From NCBI RefSeq assembly GCF_000428945.1, contig NZ_AUAX01000021.1, positions 1 to 64,000 on the forward strand: DNA of 64,000 nt, given 5' to 3'. The notes under the pieces were generated by a model. The model ran no database searches, was not told where the DNA came from, and was given only the letters and a program-made list of their open reading frames with translations. Source of the stretch: Hamadaea tsunoensis DSM 44101. GTDB lineage: Bacteria; Actinomycetota; Actinomycetes; Mycobacteriales; Micromonosporaceae. Positions within the stretch are counted from its first letter, which is position 1, and each line of letters starts with the position of its first letter. This document shows, in pieces, positions 1 through 64,000 of the stretch. Both the position numbers and the translations under genes were made by a program.

Positions 1-815
1 ACGTTGTGCCGGCTCGTCGCGGTCCGGCCGTGCTCCTCGCCGTAGACGAGCACATGCCGGCGGTGGTTGTCGTTGTCGACCTCCAGCGCCTCCCGGTACC
101 GCCCGACGATGCGCAGATCCGCCGCGTACCCCATGGCCTGGGCGAGAGTGTGCGGATGGTGCTCGCCGAACTCGGCACGGCCGTGCAGGCGTTCCATGGC
201 GTCGGCGGTCAGGTCGCGGGCCTCGCGGTAGCGGCCGATCGCCCGCAGCGCGTTCGCCCACTCCCGGGTCGCCTGCAGCACGTACGCGTGATCGGGCCCG
301 AGGAACCCGGGCTGCTTCCAGGTGGTGACGGCCTCCTCGGCCAGCCGGGCGGCGTTCTCGTGGTCCCCGACGAGGTAGCGGTAGCGGATCTGGTTGACGA
401 CCGTCTGCTGGGCGGCCTCCTTGCGGGAGCTGATCAGCTCCGACGGCAGCACGTGCGGGGCCAGCTCCCGGTGCATGCCCAAATACGTCAAGTCGTCCGG
501 CCAGCCGGGGTCGGCGGCCATCAGGATCTCGTGCACGTTCTGCCGCGCCCGCTCCCGGGCCTCCGGGGAGAGGATGTCGCGCAGGGTCAGGCGTACGAAG
601 GGCTGGACCTCGACGCGTTGCGTGTTCGAGTTCAACCGGGCCAGACCGTAGCGGCTGATGTCGGCCAGCGTCTTCGGGAACTGCACCGGATCCCGCAGTA
701 CGCGCAGCAGCGCGGCCGACACCTCACCGCGTACGCCGGACTTCATCAGGGCGATCGACACGGGCTCGGAACCGAACCAGGCGAACATCTCGAACGAGGG
801 ACCAGGCGACTGGTG
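1..815 (-). pseudogene. Truncated TPR/NB-ARC protein (FxsT-like), C-terminal part
   Basis: The minus strand is open from about 815 to the window edge. It reads like the region after the NTPase of actinobacterial NB-ARC/TPR proteins, including those of FxSxx-COOH peptide systems: a segment with FAWFGSEPVSIAL, then LADISRYGLARL, then tetratricopeptide units such as GPDHAYVLQATREWANAL and GEHHPHTLAHAMGYAADL. The NB-ARC half that should lie upstream (above 815) is missing, and the sequence there belongs to an oppositely oriented GH3 glycosidase. It therefore looks like a 5'-truncated gene that continues off the window. No start codon can be assigned. The family call rests on the repeat pattern only. 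Confidence 0.6.
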
Positions 816-829
816 CTGAACGGAGGACC

Positions 830-1754
830 GGACCCCGCTTGGCGCTCACGCCTGATCACCAGCGGCATCCGCCAGGTCAACTACAGCGAGGGCCTCTCCG
901 TCGGCTACAAGTGGTACGACAGCCACAACATCGCCCCACAGTTCGAGTTCGGCTACGGCCTGTCCTACACCACCTTCAGCTACTCCAACCTGTCACTCAC
1001 CACCACCGGCACTGACGCCACCACCAAGATCACCGCAACCTTCACCGTCACCAACACCGGCATCCGCGCAGGCAGCGAAGTCCCACAGGTCTACCTCAAC
1101 CTGCCCACCAGCGCAGGGGAGTCCAAGCGCCTCGTCTGCTTCAACCGGATCACCCTCGCCGCCGGCGCCCAGACCCAGGTCTCAACCACAATCGACGCTG
1201 CCTCCCCAGACCACCCCTTCGGCATGTGGGACACCACCAACCATCGATGGATCAACGTCAGCGGCGGATACCTCGTCAGCGCCGGCTCCTCCTCCCGACA
1301 ACTCCCGCTGGTCGCCTCCGCCAACCTCACCTTCACCAACCAGCTTCCCTCGACAAGCCCCTCACCGTGGGTGAGCCCGTCGGCCTCCGCCTCACCGTCG
1401 GCATCGCCGACCCCATCGACGTCCCCGTCCGCCTCACCCACAGCGACACCCACCGGCTGCACCGCGACCTACACCCTGCAAGGTGGCTGGCCCGGCGAGT
1501 TCCAAGCCGAAGTAAGGATCACCGCAGGTACGGCTGCGATCACCCGCTGGACGGTCACCATGACCTGGGCCAACGGCCAGCAAGTCAACAGCGCCTGGAA
1601 CGCCATCGTGACCACCAACGGCACGGTCACCACCGCGAAGAACGAAAGCTACAACGGCAACCTGGCCGCCGGAACCAGCACAACATTCGGATTCATCGGC
1701 AAGATCTCCGGCAGTACCAACAACGCCCCGACACTCACCTGCAGCACGACGTGA
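830..1754 (+). pseudogene. Truncated secreted GH3 glycosidase, C-terminal FnIII-like and CBM2 domains
   Basis: Reading rightwards, the sequence starts inside a GH3 protein at VNYSEGLSVGYKWYD and FGYGLSYTTFSYSNL, which are hallmarks of the GH3 C-terminal domain. A fibronectin-III-like domain follows (about 985-1310), then a Ser/Pro/Thr linker (about 1345-1455), then a family 2 cellulose-binding module (about 1459-1752) with the expected Trp residues and terminal Cys. The catalytic (beta/alpha)8 domain and the signal peptide are absent. The reading frame runs on leftwards only as a shadow of the opposite-strand TPR gene. This is the tail of an exported plant-polysaccharide enzyme cut by a rearrangement at roughly 805-860, so it is probably not expressed as a functional product. 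Confidence 0.75.
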
Positions 1755-1768
1755 TCTGAATACAGGCA

Positions 1769-1802
1769 TGGGGTCTCGGCGCCTACCGGAGCCGAGACCC
1801 CA
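1769..1802 (+). terminator. Strong intrinsic terminator hairpin after GH3/CBM2
   Basis: A perfect 12-bp stem (1769-1780 with 1791-1802, arm TGGGGTCTCGGC) has a 10-base loop and lies 15 bases after the TGA of the glycosidase fragment. There is no T run, as is common in actinomycetes. Confidence 0.75.
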
Positions 1803-1946
1803 CGTTCCCATCGAGAGAACGCCCAACAGAAGACTTGGTCGGATTTGAGCCTACGGCTGCTTGCACCTACGCCCCGCCGTACGCCGCCCCGAGGACGCTA
1901 CCGAACCCCGCCAAAACCCCTACAGCTCAGCAAGATTAGGACACCA

Positions 1947-2171
1947 TCAACCGGCAGACCGTGCCAACTGCGGCTCCGGCGTTCCCCACCGAACAGACTC
2001 GACCTTGGCTCGTGCTTCGTTCCACTCAGCGGTTTCCAGGAGCAGATCGAACCTTCTTGGAGCCGCGACGCGTCGTTCGTACGTGTTCCGATCTGCGGCG
2101 TTGACCACATCCACATAGCCATCGTCTCGGCGGAAAACAAAATACATATGCCCTCCCAAGGCCACTCTCAC
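1947..2171 (-). CDS. Small hypothetical protein (74 aa)
   Basis: A 74-residue ORF with charged, plausible composition (MYFVFRRDDGYVDVVN near the N-terminus, ETAEWNEARAKVESVRW near the C-terminus). It lies 32 bases after the putative immunity gene on the same strand, so it may be the last gene of the toxin operon. An internal Met at residue 9 is an alternative start. I do not recognise a family. Polymorphic-toxin operons often end with accessory or second immunity genes, but that role is only a guess from position. Confidence 0.45.
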   Translation of the reverse strand: MRVALGGHMYFVFRRDDGYVDVVNAADRNTYERRVAAPRRFDLLLETAEWNEARAKVESVRWGTPEPQLARSAG

Positions 2172-2203
2172 TGACCGTCGTCGCTCACCTCAGCGACCGG
2201 ACA

Positions 2204-2518
2204 CTAGTCGATGCGGTCGACGGCGATGAAGGTGCCGCTGTCGCCGGGTGGATTCCAGGCGTCGGCGGGCAGTTCGGCGGCGTCGACGTGCCGCAGGGGC
2301 GCGGAGTCCGGCCATTTCAGCTCGACGAGGGCCGCCTGCGGGTCGTCGGCGAGGATCCGGTCGAGGGCCTGCCGGACGACCTGTCGGCGTTCGTCGATGC
2401 TCAGCGTCTGGTCCGGCGCGTTGAGCTGGTCGAGGAACTCGTAGAGGCCGACGGGGGAGACGTCCAGGAGGTCGGTGATCTCCTGGACAAGCCACGTCAC
2501 GGTGTCTGGACTGGTCAT
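2204..2518 (-). CDS. Putative immunity protein of the adjacent toxin (104 aa)
   Basis: A small acidic protein (104 aa), rich in Asp/Glu, with a helical N-terminal half (TWLVQEITDLLDVSPVGLYE) and a C-terminal DSGTFIAVDRID. Its ATG overlaps the stop of the toxin gene by four bases (ATGA), implying translational coupling. A small acidic ORF immediately 3' of a polymorphic toxin is the classic immunity position. No named immunity family was recognised, so the assignment comes from context, composition and overlap. Its partner would be the C-terminal toxin domain of the upstream gene. Confidence 0.6.
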   Translation of the reverse strand: MTSPDTVTWLVQEITDLLDVSPVGLYEFLDQLNAPDQTLSIDERRQVVRQALDRILADDPQAALVELKWPDSAPLRHVDAAELPADAWNPPGDSGTFIAVDRID

Positions 2519-3597
2519 GGCAGCGTCGGGTTTCCGGCTAGGGGGATCTTGACGGGCGGCTGGCCGTTCTGGGACACGACCGCGTAGGGGCCCCAGGTGA
2601 CGGGGTCGGGTCGGGAACCGGGCGGATAGCCGGGCATGATTCTAACTTGGCGGCCCTTGTTGACCGGGTCGCGGAACACCTCGCCACCGCCGCGAGCCGA
2701 CGGGTCGTGGTTCCAGTCGTCGGGTATCTTCGCCCGGACTTCGTCGGGGGTCAGGCCGTCGAGTTCGTGCGGATCGAACTCCTTCGGCCCGGCGATCTTC
2801 TTCGGCGGTTCCTTAGGTTTCGGCGGCTCTTCGGGTTTGCGGCCGCGTAGCTTGTTGAGGATCTTCTTCAGGTCCTCGATGATCTCGCCGAGCCGGCGCA
2901 CGATCGGCATCAGTTTCCGCAGGCTGCCGATGAGCGCTTTGAGCCAGCGGGCGATCTTCGCCGCCCAGGAGGCGATCAGGGTGGTGACCTGCTCGACGAC
3001 CAGGGGAGTGCCGATGCCGAACGAGGCCAGCTCTTCGGCGGCGTAGACGATGAGGCGGGAGACGCAGGTGGCGATCGCGTCGCGGACGAGGATGCGCACC
3101 GCGGCGATGAGGTAGCCCGCGCCTTCGGTGATCGACGCCATGGTCTCGGCGCCTTTGGCCAGGCCTTCGATCGCGTCCTGCTGCTGCTTGGTCCAGGCCT
3201 TGTACGCGTCTGCCGCCGACCCCTGCCAGCCGGTCACGTCGGTGGCGCCGTCGGCGAGATGGGTGGCCGACTCGTGCAGGCTCTTGGCGACGTTGCGCCA
3301 GGTCTGGGCGTGCCCGGCGATCTGGCCCGGGTCGCCGGCCAGCCAATCGAGGGCCTCGGTCAGCGGTTTGACGTGCTCGATGATCCACGAGATGCCGTAC
3401 TGGAGCAGAACACCGACCGGGTCGGAGACGAGGGCGAGGGCGTCCAGGCCGGCGCCGACGACGCCGAGGGTGCCGTCGACCCACGAGTGATTGTCGATGC
3501 CCTGCTTGATCAGCTCGATGTCCTCGGCCAGCCACACCCCGGCCCACGCGTCCTTCGGGCCGTCGATCCGCCCGGCGACGAGCGGATTGATCGTCAC
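2515..3597 (-). CDS. ESX/WXG100-type polymorphic toxin (360 aa)
   Basis: Residues about 1-220 are alpha-helical and WXG100/LXG-like, with the turn motif GWQGSAADAYKAW near residue 125, as in substrates of the ESX/type VII secretion system. A hydrophobic helical stretch follows, then a basic/proline linker (residues about 255-270, repeated PPKPKEPPKK-like). The last ~85 residues form a compact C-terminal module with HELDGLTPDEVRAKIP, ARGGGEVFRDP, GRQVRIMPG and ISQNG-type segments, resembling the variable toxin tips of YD-repeat and WXG toxins. Its start overlaps the EspC-like gene and its stop overlaps the small acidic gene, so the three are probably one transcript. The enzymatic activity of the tip (nuclease or other) cannot be told from sequence. 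Confidence 0.7.
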   Translation of the reverse strand: MTINPLVAGRIDGPKDAWAGVWLAEDIELIKQGIDNHSWVDGTLGVVGAGLDALALVSDPVGVLLQYGISWIIEHVKPLTEALDWLAGDPGQIAGHAQTWRNVAKSLHESATHLADGATDVTGWQGSAADAYKAWTKQQQDAIEGLAKGAETMASITEGAGYLIAAVRILVRDAIATCVSRLIVYAAEELASFGIGTPLVVEQVTTLIASWAAKIARWLKALIGSLRKLMPIVRRLGEIIEDLKKILNKLRGRKPEEPPKPKEPPKKIAGPKEFDPHELDGLTPDEVRAKIPDDWNHDPSARGGGEVFRDPVNKGRQVRIMPGYPPGSRPDPVTWGPYAVVSQNGQPPVKIPLAGNPTLP

Positions 3598-3917
3598 AGC
3601 TGGCCTTGCAGCACGCCGGTCGCGGCGGCACTGGCCTGATCGGAGCCGGTGTAGGACTGGGCGACGGTCCGCAGCCGCTCACCGGTGTCATGCAACGACT
3701 GCGCGCCGGCGTCGATCGCGTCGATCAGCGTGTCCTGCAACGTATCCAGCAGCGCGGGTACGAACGTGCACAGCTTCCCGTAGGCGTCGACACCCACCCG
3801 CACGCTGTCACCGGCCGCCTTCGCCGTGCCCAGCTCCCCGCCGACTGCCTCGATCCGGTTCGCATGCGTCAGCAACGCGCCCGGACTCACCGCGATCTGC
3901 CCACCCGGCTGGCCCAC
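3594..3917 (-). CDS. EspC-like ESX secretion-associated protein (107 aa)
   Basis: A 107-residue helical hairpin protein resembling the EspC/ESX secretion-associated family (PF10824-like). It has an N-terminal IAVSPGALLTHANRIEAVG, a central helix and a C-terminal GERLRTVAQSYTGSDQ, matching the xxxLxxxAxxYxxxD export-type ending (YxxxD/E) of type VII substrates. It begins with GTG, preceded by a strong GAGGGGAGG ribosome-binding site five bases upstream. It overlaps the toxin gene by four bases. In such operons the EspC/WXG partner pairs with the toxin's helical N-terminus for export, so it is likely the secretion partner of the toxin. Confidence 0.8.
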   Translation of the reverse strand: MGQPGGQIAVSPGALLTHANRIEAVGGELGTAKAAGDSVRVGVDAYGKLCTFVPALLDTLQDTLIDAIDAGAQSLHDTGERLRTVAQSYTGSDQASAAATGVLQGQL

Positions 3918-4174
3918 GCCCGCCTCCCCTCGGTAGCCGCACTGTCACCATAGGACAGATCCGCCACCGTCGCTGCCCTTCGCCGCGCGGCGACCGGCTC
4001 GCGTTGGCCAGGTTGGTCCACACAAACACGATGACCTGCCGGCAACTGGCTGCTGTGTCTATCAGGGACGGAGTTGCAAGCCGGTCAGCTGAGTCGTCGC
4101 CGGCCCATCGGCGTCCGCCTCGTGAACTATGCATCCGTGGCAGTGCATCGGAGGGCGGGGTGGGCTGGCCGTGG

Positions 4175-5206
4175 CTACGGGTGGTCGGGGATGAAGGGGA
4201 GACCCAGGGCGATGCGACGGAAAGCGTCGATTTCGCGGAGCAACGCGCGGTGGACGTAGGGGGCGATCGCGACGCGGGCGGCGCGCTGGGTGGCGGGGTA
4301 GCCGATTTCGTAGAGGCGGTGGCTGTCGGGCGGGGGTGCGGCGTCGGGGTCCCAGCCGGCGAGGTGGCAGGCGGTCACGGCGGTGCGGTATGCCTCGGGG
4401 CGTCCGATCGGCCAGGCGGCGTCGCCGTAGACACCGCGTAGGCCCCACAGTTCGGACTGATCGGGTAGAGGTAGGGCGTGGCGGCCGTTGACGTCGCCGT
4501 CGGGGTGGGCGAGGGAGGCCAGGGCGAAGCGCAGCGACTCTCGGCGGCCGGCGATCGGGATGCTCTCCAACGCGCCGACGCCCATCTCGGCCAGGCCCGC
4601 GGCAGCGCCGGCGCCGGCTTCCCAGTCCGCGCCGCGGGCTTTCGCGGTGGCAGTGGTCAGTTCCATGACCTGTCCGTGTCGGTCGAATTGGCGGGGCAGG
4701 GTGAGCCAGGCGTCGAAGAAGTCGTCTGGGCCGGTGATCTCAGGCAGCTGCGCGACGAGGGCGGCGACGTCGGCGAAGCCGGTGTCGTGCAGCCAGGCGG
4801 TCAGCTCGATTCGGTTGAGCCAGTCCGACAGTCGGGCCGGCACGTCGGCTTTGGTTCGGCTGACTGCGGCGGGGATCGCCAGCTGCAGAACGAGGGGTCG
4901 CAAGTCGGCGACGACGGCATCGTAGAGGCTGACGCCCCAGGCCTCCAGGATCGGCGAGTGGTGCAGCCAGTCGGCCCGGTTGTCGATCGCGTGTCGACCT
5001 GGGCCGCCGAGCATCTCGGCGTACGCGGCGACGAACGGGTGGGCGTCGATGGTGGACTCGTCGTCGTCGAGGACCACGATTCGGCCGGTCAGGGTGCGCC
5101 GGAACGGAACCGGGAGCTTGCCCTGGTTGGCCCAGTTGTAGGCGGTGCGCCGGGGGATGCCTTGCTGATCGGCCCACTCGGATAGCGGCTTGGGTGTCAT
5201 GTTCAT
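4175..5206 (-). CDS. HTH-domain protein with IS607-type N-terminal DNA-binding motif (343 aa)
   Basis: The N-terminal ~50 residues (LSEWADQQGIPRRTAYNWAN, then GKLPVPFRRTLTGRIVVLD) match the MerR-like helix-turn-helix found at the start of IS607-family serine recombinases, but no resolvase catalytic domain follows. The rest (~290 aa) is a helical region with no recognised family. I chose the start at 5206 (Met-Asn-Met-Thr) rather than the longer open frame because the HTH begins there and a repeated operator-like element lies immediately upstream (5217-5260). It is most likely a DNA-binding, probably autoregulatory, protein. Its target genes are unknown. Confidence 0.65.
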   Translation of the reverse strand: MNMTPKPLSEWADQQGIPRRTAYNWANQGKLPVPFRRTLTGRIVVLDDDESTIDAHPFVAAYAEMLGGPGRHAIDNRADWLHHSPILEAWGVSLYDAVVADLRPLVLQLAIPAAVSRTKADVPARLSDWLNRIELTAWLHDTGFADVAALVAQLPEITGPDDFFDAWLTLPRQFDRHGQVMELTTATAKARGADWEAGAGAAAGLAEMGVGALESIPIAGRRESLRFALASLAHPDGDVNGRHALPLPDQSELWGLRGVYGDAAWPIGRPEAYRTAVTACHLAGWDPDAAPPPDSHRLYEIGYPATQRAARVAIAPYVHRALLREIDAFRRIALGLPFIPDHP

Positions 5207-5216
5207 GATTGTAGAT

Positions 5217-5260
5217 GGCACAATCGGCACAATGCCAAGAATGCTTGTGCCAACTGTGCC
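5217..5260. promoter_or_regulatory. Four-half-site palindromic operator upstream of the HTH gene
   Basis: A 16-base arm (5217-5232, GGCACAATCGGCACAA) is repeated in inverted orientation at 5245-5260 (TTGTGCCAACTGTGCC) with 13 of 16 positions matching and a 12-base spacer. Each arm holds two GGCACA units nine bases apart, giving four half-sites around one dyad. The dyad ends 11 bases before the chosen start codon, a position that suggests autoregulation by the HTH protein. Confidence 0.6.
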
Positions 5261-5708
5261 TTCAAAGATCAAGAATGGCACCCTGATGTGCTGAGGAGTT
5301 TCCGGGTGTAGCTGAGCTTCTCTGCCACCGTCAAGATCGCGGCAAAGAGGACACCCGAGCCTGCGAGCGCGTTGTCGCCGCGGTTTAAGGCGGGCACTGC
5401 CGTTGCGCCTGGAACAAGCGGCGGCGAGGGACCACAAGCGGTGGCTGGTTCTGTGCCGGTTGTGGCGAGCATGGGTGCGAGCATCCCTGGGGCGTGGCCG
5501 ACCTGTCGACCGAGCTGTCGGCGCATCTCTTCCGTCAGTAGACCCCAGTGCGCACCAAGCCTTCGCGCCCCTCGCGTACGCGACCTGCCGAGTGGGGCGC
5601 GTACGCGGCCTCGATCTCGTCGGGATCGGCCAGTCTGCGAGAGTCGTCCGGCATTCCGGACGAAAAACCCAGTGGCGATCTTGCGTGACGGCCCGTACTG
5701 TGTCCAAG
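5261..5708. other. Intergenic stretch, no supportable gene
   Basis: About 450 bases between the divergent HTH gene and the interrupted gene at 5709. The open frames here show low-complexity, shadow-like composition and no recognisable domain. One more GGCACC-like unit lies near 5276. Confidence 0.4.
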
Positions 5709-6629
5709 GTGACTAAGTCTACTAAGTTGGATTATCAGGAGCGTCTTGACGAGCTCTCCGCGCTGCTGCGGTCCTGCCGCTCGACCCTTCTGGCCATGGA
5801 GGACCTGGGCTTGTACAAGCCGTCCACCGAGAACCCGTCGGCCGCGGGGGAAGACTTCATGATGATCATGAAGGGCCCGGATGGGGCTCTGTGGCCAATG
5901 AATCTCAACCGACAGCCGTTCGCGGCCGCGGCAAAGCTTCTGCGCCAGTAAGCCGACTACTGCGGCGTACTTGGGCTGGCAATCGGTGCCGGTGAGACCG
6001 GCGACCCGGCGTCCACGCTCGTTCGCTCGGTCGTCGAGTACGGCGCCCGCGGATACTGGCTCCTCGACCCAGACCTCGCCGTCGACCACCGCGGCCGGTG
6101 CGCGCGGGCCATGCTGTTCGAACTGGTCAGCATGCACTACGCCCGGGAAGCCGCTAAGGACATGCCGGCCAACCCGGAGCTGACCCAGCAGAAGGCCGAG
6201 GCCAAGGCTGCCTTACGGCAGATGAAGATGGAAACGGCGGCCCGTTTTTCCGACGTGATCCTCACCGACGACCCCAGCCGGTGGAGCATCGAAGGACACG
6301 GCTACCCAAGCTGGACGGCCATCACCGCGTCGTGGGCACAAGCCCACGACACAGGCGTAAACGGCGGCGCACTGTACAATTTGATGTCGGTGCTGGGGCA
6401 CCCGCAGGGCTTTGCGGCCACATTCGGCCTGCGTTTCGACCGCGAGGGCGTACGCATCATCACGATGGAGGGGGTGGACAAGCTCGTACGGCTCGCGATC
6501 GCGTCCTTCTACAGCGCGCTGGCCTTGCTGGCCAGCTACACCGGGCATCGGCCCAAGGTGCTTACGGAGTGGGAGGAGGAGATCGATCGTGTCCTGCCCG
6601 GCCTGCTCATCCCGGATCGCTCGGCCTGA
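5709..6629 (+). pseudogene. Hypothetical gene interrupted by an in-frame TAA (about 306 codons)
   Basis: From GTG at 5709, an 80-codon segment (YQERLDELSALLRSCRSTLL, then MKGPDGALWPMNLNRQPF, ending AAAAKLLRQ) stops at TAA 5949-5951. The same frame then continues without a start codon through ADYCGVLGLAIGAGETGDP and GARGYWLLDPDLAVDHRGRC, and on to 6629 with protein-like composition (YPSWTAITASWAQAHD; IITMEGVDKLVRLAIASFYS). The first in-frame ATG after the stop is at 6111, leaving 53 well-formed codons unexplained unless the gene was once continuous. I infer one gene of unknown function broken by a nonsense mutation. A sequencing error or readthrough is possible. Confidence 0.65.
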
Positions 6630-7125
6630 CAGGTGCCGGCGAGCGTTTGGTCGTCCTCCGGCCATGCGCTGGTGGCGGCGCCCTATTTTCCAGCCGCAGG
6701 CTGATACGGGTCTCTCCGCAACTCGGCGCAGAACCGTTGGTAGTCCGAGACTGGGCTGGGGCTGCCCCTAGGGCGAACTCGCGCCGGATGCGGGTCACGT
6801 GCCGGCGGGCGCAGTCACCGGCATTTGGAGTTGTCGAGGGCGGCGAGGATGTCGGAGCATCATGGTCCGGCCCCGGCGCCGCCCGAGGAGAAGTCGATGG
6901 GGAAGCCGGCGGTGACACGCTTGAGCCGATCCCCGGGGAAGTGGGCGATCGGAAGCCGTTGGCCGCCGCGTGTCCACGGCGCTTCGTGCGACGCGCGGGG
7001 AGTCATTGTCCTGGGCTGCTGTAGGGGCCGAGCGAGTCGACACATCGGCAATGTTTCCGGGGATCGGAGCCGTTTGCCAACGGCTATCGACGTTCGCCTT
7101 TGCGTTCAGGTCCTACTGTGCTGCC
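6630..7125. other. Intergenic stretch, no supportable gene
   Basis: About 500 bases with no ORF of convincing composition on either strand. Fragments on the minus strand look like broken coding sequence, but no family is recognisable. Confidence 0.4.
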
Positions 7126-7515
7126 ATGAACGTTGCTACGGCGGCAGGGTGGGCGCTTGTCGGCGCGGTCGTTGCCGAGGCTTTCCTGCACCTCGGCCGA
7201 ATTCGGGCTGGCAACGCTGGGGCCAGGTTGCCATGGCGAACAGGTGCAGATCTGGCTGCTGACGGTCTGGCGTTCCTGTTGCGAGCCTTGGCCGGCTGCG
7301 GGCTCGCCGCCGCGGGCGTAGCTGCCGGCCAGATCTGCGACGTGGGCCCAGCGTTCGTTGCCGGTCTGGCCGCGCCCCTTCTGGTCGCCAAGATTTTCCA
7401 GGTCGTCGAGCCAATGACCCGCTCGACCGAGGAACTTAAGGCAGAGCCAGCCAGTCCGTTCGGAGTGCAACGGACACGGTCCGGCAGCGAGAAGGCTAGC
7501 GATGCCTCGCACTGA
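7126..7515 (+). CDS. Small integral membrane protein (129 aa)
   Basis: Starting at ATG 7126, the protein has three hydrophobic helices: WALVGAVVAEAFLHLGRI near residue 8, FLLRALAGCGLAAAGVAAG near residue 50, and a shorter FVAGLAAPLLVAKIFQVV near residue 75. A charged, probably cytoplasmic tail follows. The longer open frame upstream was rejected because its composition is shadow-like. It overlaps the following LuxR-type gene by 14 bases, so the two are likely co-transcribed, perhaps as a membrane sensor or holin-like partner of a regulator. No family was recognised. Confidence 0.6.
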   Translation: MNVATAAGWALVGAVVAEAFLHLGRIRAGNAGARLPWRTGADLAADGLAFLLRALAGCGLAAAGVAAGQICDVGPAFVAGLAAPLLVAKIFQVVEPMTRSTEELKAEPASPFGVQRTRSGSEKASDASH

Positions 7516-7945
7516 CCTGGCTCTACGCCTTCTTCATGCCCTCGCCGACACCGGCGGTGCCCCAGTCGCCCAGCCGACCTCCTTCATGCGGCGCCTTGTA
7601 TGGGCACTTGCCGCACGCCCATATCCGTCCAGCCCACCGTCAGCCGGCGACGGCGATGAGGACCCGAGCGTCCAAGAGCATGAACCGACGGTTCCCGGTC
7701 GCCCTCGCCGAGCAGGTCGCGCCGTCCGACCAGATACAGACTGGGCTGAGCGCCTGAGCCCGGATCACGTCGCGTTGCTTGAACGGCTGGCAGACGGTCA
7801 GACCATCGCTGCTGCGGCCGCCGCCGAGTGGATGTCTCTGCGCACAGCCAATCGGCGTGTCGCCGAACTCCGTGCGCTCCTTGGGGTGAGCAGCAACCGC
7901 GAACTCGTTGCGGCGTATCTACGCGCGAGGACGCCCAAGCAGTGA
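7502..7945 (+). CDS. LuxR-type helix-turn-helix regulator (147 aa)
   Basis: Residues about 85-140 form a GerE/LuxR-like helix-turn-helix: LSPDHVALLERLADGQTI, then AEWMSLRTANRRVAELRALL and GVSSNRELVAAYLRA. The scaffold matches the NarL/LuxR DNA-binding domain, although the usual residues of the recognition helix are altered. The N-terminal half is a disordered, Pro/Arg-rich stretch with no receiver domain. It is probably a stand-alone DNA-binding protein co-expressed with the overlapping small membrane protein. Its target is unknown. Confidence 0.65.
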   Translation: MPRTDLALRLLHALADTGGAPVAQPTSFMRRLVWALAARPYPSSPPSAGDGDEDPSVQEHEPTVPGRPRRAGRAVRPDTDWAERLSPDHVALLERLADGQTIAAAAAAEWMSLRTANRRVAELRALLGVSSNRELVAAYLRARTPKQ

Positions 7946-8041
7946 GGGCGCCGCTCTCGGTCGGGCTTAGGCAGCAGCCACCTCCACGGCGCGAAGGCTG
8001 CATGCCCCGGGGAAGAGGCAATAGCTGTGTATCAGCGTCCC

Positions 8042-8158
8042 GGATCCACTATCGACAGTTGCTTGAAAGCGTTGCAGGTCAAGCGATAGACTGCACCACA
8101 TTAACACGCCTATCGGGGCGTGCATCCCGGTTGTGGGGGTTCATCCCCCCTCGGACAC
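8042..8158 (+). repeat. Island repeat, copy A (promoter plus degenerate 5' coding end)
   Basis: Nearly identical (about 90% over the first 97 bases) to the repeat at 25611-25723 and in the same orientation. It contains a -35-like TTGAAA and a -10-like TAGACT 18 bases apart. The inverted repeat GCTTGA/TCAAGC overlaps the promoter. A reading frame NTPIGACIPVVG begins right after the promoter, here with ATT where copy C has ATG. The sequence similarity ends at a shared TCGGACAC. It may be a remnant of the 5' end of a leaderless gene or an integration site. Confidence 0.75.
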
Positions 8159-8310
8159 CACGATCCACGAAATTTAGTCGTCGACTCCAGCAAGGTATCG
8201 GCTGGTCACGGCCTAGATTCGCGGGGCCACCGGGATGCGCGCCGCCGTACCCCCAACGAATGTCACCCGCTCGAAAATCGCCTCGCCCAGCCTCCAGGCT
8301 GGTGGCGACC

Positions 8311-8796
8311 ATGAAGCGCGTGCCACCACCTGACTGCCCGCCCGAGCTGCCGATCAGCGCGCTGATCCCGATGGCTCTGCCGCGCCCGCGACCCGAACCG
8401 GCTCCGGTCGGCGACCTGCCGCCGGTGACTGTCGATGGAGCGGATGTGGCGGTACTCGTGATCGCGCGTCTCAACCCGTCCGGCCAGATCAGCGTTCGGA
8501 CCCTGCTGCCGGCCCTTGGCTGGACACCCGGTGAGCGCATCGCCTTCACCGTCGAGCGCCGCTGCATCGTGGTAGCTGCGACCGACCACCGCGGCCGAGC
8601 ACTGGGTACCGGCGGGCTGCTGGTGCTACCGGTCGCTGCCCGGCGAATGTGCGCGTTCCCTTCCGGTTCGCAGGTGCTGGTGGCCGCCCTTCCCGACGCC
8701 GGTGTTCTTGTGGTCCATTCGATCGGGGTGATCGCCCGGCAGTTGGCGCGCCGCCATGGTCAGATCGTGAGGAGCCGTGATGGCCACCCGACCTGA
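8311..8796 (+). CDS. AbrB/SpoVT-like DNA-binding protein next to recombinase (161 aa)
   Basis: After a Pro-rich N-terminus, residues about 50-130 carry two weak AbrB-like swapped-hairpin units: ARLNPSGQISVRTLLPALGW followed by GERIAFTVERRCIVV, then GGLLVLPVAARRMCAF followed by SQVLVAALPDAGVLVVHS. This resembles the AbrB-domain proteins often encoded just upstream of actinobacterial tyrosine recombinases. The ATG at 8311 is the first reasonable start. The gene overlaps the integrase gene by 17 bases, so they are translationally coupled. Its likely role is regulation of, or assistance to, recombination, as an Xis/RDF-like partner. That role is inferred from context. Confidence 0.6.
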   Translation: MKRVPPPDCPPELPISALIPMALPRPRPEPAPVGDLPPVTVDGADVAVLVIARLNPSGQISVRTLLPALGWTPGERIAFTVERRCIVVAATDHRGRALGTGGLLVLPVAARRMCAFPSGSQVLVAALPDAGVLVVHSIGVIARQLARRHGQIVRSRDGHPT

Positions 8797-9805
8797 CCGC
8801 GTCGAGGCCGCGTGGCGCATGCTCGCAGGCCTCGGCGTGACCATCACCGACCTGCGAGACGACCTGCGTGCCCGCAACCCGATGCCCACCGTTGGCGAGT
8901 ACCTGCCGCAGGTCGCTGCGGCCGCCGGCCCCGCCGCGCGGCGTACGTATGGCAGCTACTGGGCACGAATGAGCGTGGTGTGGGCGGACCGGCGGTTGGA
9001 TGAGGTCACCGCAACCGACATTGAAGGGCTGAAGCACGAGGCGGCGGGTTCGGTGCGGTTCCGAAGCAACAGCCGTAGTGGCCGGCACGCCGGTGAGCAC
9101 GTGATCGCCGCCGCCCGCGCCTTCTACAACAGGGCGATCGCCGACGGGCTTATCGAAGTCGGCGCCAGCCCCGCACATCAGGTGGCCAAGCCGCGTCGGC
9201 TGCCCAACACTCGCCGGGCGCTGACCGCCGATGAACTCGTGCAGGTTAACGAGGTTGTCCGCGGCGGGGGCAACGACGTCGTCCTGGACGCGCTGATCCT
9301 GCGTCTGCACACCGAGACCGCGTGCCGCCGCGGTGGCGCCCTCGGGCTCCGCCTGGCCGACCTCGATGTCCACTACGGGCAGGTGCGTCTGACGGAGAAG
9401 GGCGGTACGCAGCGCTGGCAGCCGGTTACCGTCGACCTCGCCGGGCGGCTGGCCGAACATGCCCGCGCCCGCGGCGCCATCCTGCCCGCCGACACGCTGC
9501 TTCGCTACCGCGACGGACGCGCGTTGACCAGCCGCCGCTACGACCACCTGTGGAAACGCATCGGCGACCAGTTGCCGTGGGTGGCAATGCTTGGAGTGTC
9601 CACTCACTGGCTGCGGCACACCACTTTGACGTGGGTCGAACGCCACTTCGGATACGGCATCGCCCGCGCGTACGCCGGCCACACCGATTCCACCGGACCT
9701 GCCACCACCACCTACATCAAGGGCCAGCTAGCCGAGGTCGCCGCCGCGCTATCGGCGATGACCGGACAACCTCACCCACTCGCCCGGTCCGAGATTCGCC
9801 CATGA
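8780..9805 (+). CDS. Tyrosine-type site-specific recombinase (341 aa)
   Basis: An N-terminal SAM-like core-binding region (residues about 20-110, including TYGSYWARMSVVWADRRLDEV) precedes a catalytic domain. The catalytic domain has the Arg box TETACRRGGALGLRLADLD, Lys in LTEKGGTQRWQPV, THWLRHTTLTWVER (His-x-x-Arg) and the tyrosine in ATTTYIKGQLAEV. All active-site elements of a phage-type integrase are visible. The ATG at 8780 has GGAG five bases upstream; a GTG three bases earlier also fits. It overlaps the AbrB-like gene. Just downstream lie an IS5 fragment and a 34-bp sequence found again at 63652-63685, so an attachment site could be nearby. The element it mobilises is not defined. Confidence 0.85.
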   Translation: MATRPDRVEAAWRMLAGLGVTITDLRDDLRARNPMPTVGEYLPQVAAAAGPAARRTYGSYWARMSVVWADRRLDEVTATDIEGLKHEAAGSVRFRSNSRSGRHAGEHVIAAARAFYNRAIADGLIEVGASPAHQVAKPRRLPNTRRALTADELVQVNEVVRGGGNDVVLDALILRLHTETACRRGGALGLRLADLDVHYGQVRLTEKGGTQRWQPVTVDLAGRLAEHARARGAILPADTLLRYRDGRALTSRRYDHLWKRIGDQLPWVAMLGVSTHWLRHTTLTWVERHFGYGIARAYAGHTDSTGPATTTYIKGQLAEVAAALSAMTGQPHPLARSEIRP

Positions 9806-9827
9806 CTCGATCGCTGCGGAATGCAAG

Positions 9828-10124
9828 ATGTCCGAGCGGCCGCAGCTCCGGGCGTTGTACCGCCGGCATCCCATGACCGGCAGCGGTCTGCAGGTGCCCG
9901 ACCGCAGACCAGCCGACCAGACCCTCACCCAATCGGCCCGCGACCACAACCGAATGATCGCCTCACGCCGTGCCAGCGTCGAACGCGTCATCGCCCACCT
10001 GCAGAACTGGCGCCTGCTCGCAACCGGCTACCGCGGCCTGCTCGACCGCTTCGACGCCTTCCTCGACACGATCACGAAGCTGGAGATCTACCGAATCTCA
10101 TGACCATCGATTGCATAGCCCTCT
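9828..10124 (+). mobile_element. IS5-family-like transposase C-terminal remnant
   Basis: The frame ending at 10103 encodes the end of a DDE transposase: TLTQSARDHNRMIASRRASV, then ERVIAHLQNWRLLATGYRGL and DRFDAFLDTITKLEIYR. This is the signature tail of IS5-group (DDE_Tnp_4) transposases. The catalytic core and the left end are missing. A 20-bp end-like sequence (10105-10124, CATCGATTGCATAGCCCTCT) follows the stop directly and probably belongs to the right terminal repeat. Confidence 0.7.
9841..9874 (+). repeat. 34-bp repeat shared with the leader of the quinoprotein gene
   Basis: This 34-bp stretch, starting CGCAGCTCCGGG and ending GGCATCCCAT, occurs again exactly but inverted at 63652-63685. 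Similarity stops sharply on both sides. Here it lies 35 bases after the recombinase stop codon; there it lies in the 5' leader of the quinoprotein gene. Confidence 0.85.
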
Positions 10125-10241
10125 AACAGCCACGACAGGCACCCGGTACAGAAACGCCAGCCCAGCGCCGAACACGCCCCCTCGGTGCCGACCAGCACCC
10201 TTAACGGTGCGCAGCCCAACTCACACGAGTCAATCGATGCT

Positions 10242-10261
10242 CATCGGCTGCATAACCCTCT
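10242..10261 (+). repeat. Second copy of IS end-like 20-mer
   Basis: CATCGGCTGCATAACCCTCT matches 17 of 20 bases of the sequence at 10105-10124. It may be the end of a second, now lost, related insertion. The gap 10125-10340 holds no gene that I can support. Confidence 0.5.
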
Positions 10262-10340
10262 GAGGCCTCGAAAACTGACGCGCCATCATCTACAGTCCGT
10301 CTCGATGGGTCGAAATCGTAGTTGAGGGGTTGCTGAGAGT

Positions 10341-13300
10341 ATGCACCGACAGGAGGATCTAGCCCGGCTACCCGTGGACCATGGAAATCCGGCACCGCAG
10401 GTTCGCGCCAACTTTCAATATCAGGACGACTGCGCAGCGCTGGTCCTCCTCGGCCACCTAGGCGCAGACGACCTTGATGGCGTGATCGTCGAGCGGGCCA
10501 CTGATCTGATCTTGGTGAGGTTGGACGGTGGCTTGGAGCTTGTGTCAATCAAGCACCGTGAGGCGAACCGCAGCGGCGCCGCGGCATGGTCGTGGTCGGC
10601 CCTCGCCAAAGATCGGGTGCTAATGGACTTGCACTCCAAATGGCTGATGTACGACAAGCAGGCGACTGTGGCGTTCTGGTCCAGCGCGGGCTTCGCCGAC
10701 CACACTTACGCCTTGTGGCGAACGTGCGCGAAGGGCGAGAAGCCGTCCCCCGACCTGGTCCGTCAGCTCGCGCGGCACCTAAAGATCTCCGAAACCGATG
10801 CTCGCGAGTTTCTCGACGTGCTCCACCTCCCAGAGGAGCCGCTGCCCCGCCGCAAAGAGATCGGAGATGTTGCGGTCCGGCGCACCGCAGATCTCCTGCG
10901 ACCAATGCGAACCCATCCCGACCGTACGGCGCAGGAATGCTTCGACGAGCTACGAGCCCGACTGCGTGACGCAGCGACCGACACCGCGGCTCGCACCACG
11001 GAACGGGCAGCACACACCGCAACCCTCGCGCAGGCCGCCTCGATACGCGACGAGCTCCGTATCCGGCACGAGTACGTAAGCCGAGCAGATATCGTTGATC
11101 TTCTCCTACGCGTCCACGACCGACTTTCAACGCAGCACACAGAGGTTCTCGATGAAGCAGGATGGCAGTCTGATCCCCACTTTGTTGGGCGCAACGCCGA
11201 GCTGCGGACGCTCGCGGAACTCCTCAAACCGGGTGACCCGCACGAGGTCCCGCCTGTAGTCGTCCATGGCATGCCCGGTGCCGGCAAAACAAGCCTGGCT
11301 ACCCAGTTCGCTGCGCTAAATGCTGGCAAGCTGCAGGCGGTGTTCATCAGCGGCACCTCCCGAGTCGCCTTGCAGCGTGCCCTCGCCAAGCTGCAGCCGC
11401 GTAACGCTGTATCCGTGGCTCAGACCGACCTCCAAGACCTAGGGGCGCCGGTCACAGTCCGCCTGCCACAAAACTCGGCGACGCTACTGGTCATTGACGG
11501 CGTCACCGACCCTGGCGCGCTAGCCGGGCTGATTCCTCGCCACGGGCTGTGTCGGGTGGTGATCACCAGCACCGTACGGCATCTCGATCAAGGCTTTGCA
11601 TCGATCGAACTGCCAGTATGGACTACGACTGAGTCATCCACGTTCATCCAAGCAGCACTCCCAGAGTCGTCCGACGACGACCGCCGGTCGTTGGGCACCG
11701 CACTCGGACACCATCCGTTGGCGGTGACGCAAGCCGTCAACTACTGCCTCGCGTCGAACCGCTCGATCTCGGACTTCCTGACCCGTCTTGCTGCGCAACC
11801 GGCAGTAGCCCTACAGCGCGGAATCGCCGCTGGGCACTCAAAGGGCCTGGTAGCGACCATCGACCTGAATGTGCGGCTACTACGAGAGCAGCATCCAACT
11901 GCCTGCGACCTACTCATCCTGCTAGCCCATGTGAGTGCCGAGCCGTTTGATGTGGAGCACTTCGGTCGTCTCCACGGATACCTCTATGTAAAGACTCCCT
12001 ACGTCTGGCGGCCCACGATCTCCCGATGGGCCCGTCTGAAGGCCGCCGTAACTCGACAACCGCTACCGGACGCACATATCGTGATCCCTCAGTCCGCTCG
12101 CGCCCCGGCCATCGCTGCCGCGCTGTCTGACGATGCCACTCGTGAGGATGCCGTAGACACGCTCGTCCGACAGTCGTTGGTGCAGCGTCGCAGCCACGGG
12201 CTGCTGCTGCACCCACTGATCGCAACGGTGATTCGCCAGCACGAGCCCGATCCCGTCCCGTGGATCGAGATTGGACTCGGTCTTTATGCCGAGTCGCTGG
12301 GGCTGGCAGACCAAGACGACGTCACGGTAGCCGTCGACCCTGACATCGACCACATCGCTGCCCTCACACTTCTCGCGCTGGACCACGGCCATTCCGGATA
12401 CGGCGTGATAGGTGCTTCGATCGTGGTGTGCCAATATCTCTACTCCCGCGGCAGCATCCCTGCACTTGACACTGCCGACCGCGCGGCCGAGTTTGCGCTG
12501 CGCACACTGGCCCTCACGGAGCATCTCAACACTCAGCGCTTGATTCCTATAATCGCCCCTATTCGGCACCATCGCGTAGCAGCCGCGGTACTGCTACGGG
12601 CTGGCCGAATCAACGAAGCGATCGAACTTCTCCAAACGCTTTTCCGGCTCGCGGAACAGCTCCCCCAGACACGCGACGAAGCCGGCGAAGTCATTCTCAT
12701 GGCTCTGCTGGACCTCGGAGCGATAGCCGCACACGCCACTCGTCGGGATCTCGCCCTGGAGATACTTGAGGGGCTGACACCATACCTCGTCGATCTCGCC
12801 GAAGAGCCACCGGACGTCCAAGCGTCAATCGGGCACATCCGTGCCTCGTTGCTCCGCTTGCTTGGACGTACCGAGGAAGCCGCCGAAGTCAACGCGGCCG
12901 CCTTGCAAGCGGCATCGACCACCACCGCCTCGCCTCGGCTGCTCGCCGACCTGCACACGAGGGCGTCAGTTCTCGCCCGGGACCGAGGTGACAGCCTCAC
13001 CTCGCTTCGCCACGACCTTGCCGTGCTTGACATTCGACGGGCCGTGCCAAGCAAACGCATCGGCTGGCAGACGGTTACCGCGTTGATCGACAGTGCCGAC
13101 GGCGCCATCGGCGCCCTCGATTTCGAGCTCGCGGTCCGTCTGCTCACCGAGGCTGAGGAACTTGCCCGATCAACCTTTGGTGTTGACAGCCTCGAGTATG
13201 CCAAGTACCTGGCTGTTCGCGGCCGGCTCAACGTTGGGCGTCATCACTGGCAGGACGCCGAGATTGACCTGGCGGCAGCGGCCTCGGTGGTTCGCCAAGC

Positions 13301-14192
13301 TGGAGAGGCTGAGCAGGCGGGACTCGCCGTCATCTTGGTACACCTCGGCCAGGCCGCCATGTTCCTGGGCGACGCCGACGCGGCCTACGCAGCCTTCGAC
13401 GAGGCCATCCAGATCGATACGGCCCTTTTCGGACCTGAGCATCCGGAGACGCTCACAGACATCACGATCCGCAACACCACGTCGGACGCTGTTGCACGGC
13501 AGCGCCAGCTTTACGCTCCACCCCGCAGGACGCGTCATGCCAACCATACTTCTGTCGAACCGTCCACCAGCGGCACCGCGAGCCCCAGCGGAAAGCCCTG
13601 GCCCGACATAGCAGACTTTCCGGGTCCTCGCTACGAACCCATGAGTGGGCGGATCCAGATCGGTGTAGGCCCCTACGGATCGGCGAGCACCTGGCGCCTG
13701 CACGAACCCGGCGTTGGCGTCCGGCACGGCGTAATTACCGGCCCGCCCGGAAGCGGCCGGACCAACGCACTCAACCGCATCCTGATCAACGCGATGCACT
13801 CCCAGCGGTTCCTCATAAGCCCCATGGCTCCCACCTGGTCCGACACCGATCGTGACACCTGGAAGGTGGCTTCGTTCCAGGCCGAAGGACCTGACGCGGT
13901 CCGGCGCCTACTGCAGACGTTGAATCAACGCCTCACCGAAAATCTGAGCCATGGCAAACAGACCGATCCCACTTCAACAAACAAGGCTATTCTGATCACC
14001 ATTGACGACGCCGATCAACTCTTTCGAACCGCGCCGGACATCGTTCCGATTGTCGAACGGATCACGCATCATGGCTCGACGGCCGGATTCGGGTTGATCG
14101 TCGTATCCACCGACACCACACCGGACAGCTTTGGCGGCAGCTCCCTACTTCGCGAAACACTCCTAGCGGGAAATCACATGAGCTGCGTGTGA
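10341..14192 (+). CDS. Nuclease-STAND NTPase-TPR protein with C-terminal FtsK-like ATPase (1283 aa)
   Basis: Likely a cytosolic sensor/effector of phage or plasmid invasion. Residues 1-210 look like a DUF4297/Cap4-type PD-(D/E)xK nuclease: FQYQDDCAALVLL, then E51/D55 and the SIKHRE lysine at 71. An NB-ARC/STAND NTPase follows, with Walker A GMPGAGKTS near residue 310 and a hydrophobic strand TLLVIDG. Residues about 700-1040 are TPR-like helical repeats. Unusually, a second P-loop ATPase sits at the C-terminus: Walker A GPPGSGRTNAL near 1133 and Walker B ILITIDDADQLF near 1217, resembling FtsK/EccC domains. It ends soon after IVVSTDTTPDS, shorter than a full FtsK fold. STAND proteins with nuclease heads act as Avs-type defence receptors; that this one does so is inference. 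Confidence 0.75.
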   Translation: MHRQEDLARLPVDHGNPAPQVRANFQYQDDCAALVLLGHLGADDLDGVIVERATDLILVRLDGGLELVSIKHREANRSGAAAWSWSALAKDRVLMDLHSKWLMYDKQATVAFWSSAGFADHTYALWRTCAKGEKPSPDLVRQLARHLKISETDAREFLDVLHLPEEPLPRRKEIGDVAVRRTADLLRPMRTHPDRTAQECFDELRARLRDAATDTAARTTERAAHTATLAQAASIRDELRIRHEYVSRADIVDLLLRVHDRLSTQHTEVLDEAGWQSDPHFVGRNAELRTLAELLKPGDPHEVPPVVVHGMPGAGKTSLATQFAALNAGKLQAVFISGTSRVALQRALAKLQPRNAVSVAQTDLQDLGAPVTVRLPQNSATLLVIDGVTDPGALAGLIPRHGLCRVVITSTVRHLDQGFASIELPVWTTTESSTFIQAALPESSDDDRRSLGTALGHHPLAVTQAVNYCLASNRSISDFLTRLAAQPAVALQRGIAAGHSKGLVATIDLNVRLLREQHPTACDLLILLAHVSAEPFDVEHFGRLHGYLYVKTPYVWRPTISRWARLKAAVTRQPLPDAHIVIPQSARAPAIAAALSDDATREDAVDTLVRQSLVQRRSHGLLLHPLIATVIRQHEPDPVPWIEIGLGLYAESLGLADQDDVTVAVDPDIDHIAALTLLALDHGHSGYGVIGASIVVCQYLYSRGSIPALDTADRAAEFALRTLALTEHLNTQRLIPIIAPIRHHRVAAAVLLRAGRINEAIELLQTLFRLAEQLPQTRDEAGEVILMALLDLGAIAAHATRRDLALEILEGLTPYLVDLAEEPPDVQASIGHIRASLLRLLGRTEEAAEVNAAALQAASTTTASPRLLADLHTRASVLARDRGDSLTSLRHDLAVLDIRRAVPSKRIGWQTVTALIDSADGAIGALDFELAVRLLTEAEELARSTFGVDSLEYAKYLAVRGRLNVGRHHWQDAEIDLAAAASVVRQAGEAEQAGLAVILVHLGQAAMFLGDADAAYAAFDEAIQIDTALFGPEHPETLTDITIRNTTSDAVARQRQLYAPPRRTRHANHTSVEPSTSGTASPSGKPWPDIADFPGPRYEPMSGRIQIGVGPYGSASTWRLHEPGVGVRHGVITGPPGSGRTNALNRILINAMHSQRFLISPMAPTWSDTDRDTWKVASFQAEGPDAVRRLLQTLNQRLTENLSHGKQTDPTSTNKAILITIDDADQLFRTAPDIVPIVERITHHGSTAGFGLIVVSTDTTPDSFGGSSLLRETLLAGNHMSCV

Positions 14193-14216
14193 CCGGACCA
14201 TGCGCGGACGGTCCGG
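14193..14216 (+). terminator. Hairpin directly after the STAND gene
   Basis: CCGGACC (14193-14199) pairs with GGTCCGG (14210-14216) across a 10-base loop, starting one base after the TGA. It is a short but perfectly placed GC-rich terminator candidate. Confidence 0.5.
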
Positions 14217-14349
14217 GGACTACCTCGCCCGACAGCTCTACCGCCACCTGCAACAACACGCCACCGCTTGACAAAGAGGCTCACAGTGAAACGCCCCGAG
14301 ACTGGTGGAGTCCTCAGGAGTGTAGCCATCACATGTCGGGAAGCTACTG

Positions 14350-14389
14350 AATCCATTATCGACAGTCGCTTGAAAGCGGTGCAGGTCAA
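14350..14389 (+). repeat. Island repeat, partial copy B
   Basis: Forty bases matching copy C (25611 onwards) at about 35 of 40 positions, including the TTGAAA box and most of the GCTTGA/TCAAGC dyad. The copy is cut off before the -10 element. The preceding ~30 bases (GGAG.GTAGCCA) also resemble the upstream flank of copy C. Confidence 0.7.
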
Positions 14390-14403
14390 CCCATGGCAAT
14401 CCT

Positions 14404-14747
14404 CGCCGCCGCGCCGCCCACGCCGCGGTCGCCTACCTCGAATCGACCGGAGTACTCGCGCGCATGATCGCGATCAGCGGCCGATCCGAATTCGACCGAC
14501 ACATCGCGTCGGGCTGGGCTGGCACGGCTGGGGCTTCCATCTACCTTGGTCGCTTTCGGATCCCGCACCTTAGCTATGGCTGGAGGTCGTGCACCACACC
14601 CTCGCCGGCACACTCAACGCCCTGCTCATCACGCCCACCGACCACGAGTAACTGCGCAACCTCACCCTGGGGCGTGACAATGCGCAGCGATTGACGCCAG
14701 CCCAGCTGGCAATGCAGTTCCCTGTGCGAACCAGGGGCCGCAGTTAG
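14404..14747 (+). pseudogene. Decayed small gene with frameshift and internal stop
   Basis: One frame reads RRAAHAAVAYLESTGVLAR and continues to about 14580. A second frame then reads EVVHHTLAGTLNALLITPTD up to a TAA at 14649-14651 and goes on in frame as LRNLTLGRDNAQRLTPAQLA to TAG 14745-14747. Both parts have genuine protein-like composition, so this looks like a short gene broken by one frameshift and one nonsense codon. The family is unknown. Its end abuts the stop of the convergent nuclease gene. Confidence 0.45.
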
Positions 14748-15856
14748 CGGTCGAAGATCCTGACCGTGACAGCTAGCCCTTCAGTCGTGGAGCTGCGGGT
14801 GAGGTCCGCCTCGATCCCTCGGGGCCCCTGAAGCCGGCCGTCGTAGTCGAAGACGAGGCAGACAAGGTGCTTCGCCCGATTCTCTGCTTTGTAGCGATCG
14901 CGGTCGACGATGAGTTCGTCGCCGAGGTCCCTGGCCGTCATGCTGGCTCGGCTGCGTTTGATCTCGATTGCCAGTTCGAGCGCGGGGATGAGGAAGTCAA
15001 TTCGCGCCGCACCGCCGGCATAAGGCGGCGTCCAAGCTTCGTCGCGCACGTCGTCGAAGAAGAGCGCGAAGACCGTCCGCAGGAGGTCTTGGTAGTCGTA
15101 TTCGTCGCTGATCGTCAACGTCGGACGGCCGCCATGGCGTCTACTAAGTTCACGTTCGACGTACCGCAGGCGCTCGCCTACCGTGAGCAAGACCTTCACG
15201 GCGTCGATCTTCTCCCCAGCGAAGTCAGTCGTTCCAGCGCTGCGTTGCGTCCGCAAGGTGCCAGCCACCAGGGCGTTGAGGATGTCGAGGATCGCCCTTG
15301 CCTTCGTGGAAACTGACGATGCGATCGCGCCGAAGTCCCCGGCCTTGTACTTGGCTGCTTCATCCTTGCCCGAGAGGTATGAGAACAGACCAAGCTCGTT
15401 GAGAGTTGCGAGGTTGTAGAACTTTGGATGGATGACGTAGTTCTCGCCGTAGGCTTCCCCGACGATGTCGTCAAGGTCATACAGCAGGTGCTCTGCGGGA
15501 GTGTGCTTTGGTTCTTTCGCCGTGATGTATCGGTAACGGTTGGCTAGCGCGGAGAATCCGTAGGTCGAGCTGTTCATGTTCCAGTGTACGATCAATGAGT
15601 CGCGATGTTCGACCAGGTGCTCGTAGAACCGTTCGAACAGGGCTTCCTCGCGCTCCTGTATGGCGGTGTCCGCTGGAAGGTCAGCGAGCGAGAACGCCTG
15701 CCGCGTGCCGTTCTTGAGATTGGCGACGGCAATGCAGGCAATGGCTGGTGGATGGTCTTGTGCGTCCGCAAGACTTTCGCATGCGTAGTGCACGGAGATG
15801 ATCTCCCTGCCCTCTCTATGTGCCTTGCGAAGTTCGCGTAGCTTGGAGGACTCCAC
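14744..15856 (-). CDS. DpnII/MboI-like PD-(D/E)xK nuclease, third gene of the trio (370 aa)
   Basis: The C-terminal ~130 residues carry DYQDLLRTVFALFFDDVRDE, then WTPPYAGGAARIDFLIP and LAIEIKRSR, ending in YKAENRAKHLVCLVFDYDG. Asp in RIDFL with E-x-K in EIKR is the PD-(D/E)xK active site, and the layout matches the REase_DpnII-MboI family (PF18742-like). The N-terminal ~240 residues are a separate domain (SVHYACESL; SLIVHWNMNSSTYGFSALAN) that may have an RNase H/DEDD-like fold; this is a tentative reading. The start codon overlaps the last base of the phosphatase gene, so the nuclease is translationally coupled to it. There is no methyltransferase nearby, so it is not a normal restriction system. 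It is probably the effector of the trio. Confidence 0.7.
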   Translation of the reverse strand: MESSKLRELRKAHREGREIISVHYACESLADAQDHPPAIACIAVANLKNGTRQAFSLADLPADTAIQEREEALFERFYEHLVEHRDSLIVHWNMNSSTYGFSALANRYRYITAKEPKHTPAEHLLYDLDDIVGEAYGENYVIHPKFYNLATLNELGLFSYLSGKDEAAKYKAGDFGAIASSVSTKARAILDILNALVAGTLRTQRSAGTTDFAGEKIDAVKVLLTVGERLRYVERELSRRHGGRPTLTISDEYDYQDLLRTVFALFFDDVRDEAWTPPYAGGAARIDFLIPALELAIEIKRSRASMTARDLGDELIVDRDRYKAENRAKHLVCLVFDYDGRLQGPRGIEADLTRSSTTEGLAVTVRIFDR

Positions 15857-16533
15857 TACTCACCGCCTTGGGCCGGAATGGTCACGAATTTTCGCTCTGG
15901 AATCAGGTATGCCGACAACGGCCCACCAGGATACGTCCCGCATCCAGTGTCGACGCAAACCAGCAGACCATCTTCAAACGGACGACGAGAACGCTGCGCA
16001 TAATGCCCACAGACCGTCAGCTTCCGCGCGACTGTTGGATCGTCGAAGAGTTCAGGGTGTGGACGCAGAACCATGGTCTCAAGGTCCCTCGCGGTCGGTC
16101 GACGCGGGTCGAAGCCCATATGGCTGATCAGCAACTCGCTGGTCTCGAAGTACAGCTCGCTGCGCACCAGCAGCTCGCGGTGATTCTCAGGGAACCTACT
16201 GCGAAAATCCTTCAAAACGTGCGCTGGCACGGATCGGTAGTAGCTGGCGACCGTCGCGAGTCCACCGTTCTTCAGAAAAGTGCTCGGATTTCCGGTGTCA
16301 AGGAAGTCCAGCAACGCCTGCTCGTGGTTGCCGCGGACGATCGTCGCGCCGTCCGGCCAGCTCTCGATGAGCTGGCAGGCAAGATCGAGCACATGTGCGC
16401 TTTGCGACCCGCGATCGATGAGGTCGCCGACGAAGTAAAGGTGGCGCCCCTGCGACTCGGGCGAGTCCAGGAGCTGCGCCGCCTGATCGTACTGGCCATG
16501 GATATCGCCAACGATCATGATCGGTTGGGTCAT
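15856..16533 (-). CDS. Calcineurin-like (PPP-type) metallophosphatase, second gene of the trio (225 aa)
   Basis: All metallophosphatase motifs are present: GDIHGQYDQ (residues 9-17), GDLIDRGSQS (36-45), RGNHEQALL (67-75), a later His in LISHMGF and a C-terminal VCVDTGCG. Spacing and length (225 aa) match small bacterial PPP/PrpE/ApaH-like serine/threonine or dinucleoside-polyphosphate phosphatases. It overlaps the nucleotidyltransferase start by four bases (ATGA), and its stop overlaps the nuclease start. In this setting it may reverse a modification made by the transferase, or hydrolyse a nucleotide signal. The substrate cannot be told from sequence. Confidence 0.85.
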   Translation of the reverse strand: MTQPIMIVGDIHGQYDQAAQLLDSPESQGRHLYFVGDLIDRGSQSAHVLDLACQLIESWPDGATIVRGNHEQALLDFLDTGNPSTFLKNGGLATVASYYRSVPAHVLKDFRSRFPENHRELLVRSELYFETSELLISHMGFDPRRPTARDLETMVLRPHPELFDDPTVARKLTVCGHYAQRSRRPFEDGLLVCVDTGCGTYPGGPLSAYLIPERKFVTIPAQGGE

Positions 16534-17321
16534 ATCGGAGGCGTCGCCAACGCCGTGTACTCGAACCCCTCGACGGGTCCGATCAATGCCTGGACCATCA
16601 GCGTGGCCGCGTACGGCGAGCTGCTCAGCAGCGATACCGCCAGAGAGTCCAGTGTGGTCTCCGCGCGGGGAATGTCACCGACGACGTCGCGAACCGCATT
16701 GAATAGAACTTCCAGGTCGTCGGCCTGCGGAGGCGCAAGTCGCATCCGCAGCGCACGCGTTACAGACGACACCCCGAGACGCTCGGCAACTAGGTCGGGA
16801 TCGAACTCGGGTTCGCCGTCATTGGCAACGACCGCATAGCAGGCGGTACGAGCAACATAGATTCCGAGCTTTCGAAGGGCGTCCCAGTGCTCAGCGGCGT
16901 CGTCGACAGTCAGCGCTCGAGCAGCCGCAGCCAGTTCCGAGATGGCCGCATCGAACGTCGCGGGCCGGCGATACTCAGAAAGGATTTGTGTCAGCACGCC
17001 CTCCGGGTCGGCGATCATGTACCCGTCGGTCTGCAAATGCAGCATGAACAGACTGCCTTGCGAGGCCATCTCACGCAGAGTCTCGACGCTATAGGCAGTC
17101 ACGTTGACGTCGCCGACCGAGTATTTACCTGGGACTGCTGTAACGACCTGGAGTACATCGATGTCGCTGTCTTCTCGTTCCGATCGACGCGCTTGACTTC
17201 CATACAGCAGGATCGCCACATACGGACCACGAACAGCGTCCAGCGCACGGGCAACCACCTCCGGCTGCGGCATGCGCTGGGCGTGGCTCCCCTGAGCACT
17301 GGGAGTTTCTTTGGCCTGCAC
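16530..17321 (-). CDS. Nucleotidyltransferase (MNT-like), first gene of the trio (263 aa)
   Basis: Residues 34-57 carry the polymerase-beta-type signature ILLYGSQARRSEREDSDIDV: Gly-Ser, then the Asp-x-Asp metal pair. A helical C-terminal region of ~150 residues follows, as in kanamycin-nucleotidyltransferase-like and MNT proteins. The annotated GTG at 17321 lacks a clear ribosome-binding site; ATG 17273 (MPQPEVVARAL) is a credible alternative. It likely transfers AMP or another nucleotide to a protein, RNA or small molecule. Its stop overlaps the phosphatase start. Transferase, phosphatase and nuclease in that order on one transcript suggest a signalling or self-protection circuit. Confidence 0.8.
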   Translation of the reverse strand: MQAKETPSAQGSHAQRMPQPEVVARALDAVRGPYVAILLYGSQARRSEREDSDIDVLQVVTAVPGKYSVGDVNVTAYSVETLREMASQGSLFMLHLQTDGYMIADPEGVLTQILSEYRRPATFDAAISELAAAARALTVDDAAEHWDALRKLGIYVARTACYAVVANDGEPEFDPDLVAERLGVSSVTRALRMRLAPPQADDLEVLFNAVRDVVGDIPRAETTLDSLAVSLLSSSPYAATLMVQALIGPVEGFEYTALATPPI

Positions 17322-17480
17322 ACGTGAAGCTTAGGCAACTCGAACAAATCTGCAATGAGCCCCGCGTCGCCCAAGTCAGAACGAGCCCGTGGGATCCAGT
17401 CGCGTGAAGCTTCCTCACAAATGTCGGTGGGGGGTAGGGGCAGCGGCGCACCTTCGGACAGCCTCGCAGCCTTGGCCCGC

Positions 17481-17813
17481 TCAGCTGGCTATGGACGACG
17501 GTGGCCGGCGGGCGAACGGTGCCCGAGTAGGTCGCGGAGGCAAAACGTCAACCACAAGCTCCCCATCGACCTCAAGCCACCGCGTGCGCCGATCGCAGAT
17601 GATCTCCAAGTCGTGGTGGCGTTCGAACCGAGCCAGCGCGACCGCGGCATCGTGGTCGTCGCCGCGAAGCTGCATCACGGTCTTGATCGCGTCGATGATC
17701 GCCAGTCCTTCGGATCGCAGGTAGCCGAGGATCTGTTCGACGTCGGCCTGCGGGCCGAACTGGTTGCGAGCCGCGTCGACCACGTGGTCGAGCCGACCGC
17801 GACTTGCCGTCAT
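17481..17813 (-). CDS. Hypothetical barstar-linked protein (110 aa)
   Basis: A small protein with helices (GRLDHVVDAARNQFGPQADV; GLAIIDAIKTVMQLRGDDHD) and a strand-rich end (RWLEVDGELVVDVLPP). Its ATG (17813) overlaps the barstar stop in an ATGA. I prefer this over the longer frame starting at 17915. No family was recognised. Pairing with barstar on one transcript suggests that it works with, or regulates, the inhibitor, but no RNase motif is visible. Confidence 0.6.
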   Translation of the reverse strand: MTASRGRLDHVVDAARNQFGPQADVEQILGYLRSEGLAIIDAIKTVMQLRGDDHDAAVALARFERHHDLEIICDRRTRWLEVDGELVVDVLPPRPTRAPFARRPPSSIAS

Positions 17814-18292
17814 GGCTGCCGCCTTGCGTCGAGCCATTCGGCGTCGTTCCACATCACCGGCGTAGCGCCGACGGGCTCGAATCGAATCTGCGGGTCGTCG
17901 GACTGCAACAGGCACATCACGCGCCGGCCGAACAGCAGTGCACTTCTGGCCTGGTCGGCCATGATGTCGAGCACGATCTGCGCCGCGCGCGGGCAGTGGC
18001 GGGTGAACTGGTCGTAGCCGGTGAAGACGAGAACCAGGCCGGCGGTCTCGGCGGCAGCCCAGCCGTATTGGCCGTCGACGACGTCGCGCATACAGTCGTT
18101 GAGCGCGTCGAGGTTACATCTGTAATAGTCCGGAAAGTCGAGCGCCTGGGCGATCTCGCGGTGCAGGTCGCCCTCAGTTGCCCAGCCGGAGGCGTCCAGG
18201 CGAGTGACCTGGTAGCCGGCTTCAGCCAACTGGGCGGTGGTCTGGTCAAGGAGATGGGAGCGCCAGAACAGCGTCACGAAGGTATTGATCAT
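17810..18292 (-). CDS. Barstar-family RNase inhibitor (160 aa)
   Basis: The protein contains the barstar fold order: a strand and helix (YQVTRLDASGWATEGDLHRE), then the conserved ALDFPDYYRCNLDALNDCM (the FP.YYGxNxDAL signature) and a hydrophobic strand AGLVLVFTGYDQF. It is a PF01337-like inhibitor. I chose ATG 18292 because sequence upstream is shadow-like and a divergent plus-strand gene begins at 18452. No barnase-type ribonuclease lies next to it, so it may be an orphan immunity protein acquired with the island. Confidence 0.75.
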   Translation of the reverse strand: MINTFVTLFWRSHLLDQTTAQLAEAGYQVTRLDASGWATEGDLHREIAQALDFPDYYRCNLDALNDCMRDVVDGQYGWAAAETAGLVLVFTGYDQFTRHCPRAAQIVLDIMADQARSALLFGRRVMCLLQSDDPQIRFEPVGATPVMWNDAEWLDARRQP

Positions 18293-18451
18293 CAGCAGAA
18301 GCGCCAGATCGTGTCCGTGGTCCTTCTGGGGTCGAACGCTGCCATAACCGCCGAGGTTAACGGGCATGCGCGGGGCTGCCCAGCACATAAGGCGCCGGGC
18401 GACCTGGTTCGACGGCTCCGTGGCAGGGGCGAGTTCTGGCAGGATGACGCC

Positions 18452-18826
18452 GTGACTGATCATCAGCGGGATGGGCTCGCGCTGCTGGTAGGACTCGAGG
18501 TCAGTGCCGTCTGTTTTGTCCGGGACTATGTCGAATTGCACTTCGACGGGCCGGTCCTGCGTGCGTTGAGCGCTCCCTTCGGACTGTATGGGTGCCGCGG
18601 TTGGCGGTTCCCCGACGGAGACTCGCCCACAGTCATGCGCTACTACATCGGCAAGACGGTCGACGGGTTCGAGCTGTCCCCGGATCGGCTGCTCGCCCTC
18701 GACTTCGGCGAGCATCGTTTCGCGATTCCGCTGGACGACAACGCACGCGTTGGCCCGGAGGCCGCCCACCTGCACGTACCCGACCCTGCGACCGAGATGC
18801 CGGTCCGCCGAATGTGGATCTGGTGA
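18452..18826 (+). CDS. Hypothetical protein (124 aa), divergent to barstar
   Basis: A GTG start at 18452 with AGGA seven bases upstream. The protein runs LALLVGLEVSAVCFVRDYVE, then LHFDGPVLRALSAPFGLYGC and ends AHLHVPDPATEMPVRRMWIW. The alternating strand-like pattern and the ELHFDGPVLRAL motif resemble a small conserved hypothetical family in actinomycetes. The function is unknown. Its TGA overlaps the GTG of the frameshifted gene that follows, so the two likely formed an operon divergent from the barstar pair. Confidence 0.6.
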   Translation: MTDHQRDGLALLVGLEVSAVCFVRDYVELHFDGPVLRALSAPFGLYGCRGWRFPDGDSPTVMRYYIGKTVDGFELSPDRLLALDFGEHRFAIPLDDNARVGPEAAHLHVPDPATEMPVRRMWIW

Positions 18827-19040
18827 GACCGTACCGGCTTGTGAGGAAGGACTGTTCCTCGTCTGCCATGACTACGGCATGGGCGCTCTATGGTGGTGGA
18901 TCCGAGCGACCTCGGCTGTGGAGATCGTCGAGACCTTTGCCGAGGTCGAGGTGGTGCCACCGACGCCCGGCGTCGCTGGATCCGACAACGCGCAACCTAA
19001 CGGCGTCTGGGGTCCCCGGCTCAGAGGGCATGGCCGCTAA
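18823..19040 (+). pseudogene. Small hypothetical gene with an apparent frameshift
   Basis: GTG 18823 (overlapping the previous TGA) opens with MRPYRLVRKD. Around 18845-18853 the sensible reading moves to another frame and continues as LFLVCHDYGMGALWWWIRAT, then SAVEIVETFAEVEVV, to TAA 19038-19040. No start codon exists in the second frame nearby, so a single-base loss within a ~72-codon gene is the simplest reading. The function is unknown. The next 297 bases (19041-19337) contain no gene that I can support. Confidence 0.5.
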
Positions 19041-19337
19041 CTGTTCCGTCCCGGGAGGTTGGGTACACGGCTTGCGAGTGGTAGGCCCGCGAGGGCGGGT
19101 CTGCTGCACTGAACCGCAGCTTGTGGCAAGAGTCAACTACGACGAATCCAAGCAACCCGGAGCACATCATCAGCTTCCCGCACGATCTTTCACCACGAGT
19201 TGGACATCGCTAGCGTTCGTTCAGCTGTTTCCCGTGGGATGGACAACTGTCTACGGTGAGGTTGGTCCGGGCCGCCTGAAGGCTGGACGCTGCGCGGCTC
19301 CACTGTGGGGCGTGGCGATGCGCCGTTGGAGAACGAG

Positions 19338-22300
19338 ATGGGAACGATCGTGTCAGGCTTCGCGGAGCAGGTCCTTCGGCCAACACGTGACGTGATCGGT
19401 GCTCACCTCCAGGTGCGTGATCGGTGGAATGCGGCCGAGGAACTGGCGAGCATGACGCGACACGCTGTACACGACTACGGCGGCCGGTTTCTCCTTGAGC
19501 TGATTCAGAACGGATACGACGCGCATCCTGACGACGCTGTAGACGGTCAGATGTCTATTGTGCTCGACGATGGTGAAGGTGAGTTCGGCACGCTGTATGT
19601 AGCGAACGCTGGGGCGCCGTTCGTCTCGAGCAACTATCTGGCGATCCGGCGCTTGGGTATGAGTGACAAGGCGCCAGGGGAGTCGATCGGGCACAAGGGC
19701 GTCGGTTTCAAAAGCGTGCTGCAGGTTTCGGAACGGCCTGAGGTGTACAGTGCCGACCCCTCCCGGCCGTTCGGCGGGCGGCTGGATGGCTTCTGCTTCG
19801 GCCCGGCGGAGCCCTCTGACCTGGAGACGCTGCTTGGTCTTGACGCTGACGTGGCGAAACTGGTGTGGACGGAGCTGCCGCGGTTTGCTTTGACGGTTCC
19901 GCGTGTCCACGTGCCGCCGACCGCCGCCGAGCTTGCTGCGGACGGCCATGTGACTGTAGTCAGGCTGGCGTTGCGAAGCGCGACGGCCCGTAGTCAGGCC
20001 TGGCAGGCTCTCACCGAACTGCGAGATAGTGATGTGCCTGTCTTGTTGTTCCTGCCTCAGCTGCGCCGGCTGGTTTTCGAGCATCGTGATCGTGACGGTG
20101 AGACCGTCCGCCGTGAACTGACTCGGCTGGCGACTCCCGTCACGGCAGCCTCCGACCAAACCATCTCCACCGAAATCATTGATCTAGGGGATCGTGGCCG
20201 GTTCCTTGTGGCGAACCGGACTGTTCCGGTTGAGCGTCTCGCAGCAGCGATCGAGGCTGGCGTCGGGGATGAAGAACTTGAACCGACCTGGCGGGAGTGG
20301 AGCAAGCCTGCGGTGGTCTCGGTTGCCGTGCCGTTGGAACACGAGGCGACCGACTTCCGGACATACGCGTTCTTGCCACTGGGCAGGAGGGCCAGGTCAC
20401 CGTTCGCCGGCCACATGAACGCACCGTTCCGCACGTTCCTCAATCGAACGGACTTATCGGAGGACGAACACCTCAACCGACTGTTCATCGACGTGGCCGC
20501 CGAGACCTGTCTTCTGACCATCGACGCGCTCACCCATTGTGACCTGCCCGGCGCGCGAGCTGCCGCCGTCGACCTCGCGTGCTGGTCGACCGACCATCTG
20601 CAGGCTCTTGAGGACGCATGCCAGCGGCTGTTCTCGCAGCCTCTCGCGACGCGCCTGAAGCTGCCCGTCCAGACGGCGTCCGGGGCGGCGTGGGCGAGCC
20701 CTGTGCAAGCACGACGATGGCCTGCGGGCACGTGGCAGGTGCTCAGCCGCAGCGCCGCGCTGCCGCTGATCGGTGTACCGCTGCTCGACGACGACCTGCA
20801 AGACCGGCGGGTCAAGCGCCTGGACAAACTCGTCGCAGCGCTCAACTTGTCGCTTGCGCCGAAGGCCGACCAGCTGGCGGTGTGGGTGGAGCAAATGCTG
20901 CGGGTGATGCCCGTCGGCGACGACCTGTCCGGCTGGGACCTGGCCTACGACGAACTGGCCACGATGTTCGATCGTGATCCAGACGCGCTGCAGGGAAGAC
21001 GTGTCCTCCTCGACGAGTCCAACCGGCTTCGCCGGTGCAACGTTGCGCCCGATTCGAGCCGCCGCCGGCCCCGTGTCTCCAGCGCGTTCTTTCCCGCCGT
21101 GCGCGGTCGGGTCGAGGGCGAGGACGACATCGCAGCCGACGCCGATCTGCGTATTCCGGCAGAGCTCGTCGACCGCATGTTCTACCTGCATCCCGGGCTG
21201 CGGTGGACCACAAACTCGCGGCCCGCCCAGCAGACACGCGCACGGCGATGGCTAGAACGCCATCGGCTGGTGCGCCGCTTTGACGCACGCAGTCTGCTTG
21301 ATCACGTCCGCGACGCCCTGCGCCGTGACACGGATGATGAGCTGGCCCTGGCCGCACTTGGCTTCGCTTTCCGGGTGCACCTCGCCCGGCCCGGCAGCCA
21401 GTTGTCGTTGGAGGAAGTCGGGCTGAAGGTGCCGATTCTCGGCGGTGGCTGGCTACCTGCCGGACAGGCGTTGTTCTCCAGCGCGTGGCCGCGGACCGCC
21501 GGAGGCCAGATCGAGACGCTTATCCGCGAAGCGACCGGTGTCAGCGATGATCTGACGCGGATGCAGGCACGGCTGCTCGCCCGTCCGGCCGACGTCACCT
21601 CGGCCGACGACGACATAAGCGATTGGGTGGCGTTCCTGCGTCGCGCGGGTGTGCGGGACTGGCTCGATCCCGTGGCGATGCCGTCTACGGGCAAAAGTCT
21701 GTACGGCGCGGAATTGACCCACCGCCCCTTGGCCGCGTTCATGGGATTGACCGAGGAAGCACAGCAGCTGTGGCGAGCTCACTTCGATCGGCTGGAGCGG
21801 CCGGCAAGGTACCCGCAGACACCGTATGTCGCGGCGACGCCGGGCTACGGGCTGCCGGGCCAGGACGACCATGAACACTTGTCGAGCAAGGCGAAAAGCG
21901 CCTACGCCGAACTGTTAGTTCTCGGTCTGGACAAGTGGTCCGATGAGTGCCTTCGGACCTCGTTCCACCGTGACCGGTCCGGTGATCCGGATGTCAAGAC
22001 GGTCCCGACGCTGGCGGCGGCCTTCCTGGTGCGCGCGGCATGGCTGGAAACGCGCGCACCCGGGCACTCCGGCGGCCAGTTCGTCCAGCCGGCCGACGCG
22101 TGGATGACCAATGACGAGGACGACGACAACGCACGCCGGTTCGCTCCCTTGGTCTCCATGCCGCTGCGGCGTCTGATCTTCGGTTCGAAGCAGACGCTGC
22201 AACGGCTGAGGCACGCCGGAATCGGCGTATGGTCCGATCCGGATCATGCTGGCCGCCTGATCTGGCATCACGGGCAGCTGCTCGCCGACACGCTCGTGCC

Positions 22301-24683
22301 CGACCTGGAATCCGGGACGTTCCGCCGCAGCTATCAGGCGGCCTGGGCACGTCTGACGGGCTCCAGCAATGCGGGTCTACCTGCCGCTCCCACACCGCGG
22401 TATCTGGTGGTCGAACAACGTGAGCGGCTCACCGTCGTGCCCGTCGACGAACCTGGATCGGTCTACGTGACCGACAACGCCGCAGCGTCGAGTTACCGCA
22501 TCGCCCGCGAGCTAGGGCTCAGCCTGCTGCCGCTTCGCGAACACTCCGACACCGCCGCGCGCCTGCTTGCCGAAGACACGGCGCTTGAGGTCCGCGCTGT
22601 CGCCGCCGCGGCCGCCAGCGTCATTCTGGACGGCCACACATATACCCCGGCATCGGCAAGCCCTGCGCTGGTCGACGACCTGTTGCCCTGGCTGCCCACC
22701 CTGATCGGCCTGGCGATCGAATACCGCACAACATTTCTGCGCCTGGCCGAAACAGGTTTCCGGGGAACCATTGATCGGCTCCGGCGCCTCCGTGTCGTGA
22801 ACGCAACCGAGATCACCGTTACCGTCGACCGGAACGAGTTCACGATCCCCGACCGCATGCATGACGCATTCGCAATTCCTGACCCTACGTGGCCGACCTT
22901 GGTGCTGCGCCAGCAAACAACAAACCTCGATGCAGCTGAGCTGAGAAGAGCCGCCGGTGCGATCTGCGAGCTCATCGGGCGGCCACAACTCGTCGAAGCG
23001 CTACGCCTATCGATCATGGAGCTCGACGAACTCGGCGCCGACTTCGCAGACGGCCCCGACAACGACGAACTAGCGACGGTCTTCGGCATCACGGCCGAGC
23101 AGGTCGGCGACACCCGCCGCCGAGTCAACCGCCAGATAACGACCATTCTTCATCGTCTATACCCGATCGTCGTGCACCTGTGCGGACCTGACGCAGCCGC
23201 CGGTCTGGATCCGGGCAACTCAATGATCTCCGACGAACACATGCTCGCCACCGCGCTCCGCAGGCTGCCCCTGGGCGACGGGCTCACGGCCGACACACTG
23301 CTACGCGAAGCAATCGACGCTCAAACCGTCTACAGCTTGCGCGACCGGCTAGGAATCGACTTCGCCCAGTTCAACCACGTGCTGCATGCGCTCTCACCGG
23401 CATACGCACCCGACCTGCCCCGCGAGCAGCACGGCGACGCCTTCAAGTACTTCGTGGCCCAACAACGCCGCGAGATCATCGACCGGCTGCGGACCGCCCG
23501 CCTCGCGGACTTCGACGAAGGTCGACCGCAATCAGACTGGCGCGAACTACGTGCCCTCGCGGGCCTCGAGTCTGACGAAGCCTGGCTCATGCTTTACCGG
23601 CTGCCGTCGGAAGAACTCATGCGTACGCAGGTCGAGACGTGGCTCGCCCGTCACGGCACCAGCGATCATGCTGATGCGCACCTACCTGCCCTGGAATCCG
23701 TACAGCAAGCCAACCGCACCTTCATCGTCGCTCGGCTGCCCGTCGCGACCGCAACCGTCCGGGCTTGGGCACAGACCTACGATCGAGCAGTACCGACTTG
23801 GTGGGTCCACCGCGACCAACCCGAGACGACCGCTGCGGCCGTCGACGAACTCGACCGCGCCGCCGCGCTGGACTTCCGCTGCCTCGACGATTCCCTGCTG
23901 ATCAACTGGCTCACGGTTCTGGGCCACTGGCCAGCCGACATGCCGCCCAGCCTGGACACAGACGCCCTAGGAGTCCGGCCCGAAGACGTCAACGCCGCAG
24001 CGGCAGGCCAAGCCCGACTCGAGCGCGCCAGACAACGCCGAGTCATCCAACTCGACGATCAGGACATCGACGTCGGCGGAAACGACTTCGAATATCTATG
24101 TGAAGCCCTACGCGCCAAGGTCGGCGATCAAGATCCCTTCCCCGGCAGAAGTACTCGGTTCGCAACCCCGACGCTCCCAGCACGCAACCCCCGATCGTCA
24201 ACCTCAGGTGCTGGATACACCGGCGGTGGGCGGACGCCGTCGGCGAACGCGATGTCCGACGATCAGCGGCAGGCGGTCGGATTCATCGGCGAGTGGCTCG
24301 CATACCAATGGTTGCAGCATCGCTACCCGACAGCCTCCCCCGAATGCTGGGTCTCCACCTACCGGCGCCACGTCTTTCCTGGCGTGCCAGGCGACGACGG
24401 GCTCGGCTTCGACTTCCGCATCCCAGCGGCTAAAGATCTGTACTTCGAAGTGAAGACAACCCAAGGCGAACTCGGAGAATTCGAACTAGGCGAGAGCCAA
24501 GTGCGAGAGGCGCAACGCCACACACACGAAGACCGGTGGCGACTCATCGTCATCAGCAACGCCCTGGACACCAGCCTGCGACGCCTAGAAGTCCTGCCCA
24601 ACCCCTTCAGCCGGCGTGGTCAGCAAAGATTCCAACTCGTGGGCCGAGGACTGCGCTTCCGATACGCCTTGCCCAACGTCTGA
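19338..24683 (+). CDS. Hsp90/sacsin-like ATPase with C-terminal NOV_C (DUF3883) nuclease domain (1781 aa)
   Basis: A very large protein. A Bergerat (GHKL) ATPase lies at residues 48-125: ELIQNGYDA supplies the catalytic Glu and Asn, LYVANAGAPF follows, then IGHKGVGFKSVL is the glycine-rich lid. This is the sacsin/NO VEIN type of Hsp90-like domain. The middle (~1400 aa) is helical and unassigned. The last ~140 residues form a NOV_C/DUF3883 domain with a PD-(D/E)xK core: FIGEWLAYQWLQ, then Asp in GLGFDFRIP and the E-x-K of YFEVKTT. The ATG at 19338 was chosen over the earlier in-frame start because the family motif begins soon after. Plant NO VEIN has the same ends. A defence role is inferred from the nuclease domain and the island. 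Confidence 0.8.
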   Translation: MGTIVSGFAEQVLRPTRDVIGAHLQVRDRWNAAEELASMTRHAVHDYGGRFLLELIQNGYDAHPDDAVDGQMSIVLDDGEGEFGTLYVANAGAPFVSSNYLAIRRLGMSDKAPGESIGHKGVGFKSVLQVSERPEVYSADPSRPFGGRLDGFCFGPAEPSDLETLLGLDADVAKLVWTELPRFALTVPRVHVPPTAAELAADGHVTVVRLALRSATARSQAWQALTELRDSDVPVLLFLPQLRRLVFEHRDRDGETVRRELTRLATPVTAASDQTISTEIIDLGDRGRFLVANRTVPVERLAAAIEAGVGDEELEPTWREWSKPAVVSVAVPLEHEATDFRTYAFLPLGRRARSPFAGHMNAPFRTFLNRTDLSEDEHLNRLFIDVAAETCLLTIDALTHCDLPGARAAAVDLACWSTDHLQALEDACQRLFSQPLATRLKLPVQTASGAAWASPVQARRWPAGTWQVLSRSAALPLIGVPLLDDDLQDRRVKRLDKLVAALNLSLAPKADQLAVWVEQMLRVMPVGDDLSGWDLAYDELATMFDRDPDALQGRRVLLDESNRLRRCNVAPDSSRRRPRVSSAFFPAVRGRVEGEDDIAADADLRIPAELVDRMFYLHPGLRWTTNSRPAQQTRARRWLERHRLVRRFDARSLLDHVRDALRRDTDDELALAALGFAFRVHLARPGSQLSLEEVGLKVPILGGGWLPAGQALFSSAWPRTAGGQIETLIREATGVSDDLTRMQARLLARPADVTSADDDISDWVAFLRRAGVRDWLDPVAMPSTGKSLYGAELTHRPLAAFMGLTEEAQQLWRAHFDRLERPARYPQTPYVAATPGYGLPGQDDHEHLSSKAKSAYAELLVLGLDKWSDECLRTSFHRDRSGDPDVKTVPTLAAAFLVRAAWLETRAPGHSGGQFVQPADAWMTNDEDDDNARRFAPLVSMPLRRLIFGSKQTLQRLRHAGIGVWSDPDHAGRLIWHHGQLLADTLVPDLESGTFRRSYQAAWARLTGSSNAGLPAAPTPRYLVVEQRERLTVVPVDEPGSVYVTDNAAASSYRIARELGLSLLPLREHSDTAARLLAEDTALEVRAVAAAAASVILDGHTYTPASASPALVDDLLPWLPTLIGLAIEYRTTFLRLAETGFRGTIDRLRRLRVVNATEITVTVDRNEFTIPDRMHDAFAIPDPTWPTLVLRQQTTNLDAAELRRAAGAICELIGRPQLVEALRLSIMELDELGADFADGPDNDELATVFGITAEQVGDTRRRVNRQITTILHRLYPIVVHLCGPDAAAGLDPGNSMISDEHMLATALRRLPLGDGLTADTLLREAIDAQTVYSLRDRLGIDFAQFNHVLHALSPAYAPDLPREQHGDAFKYFVAQQRREIIDRLRTARLADFDEGRPQSDWRELRALAGLESDEAWLMLYRLPSEELMRTQVETWLARHGTSDHADAHLPALESVQQANRTFIVARLPVATATVRAWAQTYDRAVPTWWVHRDQPETTAAAVDELDRAAALDFRCLDDSLLINWLTVLGHWPADMPPSLDTDALGVRPEDVNAAAAGQARLERARQRRVIQLDDQDIDVGGNDFEYLCEALRAKVGDQDPFPGRSTRFATPTLPARNPRSSTSGAGYTGGGRTPSANAMSDDQRQAVGFIGEWLAYQWLQHRYPTASPECWVSTYRRHVFPGVPGDDGLGFDFRIPAAKDLYFEVKTTQGELGEFELGESQVREAQRHTHEDRWRLIVISNALDTSLRRLEVLPNPFSRRGQQRFQLVGRGLRFRYALPNV

Positions 24684-24754
24684 CCCCCAACAATGTCCTA
24701 CGGCGTTCGCCGACCGACAGCACCGACAAATCGCCACGGCTACAGGAGCTACGT

Positions 24755-25465
24755 ATGAGAACGGGTGCCCTCAACGGACCGGTGCCGGCAACCACCGTGC
24801 GTAGGCAGCGAGTCACCGGCCTGCTCAACGGGGCAATTGACCTTCAGAGTCCGCTGGTACGCAAGAACATCGCCCGAGCCCGTCAGCGAAACCCCGAGGC
24901 GACCCCAGCCCAAGTAATCCGCACTCTGGAGCGGATGTACGTCAGCGCCTTGGCCGGAACGGGCGCTGCGGTCGGAGGAGCCGCAGCGGCGCCCGGCGTC
25001 GGCACGGGAGTCTCACTCGCACTGTCGGCGGGCGAGGCACTCTCATCTCTTGAGCTAAGCACGCTCTTCGCACTCTCCGTCGCCGAGATCCACGGAATCC
25101 CGCTCGATGAGCTCGAGCGCCGCCGGACGATCGTGATGGGAATCCTGCTCGGCAGGTCCGGCTCTGCCACCATTGCCAGGGTCGCCGAGCGTACGGGTCA
25201 ACACTGGGGACGTCAGATCGTCGCGAAGGTGCCTGTCGAGACGCTGCGTCAGATCAACGGGATACTGGGGAAGCACTTTGTCACGAAGTACGGAACCAAG
25301 CAGGGGATCATCGTCCTCGGCCGGATGGTGCCTTTCGGGGTCGGTCTAGTGATCGGCGGTGGAGCCAACGCAGCCCTCGCCGCTCTCACGGTGGGGGCAA
25401 GCCATCGCGCATTCGGCCCGTCTCCAACTACGTGGCCGACGCCCGGCGCGTCGGCGGGGCGATAG
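24755..25465 (+). CDS. EcsC-like membrane-associated protein (236 aa)
   Basis: ATG 24755 has AGGAG seven bases upstream. Residues about 65-120 form glycine-rich hydrophobic helices (GTGAAVGGAAAAPGVGTGVS; LSTLFALSVAEIHGIP), followed by ERRRTIVMGILLG and a second hydrophobic helix FGVGLVIGGGANAALAALT. The pattern matches EcsC-like proteins, which insert into membranes. It lies 71 bases after the NOV-like gene on the same strand and may be co-transcribed. A membrane-active partner to a nuclease is a common defence design, though not shown here. A 16-bp perfect palindrome (25467-25482, GCACCGATATCGGTGC) follows the stop. A coding-like remnant ending VLTWPDAIPAAAVFK then runs to about 25579. Confidence 0.6.
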   Translation: MRTGALNGPVPATTVRRQRVTGLLNGAIDLQSPLVRKNIARARQRNPEATPAQVIRTLERMYVSALAGTGAAVGGAAAAPGVGTGVSLALSAGEALSSLELSTLFALSVAEIHGIPLDELERRRTIVMGILLGRSGSATIARVAERTGQHWGRQIVAKVPVETLRQINGILGKHFVTKYGTKQGIIVLGRMVPFGVGLVIGGGANAALAALTVGASHRAFGPSPTTWPTPGASAGR

Positions 25466-25610
25466 AGCACCGATATCGGTGCCCTCAAGTCAGTTTTCGC
25501 AGACCCGGGTCTGCCGCGGTCACTGTCCGATGTCCTCACCTGGCCGGACGCGATCCCCGCAGCGGCGGTGTTCAAGTAGGAGAGTAGCCACCCTGCGTCG
25601 GCGACCCCTA

Positions 25611-25723
25611 AATCCACTGTCGACAGGCGCTTGAAAGCTTTGCAGGTCAAGCGATAGACTGCACCACATGAACACGCCCATTGGGGCGTGCGTCCCGGTT
25701 GTGGGGGGCCGAGTCTCGGACAC
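25611..25723 (+). repeat. Island repeat, copy C, abutting the serine recombinase
   Basis: The most complete copy: TTGAAA, 18 bases, TAGACT, then ATG eight bases later opening NTPIGACVPVVG, as in a leaderless transcript. The dyad GCTTGA/TCAAGC spans the promoter. Differences from copy A in the coding part fall mainly at third codon positions (CCT/CCC, ATC/ATT). It ends two bases before the stop of the convergent serine recombinase. Confidence 0.75.
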
Positions 25724-25724
25724 G

Positions 25725-27215
25725 TTATTTCCCCACGGCTTCCATCGGCGTCACTCGATCTTCGGGTGACGCCGATTCCGTGGAGCGAGGCGTTCGCTGC
25801 TTCGGGATCGGTGTCATTCGTGGGGGAGTCTGCTGGAACACGGTCTCGCCGTCGATGTCGAGCCGCCACTCCGCATGATCACACCAGATGATCAATCGGT
25901 GGCCCTCTAGAATCGTGGGCAGGTCCGCGATGGTGATGTCGCCACCAGCGAGAAAGAGGATCGCCTGATCCTCCCGGGCGTAGATGTTCTTGGACGGTCG
26001 GCTCCAGCGCAATCGTGAGCTCGTGCGGCCGTGTCGGCACCGGTGCGAAGCCCGGCCGTGACTCCAATGCGGTTCCAACCGTCGGCCGCACGGTTCGCAG
26101 GAGAACAGGCCGGTCATCGTGAACTCGTGGGCGTCATTGTGGGCGGTGCTATGGATGGCCTGCGCTGCGATGAAGTCCGCTTCACTGACCAGCGGCTCGT
26201 GGACGGTGTCCTTGGAGATCGTCCACTCCTGCACCCTGCTCCATCGATACATCTCGGCATGCCCGAGGGCGTCGTCTGCCTGGTCGAGGCTGCCGTGATC
26301 GGTGTGCTGGCGGTTCCACACCTGGCGACCGGTGTAGCGGGGGTTGGCCAGAATCGATGCCACGGTGCGCAACGTCCATCCCTCGCCGCTACGGTGTGGA
26401 TTGCGTTGCGGGTCGTGTGCGGAGGGACAGGCGACGTTCTGCTCGTTGAGGGAGACGGTGATCGCGGCGACACTCCAGCCGGCCAGTCGTTGGGCAAACA
26501 TCCAGGACACCCACCGAGCGGTCTCCGGGTCGGGGCCATAGCGGTGCAGGCGGCGTCCCCACTGGGCGTGGGCCTTGTTCGGATGCGGTCCGGCATCCAC
26601 GATCATGTACCCGTACGGTGGGCGGCCACCGATCATCCGTCCCTGTTCGAGGACCTGGCTTTGCATCGCAGCCTTCACCCGGAACCGGGTTCGCTGCACC
26701 TCGCGTTTGGCGTGCACGCCCAGCAGTTTGAGTAGTGACTGGTGCTCCGGGTTGTGGAGATCGACCGGGCCACCGAGCTCGGGTAGCCACAGCTGCACAT
26801 GGTGGCTTTCAAAGATGGGACCGAGCTGCTCGATTTGGTTACCGCAGAAGGCGCGCTCGAACTCGCCCACGACGACAGCGTCGAACTCCCGATTCGGGTC
26901 GGCCAGCGCGGTGAGGAGTTTCGCGGCTTCCGGTCGGCGAGCCCATCCGCGGCTGCGTGTCACTCCCTGATCGATGTACTCGACCACGATCGTGCCGTGC
27001 CCGGCGATCAAGTCGTCGACCACGAACCGCTGCCACCCGGCAGAGGATTGAAAGTGCTGGAAGCGGTCGGTCGACATCCGGCCGTAGAACGCGAACCTGG
27101 TCGTGGCGATGCCGACACCAACGGGGTGGCGCAGCCGCCAAGCTGTCTTGGGGTCGTCGAGTTGTGCCCAGACCTGGAGCCGATCGGCATGGAGAGGGTC
27201 GTGGGGTGTAGTCAT
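25725..27215 (-). CDS. Serine recombinase (resolvase/invertase type, 496 aa)
   Basis: The N-terminal catalytic domain (residues about 40-190) has FYGRMSTDRFQ with the nucleophilic serine, an Asp/Gln motif in IDQGVTRSRG and the Arg of VVVGEFERAFCG. A recombinase domain follows (GGRPPYGYMIV; GWTLRTVASILANPRYTGRQ), then a zinc ribbon with CEPCGRRLEPHW and CRHGR. Length and domain order fit large serine recombinases, though it is shorter than most phage integrases because the coiled-coil part is reduced. It sits at the edge of the island, with its 3' end touching repeat C. It may have moved the island or be a late arrival. The next 289 bases (27216-27504) hold nothing that I can identify. Confidence 0.9.
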   Translation of the reverse strand: MTTPHDPLHADRLQVWAQLDDPKTAWRLRHPVGVGIATTRFAFYGRMSTDRFQHFQSSAGWQRFVVDDLIAGHGTIVVEYIDQGVTRSRGWARRPEAAKLLTALADPNREFDAVVVGEFERAFCGNQIEQLGPIFESHHVQLWLPELGGPVDLHNPEHQSLLKLLGVHAKREVQRTRFRVKAAMQSQVLEQGRMIGGRPPYGYMIVDAGPHPNKAHAQWGRRLHRYGPDPETARWVSWMFAQRLAGWSVAAITVSLNEQNVACPSAHDPQRNPHRSGEGWTLRTVASILANPRYTGRQVWNRQHTDHGSLDQADDALGHAEMYRWSRVQEWTISKDTVHEPLVSEADFIAAQAIHSTAHNDAHEFTMTGLFSCEPCGRRLEPHWSHGRASHRCRHGRTSSRLRWSRPSKNIYAREDQAILFLAGGDITIADLPTILEGHRLIIWCDHAEWRLDIDGETVFQQTPPRMTPIPKQRTPRSTESASPEDRVTPMEAVGK

Positions 27216-27504
27216 CGCCGTTCACCGCCCATTCGCATGCTGCTAGCGACCTCAGCATGTTCGTCCGGGTAGAACGATGAAAAGGTGCGATGGTGCGATC
27301 CACCCGCAAGAACGTCAAAAGCGCTCGATCGCTTGACCGTCGGTGTCGGGTCTGGAGGTAATGAGGTAATACTGCTGGCACGATGGACGGGCTGGCAGTC
27401 GCATACAACGGGGATGAAGAGCGGCGAAGTCGCTACGACATGCCGATCGAAGCTGTTCGGACCGCCAACCGGACCGCGGCGGCCGGCAAGCCAGACCAAC
27501 AGCA

Positions 27505-27722
27505 GTGGATCTGATTGGACGCATAGCTCAGCGGCATGATGCCGTGTGGGATGCAGACGCGGTCCGCGACGATCTGTACGACTACGTCGGCGAGCATCTC
27601 GGCGACGCCGACGGCATCCTTGTCATCGACGAAACCGGGTTTATCAAAAAGGGGATCAAGACCGTCGGTGTTCAGGACCAGTACACCGGCACTCTCGGGA
27701 AGGTCGACAGCCAGGCACTGAC
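27505..27722 (+). mobile_element. IS701-family transposase fragment
   Basis: The frame reads DADAVRDDLYDYVGEHLGDA, then GILVIDETGFIKKGIKTVGV and QDQYTGTLGKVDSQ. This is the diagnostic first catalytic-Asp region of IS701 (DDE_5) transposases. Both ends of the element are lost; the right side is fused to ABC-permease sequence at about 27722. Confidence 0.75.
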
Positions 27723-27724
27723 GG

Positions 27725-27868
27725 TCACCGGACCCCGATCAGGCCCACCATCGCCAGGTACACGCCGGACAGCACGACCGCTCGCAGTACACCTGGGTCG
27801 GCGAAGGACGGGCGCGGAACCCCGCCGGCCGTGGCCATCGTGCCGGAGGCGAACGTCGCGAAGGTGAC
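27725..27868 (-). pseudogene. ABC transporter permease remnant
   Basis: The minus-strand frame reads VTFATFASGTMATAGGVPRP, then SFADPGVLRAVVLSGVYLAM and VGLIGVR. This hydrophobic pattern occurs in ABC-2-type permeases. Both sides are cut. It is one of several scrambled transporter fragments in this region. Confidence 0.5.
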
Positions 27869-27958
27869 GACCTCCCCGACCACCAACGACAGATGCTCGC
27901 GATCGGCCGGGCGCTCATGGCTCAGCCCAGCGTCCTGCTCCTCGACGAGCCGTCCATG

Positions 27959-29092
27959 TGTCGGCGTACGGGTTCTGATGCAGAGCCGCGTACGCCAGGC
28001 GTACACAGTTCGGGAACATCTGACGATGCGATTTCGCGTTGACCCCGACTCGGTGATCTTCTTTCATTCTTTCCACTGAGTTACCGACGCAATCCGGCCG
28101 GCACAGGATCGCGGCAGGTGCGCGAACAGCGGTAGCGTGTGGTCGTGCTGTCGTTGCTGTCGTTGTCGATCGAGAGGGCGTTGCATGCACGGTCTGCCGA
28201 GCATGTGCGCGTGATCGTGCGTATCGATGGTGTTGACGTCAGCCATGCTGACGGCGACGACGGCCCAGATCCGTGGAACGCACTGGTGCCGGTGAACCGC
28301 TTCGTGGCGACCGACGACTTCACGACCGCGACGATTGCCTGCTGCAAGAGCTGTGGCCCGGAATGCTGCGCGATCGAAGCGTGTGTCCGCCGCGAGGGCG
28401 ACGTCGTGCGCTGGGAAGTAGGTGACCGGCGCGGTGTTCGTTGGGTGGGCGAGCGACGCACGATCCTGTTCGATGCGGCTGCCTACGACGCCGAAGTCGC
28501 CCGTATTGAGGCCGACCGCAGCTGGCAGACGGCGATGCACCGGGCCGGGCGGCTCATCCTCGCCGGTGTTGACCTGCCCTCAGGGGTTGAGGGCGTGCGG
28601 GTCACCATGATTGGCGCCGGGGAGCTCGAGGTGTGGCTTGAGGAGCCGGACGAGTACCAGATCTTTGTGCACGCCCCCTGGGATGCGCAGCGACCCGACG
28701 ACAGTGCCGCCATGGTGCGCTCGGTGCTCGCCGGGCCCGCTGCTGCCTGGCCCGCGCGGTGGCACAGCATCAAGGCGGACCGCGAGGACCCGCCGGCATA
28801 CGCCGGGCCGTCCTGGCGGCGCGCCGAGTTTTGACGGCACCGTGCCGAATAGCCACAGCACCAAGGCCATCCGGCACGGTGATGATCTCGTGGGTAATGA
28901 TTCGTCGGCATCCCCCAGTACAGTCCGCGCCCGCTCATCGGCACGACCTGTTCGGTGCTGCCCATTATAACAGTGCGTAGTCATTGAACGCCGGACTCGC
29001 ATCTGCATGCACCGGTAGGCACTTACCGATCTTGCTATCTGCTCTGTACTCGCTGGTGTTCGCGGCTCTGTACTGCAACCCGTACGCCGACA
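27959..29092. mobile_element. Non-autonomous Tn7/Tn402-like element with TGTCGG ends and CCATG target duplication
   Basis: The ends are exact 16-bp inverted repeats (TGTCGGCGTACGGGTT at 27959-27974; its complement at 29077-29092), with weaker similarity for ~30 bases further in. CCATG flanks both sides (27954-27958 and 29093-29097). The right end contains two GTACAGAGC units 24 bases apart (complement at 29041 and 29065), resembling transposase-binding repeats. TGT...ACA ends, a 5-bp duplication and internal repeats fit the Tn7/Tn402/Mu transposase group. No transposase is present; one cargo gene is. Confidence 0.8.
28139..28834 (+). CDS. Cargo gene of the mini-element, unknown function (231 aa)
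   Basis: The protein has a strand-rich N-terminal part (HVRVIVRIDGVDVSHAD), a Cys cluster (ACCKSCGPECCAIEACVRRE, residues about 69-88), WEVGDRRGVRWVGERRTILF and a C-terminal AYDAEVARIEADRSWQTAMH followed by VRVTMIGAGELEVWLEEPDE. GTG 28139 opens the frame; GTG 28145, seven bases after a TAGCGT -10-like box, is an equally good leaderless start. No family was recognised. It is the only gene between the inverted ends, so it is the passenger. A 10-bp hairpin (28838-28847 with 28872-28881) follows the stop and may terminate it. Confidence 0.65.
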   Translation: MVVLSLLSLSIERALHARSAEHVRVIVRIDGVDVSHADGDDGPDPWNALVPVNRFVATDDFTTATIACCKSCGPECCAIEACVRREGDVVRWEVGDRRGVRWVGERRTILFDAAAYDAEVARIEADRSWQTAMHRAGRLILAGVDLPSGVEGVRVTMIGAGELEVWLEEPDEYQIFVHAPWDAQRPDDSAAMVRSVLAGPAAAWPARWHSIKADREDPPAYAGPSWRRAEF

Positions 29093-29119
29093 CCATGGGG
29101 CTCTCGCCGAAACTCGTCG

Positions 29120-29421
29120 GCGAGATCGCCCGCGATGTCCCGGTCATCGCTACCTTGCCGCTCTCCATGACGAGGCAGGTGGATGGCACGTCGAAGGTGA
29201 GTTTGGCGCTCTGCTCGACCAACAGCATGGTGAGCCCTTGGGCGCTGAGGCGTTGCAGGCTGTTGGCCGTCCGACAATGCCCCGGCGAGGCGGTGGCGCA
29301 TCTCGCCGAGGACGGGGAATAGCTCGTAGACCTCGTCGACTGCTACGTCGCGTGAGAGGCCGAGCACTGACTCTAGCCGCGCCGAACGGCCGGGGACGCA
29401 GGGCCAGCCTGCCAAGTTCAT
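29120..29421 (-). pseudogene. Inverted, internally deleted LivF ABC ATPase fragment
   Basis: The minus strand encodes SRDVAVDEVYELFPVLGEMR and HRLAGALSDGQ (29421 to ~29265), then, after a shift of frame, SLQRLSAQGLTMLLVEQSAK and TCLVMESGKVAMTG (~29260 to 29120). These are the N-central and C-terminal parts of a LivF ATPase, with the ABC signature and Walker B missing between them. The missing part is just what lies on the plus strand at 27870-29130, indicating an inversion plus deletion. Confidence 0.65.
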
Positions 29422-29436
29422 TACCGGCTGCCGGCG

Positions 29437-30690
29437 CTACAGATTCTGGTCACCGTCTGGCCGTCGTGGCGCGAGACGCTGCAACTGGGTTGCGTGTCGG
29501 GGGGTGAGTTCGTCCAGCGATGCGACGCCGAGCAGTTTCATAGTCCGCACCACCTGCTCAGAGAGGATCTCGATGGCGCGGTCGACGCCAGGGCGACCGC
29601 CTGCCATCAGCCCGTAGAGGTAGGCGCGGCCGATCAAGGAGAATTTCGCGCCCAGCGCGATGCAGGCGACAATGTCGGCGCCGTTCATGATGCCGGTGTC
29701 GACGGCGATGTCCGTGTGGCTACCGACCTCGCGGACGACGTCGGGCAACAGGTGGAATGGGACCGGTGCCCGGTCGAGCTGCCGGCCGCCGTGGTTGGAC
29801 AAGACGATGCCGTCCACACCTGCGTCGACTAGCTTCTTAGCGTCGTCGACCGCCTGCACGCCTTTGATGACGAGCGTGCCGGGCCACATGTTGCGGATCG
29901 TAGCTAGGTCGTCGTAGGAAATCGTGGGGTCCATGGCAGCGTCGAGGAGCTGACCGACGGTACCTCCGGTCGATGACAGCGACGCGAACTCGAGTTTGGG
30001 AGTGGTCAGGAAGTCCCACCACCACCAGGGCCGCGGGATGGCGTTCAGGACCGTGCGGAGCGTCAGCTGCGGCGGGATGGAGAACCCATTGCGTTTGTCG
30101 CGTAGGCGGGCACCAGCGACGGGGGTGTCGACGGTGAGCATGAGGGTGTCGAACCCGGCGGCAGCGGCCCGTTCGACGAGGCTGTAGGAGATCTCCCGCT
30201 GACGCATGACGTAGAGCTGGAACCAGTTGCGGCCGTGGGGGTTGGCCGCCTGGACGTCCTCGATCGAGGTGGTGCCTAGGGTGGACAGGGCGAAAGGGAT
30301 CCCGGCAGCCCCGGCGGCGCTGGCTCCGGCCGTTTCGCCTTCGGTGTGCATGAGCCGGGTGAAGCCGGTCGGTGCGATTCCGAACGGCATCGCGGAGCGT
30401 CCGCCAAAAATCGTGGCAGCAGTATCGACGGTGGAGACGTCGCGCAGGATCGATGGATGGAATTCGACGTCTTCGAACGCCTGCCGTGCGCGGGCTAGGG
30501 ATAGTTCCATCTCAGCGGCGCCGTCGGTGTAGTCGAAAGCTGCGGCCGGGGTGCGCCGCTGGGCGATAGCACGTAGGTCATAGATGGTCAGCGCTCGGGC
30601 AAGGCGGCGTCTGCGGCCGTTGAGTTCAGGGGTGCGGAACTTCATGAGCTCCAGAAGCTCTGCTGGCTTGGGGAGTTGTCGTTTCACCAT
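29437..30690 (-). CDS. lldD: FMN-dependent L-lactate dehydrogenase (417 aa)
   Basis: An alpha-hydroxy-acid oxidase/dehydrogenase TIM barrel. FDYTDGAAE lies near residue 54, [12 protein letters not shown] and the flavin-binding [11 protein letters not shown] in the middle, [14 protein letters not shown] further on, and the active-site His-Gly-Gly-Arg motif in [34 protein letters not shown] completes the phosphate site. ATG 30690 gives the usual family length; the upstream extension is shadow sequence. It is the last gene of the rhamnose operon, ten bases after rhaB. It fits the pathway exactly: the L-lactaldehyde from rhamnulose-1-phosphate is oxidised by RhaEW to L-lactate, which LldD converts to pyruvate. 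Confidence 0.9.
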
Positions 30691-30700
30691 TGTCGTTGAC

Positions 30701-32119
30701 CTATCGAGGCAGGTAGCGGGTGAGGTTGCTGGACGCGGCGGCGACAGCGCGGATGTCGCGAAGATCAGGTCCGAGCGCACCGAGCGCCCGCGCCTGGACC
30801 AGCATGTTTCCCATGGCGGTCGCTTCGACAGGCCCGGCCACGACGGGCAGGCCCGATCGGTTCGCGGTCGCCTGGCACAGCAGGGTGTTCTGTGACCCGC
30901 CGCCGACGATGTGAATGGTGGTGACCTCATGGTCGGCCAGCCGCGCGGCGTCGTGGACCGCGTGGGCGAACGCTTCGGCGAGGCTTTCGATAATGGCGCG
31001 GATGAGCACGGGGCGGCTGCGCGGGACCGGTTGGTCGTGGTCGCGGCACCAGGTCTCGACGCGGTGCGGGATGTCGCCCGGGGGCAGGAAGATTGGGTCG
31101 TTGACGTCGAAGATTGCCAGCGGTTCGTCGACCTTTGCGGCGGCGTCGAGCAGTTCGGCCAGGGCGCTGGCGCGGCGGGCGTCGGTGGCGGCCGGTTCCC
31201 AGTGGCGCAGGGACTCTGACAGCAGCCACAGCCCCATCACGTTATGGAGGAAACGGTTGGTTTCGTCGAGGCCGCCTTCGTTGGTGAAGTTCGCCTGGCG
31301 GGCGTGCTCGGTGAGCACTGGTCCGTCGAGTTCGAGTCCGACCAGGCCCCATGTGCCGCAGGAGATGTAGGCGAAGTCTCGTCCGGTGTTGGGGATTGCT
31401 GCGACCGCTGATGCGGTGTCGTGCGAGCCGACGGTGACGATCGGCAATGCCCGGCCGACTGCTGCAGCGGCCTGCGGTGTCAGCACGCCTACCGGTGTTC
31501 CTGGGTCCACCAGGGGTGGCAGGATCCGGCTCGGGATGCCCAGGGTGTCGGCGAGGTCGAGGTCCCAGGCGAGGCTGCGTGGGTCGAGCAGCCCTGTGGT
31601 GGAGGCGTTCGTGCGTTCGGCGATCGCCCGGCCGGTCAGCCAGAAGGTGAACAGGTCCGGGATGAGCAGCATCTGGTCGGCGAATTCGAGCAGGGCACCC
31701 TCGGTGCTCAGCTGGAACACGGTGTTGAACGGCAGGTGCTGCAGTCCGTTGCGCTGGTAGAGCTCGGCGGCGCCGATACGGTCGTGGACGGCGCGCACGC
31801 CAGCGTCGTTGCGGGCGTCGCGGTAGTGGTATGGGTTGCCCAGGACGCGACCGTCGTGCAGCAGCGCGTAGTCCACGGCCCACGAGTCGATACCGACACT
31901 GGCGATTTCGCCCGGTGCGGAGCGTTCGGCCGCGGCCAGCCCGGCCAGTACACGGCGGTGCAGGTTGAGCAGGTTCCAGTGCATGCCGTCGAGGGTGTGC
32001 ACCGGCTCGTTGCCGAAGCGGGTGATGTGTTCGGTGTGCAGGACGCCGTCGACCAAGCGGCCGAGGATCACTCGGCCGCTGGTCGCTCCCAGGTCGACGG
32101 CGGCGATGGTTGTGTTCAT
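30701..32119 (-). CDS. rhaB: Rhamnulokinase (472 aa)
   Basis: A FGGY-family sugar kinase: the N-terminal [17 protein letters not shown] phosphate motif, [30 protein letters not shown] and the second ATP loop [38 protein letters not shown] is typical of rhamnulokinases. It phosphorylates L-rhamnulose to rhamnulose-1-phosphate in the cytosol. ATG 32119 overlaps the stop of the aldolase/dehydrogenase gene (ATGA), so the longer open frame is rejected. It lies between the RhaEW and lldD genes, in the order of pathway use. Confidence 0.92.
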
Positions 32120-34146
32120 CGCAGGAAGGCTGCGGCGACGCCGGAGTCGACCGGGACGTGCAGGCCGGTGGTGCGCCTGAGTTCGGGTCCGGTGAGCACG
32201 TAGACCGCGTCGGCGACGTGGTCGGGCAGGACTTCGCGCTTGAGGATGGTGCGGTCGGCGTAGAACTGGCCGAGGTCTTCTTCTTTGACGCCGTAGGTGG
32301 CGGCGCGCTGCGCGCCCCATCCACCGGCGAAGATGCCTGACCCGCGCACGACGCCGTCGGGGTTGATGCCGTTGACCCGTACGCCGTGCTGGCCGAGTTC
32401 GACGGCGAGCAGCCGGACCTGGTGCGCCTGGTCGGCTTTAGTTGCTGAGTACGCGACGTTGTTGGGGCCGGCGAACACGGAGTTCTTGGACGAGATGTAG
32501 ATGATGTCGCCGCCCATGCCCTGCTCGATCAACGCTGCGGCAGCGGCTTTGGAGACCAGGAACGAGCCCTTGGCCATGACGTCGTGCTGCAGGTCCCAGT
32601 CGGCTTCGCTGGTCTGCAGCAGCGGCTTGGACAGCGACAGGCCAGCGTTGTTGACGACGAGGTCGATGCCACCGAATGCGAGCAGGGTGGCGTCGATGGC
32701 GGCTTGGACGGCGCTGGAGTCGGAAACGTCGACGCTGACCCCGACCGCGACGTCGCTGGTGCCGATTTCAGCGGCGGCTGATTCGGCTTTGGCGAGGTCG
32801 AGGTCGGCGACGACGACACACGCGCCTTCGGCTGCCAGACGGGTGGCGATGGCTTTGCCGATGCCAGAGGCAGCGCCGGTGATGAACGCAATGCGGCCCT
32901 GGTGGCTCTTGGGCTTGGGCATCCGCTGGAGTTTGGCTTCCTCCAAGGCCCAGTACTCGATGTTGAACTTCTCTGATTCGGCGATTGGGGTGTACTTCGA
33001 TAGGGCTTCGGCACCGCGCATGACGTTGATCGCGTTGACGTAGAACTCGCCAGCTACGCGGGCGGTCTGCTTGTTGGCGCCGTAGCTGAACATGCCCACG
33101 CCCGGTACGAGCACGATGAGCGGGTCGGCGCCGCGCATGGCTGGCGAGTCGGCGGTCGCGTAGCGCTGGTAGTAGGCGGCGTAGTCGGCGCGGTACTCGA
33201 CATGCTGCTGCTTCAGCCCCGCGATGGTCTCCTCGACGCTGGCGGTGGCGGGCACGTCGACCAGCAATGGCTTGACCTTGGTCCGCAGGAAGTGATCGGG
33301 GCAGCTGGTCCCCAGTCCCGCCAGGTGAGGTGCTTTCGTGGTGGCGAGGAAGTCGAGCACGACGTCGGTGTCGGTGAAATGACCGACCATCGGTTTCTCG
33401 GTCGAGGCCAGGCCGCGGATGGTGGCGGCCAGGGCGGCGGCTTTAGCTCGGCGCTCGGGTTCGGGCAGCGCTTCGTAGCCGGGCCGTGCCGGGCCGAACG
33501 GCTGCGGTGTGCCGTGCTCGGCGATGTATCGCTGAGCCGTCTGGATGATCCACAGCGAGTTGGTTTCGCATTCGGCGCTGGTGTCACCCCATGCGGTGAT
33601 GCCGTGCCCGCCGAGGATAGTGCCGACGGCCTGCGGGTTGGCCTGCTTGATCGCGGCGATGTCGAGGCCGAGCTGGAAACCGGGCCGCCGCCATGGCACC
33701 CATACGACCTTGTCGCCGAAGATCTTCGAGGTGAGTTCATCGCCGTCGGCGGCGGTGGCGATCGCGATGCCGCTGTCGGGGTGCAGGTGGTCGACGTGAG
33801 CGGCGTCGAGAAGGCCGTGCATGGCGGTGTCGATGCTGGGGGCGGCGCCGCCGCGGCCGTGCAGGCAGTAGTCGAATGCGGCGACCATGGCGTCTTCGTG
33901 CTCGATACCGGGGTAGGTGCGGGCCAGGGCGTCGAGGCGGTCGCGGCGCAGCACGGCCAGCCCCGAGGCTTTCAGCGTGCCGAGGTCGCCGCCGGAGCCT
34001 TTGACCCAGACGAGTTCGACGGGGTCGCCGGTGACTGGGTCGGTGCCGGTGCCTTTGGCGGAGGTGTTGCCGCCGGCGTAGTTGGTGTTGGCCGGGTCAG
34101 CGCCGAGCCGGTTGCTGCGGGCGATGAGGTCGTCGACGGTGCTCAT
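32116..34146 (-). CDS. rhaEW: Bifunctional rhamnulose-1-phosphate aldolase/L-lactaldehyde dehydrogenase (676 aa)
   Basis: The N-terminal ~400 residues are a class II aldolase: NYAGGNTSAKG, DHLHPDSGIAIATA (metal histidines) and GGHGITAWGDTSAEC. The C-terminal ~260 residues are a short-chain dehydrogenase: FITGAASGIGKAIATRL near residue 417, NNAGLSLSKPL, the catalytic Ser region IYISSKNS and YSATKADQ (Tyr-x-x-x-Lys). This fusion is the known RhaEW type: it cleaves rhamnulose-1-phosphate to DHAP and L-lactaldehyde, then oxidises the latter to L-lactate. Its start lies 64 bases after rhaI; its stop overlaps rhaB. Confidence 0.92.
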   Translation of the reverse strand: MSTVDDLIARSNRLGADPANTNYAGGNTSAKGTGTDPVTGDPVELVWVKGSGGDLGTLKASGLAVLRRDRLDALARTYPGIEHEDAMVAAFDYCLHGRGGAAPSIDTAMHGLLDAAHVDHLHPDSGIAIATAADGDELTSKIFGDKVVWVPWRRPGFQLGLDIAAIKQANPQAVGTILGGHGITAWGDTSAECETNSLWIIQTAQRYIAEHGTPQPFGPARPGYEALPEPERRAKAAALAATIRGLASTEKPMVGHFTDTDVVLDFLATTKAPHLAGLGTSCPDHFLRTKVKPLLVDVPATASVEETIAGLKQQHVEYRADYAAYYQRYATADSPAMRGADPLIVLVPGVGMFSYGANKQTARVAGEFYVNAINVMRGAEALSKYTPIAESEKFNIEYWALEEAKLQRMPKPKSHQGRIAFITGAASGIGKAIATRLAAEGACVVVADLDLAKAESAAAEIGTSDVAVGVSVDVSDSSAVQAAIDATLLAFGGIDLVVNNAGLSLSKPLLQTSEADWDLQHDVMAKGSFLVSKAAAAALIEQGMGGDIIYISSKNSVFAGPNNVAYSATKADQAHQVRLLAVELGQHGVRVNGINPDGVVRGSGIFAGGWGAQRAATYGVKEEDLGQFYADRTILKREVLPDHVADAVYVLTGPELRRTTGLHVPVDSGVAAAFLR

Positions 34147-34210
34147 GTGCTCTCCCTTGGCGGCATCAGGGCCGCCCCGTGTTGATCAGATGACGTGGGT
34201 GAGGGATAGG

Positions 34211-35371
34211 TCAGGCGCCCCAGCCGGCGGCGGTGCCACCGACCCGTTCAGCGGTCACGCGCTCGAGGTAGCCGGACCGGCGGTAGGCGGTGATGGGGTC
34301 GGGGTCCAGGCCCATGTCTTCGCGTAGCTGGCGCAGCATCGGGCGGACATCGGTGTGGTAGGCGTCCATGAGGATGTCGTTGGCGCCGAGCACCTCGCCG
34401 GCCTTCTGCGCTGCGGCCAGCGCCGTGCGGTCGACGAGGAGCGCTTTCGCGGTGGCTTCCTGCACGTTCAACACCGACCGGATCACCGCCTGGATCTTCG
34501 GTTCGATGTTGTGGCACTGGTCGAGCATGAATGCGATACCCCCATCGGGGGTGACAGCGTCGGCGGCGGCGATCTCGTTCATGATCCGGAACAGTTGGAA
34601 CGGGTCGGCAGCGCCGGCCATCAGGTCGTCGTCGGCGTAGAAGCGGGAGTTGAAGTCGAACGCGCCGAGCTTGTTCTGCCGCAGGAGGAACGCGACGATG
34701 AACTCGATGTTCGTGCCTGGGGCGTGGTGGCCGGTGTCGATGACGACCTGCGCCCGCGGGCCAAGTTCGACGCAGTGGGCGTAGGCGGTTCCCCAGTCGG
34801 GGACATCTGTGGCGTAGAACGCGGGCTCGAACAGTTTGTACTCCAGCAGTAGCCGCTGGCTGCCCGTAAGCCTGCTGTTGGCCTGTTGCAGTGCCTCGGC
34901 GAGTCGGTCCTGGCGGGATCGAAGGTCGTCTTGGCCGGGATAGTTGGTGCCGTCGGAGAACCACAGTTTCAGGTCCGCGGAGCCGGTGGCGTCCATGATG
35001 TCGACACATTCGAGCAGGTGCTCGATGGCTTTGCGGCGTACGGCCGGGTCAGGGTTGGTCACCGACCCGAGCCGGTAGTCGTCGTCCTGGAAGACGTTGG
35101 CGTTGATAGTTCCGAGCTGGATTCCCTGTTCAGCTGCGTAGCGGGACAGGTGGTGATAGTCGTCCACGCGGTCCCAGGGGATGTGCAGGGCCACCGTGGG
35201 GGCCACGCCGGTGAACCGGTGCACGGTGGCCGCGTCGGCGATCTTCTCGTAGGCGTTGCGGGGCACGCCCTGCTGGGCGAATACCTTGAACCGGGTGCCG
35301 GAGTTGCCGTATGCCCATGACGGGGTCTCGATGTGCTGGCGGCGTAGTACCGCGGCGGCGGTGTGGGTCAT
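34211..35371 (-). CDS. rhaI: L-rhamnose isomerase, RhaI type (386 aa)
   Basis: A xylose-isomerase-like TIM barrel of 386 residues. Metal and substrate residues are visible in LLEYKLFEPAFYATDVPDWG, VVIDTGHHAPGTNIEF and GAFDFNSRFYADDDLMAGAA. It matches the RhaI family of Pseudomonas/actinomycetes rather than E. coli RhaA. It converts L-rhamnose to L-rhamnulose. Its start overlaps the stop of the GH3 gene by four bases, tying sugar release to sugar catabolism. Confidence 0.92.
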   Translation of the reverse strand: MTHTAAAVLRRQHIETPSWAYGNSGTRFKVFAQQGVPRNAYEKIADAATVHRFTGVAPTVALHIPWDRVDDYHHLSRYAAEQGIQLGTINANVFQDDDYRLGSVTNPDPAVRRKAIEHLLECVDIMDATGSADLKLWFSDGTNYPGQDDLRSRQDRLAEALQQANSRLTGSQRLLLEYKLFEPAFYATDVPDWGTAYAHCVELGPRAQVVIDTGHHAPGTNIEFIVAFLLRQNKLGAFDFNSRFYADDDLMAGAADPFQLFRIMNEIAAADAVTPDGGIAFMLDQCHNIEPKIQAVIRSVLNVQEATAKALLVDRTALAAAQKAGEVLGANDILMDAYHTDVRPMLRQLREDMGLDPDPITAYRRSGYLERVTAERVGGTAAGWGA

Positions 35372-37827
35372 GGGTTCTGGCCTTTCAAGACGTCGGCGAC
35401 GAGGTCGGCGGTGAGCTGGAATCGGGCGTGGAACTGCAGATCGGCACTGGAGGTCCCGACCTCGATGCAGTAGGTGCCCGGGTGGACCTGCCAGCCGATG
35501 CCAGGCTGGTAGGCGGCCAGGTCCCGTAGCGCTACCGAGATCGTCGCCGTGGCGGTGGCCCCAGCGCTGATACGCAGCTTCGCGACGCCCTTGAACTGCG
35601 GGTAGGGCTGCAGCGCGCCCTCGGGTGCGGTGATGTAGAGCTGCACCGTCTCGGTCCCCGGACGGTCAGCGGTGTTGGTGACCGGGATGGTCACCGTCAG
35701 GGCCTGCTGACTGGCGGACACGGCAAGCGGGCCATAGGTGTAGCTGGCATAGGACAGTCCGTGGCCGAACGCGAACAGTGGCCGTCGGCCGTGATGCCTG
35801 AAGTGCCGGTATCCGATCAGTGGCCCTTCGGGGTGCACGGCACTGCCATCGACGCCCGGCATCTGCGCTGGTGTCGTCACCGGACCCTGGCCGGCGTCGG
35901 CGGGGAACGTGATCGGCAGCCGGCCGGCAGGATCAGCGTCACCGAACAACACCGCAGCGAGCGCCTGACCGAAACGCTGGCCCGGGTACCACACTTGGAC
36001 GACGGCGGCGACGTGTTCCAGCCATGGCATGAGGACCGGGCCGGGCGTGTTGAGCACGACAACCGTGTTCTGGTTGGCGGCGGCGACTGCGGCGATGAGC
36101 TCGTCCTGGTCGCCGGGAAGATCCAGACCGGTCCGGTCCATCGCCTCGCCGCTAGCAGCCTGCACGACGACTACCGCGACGTCGGCATGGGCGGCGGCAG
36201 CGGCGGCGTCTGCGATCAGGTCGTCGGGTTCCTGCCAGCCGAGCCGGACTCCGGGCCGGATGCCGAGGAACGGCAGGTCCAGAGCTGGCCCGTAGGCGTA
36301 GGTGACCTCGACGTCGATCGGTTGCCCGGCGACAAGGTCGACGACGGCATGTCGGCTGTAGCCGGGGCCGGCGAACATCCGGTCGGCTTCGTGGGTGCCG
36401 GTGGTGGCGGCGCGGCCGTCGATATAGAGCGTGGCGTGGCCGCCGCCGGTGAGGCTGAACCGGTGCCGGCCGCTGCTGCGCGGGGTCAGCCGAGTCGTGT
36501 ACCGGGCGGTGAAGGCGCCGTCGACGCCGTCAGGTGGTCCGTGCCGGCCCAGTGCCTGCTCGGTCGTCTGCAGGATCAGCACACCGTCGGTGTCGTGATA
36601 CTCGGCGAGCACACCGGGCCTGCCGTCGGGTTGGGTGAGGACTTGCGCCGGGACCGCTGGTAGGGCGGTGTCGCCGAGTGTTCCCTGGGCGTGGGTGACG
36701 CTGATGCGCCCGGCGGCGCGGGCACGGAGACCCGCGAGCGGAGTGACGATCCGGGTGGGATCGGCGTCGACGCCGCCGGAGCCACCTACGGTGTACAGGG
36801 CGTCGGTGCCGGCGCAGCCGATGACGGCGATCTCGGTGATGTTGCGTAGCGGCAGGACACCGTTGTTGGTCAGTAGGACGCTGGCGTCGGCGGCGACGGT
36901 GGCGGCGAGCAGGTCGTGGGCGTTGCTGTCTGGCTGCGGCTGGCCTGCGGTGCTGGCCAGGTCGCAGCCGAGGACGGCGGTCAGGATCCGGGTGGCGATA
37001 TCGCGGCAGCGGCCACTGTCGGCGAGCATCTCGGCGGTGCGCCCGGACGGCCCGTCCAGGCCGGGCACATCCAGGCCTGCCGCGAGTGCCTGGGCGGGGT
37101 CGCGGACGGCGAAGATGAAGTCCGGGACTGTGAACCCGGGCCAGCGCCATTCGTCTTTGACCAGGTGCCACAGGTCGGGGTCCTGGCTCGGGTACCGGCC
37201 GTTGAGCCGGTTGTAGGAGGCCATGACCGCCCACGCGCCGCCGTCGGCGAGAACCCGCCGAAACGGGGCCAGGTACAGCTCGTGCAGGGTCCGTTCGTCG
37301 ATGCGCATGTCGACGGCGTCGCCGCGAGCGAAGAGGTGTCCGTCGCCGGTGCGGCCTCGCTCGTGGGTGTTGGCGACCAGGTGTTTGGCGACGGCGATGA
37401 CGTGGCGGCTCTGGACACCCCGTATGTGGGCCAGGCCGATGTGACCGGCCAGCCAAGGGTCTTCACCGAAGGTTTCCGGGATGCGCCCGGCCAGCGCTGT
37501 GCGCACCAGGTCCAGGCTGGGGCCGAGCAGGACGGTGTGACCGCTCGCGGCTACTTCGGCGCCGATCGCCGCCCCGTAGGCGTGGGCGAGGTCGGTGTCC
37601 ATTGTCGCGGCCAGAGCCATCGCGACTGGCAGCGCTGTGCCGGACGGGATGTCGCGTACGCCGCTGGGTCCGTCACGGTAGGACAGCGGCGGCAGGCCGA
37701 GGCTGTCCAGGACGGTGTAGTCGGCCAACGCCAGCGCGGTGAGCTGTCCCGGGGTGAGGGCAGCAACGGCGGCGGCGACCCGGTCGGGCAGCGGCAGCGT
37801 CTGGTCGTGCCAGGGTTGGGTGCTCAT
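35368..37827 (-). CDS. GH3 beta-glycosidase with PA14 insert (819 aa)
   Basis: Domains in order: GH3 catalytic barrel (residues 1-~290; SYRDGPSGVRD, KHLVANTHERGRTGDGH, MASYNRLNGRYPSQDPDLW, nucleophile Asp236 in GFTVPDFIF), the start of the GH3 C-domain, a PA14 insertion (~400-530; YTTRLTPRSSGRHRFSLTGG), the rest of the C-domain (VVVVQAASGEAMDRTGLDLPG), then a fibronectin-III-like domain. No signal peptide is evident, so it probably acts inside the cell on imported glycosides. It is coupled by ATGA overlaps to the rhamnosidase before it and rhaI after it. A likely role is to remove the glucose left after rhamnose release from rutinoside- or neohesperidoside-type glycosides. Confidence 0.88.
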   Translation of the reverse strand: MSTQPWHDQTLPLPDRVAAAVAALTPGQLTALALADYTVLDSLGLPPLSYRDGPSGVRDIPSGTALPVAMALAATMDTDLAHAYGAAIGAEVAASGHTVLLGPSLDLVRTALAGRIPETFGEDPWLAGHIGLAHIRGVQSRHVIAVAKHLVANTHERGRTGDGHLFARGDAVDMRIDERTLHELYLAPFRRVLADGGAWAVMASYNRLNGRYPSQDPDLWHLVKDEWRWPGFTVPDFIFAVRDPAQALAAGLDVPGLDGPSGRTAEMLADSGRCRDIATRILTAVLGCDLASTAGQPQPDSNAHDLLAATVAADASVLLTNNGVLPLRNITEIAVIGCAGTDALYTVGGSGGVDADPTRIVTPLAGLRARAAGRISVTHAQGTLGDTALPAVPAQVLTQPDGRPGVLAEYHDTDGVLILQTTEQALGRHGPPDGVDGAFTARYTTRLTPRSSGRHRFSLTGGGHATLYIDGRAATTGTHEADRMFAGPGYSRHAVVDLVAGQPIDVEVTYAYGPALDLPFLGIRPGVRLGWQEPDDLIADAAAAAAHADVAVVVVQAASGEAMDRTGLDLPGDQDELIAAVAAANQNTVVVLNTPGPVLMPWLEHVAAVVQVWYPGQRFGQALAAVLFGDADPAGRLPITFPADAGQGPVTTPAQMPGVDGSAVHPEGPLIGYRHFRHHGRRPLFAFGHGLSYASYTYGPLAVSASQQALTVTIPVTNTADRPGTETVQLYITAPEGALQPYPQFKGVAKLRISAGATATATISVALRDLAAYQPGIGWQVHPGTYCIEVGTSSADLQFHARFQLTADLVADVLKGQNP

Positions 37828-40436
37828 GCGGGTGTTCCTGCTGCTTCACGGTCGTGGATGTTGACCTGGGTGGGGCGGGCGGGGTCGGCGTCGGCGGGGC
37901 GGTACGCCACGGTGAAGGTGTGGTTGCCCGCACCAACGGCAGTGGGTTCCTGACCGAGGAGGTCGATGACGGCGGTCGTGCCGGCGGGGATGGTGGCCTG
38001 CACGTGCAGGGTGGCGCCGTCTCGCTGCCAGGACACGGCGGCGGTGCCGTAGGGGGTCAGGTGTTCGGTGTGGGCGTGGGTGAGACCACCGCCGGGCCGC
38101 GGCGCTACGCGCAGGCGCCGGTAGCCGGGCGCGTCGGCGGATAGACCTGCCAGGGTGCGGTGCATCCAGTCGGCGACCGCGCCGAGCGCGTAGTGATTGA
38201 AGGAGGTCATCTCGCCGGGGTTGACGCTGCCGTCGGGCAGCATGCTGTCCCAGCGTTCCCAGGTGGTGGTGGCGCCCATCGTCACCGGGTAGAGCCAGGA
38301 TGGGCAGCTGGTCTGGGTCAGCAGGTGGTAGGCAGTGTCCAGGTGACCGGTCACGGTGAGCGCGTCGCAGATCAGCGGTGTGCCGACGAATCCGGTGGCG
38401 ATGAGATGGCCGTTGTCGGCGACGAGTTCGGCGAGGCGCCGTCCGGCCCGGTCGCGCAGGTCGGCGGGCAGCAGGTCGAACATGATCGCTAGGGCGTAGG
38501 CGGTGGGTGCGTCTGATGCCATCCGGCCGGACGCGGTGACAAACTCGGCGCGGAAAGCAGTGCGGGTTGCTGCAGCGAGACCGCTGTAGCGGCGCTGGTC
38601 TTCGGTGTTGCCCAGCAGCGCGGCGGTTTCGGCAAGCAGCCCGGCAGTGTAGGCGTGGTAGGCCGAAGCGACCAGGTACGGGTCAGTGCGGGCCTGGTCG
38701 GGGCGCCGTGGCGGGGCGGCGGGGTCGAGCCAGTCACCGAACTGGAAGCCGCTGTTCCACAGGTGCCCGGGGCCGGCGATCGCGGCGATCTGGTCGACCC
38801 AGGCGGTCATGCTCGGGTACTGGTCAGCGAGGATCTGCAGGTCGCCGGTGCGTTGGTAGAGCGTCCACGGCACGAGGACAGCGGCGTCGCCCCAGGCGGC
38901 GGCTGGGGTCAGGTCGAACAGCACTGGTACCCATGGCACGTAGTGCGGGACGGTACCGAACCTGCGTTGTTCGGCGGCCAGGTCGGTCAGCCACGAGGTG
39001 AGCAGCCCGGTGCAGTCATACAGGTAGGATGCGGTCGGCGCAAACGCGGCGATGTCGCCGGTCCAGCCGAGACGCTCGTCGCGCTGAGGGCAGTCGGTGG
39101 GCAGGTCGACGAAGTTGCCGCGCATGCTCCACACGACGTTGTCGTGCAACCGGGTCAGCAACGGGTCGGAGCAGCCGAACCGTCCGGCATGGGTCATGTC
39201 GGTGTGAATGACCACCGCTGTTGCGTCTACCGGCACGTCGGCGTCGATCTGTGCGTAGCGGAACCCGTGGATGGTGAACCGCGGCTCCCATTCCTGGACG
39301 GTGTCGCTGTCGCCCAAGATAAAGGTGTCGATGGACGGGGCGTTGCGTAGCGGCCGGGTGCACAGCTCCCCGTGTTCGAGGACCTCAGCGTGGTGCAGTC
39401 GCACCACCTGCCCGGCCGGACCGTGGACCTGGATACGGAGCCGGCCGGAGATGTTCTGCCCGAAGTCGAGGATCTGCTTGCCCGCCGGGGACGTGAAGAC
39501 AGCTACCGGGGTGAGGGTTTCGACACGCCGGACCGGTGGACCCGTCGGTGCGGTGAGGCAAGACAGGTCGATGTCGCTCACTGTGGCCGGTAGCCAGTCT
39601 CGGTCGTCGAACCCGGGTGACGACCAGCCGTGCGAAATGAGGCGGGCGTCGTGGTGTTCGCCTTCGTACAGGCCGGTAGCGGTGATGGGGCTTGGTGCCG
39701 TGCGCCAGTGCCGGTCGGTGCCGATCGTGGTGATGGTGCCGTCGGGGTGGCGCAGTTCCAACTGTGCCAGCAGTGCTGTGCGGGTGCCGTAGAGGTTGTG
39801 GGTGCCGCCGTTGAAGCCGATCAGCCCGCGGAACCAGCCGTCGGCCAGCCATCCGCCGATCGTGTTGGCGCCGTCGCTCAGCAGTTCGGTGACGTCGAAC
39901 GTCTGGTATCGCAGCCGTTCGGGGTAGCTGGTCCACCCCGGTGCCAGAACGTGGTCACCGACCCGACAGCCGTTGATCTCCAGTTCGTACAGGCCGTGGG
40001 CGGTGGCGTACAAGCGGGCGGAGGCTACCGGTGCGGTGACCGTGAAGTCGCGGCGCAGCAACATCGCCGGGCGGGGCAGGTCCGTTGCCGTGTCGGGCTG
40101 CGGGCTGATCGCATTAGCCTGCCAGTCGTCACGGTGCAGCAGGCCAGCTTCGACGATGGCCGGTGCGCTCCACGGCGATGGTTCCGTGCAGCCGTCAGCC
40201 CAGGCGCGGACCCGTACGAGGCGGCGTTCCCGGGAGGCCAGCGGCGCTGCAGGCCAGGGCCGCAGGTTGCTGTCGGTGTCGCTGATGCGCCCGCTTGTGT
40301 AGGGCTGCGGGCCGCCGTCGACGGCGACCTCGTAGGCGACCTGATCTGTGCTGGTGTGCCAGGACAGGCGCGGACGAGGGCAGCCTGCCCCGAGCGCTTC
40401 GCCGATGTGCTCGAAGCGCAGATGGTGCGTGTGCAT
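37824..40436 (-). CDS. Alpha-L-rhamnosidase, GH78 (870 aa)
   Basis: Architecture of GH78: N-terminal beta domains (LRFEHIGEALGAGCPRPRLS; YELEINGCRVGDHVLAPGWT; LDFGQNISGRLRIQVHGPAG), an (alpha/alpha)6 barrel with the family signature DCPQRDERLGWTGDIAAF carrying catalytic acids, and a C-terminal beta domain (GGGLTHAHTEHLTPYG). There is no signal peptide, so it is cytosolic. It hydrolyses terminal alpha-L-rhamnose from glycosides. It starts three bases after the permease gene and overlaps the GH3 gene. Confidence 0.93.
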   Translation of the reverse strand: MHTHHLRFEHIGEALGAGCPRPRLSWHTSTDQVAYEVAVDGGPQPYTSGRISDTDSNLRPWPAAPLASRERRLVRVRAWADGCTEPSPWSAPAIVEAGLLHRDDWQANAISPQPDTATDLPRPAMLLRRDFTVTAPVASARLYATAHGLYELEINGCRVGDHVLAPGWTSYPERLRYQTFDVTELLSDGANTIGGWLADGWFRGLIGFNGGTHNLYGTRTALLAQLELRHPDGTITTIGTDRHWRTAPSPITATGLYEGEHHDARLISHGWSSPGFDDRDWLPATVSDIDLSCLTAPTGPPVRRVETLTPVAVFTSPAGKQILDFGQNISGRLRIQVHGPAGQVVRLHHAEVLEHGELCTRPLRNAPSIDTFILGDSDTVQEWEPRFTIHGFRYAQIDADVPVDATAVVIHTDMTHAGRFGCSDPLLTRLHDNVVWSMRGNFVDLPTDCPQRDERLGWTGDIAAFAPTASYLYDCTGLLTSWLTDLAAEQRRFGTVPHYVPWVPVLFDLTPAAAWGDAAVLVPWTLYQRTGDLQILADQYPSMTAWVDQIAAIAGPGHLWNSGFQFGDWLDPAAPPRRPDQARTDPYLVASAYHAYTAGLLAETAALLGNTEDQRRYSGLAAATRTAFRAEFVTASGRMASDAPTAYALAIMFDLLPADLRDRAGRRLAELVADNGHLIATGFVGTPLICDALTVTGHLDTAYHLLTQTSCPSWLYPVTMGATTTWERWDSMLPDGSVNPGEMTSFNHYALGAVADWMHRTLAGLSADAPGYRRLRVAPRPGGGLTHAHTEHLTPYGTAAVSWQRDGATLHVQATIPAGTTAVIDLLGQEPTAVGAGNHTFTVAYRPADADPARPTQVNIHDREAAGTPA

Positions 40437-40439
40437 GGG

Positions 40440-41351
40440 TTAGCCCTTCACCGATCCGGCCGTGAGGCCCTTCATGACCTTCTGGTTGAGGGCCAGGTAC
40501 AGCAGCAGGGTCGGTACGACGGTCAGGCAGATGGAGGCGAACGTGGGTCCCCATTGGCGCTGGCCGTACTGTCCGACGAAGTTGAGCAAGCCGGTCTGCA
40601 CGGTGCGCAGGTTGTCGTCGCTGATGAAGGTGAGTGACAGCAGCAGGTCATTCCAGATGAAGAAGAACTGCACCAGGGCGATGGTGAGGATGGCGTTTCG
40701 CACCATCGGCAGCACGACGACGGCGAAGGTGCGGAAGATCCCGGCGCCGTCGAGGAACGAAGCCTCCAGGACCTCCGGTGGGATGGCGCGGAAGTAGCCA
40801 GCCATGAGGAACACGGTCAGGGGAAGCCCGAACGCCGTGTAGGTGATGATCAGTGACCACAGCGAGTTGATGAGTTGGGCTTTGAAGTAGATGGTGAACA
40901 GCGGCAGCAGCACCATCTGCAGCGGGACCATGACTCCGGCGAGGAACACCAACAGGACGGCGCCGCGGCCTCGCCACACCATGACCTGCAGGGCGAATCC
41001 GGCGGCGACGCCGAAAACGATGATGGCCGCCAGTGACGGCACGGTGGCCAGCAGGCTGTTACGCAGGTAGGTGGACATGTGGCCGGTGGTCCACGCCTCG
41101 GAGTAGTTGGCCCAGTCGAACCCTTCCGGCAGCGCCCAGACCGGCTTGAGGGAGAACTCGTCTTCCTGCTTGAGCGACGACAGGATCAGCCAGACCAGCG
41201 GGTAGATCTCGATGAGCAGCAGCAGCGCTACCGCCGCGCGCAGCGGCATCCGCCGCAGTTGCCGGCCGAGGCGGTTCTTCGGGCGGTGGCGCAGCGTGGG
41301 CGTGACGGGCGCGGTCTCGTGGGCGTGCCGAACGGCGGTGGGGGTGCTCAT
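40440..41351 (-). CDS. ABC sugar transporter permease, MalG type (303 aa)
   Basis: Six hydrophobic helices after a basic N-terminus (AALLLLIEIYPLVWLILSSL; VLLVFLAGVMVPLQMVLLPL; LIITYTAFGLPLTVFLMAGY). The EAA loop EVLEASFLDGAGIFRTFAVV fits MalG-type inner-membrane permeases of the CUT1 family. The start overlaps the other permease gene by four bases. It partners the upstream permease and binding protein. No ATPase gene is in the cluster, so a shared MsiK-like ATPase probably energises it, as is usual in actinomycetes. Confidence 0.92.
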   Translation of the reverse strand: MSTPTAVRHAHETAPVTPTLRHRPKNRLGRQLRRMPLRAAVALLLLIEIYPLVWLILSSLKQEDEFSLKPVWALPEGFDWANYSEAWTTGHMSTYLRNSLLATVPSLAAIIVFGVAAGFALQVMVWRGRGAVLLVFLAGVMVPLQMVLLPLFTIYFKAQLINSLWSLIITYTAFGLPLTVFLMAGYFRAIPPEVLEASFLDGAGIFRTFAVVVLPMVRNAILTIALVQFFFIWNDLLLSLTFISDDNLRTVQTGLLNFVGQYGQRQWGPTFASICLTVVPTLLLYLALNQKVMKGLTAGSVKG

Positions 41352-42232
41352 CGGGTCTGGTCCTTGCGCGAGAAGCGGAAGATCACGAGGGTGACGAGAA
41401 GACTCAGCAGGGTCAGCTGCATCGCGATGGTGGAGCCGTAGCCGTAGTCGCCGAAGCTGAACGCGGTCTTGTACATGTACAGCGTGAGCGGGCTGGTGGT
41501 GTCGCCTGGACCGCCGCCGGTCAAAGCCATGATCGAGTCGAAGACTTTGAGAGTGCCGTTGATGCTGAAGATCACCGACGAGAGCAGGATCGGGGTGAGC
41601 ATCGGCAGGATGATGTGGCGTACCAGCCGCCAGCCCCGCGCGCCGTCGAGGCGGGCGCCTTCGATGATGTCGTCGGGGATGTCGACGAGGCCGGCGTAGA
41701 GCAGCACGGCGTAGAAGCCCATAGACCGCCAGACGTCCATGACGACCAAGACGATGAAAGCGCTACCGGAATCGCCGAACCAGTCCCGGTCGCCGGACAT
41801 GCCCAGCACCGAGGCGATCGAGTTGATCAAGCCTGGCTGGGGGGCGACCGCGAACAGCTTGGTGAACATCGCCGCGACCGCGACCGTGGGCAGCACCACC
41901 GGGAAGAACACCAGGGTGCGCACCAGCGCGGAGGCGCGCTTGAGGTAGAACGTGTACAGCAGGGCCAGCAGCAGCCCGAACCCGACCTGCCCGACGGTTA
42001 CGGCGATGCCGTATTTGACGGTGAACCAGGTCGAGGCCCAGAACGCGTCGTCGCCGAGCAGCTGCTTGTAGTTGTCCAGGCCGGTGAAGTTGAACCCGCC
42101 GATGACGCTGCCGTCGAAGAAGGTGTAGCCCGCCGACCAGATGAGCGGGACGATCATGACAAGGGTGTAGACGATCAGGGCGGGTCCGATGAACACAGCG
42201 ATGGCCCGCTTGTCCCCGAGCATTGATCGCAC
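41348..42232 (-). CDS. ABC sugar transporter permease, MalF type (294 aa)
   Basis: MalF/UgpA-like permease with helices AVFIGPALIVYTLVMIVPLI, VGFGLLLALLYTFYL and LVFFPVVLPTVAVAAMFTKL, and EAA loop IIEGARLDGARGWRLVRHI. I chose GTG 42232, which has GGAGGA six bases upstream, over the longer open frame beginning at 42301; ATG 42223 is an alternative. It overlaps the MalG-type gene. It is separated from the binding-protein gene by a 13-bp hairpin. Confidence 0.9.
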   Translation of the reverse strand: MRSMLGDKRAIAVFIGPALIVYTLVMIVPLIWSAGYTFFDGSVIGGFNFTGLDNYKQLLGDDAFWASTWFTVKYGIAVTVGQVGFGLLLALLYTFYLKRASALVRTLVFFPVVLPTVAVAAMFTKLFAVAPQPGLINSIASVLGMSGDRDWFGDSGSAFIVLVVMDVWRSMGFYAVLLYAGLVDIPDDIIEGARLDGARGWRLVRHIILPMLTPILLSSVIFSINGTLKVFDSIMALTGGGPGDTTSPLTLYMYKTAFSFGDYGYGSTIAMQLTLLSLLVTLVIFRFSRKDQTR

Positions 42233-42267
42233 GGGTTCCTCCTCGTAGGTGATGAGACGGTCGGGGT

Positions 42268-42298
42268 ACGGGCCGCCGCCACGATGGCGGCGGCCCGT
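42268..42298 (-). terminator. Strong stem-loop between binding-protein and permease genes
   Basis: A perfect 13-bp stem (ACGGGCCGCCGCC) with a five-base loop lies between the SBP stop and the permease ribosome-binding site. In sugar ABC operons such a loop usually acts as a leaky terminator or 3' stabiliser, giving more binding protein than permease. Confidence 0.7.
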
Positions 42299-42306
42299 CA
42301 TGCAGG

Positions 42307-43590
42307 TCAGCCCTGATCGATGGCCTTTTGCAGGGTGTTCATGTAGTCAGCGGGCGACATGTCGCCGGTGACCAGCCGCGTCACGTTCTTGGTCGCGGTG
42401 TCGGTCGCCTTGGTCGGGAACAGCGCCTCGAACCACAGCAGCGGCTGCTTGGTGGCGCCGATCTGCGTGACAACACCCTTGGTCAGAGCGCTGGCGTCCG
42501 CGGGCGGGTTGGCGGTGAAGCCGCTGACCAGGCCGATCTCGGACAGCGCGCGGTCGCCGTAGTGCTCGACGATGTACTTCAGCCACGCGCCGACCTCGGC
42601 GTTGTAGCCCTTCTTCGACACCACGGTGGTCAGGCCGGCGTTCATCGGGGTCTGGTCCGCGGTGCCGGTGCCGCCGGCAACCGTCGGGAACGGCAGGAAT
42701 CCGATGTTGTCGGCGCCGATCTTGTTGGTCTGCTGGTTGCCGAAGTCACGCACAGCCCAGCTGCCCATGTAGAACATCGCGGCCTTGCCCTGCAGGAACA
42801 GGTCCTGGGCGGTGGCGTAGTCCAGGGTGCCGACACCCTTGCCGAAGTAGCCCTTGGTGCCCAGGTCGGCCACGGCCTGCGCGGCGGCGACGTACTGCGG
42901 GTCGGTGAGCTTGGCCTTGCCGTCCTTGACGTCCTGCAGCGCGTTGGGCCCGACGGTGCGGAACAAGTAGTTGCCGAGCAGGCGGGTCAGCGGCCAGCCC
43001 TGCTGTCCGGATGCCGCGAACGGCTGCACGCCCTTGGCCTGCAGAGCGGCAGCTGCCGCCGACAGCTCTTCCCAGGTCGTGGGTGCCGTGATGCCGTTGT
43101 CAGCGAACAGCTTCTTGTTGTACCAAACGCCTTCGATGTTGAGCTCCAGCGGCAGGCCGAGCAGCTTCCCGCCCTGGGTCTTCTTCACCAGCTCCACCGC
43201 GGCCGGGTTGAGCTTGTCGAAGACGCCGAGCTCCTTGAGGGTGGCCTCCAGGTCGAGGATCTGCCCCGAGTTGTACATCTGCTGCAGCAGCTCGTTGCTG
43301 TTGGGTGCGTTGAAGATGGTGGGCAGGTTGTTCTGGCTTGCCAGCAGCTGCAGCTTCTGGTCCAGATCGGCCTGCGGGGCGACCTCGACCTTCAGGGTGG
43401 TGCCGGGCTTGGTCTTGGCGTAGTCATCGGTCAGTTTGCCGAAGACCAGCGGCCAGCCCTCCGTGGGCTGCTGCACGGAGTAGTACTTGACCTGCAACGG
43501 TCCGGATGCGGCCGTGTCGTCGGTGCCGGAACTGCACGCGGCCAGGGCGAGCATGGCCGCCGCGGCGATCGCGACGCTGCGAAGCTTCAC
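42307..43590 (-). CDS. Extracellular sugar-binding lipoprotein of the ABC importer (427 aa)
   Basis: The signal peptide (VKLRSVAIAAAAMLALAACSS) ends with a lipobox LAAC, so the protein is lipid-anchored outside the membrane. The body matches family 1 solute-binding proteins: GKLLGLPLELNIEGVWYNKK, GKAAMFYMGSWAVRDFG and a C-terminal TNPADY-like SPADYMNTLQKAID. The GTG start has GAGGAGAA upstream. It is the first gene of the nine-gene operon, and by context it captures rhamnose-containing glycosides or rhamnose. Confidence 0.92.
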   Translation of the reverse strand: MKLRSVAIAAAAMLALAACSSGTDDTAASGPLQVKYYSVQQPTEGWPLVFGKLTDDYAKTKPGTTLKVEVAPQADLDQKLQLLASQNNLPTIFNAPNSNELLQQMYNSGQILDLEATLKELGVFDKLNPAAVELVKKTQGGKLLGLPLELNIEGVWYNKKLFADNGITAPTTWEELSAAAAALQAKGVQPFAASGQQGWPLTRLLGNYLFRTVGPNALQDVKDGKAKLTDPQYVAAAQAVADLGTKGYFGKGVGTLDYATAQDLFLQGKAAMFYMGSWAVRDFGNQQTNKIGADNIGFLPFPTVAGGTGTADQTPMNAGLTTVVSKKGYNAEVGAWLKYIVEHYGDRALSEIGLVSGFTANPPADASALTKGVVTQIGATKQPLLWFEALFPTKATDTATKNVTRLVTGDMSPADYMNTLQKAIDQG

Positions 43591-43682
43591 GCTGTTCTCC
43601 TCGGGTGCGGGTGAAGGTTGGTGATGTCGCCGGTAGGGCCCGGCAATGGATTGGCATTTGTTGCGTTCGCGTCTCCAGCCGG

Positions 43683-43700
43683 TTTCGGCTGTGTCCGAAA
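43683..43700. promoter_or_regulatory. 18-bp dyad in the promoter region of the rhamnoside operon
   Basis: TTTCGGCTGTGTCCGAAA has perfect 6-bp arms around a six-base centre, 93 bases before the SBP start in the only long gap (43591-43773) ahead of the operon. It is a plausible repressor/activator site. The AraC gene ends at 43774. Confidence 0.4.
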
Positions 43701-43773
43701 TGATGTCGGCCCGTGTGAGCTGCGACGTAGCCCTCGATGAACCGCCTGTAGCACAAAATTGACCTGTGCTGGT

Positions 43774-44808
43774 TCAGCTGAGTGCGGTCAGTTCCCGCAG
43801 CGCTGGATGCCCGTGAGGGCGCGGTGCGGTCAGCTGTCTGTGCGTGCGCAGCTGACCGCCGTCGTGCCGGAACCGGTCGCGGTAGACGCTGGCTGGCAGG
43901 CCGAAATGGGCTTTGAATCGGCGGGCGAAGTAGTTCTGATCCGGCCAGCCGATCGCGTCGGCGATGTGGCTGATCGGTTCGTCGGTGTAGAGCAGCATCG
44001 CCGCAGCGGTCTCCATCCGCTGGCGCGACAGATACGCTATCGGCGGCAGCCCGGTGGCGGCCTTGAACAACCGCACCAGGTAGCCGGGCGCCAGATGTAA
44101 CACCTCGGCGAGTTCGTCGAGAGTCCAGCGGCGGGCGACGTCGCGTTCGAGCAGCTTCATCGCCTCGACCACCGACGGGTGTGTCGGCCCGGTCGGTTCG
44201 TATCCGGCGTCGTCGGCGTCAACGACCGCCCGAGCGAGCGCGGCCAGTACGAGCGACAACCGGGCCAGCGTGTCGGCCCGGTACCGTGTGGCCGGCCGTG
44301 ACCGCAGCTCGTCGAGGGCTTGTAGATGGCCGAGGCACTCATCGAGAACCGGCGGCGGCAGCGTGACGGTCAGCATGCCGCGGCGCTGCTGGGCATGCGG
44401 ACCGGTCCACAGCAGGTAACTCAGGATCGGATCGTGGCGCATCCAGCTCAGCTCGCTGCGCAAGATCTCCATGCTGATGCAGCAGTTGATCAGATCAAGC
44501 TGGCTGCAGGCCTCGTATCCATGCCACACCCCGGGCCGCAGCAGCACCACGTCTCCCCGGCGCATGTCCTGCCTGCCGACGGAGGCGTGGTGCGTACCGC
44601 GCCCGGCGACCGCGAAAGCGATCTCCATGAAGCTGTGGGTGTGCACACCGAAGTTCCCGTCGTGGCGGTAGCCGCCCGCGTAGATCAGCGACCCGTCGGC
44701 GAAGTACATCCGGTTGTCGGTATTGCCGACGGGGTGACCTTCTATCCGGTCGGGTACCGCCGCGCGCAGACGGTCAGCCGCACCGCGATCGACCGTAGCG
44801 GTGATCAT
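43774..44808 (-). CDS. AraC-family regulator with cupin sensor domain (344 aa)
   Basis: The N-terminal cupin-like sensor (residues about 45-130: HTHSFMEIAFAVAGRGTHH, RRGDVVLLRPGVWHGYEACS) precedes two C-terminal helix-turn-helices (WTLDELAEVLHLAPGYLVRL; ISHIADAIGWPDQNYFARRF). This arrangement is typical of RhaS/RhaR/AraC sugar-responsive regulators. ATG 44808 overlaps the stop of the alpha/beta hydrolase gene by four bases. It lies between the aromatic genes, with which it shares a transcript, and the rhamnoside operon just downstream, so it could link the two. Its effector is unknown. Confidence 0.85.
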   Translation of the reverse strand: MITATVDRGAADRLRAAVPDRIEGHPVGNTDNRMYFADGSLIYAGGYRHDGNFGVHTHSFMEIAFAVAGRGTHHASVGRQDMRRGDVVLLRPGVWHGYEACSQLDLINCCISMEILRSELSWMRHDPILSYLLWTGPHAQQRRGMLTVTLPPPVLDECLGHLQALDELRSRPATRYRADTLARLSLVLAALARAVVDADDAGYEPTGPTHPSVVEAMKLLERDVARRWTLDELAEVLHLAPGYLVRLFKAATGLPPIAYLSRQRMETAAAMLLYTDEPISHIADAIGWPDQNYFARRFKAHFGLPASVYRDRFRHDGGQLRTHRQLTAPRPHGHPALRELTALS

Positions 44809-45986
44809 GTGTGTGCCTTGGCCGCGGTGAACCTGTCGGAGATCCAATCGGCGACGTATGTGCTGACCAGCGGCAGGTTGTCCAGGCCGATGTGCTCGTT
44901 GCCGCCGTCTCGGGCGGTGAACACCGTCAGCTCGCGCAGCGGGCTGTTGACTGCTTGGTCGTAGCTCAGCTGGGCGTATTCCAGAGGGATCTGCCGGTCG
45001 TTCTCGCCGTGCACGACCAGGAACGGCACGGTGATCCGGTCCAGGATGCCTTCCAGGGTGACCTGTTCGGCGGCGGCGATGAACTCGTCGATCGTGTCTT
45101 TGCCCCAAACCCACATGACGTGGTCCCAGTAGTGCGGAACCGGGTGCTCGCCTTCGCGCTGCAGGCGCCGCTTCTGCATCTGGCCCCAGTTGTGATTGGC
45201 GCCCCAGGCGACGCACAGGCTGAAGCGGGGTTCGAACGCCGCCGCGCGAGGTGCGTAATAGCCGCCCAAGGACCAGCCTGCGATCCCGATCCGGCCCGGG
45301 TCGACCTCGCCGGTGGCCAGGAGCCAGTCCACGCAGGCGCCGGCCGGCCGTTCGGTGTCGGCGACGGCCGTGACGCCGCGCAGCCGCAGAGTCTCGCCGG
45401 TGCCGGGGCCGTCGACCATGAGGGTTGAGATGCCGCGGGCGGCCAGTTCATGACCGAACCCGGACTGGGACATCATCTCCTTGGTGCTGTCCAGGCCGTT
45501 CCACAGCACGATGCACGGAGCTGGACCGTCGACGGCCTCGGCTTTCATGTAATAGGCGGGCAGGGACCCGTCGCCGTAGGGGATCTCCACGCGGATGCAG
45601 TTGTCGCGACCGACGGCTGTCGCTCGGGCGAACAGGTCGAGCGCTCGCTCGTATGCCCGCTGGCGGGGCTCCCAGTGGCGGCTTTGCAGCCGCTCGGCGA
45701 CCTGTACATAGAGTGCGGCGCGGTGCAGTTTCTGTCCGGCGCTGCGCCACCAGCCGCGGGCCTCATCGGCGGCGGCCAACTCCTCCAGCCGGTCGGCTAC
45801 TGCGGTCCAGGAGGCGAAGAACTCCTCGGTGCCGACGTCGGCGCCGAGAGCGGCGGTATCGCGCAGCGGGCGGCAGGCCCGGTCGACTTCGTCGATCAGC
45901 GCCCCACTGTTGAGTGCGCCGATGACGGCGAGATTCCACACGTAGTTGCCGGGAAAGTACTCGAACACGTCAGGCTCCTTGATCAA
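44805..45986 (-). CDS. Alpha/beta hydrolase, DHPON-hydrolase-like (393 aa)
   Basis: An alpha/beta hydrolase with a long helical N-terminal region (~150 aa), nucleophile elbow GIAGWSLGGYYAPRAA, a later Asp/His region (FLVVHGENDRQIP; NEHIGLDNLP), and LWNGLDSTKEMM at the oxyanion side. The layout resembles the group that contains 2,6-dihydroxypseudooxynicotine hydrolase, enzymes that cut carbon-carbon bonds next to ketones. In this cluster it likely cleaves a ring-opened aromatic product. Its start overlaps the FAH gene by 17 bases and its stop overlaps the AraC gene. Confidence 0.82.
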   Translation of the reverse strand: MIKEPDVFEYFPGNYVWNLAVIGALNSGALIDEVDRACRPLRDTAALGADVGTEEFFASWTAVADRLEELAAADEARGWWRSAGQKLHRAALYVQVAERLQSRHWEPRQRAYERALDLFARATAVGRDNCIRVEIPYGDGSLPAYYMKAEAVDGPAPCIVLWNGLDSTKEMMSQSGFGHELAARGISTLMVDGPGTGETLRLRGVTAVADTERPAGACVDWLLATGEVDPGRIGIAGWSLGGYYAPRAAAFEPRFSLCVAWGANHNWGQMQKRRLQREGEHPVPHYWDHVMWVWGKDTIDEFIAAAEQVTLEGILDRITVPFLVVHGENDRQIPLEYAQLSYDQAVNSPLRELTVFTARDGGNEHIGLDNLPLVSTYVADWISDRFTAAKAHT

Positions 45987-46944
45987 CCGGGTGGTGGTGC
46001 ACTAGCGCGCTCGGTCTGCGCCGCGGCGCGGGTCGGGCGGCGGGTATCGGCTGGGGGGCGCGTCCGGCGACGACACGGTTGGAGATGGTGCCGATGCCGC
46101 CGACAGTCATTTCCACCACGTCGCCGGCCTGCAGCGCAGGAGGATCGGCGGTGCCGGAGCGGCCCCATAGTTCGGCGAGGCAGCCGCCGTTACCGCAGGT
46201 TCCCGAACCCAGTACGTCACCGGGACGGACCTGGGTGCCGCGCGAGGCGTAGGCGACCAGGGCCTCGAACGGCCAGCCCATGTTCGACAGCAGGTCGCTG
46301 CCGACCGTGCGGCCGTTGACAGCCACGCTCATCGGCAGGGCCAGAAAGCCGTCGGCGTCGCGCCAGGGTTCCAACTCGTCGGCGGTGACCAGCCACGGGC
46401 CGAGGGTGGTGGCGAAGTCTTTGCCTTTCGCCGGGCCGAGCTGCACCTGCATCTCGGCGCGCTGCAAGTCGCGGGCCGACCAATCGTTGAAGATCGTGTA
46501 ACCGAAGATGTGATCCCGGGCCTGCTCGACGGTAAGGTCCGCCCCGGCTGTTCCGACGACCGCCGCGACTTCGAGTTCGAAGTCCAGCACGCGGCACCCG
46601 GGTGGGATAGCGACGTCGTCGTGGGCGCCGATCATGGCGTAGGGGTTGGTGAAATAGAACGTCGGCGCCGCGTACCACTGGGCTGGCACGGTGGCGGTGT
46701 CGCCGACACTGCGCACGACCCCTTCGACGTGCTCCTCGAAGGCAACGAAGTCACGGACCGTCGGTGGGTGCAACGGGGGCAGCAGGCGCACATCGGCGAC
46801 AGCGACTGACGGCCCGGCGGTGACCGGAGCACGGCCGGAGACCACGTCGGCGACGGTGGCGCCGTCGGCCAGCGGCTCGATGCGCTGATCGACGACGACT
46901 CCGGCGTGCGCGCCGCCGTGGTGGAGGTAGGTCGCGAGCTTCAT
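45970..46944 (-). CDS. Fumarylacetoacetate hydrolase-family protein (324 aa)
   Basis: The FAH C-domain is clear: NPYAMIGAHDDVAIPPG, metal ligands in DFELEVAAVVG (E-x-E), FNDWSARDLQRAEMQ, GPAKGKDFATTLGPWLVTAD, GDVLGSGTCGNGG and GDVVEMTVGGIGTISNRVV. Such enzymes hydrolyse or decarboxylate/hydrate 2-oxo acids from ring cleavage. ATG 46944 overlaps the FAD monooxygenase stop; the longer frame is rejected. The C-terminal ~30 residues, rich in Pro/Arg/His, are an unusual extension. Confidence 0.88.
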   Translation of the reverse strand: MKLATYLHHGGAHAGVVVDQRIEPLADGATVADVVSGRAPVTAGPSVAVADVRLLPPLHPPTVRDFVAFEEHVEGVVRSVGDTATVPAQWYAAPTFYFTNPYAMIGAHDDVAIPPGCRVLDFELEVAAVVGTAGADLTVEQARDHIFGYTIFNDWSARDLQRAEMQVQLGPAKGKDFATTLGPWLVTADELEPWRDADGFLALPMSVAVNGRTVGSDLLSNMGWPFEALVAYASRGTQVRPGDVLGSGTCGNGGCLAELWGRSGTADPPALQAGDVVEMTVGGIGTISNRVVAGRAPQPIPAARPAPRRRPSALVHHHPVDQGA

Positions 46945-48074
46945 GCCGGCGTGCTCACCAGGGCCGCGATGCGGCCCATCAGTCCGGGTACGTCGGCGCC
47001 GCGGTGACCCTCCAGCAGCCATTGCCCCAGCTGCACCGACGCGGAGACCACCTGCCCCGCCCGGTCGTGGCGGCGATCCATGAACGCCTCCCACAACCCG
47101 TCGTCGACCGCGTCTGCGGCCAGCAGCAGTTCGGCGAGTACCGCCGCGTCTTCCAGGGCCATGGCCGCGCCCTGGGCCAGGGTCGGTGGGCAGGCGTGGG
47201 CGGCGTCGCCGATCAGCACGACCCGGCCGCGGTGCCACGACCGGTCCAGCAGGTGTGCCTCGAACCAGGTGTAGTTGACCGTCGCGGGATCGGTCAGGCT
47301 GTCGCGGATCGCGTCGAACGGCCCGTGGTAGGCGGCGGCGAGTTCGCGCATCGTGTCTAGGCGCTGCTGCGCGGTGAGCGCGCTGCGGTCTTGGGCCTTT
47401 TCGACGATGTAGGCGTAGAGACTGTCGGGACCGGTCGGGCAGTATCCGGCGATGAAGCTCGGCCCCCCGTAGTACAGGTCCGTGCGGGTGATCTGTGCCG
47501 GGCGAGGTGTGAAAGCTCGCCAGATCCCCATACCGGTGGGCTGGGTCTGCAGGTCGATGCCGATGAGCTGGCGGGTGTGCGAACGCAGCCCGTCCGCGCC
47601 GACGACCAGGTCGTACCGGCTGCTGACTCCGCCGGTCAGCACAACGTCGACTCCGCTGTCGTCGCTGGTCAGCTTCTCGACGCTCGTCGCCAGCAGGACG
47701 CGGACGCCGACCTGACGGGCGCGGTCGTGTATGACGCGGGCCAGGTCTGGACGGTACATGCCGACCGTCGCTGGCAGGTCGGCGCCGCCGGTGCGGTGGT
47801 CGGGCAGCTCGGCGAGCAGGGTTCCGGCCGGGTCAGGGGCGCGCAGCCCGAGGGTGTCGAACGCGTATCCGAGCTGGCTGACCTGCGGCCAGACACCGAC
47901 CTGGCGTAGCACGCGCAGCGCGTTTCCCTGGAGGGTGATGCCGGAGCCCAGCGCGGCAGCGTCAGGTTTGAGTTCGACCAGGTCGACGGTGACGCCGCTG
48001 TCCGCGAGCAGGATCGCTGTGGCGGTGCCGGCCAGGCCGCCGCCGACGACCAGGACGTTGTTCACTGCGGGCAT
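46941..48074 (-). CDS. FAD-dependent aromatic monooxygenase (377 aa)
   Basis: A PHBH/salicylate-hydroxylase-type flavoprotein: VVGGGLAGTATAILLADSG (FAD nucleotide loop, residues 9-27), a DG motif in DLVVGADGLRSHTRQ, and the GD motif in VVLIGDAAHACPPTLAQGAA. It hydroxylates an aromatic ring with NAD(P)H and O2, preparing it for ring opening. It starts just past the cyclase gene and overlaps the FAH gene. It has no membrane segment. Confidence 0.9.
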   Translation of the reverse strand: MPAVNNVLVVGGGLAGTATAILLADSGVTVDLVELKPDAAALGSGITLQGNALRVLRQVGVWPQVSQLGYAFDTLGLRAPDPAGTLLAELPDHRTGGADLPATVGMYRPDLARVIHDRARQVGVRVLLATSVEKLTSDDSGVDVVLTGGVSSRYDLVVGADGLRSHTRQLIGIDLQTQPTGMGIWRAFTPRPAQITRTDLYYGGPSFIAGYCPTGPDSLYAYIVEKAQDRSALTAQQRLDTMRELAAAYHGPFDAIRDSLTDPATVNYTWFEAHLLDRSWHRGRVVLIGDAAHACPPTLAQGAAMALEDAAVLAELLLAADAVDDGLWEAFMDRRHDRAGQVVSASVQLGQWLLEGHRGADVPGLMGRIAALVSTPA

Positions 48075-49063
48075 GGATGCCTCATTTCACGGCGATGGGA
48101 TTGACGGGGGGCACCCACAGCACCGGTGACGGGGATGGGGGCTGCAGTGAGCCAGAAGTCGTACACACCGTCGCCAGCGCAATCGGCGGCGAGGGCGTCC
48201 AGGTCCCACATCTCGCCGATGAACAGCCCGATGTGCGGGATGGCGACCTGGTGCAAGGGTTGAAACGCGTCGTCGAACTCGTTGGGCCGTACCTCGAACC
48301 CCCAGGTGTCGGTCGCGATCGCGGCGATCTCGCGCTTGTGCAGCCATCCCGCGGTCGTGAACGACAACCCGGGAGCCTCGCCACCGGCGTAGGTGCCCCA
48401 GCCTTCGCGTCGCACCCGAGTCAGCTGTCCGGTACGCACGACAACGATGTCGCCGCTGCTCACCCGTGAGGTCGGTCCCTGAGCGGCGATGGTGGCGTCC
48501 AGGTGCTCGGCGGTGATCGCGAAACCGTCGGGCAGTTCGCCGTCGCCGGCCGCGCGGCCGACATCCAGCAGCACCGCCCGGCCGGCGATGATCCCGGCGA
48601 CGGTCTCGATGCCGGTGACCTGGTCACCGGCGGAGGTGACGACGTCGGCGGCCCGGCGGCCGTTGTAGGCCATGCCGTGGTCGAAGATGTGCCCGAGCCC
48701 GTCCCACTGGGTCGAGCACTGCAACGGCATGAACACCACGTCGTCGGCGCCGCCTAGACCATGCGGGAACCCCTGGCCGCGCTCGGCGTCCAGACCGGTG
48801 TCCAGCATCGTGTGCACGGGGTTGGTCCGACGCCGCCAGCCACGCTGGGGCCCGTCGGTGTCGAAGCGCTGCGCTAGGGAGAACGACACGCCCCGGCGCA
48901 CCAGAGCAGCGCCTTCTCGGCGCTTGGAGTCGGTCAGGAAGTTCATGGTGCCGAGCACGTCGTCGCCACCCCACCGGCCGCGGTTGGAGTACGCGGCTGC
49001 CGCGGCGGCGATAGCGCCGGCTGGGTCGTCACGACCGGGAGTGGGTTGCGATGCGGTTTCCAT
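48062..49063 (-). CDS. Cyclase-family metal hydrolase with altered C-terminus (333 aa)
   Basis: A kynurenine-formamidase/cyclase-like enzyme (PF04199 type) with CSTQWDGLGHIFDHGMAYNG as metal site, GRAVLLDVGRAAG, SGDIVVVRTGQL, and LHQVAIPHIGLFIGEMWDLD. ATG 49063 was chosen; the earlier frame crosses the promoter region. A run of six C near 48105 puts the last ten residues out of the expected frame: with one base fewer the protein would end VGAPVNPIAVK and stop before the next gene. It is the first gene of the aromatic operon, divergent from the LysR gene. It may open a lactone or hydrolyse an amide/enol ester. Confidence 0.85.
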   Translation of the reverse strand: METASQPTPGRDDPAGAIAAAAAAYSNRGRWGGDDVLGTMNFLTDSKRREGAALVRRGVSFSLAQRFDTDGPQRGWRRRTNPVHTMLDTGLDAERGQGFPHGLGGADDVVFMPLQCSTQWDGLGHIFDHGMAYNGRRAADVVTSAGDQVTGIETVAGIIAGRAVLLDVGRAAGDGELPDGFAITAEHLDATIAAQGPTSRVSSGDIVVVRTGQLTRVRREGWGTYAGGEAPGLSFTTAGWLHKREIAAIATDTWGFEVRPNEFDDAFQPLHQVAIPHIGLFIGEMWDLDALAADCAGDGVYDFWLTAAPIPVTGAVGAPRQSHRREMRHPCPQ

Positions 49064-49180
49064 AAGGTTCCCTACTGATGACGGCGGTGTGACTTGACAC
49101 ACTCTGCGGGCCGTCGCACTATCCGTGAAGACGATTTTGCCTATGGTCGATATTCGCGACACGGATAAGGAGTTGGCAGC
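49064..49180. promoter_or_regulatory. Divergent promoter region, cyclase operon/LysR
   Basis: On the plus strand TTGACA (49094-49099) and CACTAT are 17 bases apart, a good promoter for the LysR gene. The inverted repeat TATCCGTG (49120-49127)/CACGGATA (49160-49167) and an AT-richer centre with TATGGTCGATATTCG between them are candidates for LysR binding. Confidence 0.5.
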
Positions 49181-50089
49181 GTGCCCCGCAATGCGGACTT
49201 CAACCTGCTGCTGCCCCTCCAGGCGCTGCTGGCCGAACGCAGCGTGACCCGCGCCGCCGAGCGCCTCGGGCTCAGTCAGCCAGCCACCAGCGCTGCGCTG
49301 GCCAAACTCCGCCGCCACTTCGGCGACGATCTGCTGGTACGCGTCAGCAACAGCTACCAGCTCACGCCGCTGGCCACACAGCTGTACGAACGGGTCGCCA
49401 TCGCCGTGGCGGCCTCCGAACGCGTGTTCGCCAGCGAACCCGATTTCGACCCCACCACTTCCGACCGGCAGTTCACCGTCCTAATGTCCGACTACGCCCT
49501 GTCCACGCTCGGCCCCGCCATCTCCGGGCTCCTCGACGCCCAGGCGCCACGGCTACGCCTCTACGTGCAGCCCACCACCCGCGAAAACGTCGACGCCGCC
49601 CACGAGACGCTGCGCACCGCCGACCTGCTCGTCCTGCCCCACGGGTTCCTCACCGACCTGCCCCACCAGGACCTCTACTCCGACGAATGGATGTGCCTGG
49701 TCAGCGCCGACAACCCCGACGTCGGACCCACCCTCACCCTCAAGCAGCTCGCCGCCATGCCCTGGGTGCTGACCTACCACCGCGGCACCGCCTTCACCAC
49801 GGCCGCCCACGAACTGCGCCAACTCGGCGTCGAACTCGACGTACGAATGGTCGCCGAGAGCTACGCGCTGCTCCCAGCCATGATCATCGGCACGCGGCGC
49901 GTCGCGCTCATCCAGCGCCAGCTCGGGCTACAGCTCAGCGCCGGCGGTCGGGTCCGTGCGCTACCGTGCCCCTTCGAGGCCGCACCGCTGATCGAAGCCA
50001 TGTGGTGGCACCCGATGAACGACACCGACGCCGGGCACCAATGGCTGCGCGAGCGTTTCACTGAAGCCGCCCGCATCGTCCAGCGCTAA
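49181..50089 (+). CDS. LysR-family transcriptional regulator, NodD-like (302 aa)
   Basis: GTG start with AAGGAG upstream. The N-terminal winged HTH (LLLPLQALLAERSVTRAAER; LGLSQPATSAALAKLRRHFG) and the following DDLLVRVSNSYQLTPLA are of the NodD/NahR/LinR branch. The effector domain has FTVLMSDYALSTLGPAISGL and HYHRGTAF-like WVLTYHRGTAFTTA. This branch responds to flavonoids and other aromatics. It is divergent from the cyclase-monooxygenase-FAH-hydrolase operon and upstream of the dioxygenase gene, so it probably activates both in response to the aromatic substrate. Confidence 0.9.
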   Translation: MPRNADFNLLLPLQALLAERSVTRAAERLGLSQPATSAALAKLRRHFGDDLLVRVSNSYQLTPLATQLYERVAIAVAASERVFASEPDFDPTTSDRQFTVLMSDYALSTLGPAISGLLDAQAPRLRLYVQPTTRENVDAAHETLRTADLLVLPHGFLTDLPHQDLYSDEWMCLVSADNPDVGPTLTLKQLAAMPWVLTYHRGTAFTTAAHELRQLGVELDVRMVAESYALLPAMIIGTRRVALIQRQLGLQLSAGGRVRALPCPFEAAPLIEAMWWHPMNDTDAGHQWLRERFTEAARIVQR

Positions 50090-50196
50090 CAGCACCCATC
50101 CACAGCGCAGATACCTGATATCGGCAAAATCGCCTTCCCGGGCGCCAGGGCACAACCCGACAGTGGGACTCCGCCCGCCATGCCCGAGGAGCCACC

Positions 50197-51135
50197 ATGA
50201 CTCGCCCTTTGATCACGCATCTACGCCATGTCGATCTCGCCGTACCCGACATCGACCGCCAGCTCGCCTTCTACACCGACATGTGGGGCCTGACCCAGGT
50301 CGCCTCTGACACCGGCATCTCGTTCCTGGCCGCCGAAGGATCTCCGGAGCAGTACGTCGTCCGCATCCGGCAGGCCCAGGACAAGCGCCTCGACCTGATC
50401 GCCTTCGGCGCAGCCACCCCGACCGACGTCGACACCCTCGCCCAGCGGCTCGGCCAGGACGGCGTCACCCTCATCACCGAGCCCAGCGCCCTCGACACGC
50501 CCGGCGGTGGATACGGCTTCCGTTTCTTCGACGTCGACGGGCGCACGGTAGAGGTCTCCGCAGAGGTCGAGACGCGCACGCATCGCCGCGTCGAGCAGCG
50601 GGAGTCCATCCCGGTCCGGCTGTCCCATGTCGTGATCAACTCACCCGACCCGACCGCGACCGTCGCCTTTTACAACAAGCACCTGAGCTTTGCCCTCTCC
50701 GACACGCTCACCCATCCGCACATGGGCGACGTCATGTGGTTCATGCGCTGCAACCAGTGGCACCACAGCCTGGCCATCGCCCGCGGCCCCCACGTGGCGC
50801 TGCACCACGCGTCATTCGAACTGCGGGGAATCGACGAGTTCATGCGCGGATCGGGCCGCCTCCTGCGCGCCGGCGTCGAGAAGGTCTGGGGCCCCGGCCG
50901 CCACACCGCGGGCGACAACACCTTCAGCTACTTCCTCGACCCTCACGGCAACACGGTCGAATACACCACCGAACTCGAACAGCTCTACGAGGACACCTGG
51001 CACCCGCACATCTACGACTTCAGCGACCCGTCCGTCGCCGACCAATGGGGCACCGCCAACCCCATGAACGAGTTCGTCGCCCGGCAGTCCTTCAACGACC
51101 CTGATCGGGGTGTCTTTATCGCGCCGCCCTGCTGA
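50197..51135 (+). CDS. Extradiol (catechol 2,3-type) dioxygenase, VOC family (312 aa)
   Basis: Two VOC modules: residues 7-125 and 140-265. The iron ligands of type I extradiol dioxygenases are present in the second: His144 (RLSHVVINS), His203/204 (VALHHASFEL) and Glu255 (HGNTVEYTTEL), with the catalytic-pocket His in CNQWHHSLAIARG. It cleaves a catecholic ring next to the diol. It is 107 bases after the LysR gene on the same strand and completes the aromatic pathway encoded on the other strand. Confidence 0.9.
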   Translation: MTRPLITHLRHVDLAVPDIDRQLAFYTDMWGLTQVASDTGISFLAAEGSPEQYVVRIRQAQDKRLDLIAFGAATPTDVDTLAQRLGQDGVTLITEPSALDTPGGGYGFRFFDVDGRTVEVSAEVETRTHRRVEQRESIPVRLSHVVINSPDPTATVAFYNKHLSFALSDTLTHPHMGDVMWFMRCNQWHHSLAIARGPHVALHHASFELRGIDEFMRGSGRLLRAGVEKVWGPGRHTAGDNTFSYFLDPHGNTVEYTTELEQLYEDTWHPHIYDFSDPSVADQWGTANPMNEFVARQSFNDPDRGVFIAPPC

Positions 51136-51140
51136 CGCGC

Positions 51141-51174
51141 CCTGTGGGTGCCGGAACGCGCCGGCACCTACAGG
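51141..51174 (+). terminator. Terminator hairpin after the dioxygenase gene
   Basis: A 14-bp stem (CCTGTGGGTGCCGG with CCGGCACCTACAGG, one G-T pair) with loop AACGCG lies six bases after the stop. Confidence 0.75.
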
Positions 51175-51394
51175 CGTTCACCCGCGGACTCGACTTCGAC
51201 CGTCCACGCCGCGATCACCCTGTCCTACCACAACGGCGGAACCGAAGGCGTGAACACCAAAACGAAACGGATCATGCGCCAGATGCACGGCTGAGCCAGC
51301 TTCCCGCTCCTCCGCCACCGCATCCTGCTCAACTGACATCACCCAGCGTCACCACCGAAAGAGCAACAGAGCCGTAAGAGCGACAGAGCCGTTA
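51173..51394 (+). mobile_element. ISL3-family transposase C-terminal remnant and end repeat
   Basis: Degenerate reading: FTRGLDFDR in one frame, then VHAAITLSYHNGGTEGVNTK and TKRIMRQMHG in another, a TGA where Arg is expected, and ASFPLLRHRILLN to TGA 51334-51336. This is the typical tail of ISL3 transposases. After it, the 17-bp unit GAGCAACAGAGCCGTAA (51361) is repeated with two changes at 51378, probably the right terminal end. The rest of the gap to 51513 shows no gene. Confidence 0.7.
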
Positions 51395-51513
51395 GCGAGA
51401 TGGTCCCAGCCGGCGGGCGTGGGCTGCGCGTGGGGTCGAGTTCCGGTGACCGCGCCTGATCTGCGGTGGAAGCCATCCAGGCAGCGGCGACCCGGCAGGG
51501 ACGGTATTGACCG

Positions 51514-52209
51514 TCAGGGTTGGACCAGTCCTGTTTGGTAGGCGGTGACGACCAGCTGCGCGCGGTCGCGCGCGCCGAGTTTTGTCATTGCGTGGCTGAC
51601 GTGTGTGCGGGCGGTGGCTGGGCTGAGGAACAGTTGGGCGCCGATCTCGTCGTTACTCAGTCCTTGTCCTACCAGGGTCAGTACCTCGCGTTCGCGTTGG
51701 GTCAGCACTGCCAGCCGGTCTTCGGCGACCTGGGTGGCGATGCGTTGTGCGGTGAACTGGGCGATGAGGCGTCGAGTGATCCGCGGTGCGAGTAACGCGT
51801 CTCCGGCGGCGACCACTCGGATGGCGTGCAACAGTTCAGCTGGTCCGGCGTCTTTGAGTAGGAAGCCGCTGGCGCCGGCTTGGAGGGCTTCGAAGACGTA
51901 TGCGTCGGTGTCGTATGTGGTCAGGATCAGGATCCGGATGTGTTCGAGGCCGTGCGTGTCGGTGATCTGGCGGGTGGCTTTGATCCCGTCCATCTGCGGC
52001 ATGCGGATGTCCATGAGGATGACGTCGGGCCGGGTGGTCCGGGCTTGCTCCACCGCCTCGGCCCCGTTGGCGGCCTCGCCCACGACGGTGAGGTCGTCTT
52101 CGGCGTCGAGCAACGCCTTGAATCCGGACCGCACGAGGACCTGATCATCGGCGAGCACGACCTTGATCGGGTTGCCGCCGGACGTCGAAGCTGCGGCTGC
52201 CGTGCTCAC
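51514..52209 (-). CDS. NarL/LuxR-type response regulator (231 aa)
   Basis: The receiver domain (residues 15-130) has the acidic pair in VVLADDQVLVRSGF, phosphoacceptor Asp67 in VILMDIRMPQMDG, Thr in LILTTYD and Lys in GFLLKDAG. A LuxR helix-turn-helix follows (LTQREREVLTLVGQGLSNDE; LFLSPATARTHVSHAMTKLG). Its start overlaps the stop of the histidine kinase gene by four bases, forming a two-component pair. The target is unknown; the lipocalin and MmpL genes next door are candidates. Confidence 0.93.
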   Translation of the reverse strand: MSTAAAASTSGGNPIKVVLADDQVLVRSGFKALLDAEDDLTVVGEAANGAEAVEQARTTRPDVILMDIRMPQMDGIKATRQITDTHGLEHIRILILTTYDTDAYVFEALQAGASGFLLKDAGPAELLHAIRVVAAGDALLAPRITRRLIAQFTAQRIATQVAEDRLAVLTQREREVLTLVGQGLSNDEIGAQLFLSPATARTHVSHAMTKLGARDRAQLVVTAYQTGLVQP

Positions 52210-53453
52210 AGCGACGCCGTTGCGGCCGGAGACAACGGCAGCCGTGCCTTGACTTCAAACCCTCCGGACGTCGTCGGCCCGGCGGTCAGCTCACCGCCCA
52301 GCAGACCGCAGCGTTCGCGCATGCCGACGATTCCCCGGCCCGGATCGGCCCGGCCGCTGTTAGGGGTGCCGGCCACGCTGGCCAACGCGTGCGAACCTGA
52401 GCCGTCGTCCCCAGGGGCATCCCGGCCGCCGTCATCGGCCACCCGGACTTCCAGGATCTCGGGTCCGTAGTCGAGCGCGACGGTCACTCGGGTCGGGCCG
52501 ACGTGGCGGATCACGTTGGTGATCGACTCTTGCAGGATCCGGTAGGCGGTGTGGTCCACCGCGCTCGGTAATGCAACGCTGGGCGAGGTCACTTCGAGTT
52601 TGATGTCCAGTCCGGCCGCGCGCGCCATCGCGGTGAGCGCGTCGACCTGTCCCAGGCCGGGGTGCGGCGCTCGTCCGTTGCGCGAATCCCGCAGTACGCT
52701 CAGGACCGTTCGCATCTCGTGCAACGCCTGGGCGCTGGTTTCCTGAATGGTCACCAGCGTTTCGCGTACCCGTTCTGGGTGTTTGTCGAGCAGGTATGCG
52801 GTGACGCCGGCCTGCACGTTGATGATGGCGATGGCGTGGGCGACGGTGTCGTGGACCTCGCGGGCGATCCGCAGCCGCTCGGCGTCGACCCGCGAACGTG
52901 CCTCCTCTTCCCGGGTCCGTTCCGCCTGCCGGGCCCGCTCCACTGCTTCGGCCGCGATGACATGCCGCGACCGGGCCGTTTCGCCGAGTGCGGCGGCCAT
53001 GACCGACGCCGCGATACGGAAGAACACCCAGCCGATGGCGGCCCGCGGCTCGATGTCGGCTGCGGCGGCGAGCCAGGCGGCGGCCAGCACGGTGATACCC
53101 ACACCGGCGATCACCGGGGCCTTGCGCCCGTCGCCGTAGGCGGTCACCGTGTAGAGGGCGACGAACAGCCCGATCGAGCCGGGCCCGTCGGTGAAGCCGA
53201 CGGTGTAGTACACCAGGCTCGCCAGAGCGGCCGTGATGAACACCGCCACCGGCCACCGGCGGCGTACGGCCAGCACGACGCCACTCAGGATCAGCAGGAT
53301 ATAGCCGAGGTGGCCGACGTCGTCCAGCGGCCGTGACCCTACGTCCGCGGGTTTCACGATCGTGCCCTGAACCTGCATCACCGCAATGAACAGTCCGAGC
53401 AGGACGTCCTGTGCCCAGACGGGCAGGCGCAACGACACTGCTCGGCGTTTCAT
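52206..53453 (-). CDS. Sensor histidine kinase, HisKA_3 type (415 aa)
   Basis: Several N-terminal membrane helices (VWAQDVLLGLFIAVMQVQG; GYILLILSGVVLAVRRRW; IAGVGITVLAAAWLAAA) precede a coiled linker rich in Glu/Arg, then the H box RIAREVHDTVAHAIAIINVQ, N box ILQESITNVIRHVGP and a G box GRGIVGMRERCGLLGG. This matches NarX/DesK-type kinases. ATG 53453 starts just before the first helix, so the upstream part of the long frame is rejected. It phosphorylates the coupled response regulator. Confidence 0.9.
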   Translation of the reverse strand: MKRRAVSLRLPVWAQDVLLGLFIAVMQVQGTIVKPADVGSRPLDDVGHLGYILLILSGVVLAVRRRWPVAVFITAALASLVYYTVGFTDGPGSIGLFVALYTVTAYGDGRKAPVIAGVGITVLAAAWLAAAADIEPRAAIGWVFFRIAASVMAAALGETARSRHVIAAEAVERARQAERTREEEARSRVDAERLRIAREVHDTVAHAIAIINVQAGVTAYLLDKHPERVRETLVTIQETSAQALHEMRTVLSVLRDSRNGRAPHPGLGQVDALTAMARAAGLDIKLEVTSPSVALPSAVDHTAYRILQESITNVIRHVGPTRVTVALDYGPEILEVRVADDGGRDAPGDDGSGSHALASVAGTPNSGRADPGRGIVGMRERCGLLGGELTAGPTTSGGFEVKARLPLSPAATASL

Positions 53454-53694
53454 GTCGCGAGCATAGTGGCCGTGCGCCGGGCAGCGGCTACGACGAGGAG
53501 CGCGACCGGGAGCGCAGCGTCTACGCAAAACTGCGTACCACTGGCACCGGCGGCTACGCACAACCGGTGTCGGGAAGCCATCTCCTGCCCGAGGACGTGC
53601 CCGGGTCGGCTGGGCGACGATCGCTGCCGTGACCTCCGTGCACCCCCGTCCCCGACGGGATGCCGTCCGCTGGCAAGAGATGAAGAGGAACACC

Positions 53695-54756
53695 ATGCAT
53701 ATTCAGCGACGTCGACCTACCGCTGTGATCGCCGCACTGACGTTCGGCGCGGTACTGGCCGACGCGGCGTTGTCGGCGATCCCCGCAACAGCCGGCCCTG
53801 TCTTCCTCCCGGCGGATACCGCACATCCGGCGACCGCTACGACCGCATCCGCCTTTCCGACATTCGTGCATCTGCCGGCCGATCAGGCAGCGCATCCGAA
53901 CGCAGCCCAGGAATGGTGGTATGTGGTCGGCCACCTCAACGCCCATGGTCACCGGTTCGGCTACGAGGTCACGATCGGCGCCGGCCAGGCGCCGCAGAGT
54001 TTCATCGCGATCACCGACAAGACCACCGGCGAGTACTACACGCAGAGTCAGTGCTTCTCATCTGACCAGGCCAGCTTCTCCACCACCACGCTCGACGTAC
54101 GCACGCCCACGGCGACGCTGTCCGGGCCGATGGATGCGATGCACCTGCACGCGATCCTGCCGGCTGGTGACATCGACCTGACCCTCGGCGCGCGGGGACC
54201 TGCCCTGTACAACAATGGGACCGGGCTGATCCCGTTCCTTGGCGGGACGAGTTACTACTATTCGCTGCCCAGCCTGACGTCCCAGGGAACGCTCACCGTG
54301 AACAGCCATACCTACCCGGTGACCGGCGAGTCGTGGCTAGATCGCCAATGGGGTACCTGGGACTGGAGCACCATGCAGAAGTGGACCTGGATGGCGTTGC
54401 AGCTGTCTAACGGCGAGCGGATCAACCTGTGGGATCTGTTCGCCCAAGGCAGCGAATCCTCCTACGCGACTGTGCTGCACCCGGACGGAACCCACGAAAT
54501 TGTCGCGGTGAAGCCGCTGGCCGACACCACCTCCGCCTTCTGGACCAGCCCCACGACCGGCAAGCGGTACGGCACCCGGTGGACTGTGAATATTCCCGGG
54601 CTGCAGGCCAGCCTCACCATCGTCGTCGAGCCGCAGGGACAGGAGGTCCAGGCGTTCGGCGGCGTCTACGAAGGCGCAGGCAGTGTCACCGGACGGTACC
54701 GGGGCAAGCCGATATCCGGGCAGATATACGTCGAACAGCTCGGCAACTGGCGGTAG
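53695..54756 (+). CDS. Secreted CrtC/AttH-like lipocalin protein (353 aa)
   Basis: An N-terminal signal peptide (TAVIAALTFGAVLADAALSA, then IPATAG) indicates export. The body has the CrtC/lipocalin-like-2 signatures: EWWYVVGHLNAHGHRFGYEV, GGTSYYYSLPSLTSQGTL, GESWLDRQWGTWDWS and WMALQLSNGERINLWDLF. Such proteins include hydroxyneurosporene synthase and the AttH family, and bind or modify hydrophobic molecules. I prefer ATG 53695, with AGAGG six bases upstream, to the in-frame ATG 53680. It is divergent from the two-component system. The substrate is unknown. Confidence 0.8.
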   Translation: MHIQRRRPTAVIAALTFGAVLADAALSAIPATAGPVFLPADTAHPATATTASAFPTFVHLPADQAAHPNAAQEWWYVVGHLNAHGHRFGYEVTIGAGQAPQSFIAITDKTTGEYYTQSQCFSSDQASFSTTTLDVRTPTATLSGPMDAMHLHAILPAGDIDLTLGARGPALYNNGTGLIPFLGGTSYYYSLPSLTSQGTLTVNSHTYPVTGESWLDRQWGTWDWSTMQKWTWMALQLSNGERINLWDLFAQGSESSYATVLHPDGTHEIVAVKPLADTTSAFWTSPTTGKRYGTRWTVNIPGLQASLTIVVEPQGQEVQAFGGVYEGAGSVTGRYRGKPISGQIYVEQLGNWR

Positions 54757-55173
54757 GCCAACCGTCGAACCGGACCCGGCTGCGGGCCTGACCACGCGCC
54801 CACACGTCCACCCGTCGGGCGCGCGGACGATCCCAGTCGGAATCGCTTAGCCCTGGCCCAGGACGGCCACGATCAACGCTGAACCGCGTCGGCTGACCCG
54901 TCGAGCCCCACCCCTGTGCCCACCGACCTCGACGCCATCACCACAGTGCCGCCCGCGCGCCGCGCCGGCAATCCTCGCCGCCGCGGGAACGCACCAACGG
55001 ACACGACGCCTCCGCTGACACGTTGCCGGCGCTGGACCGAAACCGATGCAGCAAACCACGTAGCGAAGTCGCGGTAACCGTCCTGGATGTCCCCGACTTC
55101 CCAGTCCTTGGCTTTCGACATCAAAGATCAGGGAGCAGGAACCGCGACACACAAGGGATCTGAGGAGAAAGAC
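54757..55173. other. Intergenic stretch before the MmpL gene
   Basis: About 420 bases without a convincing gene. It presumably holds the transporter promoter; no clear boxes or hairpins were found. Confidence 0.4.
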
Positions 55174-57351
55174 GTGACAACCGAGACTCCCCGTACGGAC
55201 GGAGTTCTGGCGGGGCTAGCCCGATTCTGCTACCGGCGCCGCCGCCTGGTCCTGTTGACCTGGATCGTCGGCGTCATCGCCACAGCGTTCGTCGGCTTCG
55301 GCTACGGCACGCCTTCCGACAACGACTACTCCGGCGGTGCCTCCGACTCCGCCCAAGCGCAGCTTCTGATCGACAAACACTTCCCTCAACAGCAGGGAGA
55401 CACGCTGACGCTCGCGATCAAGGCAGAGAAAGGGATCGACGACCCCGCCGCCCGGCAAGAGATCGAGAAGGTCATCGCCGATCTGGACGCCTCGCCCATA
55501 ACCGGACCGGTGACCTCCCCCTATCACGACGAAAGCCTGGTCACCAAGGATCGTCGTATCGCCCGGATGACCATACCGCTGACCGGCAAAGATGTCACCA
55601 AGGCCGAGGTCAAGCCCCTAGTGGACACAGTCAAGGAAGCCTCGGGTGACGGTGTGACCCTGGGGTTGGGCGGGGACAAGGCGGAAAAGGCCGAGACCCC
55701 CGCGCCGGGCTCGGCCGAAAGCGTGGGCATCCTGGCCGCAGCGGTGGTCTTGTTCATCGCCTTCGGGTCACTCGTAGCGATGGGCCTGCCGATCATGACC
55801 GGACTGATGGGAGTCGTCGGCGGCATCGCCCTGATGAAACTCGTAGGGCACCTCGTCCCGTCGCCGGACTTCACCGTGCTCGTCGCCGTGATGATCGGTC
55901 TCGGCGTGGGAATCGACTACGCCTTGTTCATCCTGACCCGCTACAAAGACAGCCTGCAGGACCAAGGCGATCCCGAGAGCGCCACGGTCAAGGCCATCAC
56001 CACCGCAGGCCACGCGGTCCTGTTCGCCGGAACGACCGTGGTGATCGCGCTGCTCGGCCTGATCGCCATGGGGCAGAAGATGATGACCGGCGTGGCAATC
56101 GGCGCGTCAGTGACCGTGCTGGTGACGATGATCGCCGCGGTCACTCTGCTGCCGGCGTTACTGGGCTTCACCGGCCACAAGATCCACTCGCTGCGTCTGC
56201 CCCGGCGCACGTCCCGCCGCCACGGGCACGACAGTGTCCCTCCCCGGGAACGCCCTACCCCCGCTGAACGCTGGGCCGGCGTGGTGCAGCGCAAACCACT
56301 GATCGCAGCGATCCTGGCCGGCGCGAGCCTGCTGGTGCTGGCCGCCCCCGCGCTGTCGATGCGGCTGAGCCTGCCCGATGCCAGCGTTCAGCCCCACGAC
56401 CGAAGCAGCTACACCTCATACGAGATCCTCTCCGAGGGCTTCGGCCCCGGCTACGGCGCACCCCTGATCTTCGCCACCAACGTCGACGCCCAGGACGCCG
56501 ATCTGCGACCCCTCATCGAAGCGGTCACAAAGACCGACGGCATCGCCTCCGCCACCCAACCCCGGATCAGCAACGACGGGCAGGCCGCCATCTTCATGGC
56601 TTTCCCCACGACCGGATACCAAGACGAGGCGACCACAGCCCTGGTACACGAACTGCGCGACAACGTACTGCCCCAGGCCCCCGGCGGTGAACACGTCTAC
56701 ATCGGCGGCCCGAACGCCGGCGCGATCGACTTCGCCGAGGACACCCGCTCACACGTGCCCCTGATGATCGCCGCCGTCATCATGATGTCCCTGATCCTGC
56801 TGATCGCACTGGTCCGGTCCGCCACGATCGCACTGCAAGCCGCCGTGATGAACATCCTGTCGATCGGCGCTGCCTACGGCGTACTCGTCGCGGTCGTGCA
56901 ATGGGGATGGCTGGGCTCAGCCCTCGGATTCCCCACCCACATGCCGATCACGACCTGGGTACCGATGATGATGTTTCCACTCCTGTTCGGCCTGTCCATG
57001 GACTACGAGGTCTTCCTGATCTCGCGGATCCATGAGGAATACCAGCGCACCGGCGACACCCGCACCGCCGTCACCCGCGGACTGGCCAGCACCGCCAAGG
57101 TCATCACAGCCGCAGCCGCCATCATGATCGCCATCTTCACGACCGCCCTACTTGGCTCCGACGTTTCGGTCAAACAGATCGGCCTGGGCATGGCTGCCGC
57201 CGTTCTCATCGACGCCACCATCATCCGGATGATCCTCGTCCCCGCAGTGATGGAACTCTGCGGCAAAGCCAACTGGTGGATGCCCGGACGCCGGCCACCG
57301 AAAGCCACCTCGACTTCGCTGGTCCGGGTCGGAGAACAGGCCACAGTCTGA
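55174..57351 (+). CDS. MmpL/RND-family membrane transporter (725 aa)
   Basis: Two MMPL repeats: TM1 RLVLLTWIVGVIATAFVGFG, a large extracytoplasmic loop, five helices (VGILAAAVVLFIAFGSLVAM; FTVLVAVMIGLGVGIDYALF; HAVLFAGTTVVIALLGLIAM), a second loop, then five more (MIAAVIMMSLILLIALVRSA; PMMMFPLLFGLSMDYEVFLI). The GIDYALFILTR and SMDYEVFLISR motifs carry the proton-relay Asp-Tyr pairs. GTG 55174 (VTTETPRTDG) has GGAG upstream. It probably exports lipids or hydrophobic compounds. It is co-directional with the lipocalin gene but 417 bases away. Confidence 0.92.
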   Translation: MTTETPRTDGVLAGLARFCYRRRRLVLLTWIVGVIATAFVGFGYGTPSDNDYSGGASDSAQAQLLIDKHFPQQQGDTLTLAIKAEKGIDDPAARQEIEKVIADLDASPITGPVTSPYHDESLVTKDRRIARMTIPLTGKDVTKAEVKPLVDTVKEASGDGVTLGLGGDKAEKAETPAPGSAESVGILAAAVVLFIAFGSLVAMGLPIMTGLMGVVGGIALMKLVGHLVPSPDFTVLVAVMIGLGVGIDYALFILTRYKDSLQDQGDPESATVKAITTAGHAVLFAGTTVVIALLGLIAMGQKMMTGVAIGASVTVLVTMIAAVTLLPALLGFTGHKIHSLRLPRRTSRRHGHDSVPPRERPTPAERWAGVVQRKPLIAAILAGASLLVLAAPALSMRLSLPDASVQPHDRSSYTSYEILSEGFGPGYGAPLIFATNVDAQDADLRPLIEAVTKTDGIASATQPRISNDGQAAIFMAFPTTGYQDEATTALVHELRDNVLPQAPGGEHVYIGGPNAGAIDFAEDTRSHVPLMIAAVIMMSLILLIALVRSATIALQAAVMNILSIGAAYGVLVAVVQWGWLGSALGFPTHMPITTWVPMMMFPLLFGLSMDYEVFLISRIHEEYQRTGDTRTAVTRGLASTAKVITAAAAIMIAIFTTALLGSDVSVKQIGLGMAAAVLIDATIIRMILVPAVMELCGKANWWMPGRRPPKATSTSLVRVGEQATV

Positions 57352-57535
57352 TCAGCCCCGAGACCCAGAGCGGGGAACCCTCAGCCGGATTCTCCACTCA
57401 TGTCGCTCCTGCGGCATGCCGAGATCATCGGTGACGGGGAAACGTAGTTCGATTTATCCAGGCCCGGCATCGCGTCCACGCTGCGTCCCCCGGGATACGC
57501 CGCACCGGGTCTTTCCGACGATGAGCTCCGCCGCG

Positions 57536-57564
57536 TATAACTAACGTACTAGTTCGTACATTAG
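57536..57564 (+). promoter_or_regulatory. -10 box and palindromic operator before the TIM-HPPD-TIM gene
   Basis: TATAAC (57536-57541) with a TTTCCG 18 bases upstream forms a promoter. A dyad follows at once (57541-57564: CTAACGTACTAG and TTCGTACATTAG, 9 of 12 positions symmetrical), the usual form of a TetR-type operator overlapping the transcription start. Confidence 0.5.
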
Positions 57565-57587
57565 CTTGCGAGATGGAGGTACGAGCG

Positions 57588-60434
57588 ATGGCGCACGGCG
57601 TGCGGGACGCGGAGACGCTGCCCACGGATGCCATCCCGACTGGACCGCGGCTCAGCATCGCTACGGCGTGCCTGTCGGGAACGTTGGAGGACAAACTGGC
57701 TGCTGTCAGCGCGGCCGGATTCGCAGGCATCGAGCTGGTGGAGGAGGATTTGATCGCCTCGGCATGGTCGCCCGAGCGGGTGCGGGAAGAATGCGACCGG
57801 CGCGGGCTGACGATTGATGTGTATCAGCCATTCCGGGACTGCGAAGCCGTGGCGCCGGACGTCTTCCGGGCGGGGTTGCATCGCGCGGATCGCAAGTTCG
57901 ACCTGATGCATCGGCTGGGTGCGGGCACGCTGCTCGTTCACTCGTCGGAGTCTGCGGACGCGGTCGACGACGATGAGCTTGCCGCCGAGCAACTGCACAT
58001 GTTCGCCGATCACGCGGCCGCGTCCGGGCTGCGGGTTGCGTACAAGCCGCTGGCGTGGGGCCGGTTCGTGCGGGCCTACGCGCATGCGTGGCGGATCGTG
58101 CGCCGAGCCGATCATCCGGCGCTCGGTCTGGGCCTGGACAGCTTCCACGTGTTGTGCCAGGGCGACGATCCCTCGGGTATCCGTGTGATCCCGGGTTCCA
58201 AGATTTTCCATGTGCAGGTGGCGGACGCGCCTCGGCTGGCGATCGATCCGACGGAGTGGAGTCGGCATTACCGGTTGTTGCCGGGGCTGGGGGCATTCGA
58301 CCTGCCTGCCTTCATCGAGCACATCCAGTCGACCGGGTACGCCGGCCCGCTGTCGTTGGAGGTGTCCAACGACGTCTACCGGCAGGCCGATCCGCGTCAG
58401 GTGGCAATGGACGGGATGCGATCGCTACTTGTGCTGCAGGAGTCCGTGGAGCATCGCCGACCCGAAAGGGCGCGCGAAAGCGTCCGGCTGACTGGCCTTC
58501 CGGCCGCGCCGGGCCTGGACGGGATGGTGTTCACCGAGTTGGCGGTAGACGAAGTTTCCGGCCCGGCCGTCGCGCGAACGCTGACCGCGCTCGGCTTCGT
58601 CCACTGTGGTCAGCACAGATCCAAGCCGGTGCAGCTATGGCAGCAGGGGGCCGCGCGGGTTCTGGTGAACTCGTCCGCACCGAATCGGGTGCTCCCCGGG
58701 ACCGCCGCCATCTGTGCGGTCGCGGTCGAGAGCCGAGATCCGGTCGCGTCGGCGCTGCGGGCTCAGCGGCTGATGGCCCCGGTGCTGCCCCGCGTACGCC
58801 GGCCCGACGAGGAAGACCTGGCTTCCGTGGCGTCGCCGGACGGCACGGCCATCTTCTTCTGCCGCGCCACCCATGACGGTCCGGCTCCCGGCGCGGGTGG
58901 CCCGCGGCAGACCGCAGGGATCGCAGTGGAACCGCAAGCCTGTGGCGATGGCTGGCTGCACGATTTCGTTACCACGGGCCAGGTTCCGCGTAGCGACCGG
59001 TGGGTGACGGCGACTGATCACATTTCGCTGACCGAGTCGGTCGACGACTTCGACCAGGTCGCGTTCTTCTACCGTTCCGTGCTCGGGCTGCGCTCGGCTG
59101 CCCCGGTCGAGCTGTCCGCGCCGTTCGGACTGATCCGTAGCCGGTCGGCGGCCGACCCCGAGCATCGCGTCCGGATCACGCTGAACACTGCCGCGCTTCG
59201 ACGCGGGGCCTGGTCGCCCGGCGTACCCAACCCCCAGCACATCGCATTTGCGACCGAAGACGCGATCGCCGCCGCGCAGGCGATGCGAGCGGCGGGCGCC
59301 GTGTTGCTGAGGATCCCGGACAACTACTACGACGACCTCGATGCCCGCCTGGAGCTGCCAACGACGACGCTGGCGACCCTGCGGGAGAACTCGATCCTCT
59401 ATGACCGCGACGAATACGGCGAGTACCTGCACTTCTACACGGAACTGTTGGGTTCGCGGATCTTCTTCGAGGTGGTCCAGCGGATCGGCGGATACCGCGG
59501 CTATGGGGCCGCCAACACGGTCGCGGTACGCATGGCCGCCCACCGTGAGCGGCGGCTGATCAGTCTGCGGGAGGGGGACGACCACGCACGTACACCGGTG
59601 CAGGAGTACTCGCTGGCGCACCTGACCGCATTGAGCCTGTCCCCGCCGGAGCTGGTGGACGCAGCCGCTGAGGCCGGCTACCGGTACGTGGGGCTACGGC
59701 TGACCCGGGTCACACCGCAGGAGCCGCACTATCCGCTGGCCACAGATTCGGCGTTGATGCGCACGACGAAGGTACGCCTGGCGGCCACCGGGGTCGAGGT
59801 GCTCGACGTGGAGCTGGCGCGGATCGGGCCGGACGTCGAACCACGCGACCTGTTGCGTTTCTTGGAGGCAGGCGCGGAGTTGGGCGCGCGGCACGTCATT
59901 ACGCAGCTACCCGATCCCGACCGATCACGCAAGATCGACCGGTTCGCGCAGCTGTGCGAGCTCGCCCGGCCGCTCGGGCTCACGGTGGATCTGGAGTTTC
60001 CGTCGTGGACGGAGACTCCAGATCTGGGTGAGGCGACGCGGGTGCTGCGCGCCGCCGGGCAGCCGAACGCCGGCATGTTGGTCGACTTGTTGCATTTCGC
60101 GCGGTCCGGGTCGAGTTTGGCGGACCTGGCGGAGCTGCCTCGGGAGTGGTTCCATTTCGCTCACGTCTGCGACGCGCCGGCGGTCGTCCCGGACACGGTG
60201 GAGGGGATCATCTACACGGCCCGGTTCGAGCGGCTGTTTCCCGGCGAAGGCGGCATCGACGTCCCCGGCATCCTCGCCGCGCTGCCGCGGGGAATCCCGT
60301 ACGCGCTGGAGATCCCGCGTGCCACAACGGTCGCCCAGGTGGGTGGCAAGGAGTACGCGCGGATGGCGATCGCGGCCACCCGGGACCATCTGCACCGGCA
60401 GGCCGAGGCTCGGCTGGCGGCAGCGGCCGGCTAA
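57588..60434 (+). CDS. Three-domain fusion: TIM barrel - HPPD-like dioxygenase - TIM barrel (948 aa)
   Basis: Residues 1-285 are a sugar-phosphate-isomerase/dehydroshikimate-dehydratase-type barrel (IATACLSGTLEDKLAAVSAA; VAYKPLAWGRF; GLDSFHVLCQGDDP; LSLEVSNDVYR). Residues about 300-635 are two VOC modules with the 4-hydroxyphenylpyruvate dioxygenase iron ligands: His in TDHISLTES, His in PNPQHIAFA, Glu in FFEVVQRIGGYRG. This pair matches QuiC-type 3-dehydroshikimate dehydratases. A second barrel follows at about 660-940 (VDLEFPSWTETPD; LVDLLHFARSG; FHFAHVCDAP; YALEIPRATTVAQ), which is not part of usual QuiC. ATG 57588 has GGAGG eight bases upstream. It likely makes protocatechuate or acts on a related cyclitol or acid. 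Confidence 0.85.
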   Translation: MAHGVRDAETLPTDAIPTGPRLSIATACLSGTLEDKLAAVSAAGFAGIELVEEDLIASAWSPERVREECDRRGLTIDVYQPFRDCEAVAPDVFRAGLHRADRKFDLMHRLGAGTLLVHSSESADAVDDDELAAEQLHMFADHAAASGLRVAYKPLAWGRFVRAYAHAWRIVRRADHPALGLGLDSFHVLCQGDDPSGIRVIPGSKIFHVQVADAPRLAIDPTEWSRHYRLLPGLGAFDLPAFIEHIQSTGYAGPLSLEVSNDVYRQADPRQVAMDGMRSLLVLQESVEHRRPERARESVRLTGLPAAPGLDGMVFTELAVDEVSGPAVARTLTALGFVHCGQHRSKPVQLWQQGAARVLVNSSAPNRVLPGTAAICAVAVESRDPVASALRAQRLMAPVLPRVRRPDEEDLASVASPDGTAIFFCRATHDGPAPGAGGPRQTAGIAVEPQACGDGWLHDFVTTGQVPRSDRWVTATDHISLTESVDDFDQVAFFYRSVLGLRSAAPVELSAPFGLIRSRSAADPEHRVRITLNTAALRRGAWSPGVPNPQHIAFATEDAIAAAQAMRAAGAVLLRIPDNYYDDLDARLELPTTTLATLRENSILYDRDEYGEYLHFYTELLGSRIFFEVVQRIGGYRGYGAANTVAVRMAAHRERRLISLREGDDHARTPVQEYSLAHLTALSLSPPELVDAAAEAGYRYVGLRLTRVTPQEPHYPLATDSALMRTTKVRLAATGVEVLDVELARIGPDVEPRDLLRFLEAGAELGARHVITQLPDPDRSRKIDRFAQLCELARPLGLTVDLEFPSWTETPDLGEATRVLRAAGQPNAGMLVDLLHFARSGSSLADLAELPREWFHFAHVCDAPAVVPDTVEGIIYTARFERLFPGEGGIDVPGILAALPRGIPYALEIPRATTVAQVGGKEYARMAIAATRDHLHRQAEARLAAAAG

Positions 60435-60449
60435 CCGCCGAACATGCGG

Positions 60450-60481
60450 TACGCCCGCCGGCCACGCTGCCGGCGGGCGTA
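60450..60481. terminator. Bidirectional terminator hairpin
   Basis: A perfect 13-bp stem (TACGCCCGCCGGC) with a six-base loop lies between the convergent fusion gene and ThuA gene. It can serve both. Confidence 0.85.
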
Positions 60482-60493
60482 CTTGTATGAGGG

Positions 60494-61483
60494 CTACTTG
60501 CAGAACGGCGTCTTGCCCATCGCCGATTCGATGCCGCCGATGATGAGTTTCTGGAACTCGGCCGCACCGGCGTACGAGCCGTCGGTGACGAAGTCCTTGG
60601 CGTCGTGGCCGAGGGTGGTCAGGAACGCCCGGCCGCCGTCGTAGTACTGGCACCAGGCGACGGGGTGGAAGTCGCCGTGCCCGGGGTGGCCCATGGAGCC
60701 TTCGGTGCCGCGCAGCATCGTGTCCTCGTCGACGGAGGCCAGGAACCGGACCTTGGACGGGAACGGCACCAGGTTGTACCACTCGTCGGTGAAGTTCCAC
60801 CGGGTCGGCAGCTCGGCGGTGGACACATCGCGGCGGTCGAGGGTTTCGACCGTGCCGGCCTGGGCGGGCCCGTGGTCGTAGTAGTTCGTCCCGCCGAGCA
60901 GGCCCTCGTACCAGGGCCAGTTGTACTCGGTGCCGAAGGCGTTGTGGATGCCGACGAAGCCGCCGCCGCCACGGATGTACTGGCGCAGCGACGTCTGGGC
61001 GCCGTCGTCGAGGGTGTCGCGGGAGGTGGAGTAGAAGATGACCGCGTTGTAGCGGAACAGCTGGTTGGGCGACGCCAGCTGTGCCACGTCCTCGGTGTAG
61101 TCGACGCTGAAACCGTTGTCCTGGCCGAGTTTGATGATGGCGTTCTGCACGACGTTCGCGGCGGTCAGCGGCGGATTGAGGCCGGCGGCCAGGGCCGGGC
61201 CGAGGTTGGCGTGCCGAGGACCGGCGGTACGCGTGTACAGCAGAACCTTGTAGCCGTTGGTCGCCGGGTCGAAGTTGCCCCAGTCGTGGTAGCAGCGTTC
61301 GTCGGTGCCGCGGCAGACGCCGTAGTCGGGGTCGCCGAGCTGCTGGGCGCCCTGGTCGCGGCCGTGGTCGTCGTGAGCGGCGGAGGGCAGGCCGGTCGCG
61401 GCGGCGAGGGTGAGGGTCGCGGCGACGCTGACGAGCGCGGTCAGCGCGACGCTGAGTCTGGTCTTGGTGATGAAACGGCGCAC
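60494..61483 (-). CDS. Secreted ThuA-like protein (329 aa)
   Basis: A signal peptide (LSVALTALVSVAATLTLAAA, then GLPSAAHD) precedes a ThuA (PF06283-like) domain: KVLLYTRTAG, RYNAVIFYSTSRDTLDD, FVGIHNAFGTEYNWPWYEGL and HPVAWCQYYDGGRAFLTTLG, HDAKDF. ThuA domains have a glutamine-amidotransferase-like fold and are tied to sugar utilisation. GTG 61483 has AGGAG eight bases upstream. It lies 17 bases after the quinoprotein gene and is presumably co-transcribed. Substrate unknown. Confidence 0.87.
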   Translation of the reverse strand: MRRFITKTRLSVALTALVSVAATLTLAAATGLPSAAHDDHGRDQGAQQLGDPDYGVCRGTDERCYHDWGNFDPATNGYKVLLYTRTAGPRHANLGPALAAGLNPPLTAANVVQNAIIKLGQDNGFSVDYTEDVAQLASPNQLFRYNAVIFYSTSRDTLDDGAQTSLRQYIRGGGGFVGIHNAFGTEYNWPWYEGLLGGTNYYDHGPAQAGTVETLDRRDVSTAELPTRWNFTDEWYNLVPFPSKVRFLASVDEDTMLRGTEGSMGHPGHGDFHPVAWCQYYDGGRAFLTTLGHDAKDFVTDGSYAGAAEFQKLIIGGIESAMGKTPFCK

Positions 61484-61500
61484 GATGTGTCTCCTGGGAG

Positions 61501-63618
61501 CTAGTAGACCTCGACCTTGCCGGTCGGCCGGGGGCTGAAGGAGTCGTTGAAGAAGTACTCGCCCTTGGTGGTGAAGGTGTAGGTGAACGACTCGCCGGGC
61601 TGCAGGCGGACGTCGAACAGGCCTTCGAAGAACTGGGTGGCACCGTGGACGTTGGCGTTGTCGGCCGGGTTGGTGAACGTGACGGTCGTTCCTACCGGTA
61701 CGCGCAGGTGGGTCGGTGCCATGGCGTTGACCGCGGTCGACTCGACGGTGCCGACGGTGTTGGTGGCGGCGTTGTAGGTGCGGGCCAGGATGACCGTGTT
61801 GTTCACGACGCTGCCCTCGACCGGGCCGCCGGATACCGGCCGGCGGACGACCGGCGGGGTGGGCACCGCGGCCGGCGCGACGGTGCCGCCGAGCTTGAAC
61901 GCCCACAGGAAGTCCCCGCGCGGGGCGGAGTCGCCGTAGGGGATGCCGGTGCCGCCGGCGTATACGGCGATGTACTGTTCGCCGTCGATCTCGTAGCTGA
62001 TCGGGCTGCTGCTGATCGACGCTCCACATTGGAAGCGCCACAGTTCGTGGCCGTGGCGGGCGTCCAGCGCGAGCAGATAGCCGTCGGGCTGGCCGATGAA
62101 CAGCAGGTCCCCGGCGGTGGTCAGGACGCCGTTGCCGTGGGCGACGGAGTAGGGCAGGCGGCGTTTCCAGGCGACCTTGTTGGTGGACGCGTCGACGGCG
62201 ACCACGCCGCCGGTCTGATATTCGCCGGGCGGCCGCAGGCCGTTGCTGGCTTCGGTGAGGGAGTGGGCGGCGGCGACGTAGCCGTAGCCGGTGTACATGA
62301 AGCCGGTGCTGTGGCTGAAGGACTGGTGGGCCCAGTCCGCGCCGCCGCCGTGGCCGGGGATGGTCAGGATCGGGATGTCCCAGTGCGGGTCGTACAGGGC
62401 GCCCTGGACGTAGTTGGGCACGGCCCGGTTGGGGTCACCCGGAACGTCGGTGCCCAGCGGCTGGTCGACGACCCGGTTCTCGGTCCATGGTCCCTGCCGG
62501 GGGAACGGCTGGGTGGGCCACGTCTTCTGCCGTGGTTCCTGCGGCACGGGGACTTCGTCGATGCCCAGCGGCGCGGTGCCGTCGGTGCGGTCGAGGATGA
62601 AGTACATCCCGGACTTGGAGCCGTAGACGACCAGCTTGCGCGTGCGGCCGTGGATCTTCGTGTCGACCAGGACGGGGGCCATGGTGTTGTCCATGTCCCA
62701 GATGCCGTGGTGGATGGACTGGAAATGCCACCGGTACTGGCCGGTCTTGAGGTCCATGGCCACCAGTGCGCTGGAGAACAGGTTCTGCCCGCCGCGCTGC
62801 GATCCGTCCTGTGAGGACTTGCTGCCGCGGGCGTTGCCGAAGGCCCAGTAGACCAGGCCGAGTTCGGGGTCGACGGCCGGATGCATCCAGGGCGCGGCGC
62901 CGCCGGTCTGCCAGGAGGTGCCCTCCCAGGTGTCGTTGCCGATCTCGCCGGGGCCGGGCGCGCCCCAGAAGTGCCAGACGACGTCGCCGGTATGGGCGTC
63001 CAGGGCGAGGGCGGCGTTGCGGTCGCTGTCGTGGGTGCCGACGTAGAGCAGGCCGTCGTAGTGGGTGACGGCGACCTTCTCCATCCCGCCGTAGCCGGTG
63101 ATCTGCTTCTCCCAGGCCACGGCGCCGGTCTGCTGGTCCAGGGCGATGATCCAGCTGCCCTTGCCGTGGGTGAAGACCAGGCCGTCGCCGACGGCGACAC
63201 CGCGGCGGGTCAGGGTGCCGCGGGTCTGGCGGTAGACCCATTTGGTGACGCCGGTCTTGCCGTCGACGGCGAACACGTTGCCGTACGCCGATTCGATGTA
63301 GAGCACGCCGTCGACGGCCACGGCGGTGCTCTGGTTGGTGCCGGTGGTGATGCCGCCCTCGATCCGGTTGAGCCACGCGCCGCCGAGGCGGTGGATGTTG
63401 CCGTGGTGGACGTCGCGCAGGGCGGTGTAGTTCTGGTTGCCGTAGTTGCCGCCGACTTTCGGGAAGTCGCGGGTCGCCGCGGCGACCGGATCGGGCACTG
63501 CGGGGGCGCAGGACCGATCGTCGGCCGGTGCGGCGCCGGCCGTGCCGGGCAGGAGGGTGGCGCCGACCGCGGTCGCGGCCGCGCCGGTCAGGACGGTACG
63601 TCGGGGGAGCTGGGCCAT
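61501..63618 (-). CDS. Tat-exported PQQ-type beta-propeller protein with cupredoxin tail (705 aa)
   Basis: A twin-arginine-type signal (PRRTVLTGAAATAVGATLLP) is followed by an eight-bladed quinoprotein propeller with Trp-docking repeats: VDGVLYIESAYGNVFAVDGK, DGLLYVGTHDSDRNAALALD, GELVYWAFGN-like LGLVYWAFGN and DLLFIGQPDGYLLALDARHG. The last ~110 residues form a plastocyanin-like module (LRVPVGTTVTFTNPADNANV; GEYFFNDSF), as in methanol/alcohol dehydrogenase-type fusions, although the full copper His set is not obvious. ATG 63618 has GAGG eight bases upstream. It may oxidise an alcohol or sugar outside the membrane. It is coupled to ThuA and has an operator-like dyad in its leader. Confidence 0.85.
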   Translation of the reverse strand: MAQLPRRTVLTGAAATAVGATLLPGTAGAAPADDRSCAPAVPDPVAAATRDFPKVGGNYGNQNYTALRDVHHGNIHRLGGAWLNRIEGGITTGTNQSTAVAVDGVLYIESAYGNVFAVDGKTGVTKWVYRQTRGTLTRRGVAVGDGLVFTHGKGSWIIALDQQTGAVAWEKQITGYGGMEKVAVTHYDGLLYVGTHDSDRNAALALDAHTGDVVWHFWGAPGPGEIGNDTWEGTSWQTGGAAPWMHPAVDPELGLVYWAFGNARGSKSSQDGSQRGGQNLFSSALVAMDLKTGQYRWHFQSIHHGIWDMDNTMAPVLVDTKIHGRTRKLVVYGSKSGMYFILDRTDGTAPLGIDEVPVPQEPRQKTWPTQPFPRQGPWTENRVVDQPLGTDVPGDPNRAVPNYVQGALYDPHWDIPILTIPGHGGGADWAHQSFSHSTGFMYTGYGYVAAAHSLTEASNGLRPPGEYQTGGVVAVDASTNKVAWKRRLPYSVAHGNGVLTTAGDLLFIGQPDGYLLALDARHGHELWRFQCGASISSSPISYEIDGEQYIAVYAGGTGIPYGDSAPRGDFLWAFKLGGTVAPAAVPTPPVVRRPVSGGPVEGSVVNNTVILARTYNAATNTVGTVESTAVNAMAPTHLRVPVGTTVTFTNPADNANVHGATQFFEGLFDVRLQPGESFTYTFTTKGEYFFNDSFSPRPTGKVEVY

Positions 63619-63651
63619 GCTGGTCACCTCGTTGTCTGATGCCGAGGACCG

Positions 63652-63685
63652 ATGGGATGCCGGCGGTACAACGCCCGGAGCTGCG
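63652..63685 (-). repeat. 34-bp repeat, inverted copy of 9841-9874
   Basis: An exact copy lies in the 5' leader of the quinoprotein gene, between the dyad (63687-63705) and the start codon. See the entry at 9841. Confidence 0.85.
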
Positions 63686-63686
63686 T

Positions 63687-63705
63687 TGGTCCACTAGATG
63701 GACCA
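63687..63705. promoter_or_regulatory. GntR-like palindromic operator and promoter of the quinoprotein gene
   Basis: TGGTCCACTAGATGGACCA has perfect 7-bp arms around CTAGA and resembles GntR/HutC-type sites (TGGTCTAGACCA class). On the minus strand it directly follows a TTGACG -35 box and a TACATC -10-like box, so a bound repressor would block transcription. Confidence 0.6.
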
Positions 63706-63796
63706 GATGTACCGCCTAGAGGTACCGCGTCAATATAGGACGACGCCACTGCGTGGCGCAAGCAATCTTGGGGCGGCGGATGAAGGGATCGAACAA

Positions 63797-63827
63797 GAGC
63801 CGCCGGTCCTGAAGGGACCGACGGCTC
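63797..63827 (-). terminator. Terminator after the TetR-like gene
   Basis: A 13-position stem, GAGCCG-C-CGGTCC with GGACCG-A-CGGCTC (one mismatch) and a five-base loop, lies 25 bases beyond the stop of the minus-strand regulator gene. Confidence 0.7.
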
Positions 63828-63851
63828 ACCGCAGCGCGAGAAACGTGGCCG

Positions 63852-64000
63852 TCAGGCGGCCAAGAAGCGGACCACCATGTCGCCGAGCATGGTCCGGTAA
63901 TGCCCGCGTTCGGCCGGATCCACCAGGTCGCGATCGAAGATCGCGCCGAAGGTGTGCCGGTTGGCCACCCGGAAGAAGCAGTACGAGCTGATCATCATGT
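63852..64000 (-). CDS. TetR-family regulator, C-terminal end (partial)
   Basis: The minus strand enters the window coding and ends at TGA 63852-63854. The last ~48 residues read MMISSYCFFRVANRHTFGAI, then FDRDLVDPAERGHYRTMLGD and MVVRFLAA, a characteristic C-terminus of TetR/AcrR-type repressors. The DNA-binding half is outside the window. It precedes the quinoprotein/ThuA genes on the same strand, separated by a terminator. It might control neighbouring genes, but this cannot be tested here. Confidence 0.75.
   Translation of the reverse strand, partial: MMISSYCFFRVANRHTFGAIFDRDLVDPAERGHYRTMLGDMVVRFLAA

Follow-up and report, generated by a model that had tools for sequence, protein, structure and literature searches.

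The window analysed here, a 64,000-nucleotide stretch of Hamadaea tsunoensis DNA, contains three open reading frames on the minus strand between positions 14744 and 17321, where the initial annotation had placed a nucleotidyltransferase (NTase), a phosphatase and a nuclease. The HalB-like NTase gene (16530..17321, minus strand) starts with GTG and encodes 263 residues. Its end shares the sequence ATGA with the start of the gene for a PPP-family metallophosphatase (15856..16533, minus strand; 225 residues). The TAG stop codon of the phosphatase gene is adjoined by the GTG start (TAGTGG) of the nuclease gene (14744..15856, minus strand; 370 residues), which encodes the candidate effector.

The surroundings are rich in defence-like genes, as had been proposed. 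A protein matching TmtA with 1750 bits is encoded at 19305-24683, a STAND/NACHT-TPR protein with a weak match to LmuA (24.5 bits) at 10341-14192, and a barstar-domain protein at 17810-18775. Recombinase genes flank the trio on both sides, one of the phage-integrase family (8777-9805) and one for a serine recombinase (25725-27215). The nuclease had been described as lacking an accompanying methyltransferase, which holds for the neighbouring proteins scanned: Pfam names none among those at 10341-14192, 17810-18775, 19305-24683, and 25725-27215, and restriction-modification of the DpnII kind was rejected on this ground. The scanned neighbours also contain no Argonaute match.

Loci were collected by NTase similarity, and one by nuclease similarity; the phosphatase was not used as a query. 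This yielded 16 distinct NTase loci, four of the nuclease type and 12 in which a DUF4062 gene is found. The phosphatase directly follows the NTase in all 16, usually with a four-base overlap, so that a chance neighbourhood was rejected and the refuting outcome named in the initial annotation, rare adjacency elsewhere, was not borne out. The nuclease-type loci are those of the window, Micromonospora marina (L009, the same as L019; genome G181), G802 (L088), and G1129 (L161). M. marina belongs to the same family as the window genome. Identities to the window NTase, phosphatase, and nuclease are 68, 55, and 66% in M. marina (the nuclease over its first 265 residues), 38, 39, and 48% in G802, and 38, 41, and 47% in G1129. 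The full order thus recurs across actinomycetes in four loci, one with a broken nuclease, and reaches distant members whose three proteins are as little as about 38, 39, and 47% identical to those of the window. The trio as a unit stands only in part: its order recurs, but the NTase and phosphatase form the core, with either a nuclease or a DUF4062 NADase in the exchangeable third place.

The count of 16 leaves out L012 (a HalB-like protein with a HalA-like partner) and L013 (a 34-residue match), both without a phosphatase match, the phage locus L008, and 63 of the 66 genomes of one NTase search, all at 33.8 bits or less and including G172, the genome of L012. In one NTase pattern search, 7 of 15 matches were unconfirmed. 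Any NTase match occurs in 6 of 298 genomes of the order, including the own genome and two weak matches. The nuclease matches 2 of 396 genomes of the phylum, namely the own genome and G322 (DpnII module only). At E 1e-20 it matches 2 of 297 genomes of the order of G802, G802 included, and among the four genomes of the family of G802 it matches G802 alone.

Trees of the NTase and the phosphatase, which took in the three nuclease-type loci then found, each group these loci (support 1.0 and 0.998, respectively). Likewise, L014, L149, and L020 are grouped in both the NTase tree (0.87) and the phosphatase tree (0.98). When HalB relatives are included, the HalA-linked L012, which has a long branch, is placed next to the NTases of the nuclease type (support 0.90), and the history of the partners is therefore not simple.

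The phosphatase is followed in all 12 DUF4062-type loci (L010, L011, L014, L149, L020-L026, and L087) by an oppositely oriented DUF4062-TPR gene, whole or partial, and each of these loci is without a nuclease match. A GxEEE stretch is found in all ten DUF4062 copies read; L021 is without that part and L149 is outside the ten. A preprint (PMC13174449) reports that DUF4062 is a TIR-like NADase and that it triggers abortive infection on meeting a phage portal; the words nucleotidyltransferase, phosphatase, and phosphoesterase are absent from its main text. No DUF4062 match was found in the trio or its scanned neighbours, nor does either DUF4062 query have a tblastn match in the window.

Of the 16 loci, four have a disrupted third gene, and all have open NTase and phosphatase genes. 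In M. marina, the nuclease runs into unrelated sequence after residue 265, close to where the contig ends; the DUF4062 part is missing from L021, an insert of about 1.3 kb lies near residue 135 in L025, and L149 is interrupted by an annotated IS21-family element near residue 153. The difference of four breakages against none is suggestive and not significant; target sizes are similar, and an NTase-seeded search favours loci with an intact NTase.

The phosphatase matches Metallophos (PF00149) with 56.2 bits and contains GDIHG, GDLIDRG, GNHE, and two histidines, in agreement with the proposed calcineurin-like enzyme with all metal motifs. These motifs, as GD(I/V)HG, GDxx(D/N)(R/K)G, and G(N/H)H(D/E) with two histidines, are found in 15 of 15 aligned phosphatases; the second aspartate of GDxxDRG is asparagine in 13 of them and is kept in the window and M. 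marina. Among NCBIfam models it comes closest to Pnkp, ApaH, and PrpE, each far short of its cut-off; the Pnkp model (TIGR04075) scores 54 bits against a cut-off of 750, with the match limited to its phosphatase part. A 14-row family profile searched against the PDB has as top match 4j6o, named Metallophosphoesterase, which we take to be the phosphatase domain of Pnkp, with about the whole domain covered. Most of the best 60 of 106 PDB matches span the first half of the domain only.

The NTase carries the signature GSQAR...SDID, and its match to Polbeta (20.4 bits) is below the Pfam cut-off of 26.9. The GS...DxD motif of the initial annotation is thus present, but the assignment to the MNT type was rejected: the MntA model NF047752 gives 21.5 bits (cut-off 60), against 117 bits (E 8e-34; cut-off 190) for the HalB model NF051895, and structural comparison also favours HalB. 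From the scan of NF051895 over 396 genomes of the phylum, in which 116 match and the best other score is 34 bits, only the 117 bits of the window were used, because 5 of 14 controls match too. The model scores 79 to 120 bits in the seven other NTase-phosphatase loci scanned, out of 15, and 272 bits, above cut-off, in its positive control, the HalB of viral contig L151. When the viral contigs were searched with the NTase, one distant phage protein was found (L008), with no phosphatase match beside it, and a second scan of viral contigs confirmed none.

The predicted structure contains the HalB fold by structural alignment to HalB, and the protein is full-length, with the helical part of HalB. 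Its DxD motif (D53 and D55; 17157..17165, minus strand) aligns with D21 and D23 of HalB and is invariant in 15 of 15 aligned NTase relatives and in all five aligned HalB relatives. The glutamate of HalB strand 3 is replaced by asparagine, serine, or histidine in the 15 aligned NTases, and the activity is uncertain for this reason; serine occupies the same position in three of the five HalB relatives. Since the NTase is HalB-like and not of the MNT type, making DNA is a likelier activity than AMPylating a partner.

A tyrosine lies exactly eight residues before the NTase end in 16 of 16 loci (Y255 in the window; 16557..16559, minus strand) and is a candidate priming residue. HalB reportedly primes on its own terminal tyrosine. 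In L151, a HalB gene lies behind a HalA gene (435 bits to NF051894), and its product, identical to HalB over the 169 residues compared, ends in ...EESPY. In six plasmid HalB relatives the C-terminal tyrosine is last or second last. The structural alignment with HalB 9dbi_C reaches model residue 255, paired with HalB residue 226, and the other two HalB alignments stop at 247-248. This is suggestive of Y255 as the counterpart of the HalB terminal tyrosine in the model, where it is not the last residue and the block containing it is a low-confidence tail (mean pLDDT 48).

The nuclease ends in a PD-(D/E)xK module (14762..15178, minus strand; residues 227-365; RIDF...EIK), which matches DpnII-MboI (PF18742) with 131.7 bits and confirms the type previously assigned. 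The module also resembles the Argonaute-associated EcbAgaN (23wq, E 1.5e-5), and the PADLOC model Aga_Helical-REase scores 77 bits; the G1129 nuclease has no PDB match at E 1. Nothing relevant to AgaN was found among the literature matches listed. The trio differs from AgaN in its polymerase-exonuclease-like N-terminal part and in having no Argonaute in the scanned neighbours.

Structure prediction of the N-terminal part points to a degenerate fold like the 3'-5' exonuclease of family B DNA polymerases over residues 15-200 (15257..15814, minus strand), the span of the structural matches, to which statements on fold beyond Pfam are limited. The WN of the Exo II region is present, but the domain is without a polymerase, and its catalytic residues are apparently absent, the Exo II and Exo III aspartates appearing as glycine and lysine. 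Because the Foldseek match with the whole nuclease ran across both domains (rmsd mostly 9-15 Å), the VIA result was used. At the sequence level the link to polymerases is weak: Pfam gives E 0.047, and hhalign of the N-terminal family with E. coli Pol II gives E 0.08 with a probability of 0.7% over 31 columns (two columns in a global run). A PDB profile search with this family returned no polymerase, ribosomal eS1 at E 0.28 being the sole match. The predicted fold suggests nucleic-acid sensing and, as modelled, is the main new link between the NTase and effector genes. A protein that recognises the 3' ends of DNA would be expected to have such a fold, and we propose this role for the domain.

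The N-terminal domain was also found in 43 viral contigs, 42 of which gave an open reading frame. In 33 of 40 testable viral proteins, several of them identical copies, a 19-residue stretch after residue 200 has a mean hydropathy of at least 1.6; the other seven are lower. In the window, the nuclease module stands in place of this hydrophobic tail. Relatives of 262-289 residues are encoded on plasmids of Cereibacter, Calothrix, Sporosarcina, Agrobacterium, and Robbsia and in a streptococcal prophage. None of the 43 viral loci has an NTase match at E 1e-3 within the available flanks. Since the domain occurs alone, without an NTase match nearby, its ligand need not be the NTase product.

Computation directly shows which genes make up the set and how conserved they are, the folds predicted for their products, and the exchange of the effector with a DUF4062 gene. 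From these we infer that the system serves in defence and that DNA is made, as well as what the N-terminal domain binds, whether control is positive or negative, and what the phosphatase acts on. The trio looks like an unnamed self-sacrifice antiviral defence, in which a conserved NTase-phosphatase pair appears to restrain a swappable toxic enzyme. We see an even chance that it is a three-gene Hailong-like abortive-infection system, in which DNA made by the NTase restrains the nuclease and the phosphatase tunes that DNA. The NTase would be a polymerase of the HalB type, using its own C-terminal tyrosine as the primer for short single-stranded DNA, whose 3' end the disabled exonuclease-like domain of the effector would bind. 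The proposal that the nuclease is the effector is supported as the best reading, and toxicity would arise from DNA cleavage by its PD-(D/E)xK domain. By analogy with Hailong, the DNA would most likely hold the nuclease off until a phage activity destroys or strips it and releases the enzyme. The phosphatase, from a branch acting on nucleotides and polynucleotide ends, might set the amount or form of the DNA by trimming, by end removal, or by release from the tyrosine; this step is the least certain part of the mechanism.

A more specific version, which we hold tentatively, is a modular DNA-guard immunity. Here the polymerase would write protein-primed single-stranded DNA, a dead family B proofreading domain fused to a DNase would read its 3' end, the PPP phosphatase would edit or release the DNA, possibly from a phosphotyrosyl link, and the same core would be paired with a DNase or NADase killer. 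Several observations stand against the Hailong-like reading: HalA is missing from the locus, the HalB cut-off is not reached, the strand 3 glutamate is replaced, Y255 lies in a low-confidence tail and is not terminal, L012 is placed next to the nuclease-type NTases, nuclease-type loci number only four, one of them broken, the exonuclease-like domain also occurs by itself and is lacking in the DUF4062 proteins, and the polymerase link is weak in sequence.

An alternative that we regard as unlikely is a covalent writer/eraser toxin-antitoxin, in which the NTase would put one or a few nucleotides on the nuclease (or NADase), neutralising it as MntA does HepT, and the phosphatase would strip them and arm the toxin. 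As in type VII MntA-HepT, an NTase lies beside a candidate toxic partner. Here, however, the NTase is full-length with the HalB helical part, and each comparison made places it much nearer to HalB than to MNT; the partner is a PD-(D/E)xK protein, a phosphatase is added, and Pfam gives no HEPN match for any of the three proteins at E values up to 0.1. The invariant C-terminal tyrosine would also be left unexplained.

Equally improbable in our estimate is an activating signal. In this scheme, phage infection would switch the NTase on, the molecule it makes would activate the effector, and the phosphatase would degrade that molecule so that damage stays limited, much like a CBASS system equipped with an off-switch enzyme. 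In its favour, effectors that respond to a signal usually combine a sensor domain with a nuclease in one protein, a layout that the effector here would share, and the highest scores of the phosphatase are to enzymes acting on nucleotides and the ends of polynucleotides. A nucleic-acid repair, metabolic, or restriction operon without suicide function is very unlikely: the phosphatase resembles those of Pnkp, ApaH, and PrpE (all below cut-off) and DpnII is a restriction enzyme, but no ligase, kinase, or methyltransferase is named among the scanned proteins of the locus, the spread is thin (NTase in 6 of 298 genomes, nuclease profile in 2 of 297), the third gene, for which a DUF4062 gene can stand in, is disrupted in 4 of the 16 loci, and the neighbourhood is recombinase-flanked and defence-rich.

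The Hailong-like reading finds its closest counterpart in Hailong itself, with which the trio shares the HalB-type fold, the DxD motif, a tyrosine near the C terminus, and a partner gene, here a candidate toxin, in an overlapping operon. According to two reports, single-stranded DNA suppresses the Hailong effector and phage exonuclease activity lifts the suppression (PMC12657230, PMC12657218), and according to another, poly-dA adducts of HalB block the HalA channel (PMC13275509). In contrast, the trio has a predicted soluble nuclease (an NADase in sister loci) instead of the HalA ion channel, and its NTase-phosphatase group has a phosphatase at every locus; its tyrosine is eight residues from the end, unlike the last or second-last one of HalB and its six relatives, and its NTase does not reach the HalB family cut-off of 190 bits. 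The L151 HalA has no tblastn match in the window at E 1e-3, and the HalA model NF051894 (cut-off 250 bits) reaches at most 23.8 bits in the whole genome, on a different contig, with 5 of 14 controls matching too. The sister loci resemble Swarozyc, the DUF4062 NADase of the 2026 preprint, in their DUF4062 protein with GxEEE kept in each copy read. Swarozyc acts as one portal-sensing protein, whereas each of the 12 sister loci ties DUF4062-TPR to the NTase and phosphatase, and the window carries a nuclease and no DUF4062 protein. A literature search, with most subscription journals outside its coverage, gave, among the matches listed, no description of a system that combines NTase and phosphatase with either a nuclease or a DUF4062 protein, which is weak evidence of novelty.

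If the Hailong-like reading is true, Hailong-type NTases would not be bound to one membrane channel, and a conserved NTase-phosphatase module would run different killers, with the phosphatase adding a possible eraser enzyme to these NTases. The newly described DUF4062 NADases would be linked to nucleotidyltransferase control, and a mostly membrane-tailed prophage protein family would be tied to a sensor domain. A proofreading domain turned reader would then suggest, in a form open to testing, how an effector that is soluble could sense a DNA signal.

The trio of nucleotidyltransferase, PPP phosphatase and DpnII-MboI nuclease genes is accompanied in the window by further genes on both sides. 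Convergent to it lies the gene for a 1283-residue protein (window 10341-14192), composed of an N-terminal part with a weak LmuA match, a NACHT/AAA domain, TPRs and a second AAA-like part; from its sequence, this looks like another defence gene. Upstream of the trio and on the same strand, a barstar-domain protein (67 bits) is encoded at 17810-18775. A full-length match to the PADLOC model for TmtA (1750 bits), containing sacsin-like and NOV_C parts, occupies 19305-24683.

The polymerase-exonuclease-like domain predicted at the N-terminus of the trio nuclease also defines a family of prophage and plasmid proteins of about 265 residues (L095-L136, L016, L017 and L089-L093), most of them with a hydrophobic tail. 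Integrase, recombinase or repressor genes are found near some members. In L093 (73-2984), two genes precede the family member; read by eye, one is TOPRIM/OLD-like and the other UvrD-like, a candidate pair similar to Gabija.

Among the sister loci with a DUF4062-TPR gene in place of the nuclease, an annotated IS21-family element splits this gene on a Rhodococcus plasmid (L149, 6345-9989).

In the actinomycete locus L012 (8381-10169), a HalB-like nucleotidyltransferase (43 bits to NF051895) adjoins a pentapeptide-repeat protein whose pentapeptide part matches HalA weakly (31.9 bits). Judged by sequence, the two are a possible Hailong-like pair. On rhizobial plasmids, a gene annotated as a WYL-domain protein immediately precedes a HalB relative, in the place of HalA (L153, 1550-3181; L154, 1507-3172; L155, 1547-3181; L156, 1544-3181; L157, 1550-3181). 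The L153 relative scores 221 bits, above the HalB cut-off, and these gene pairs possibly represent a further Hailong-like variant.
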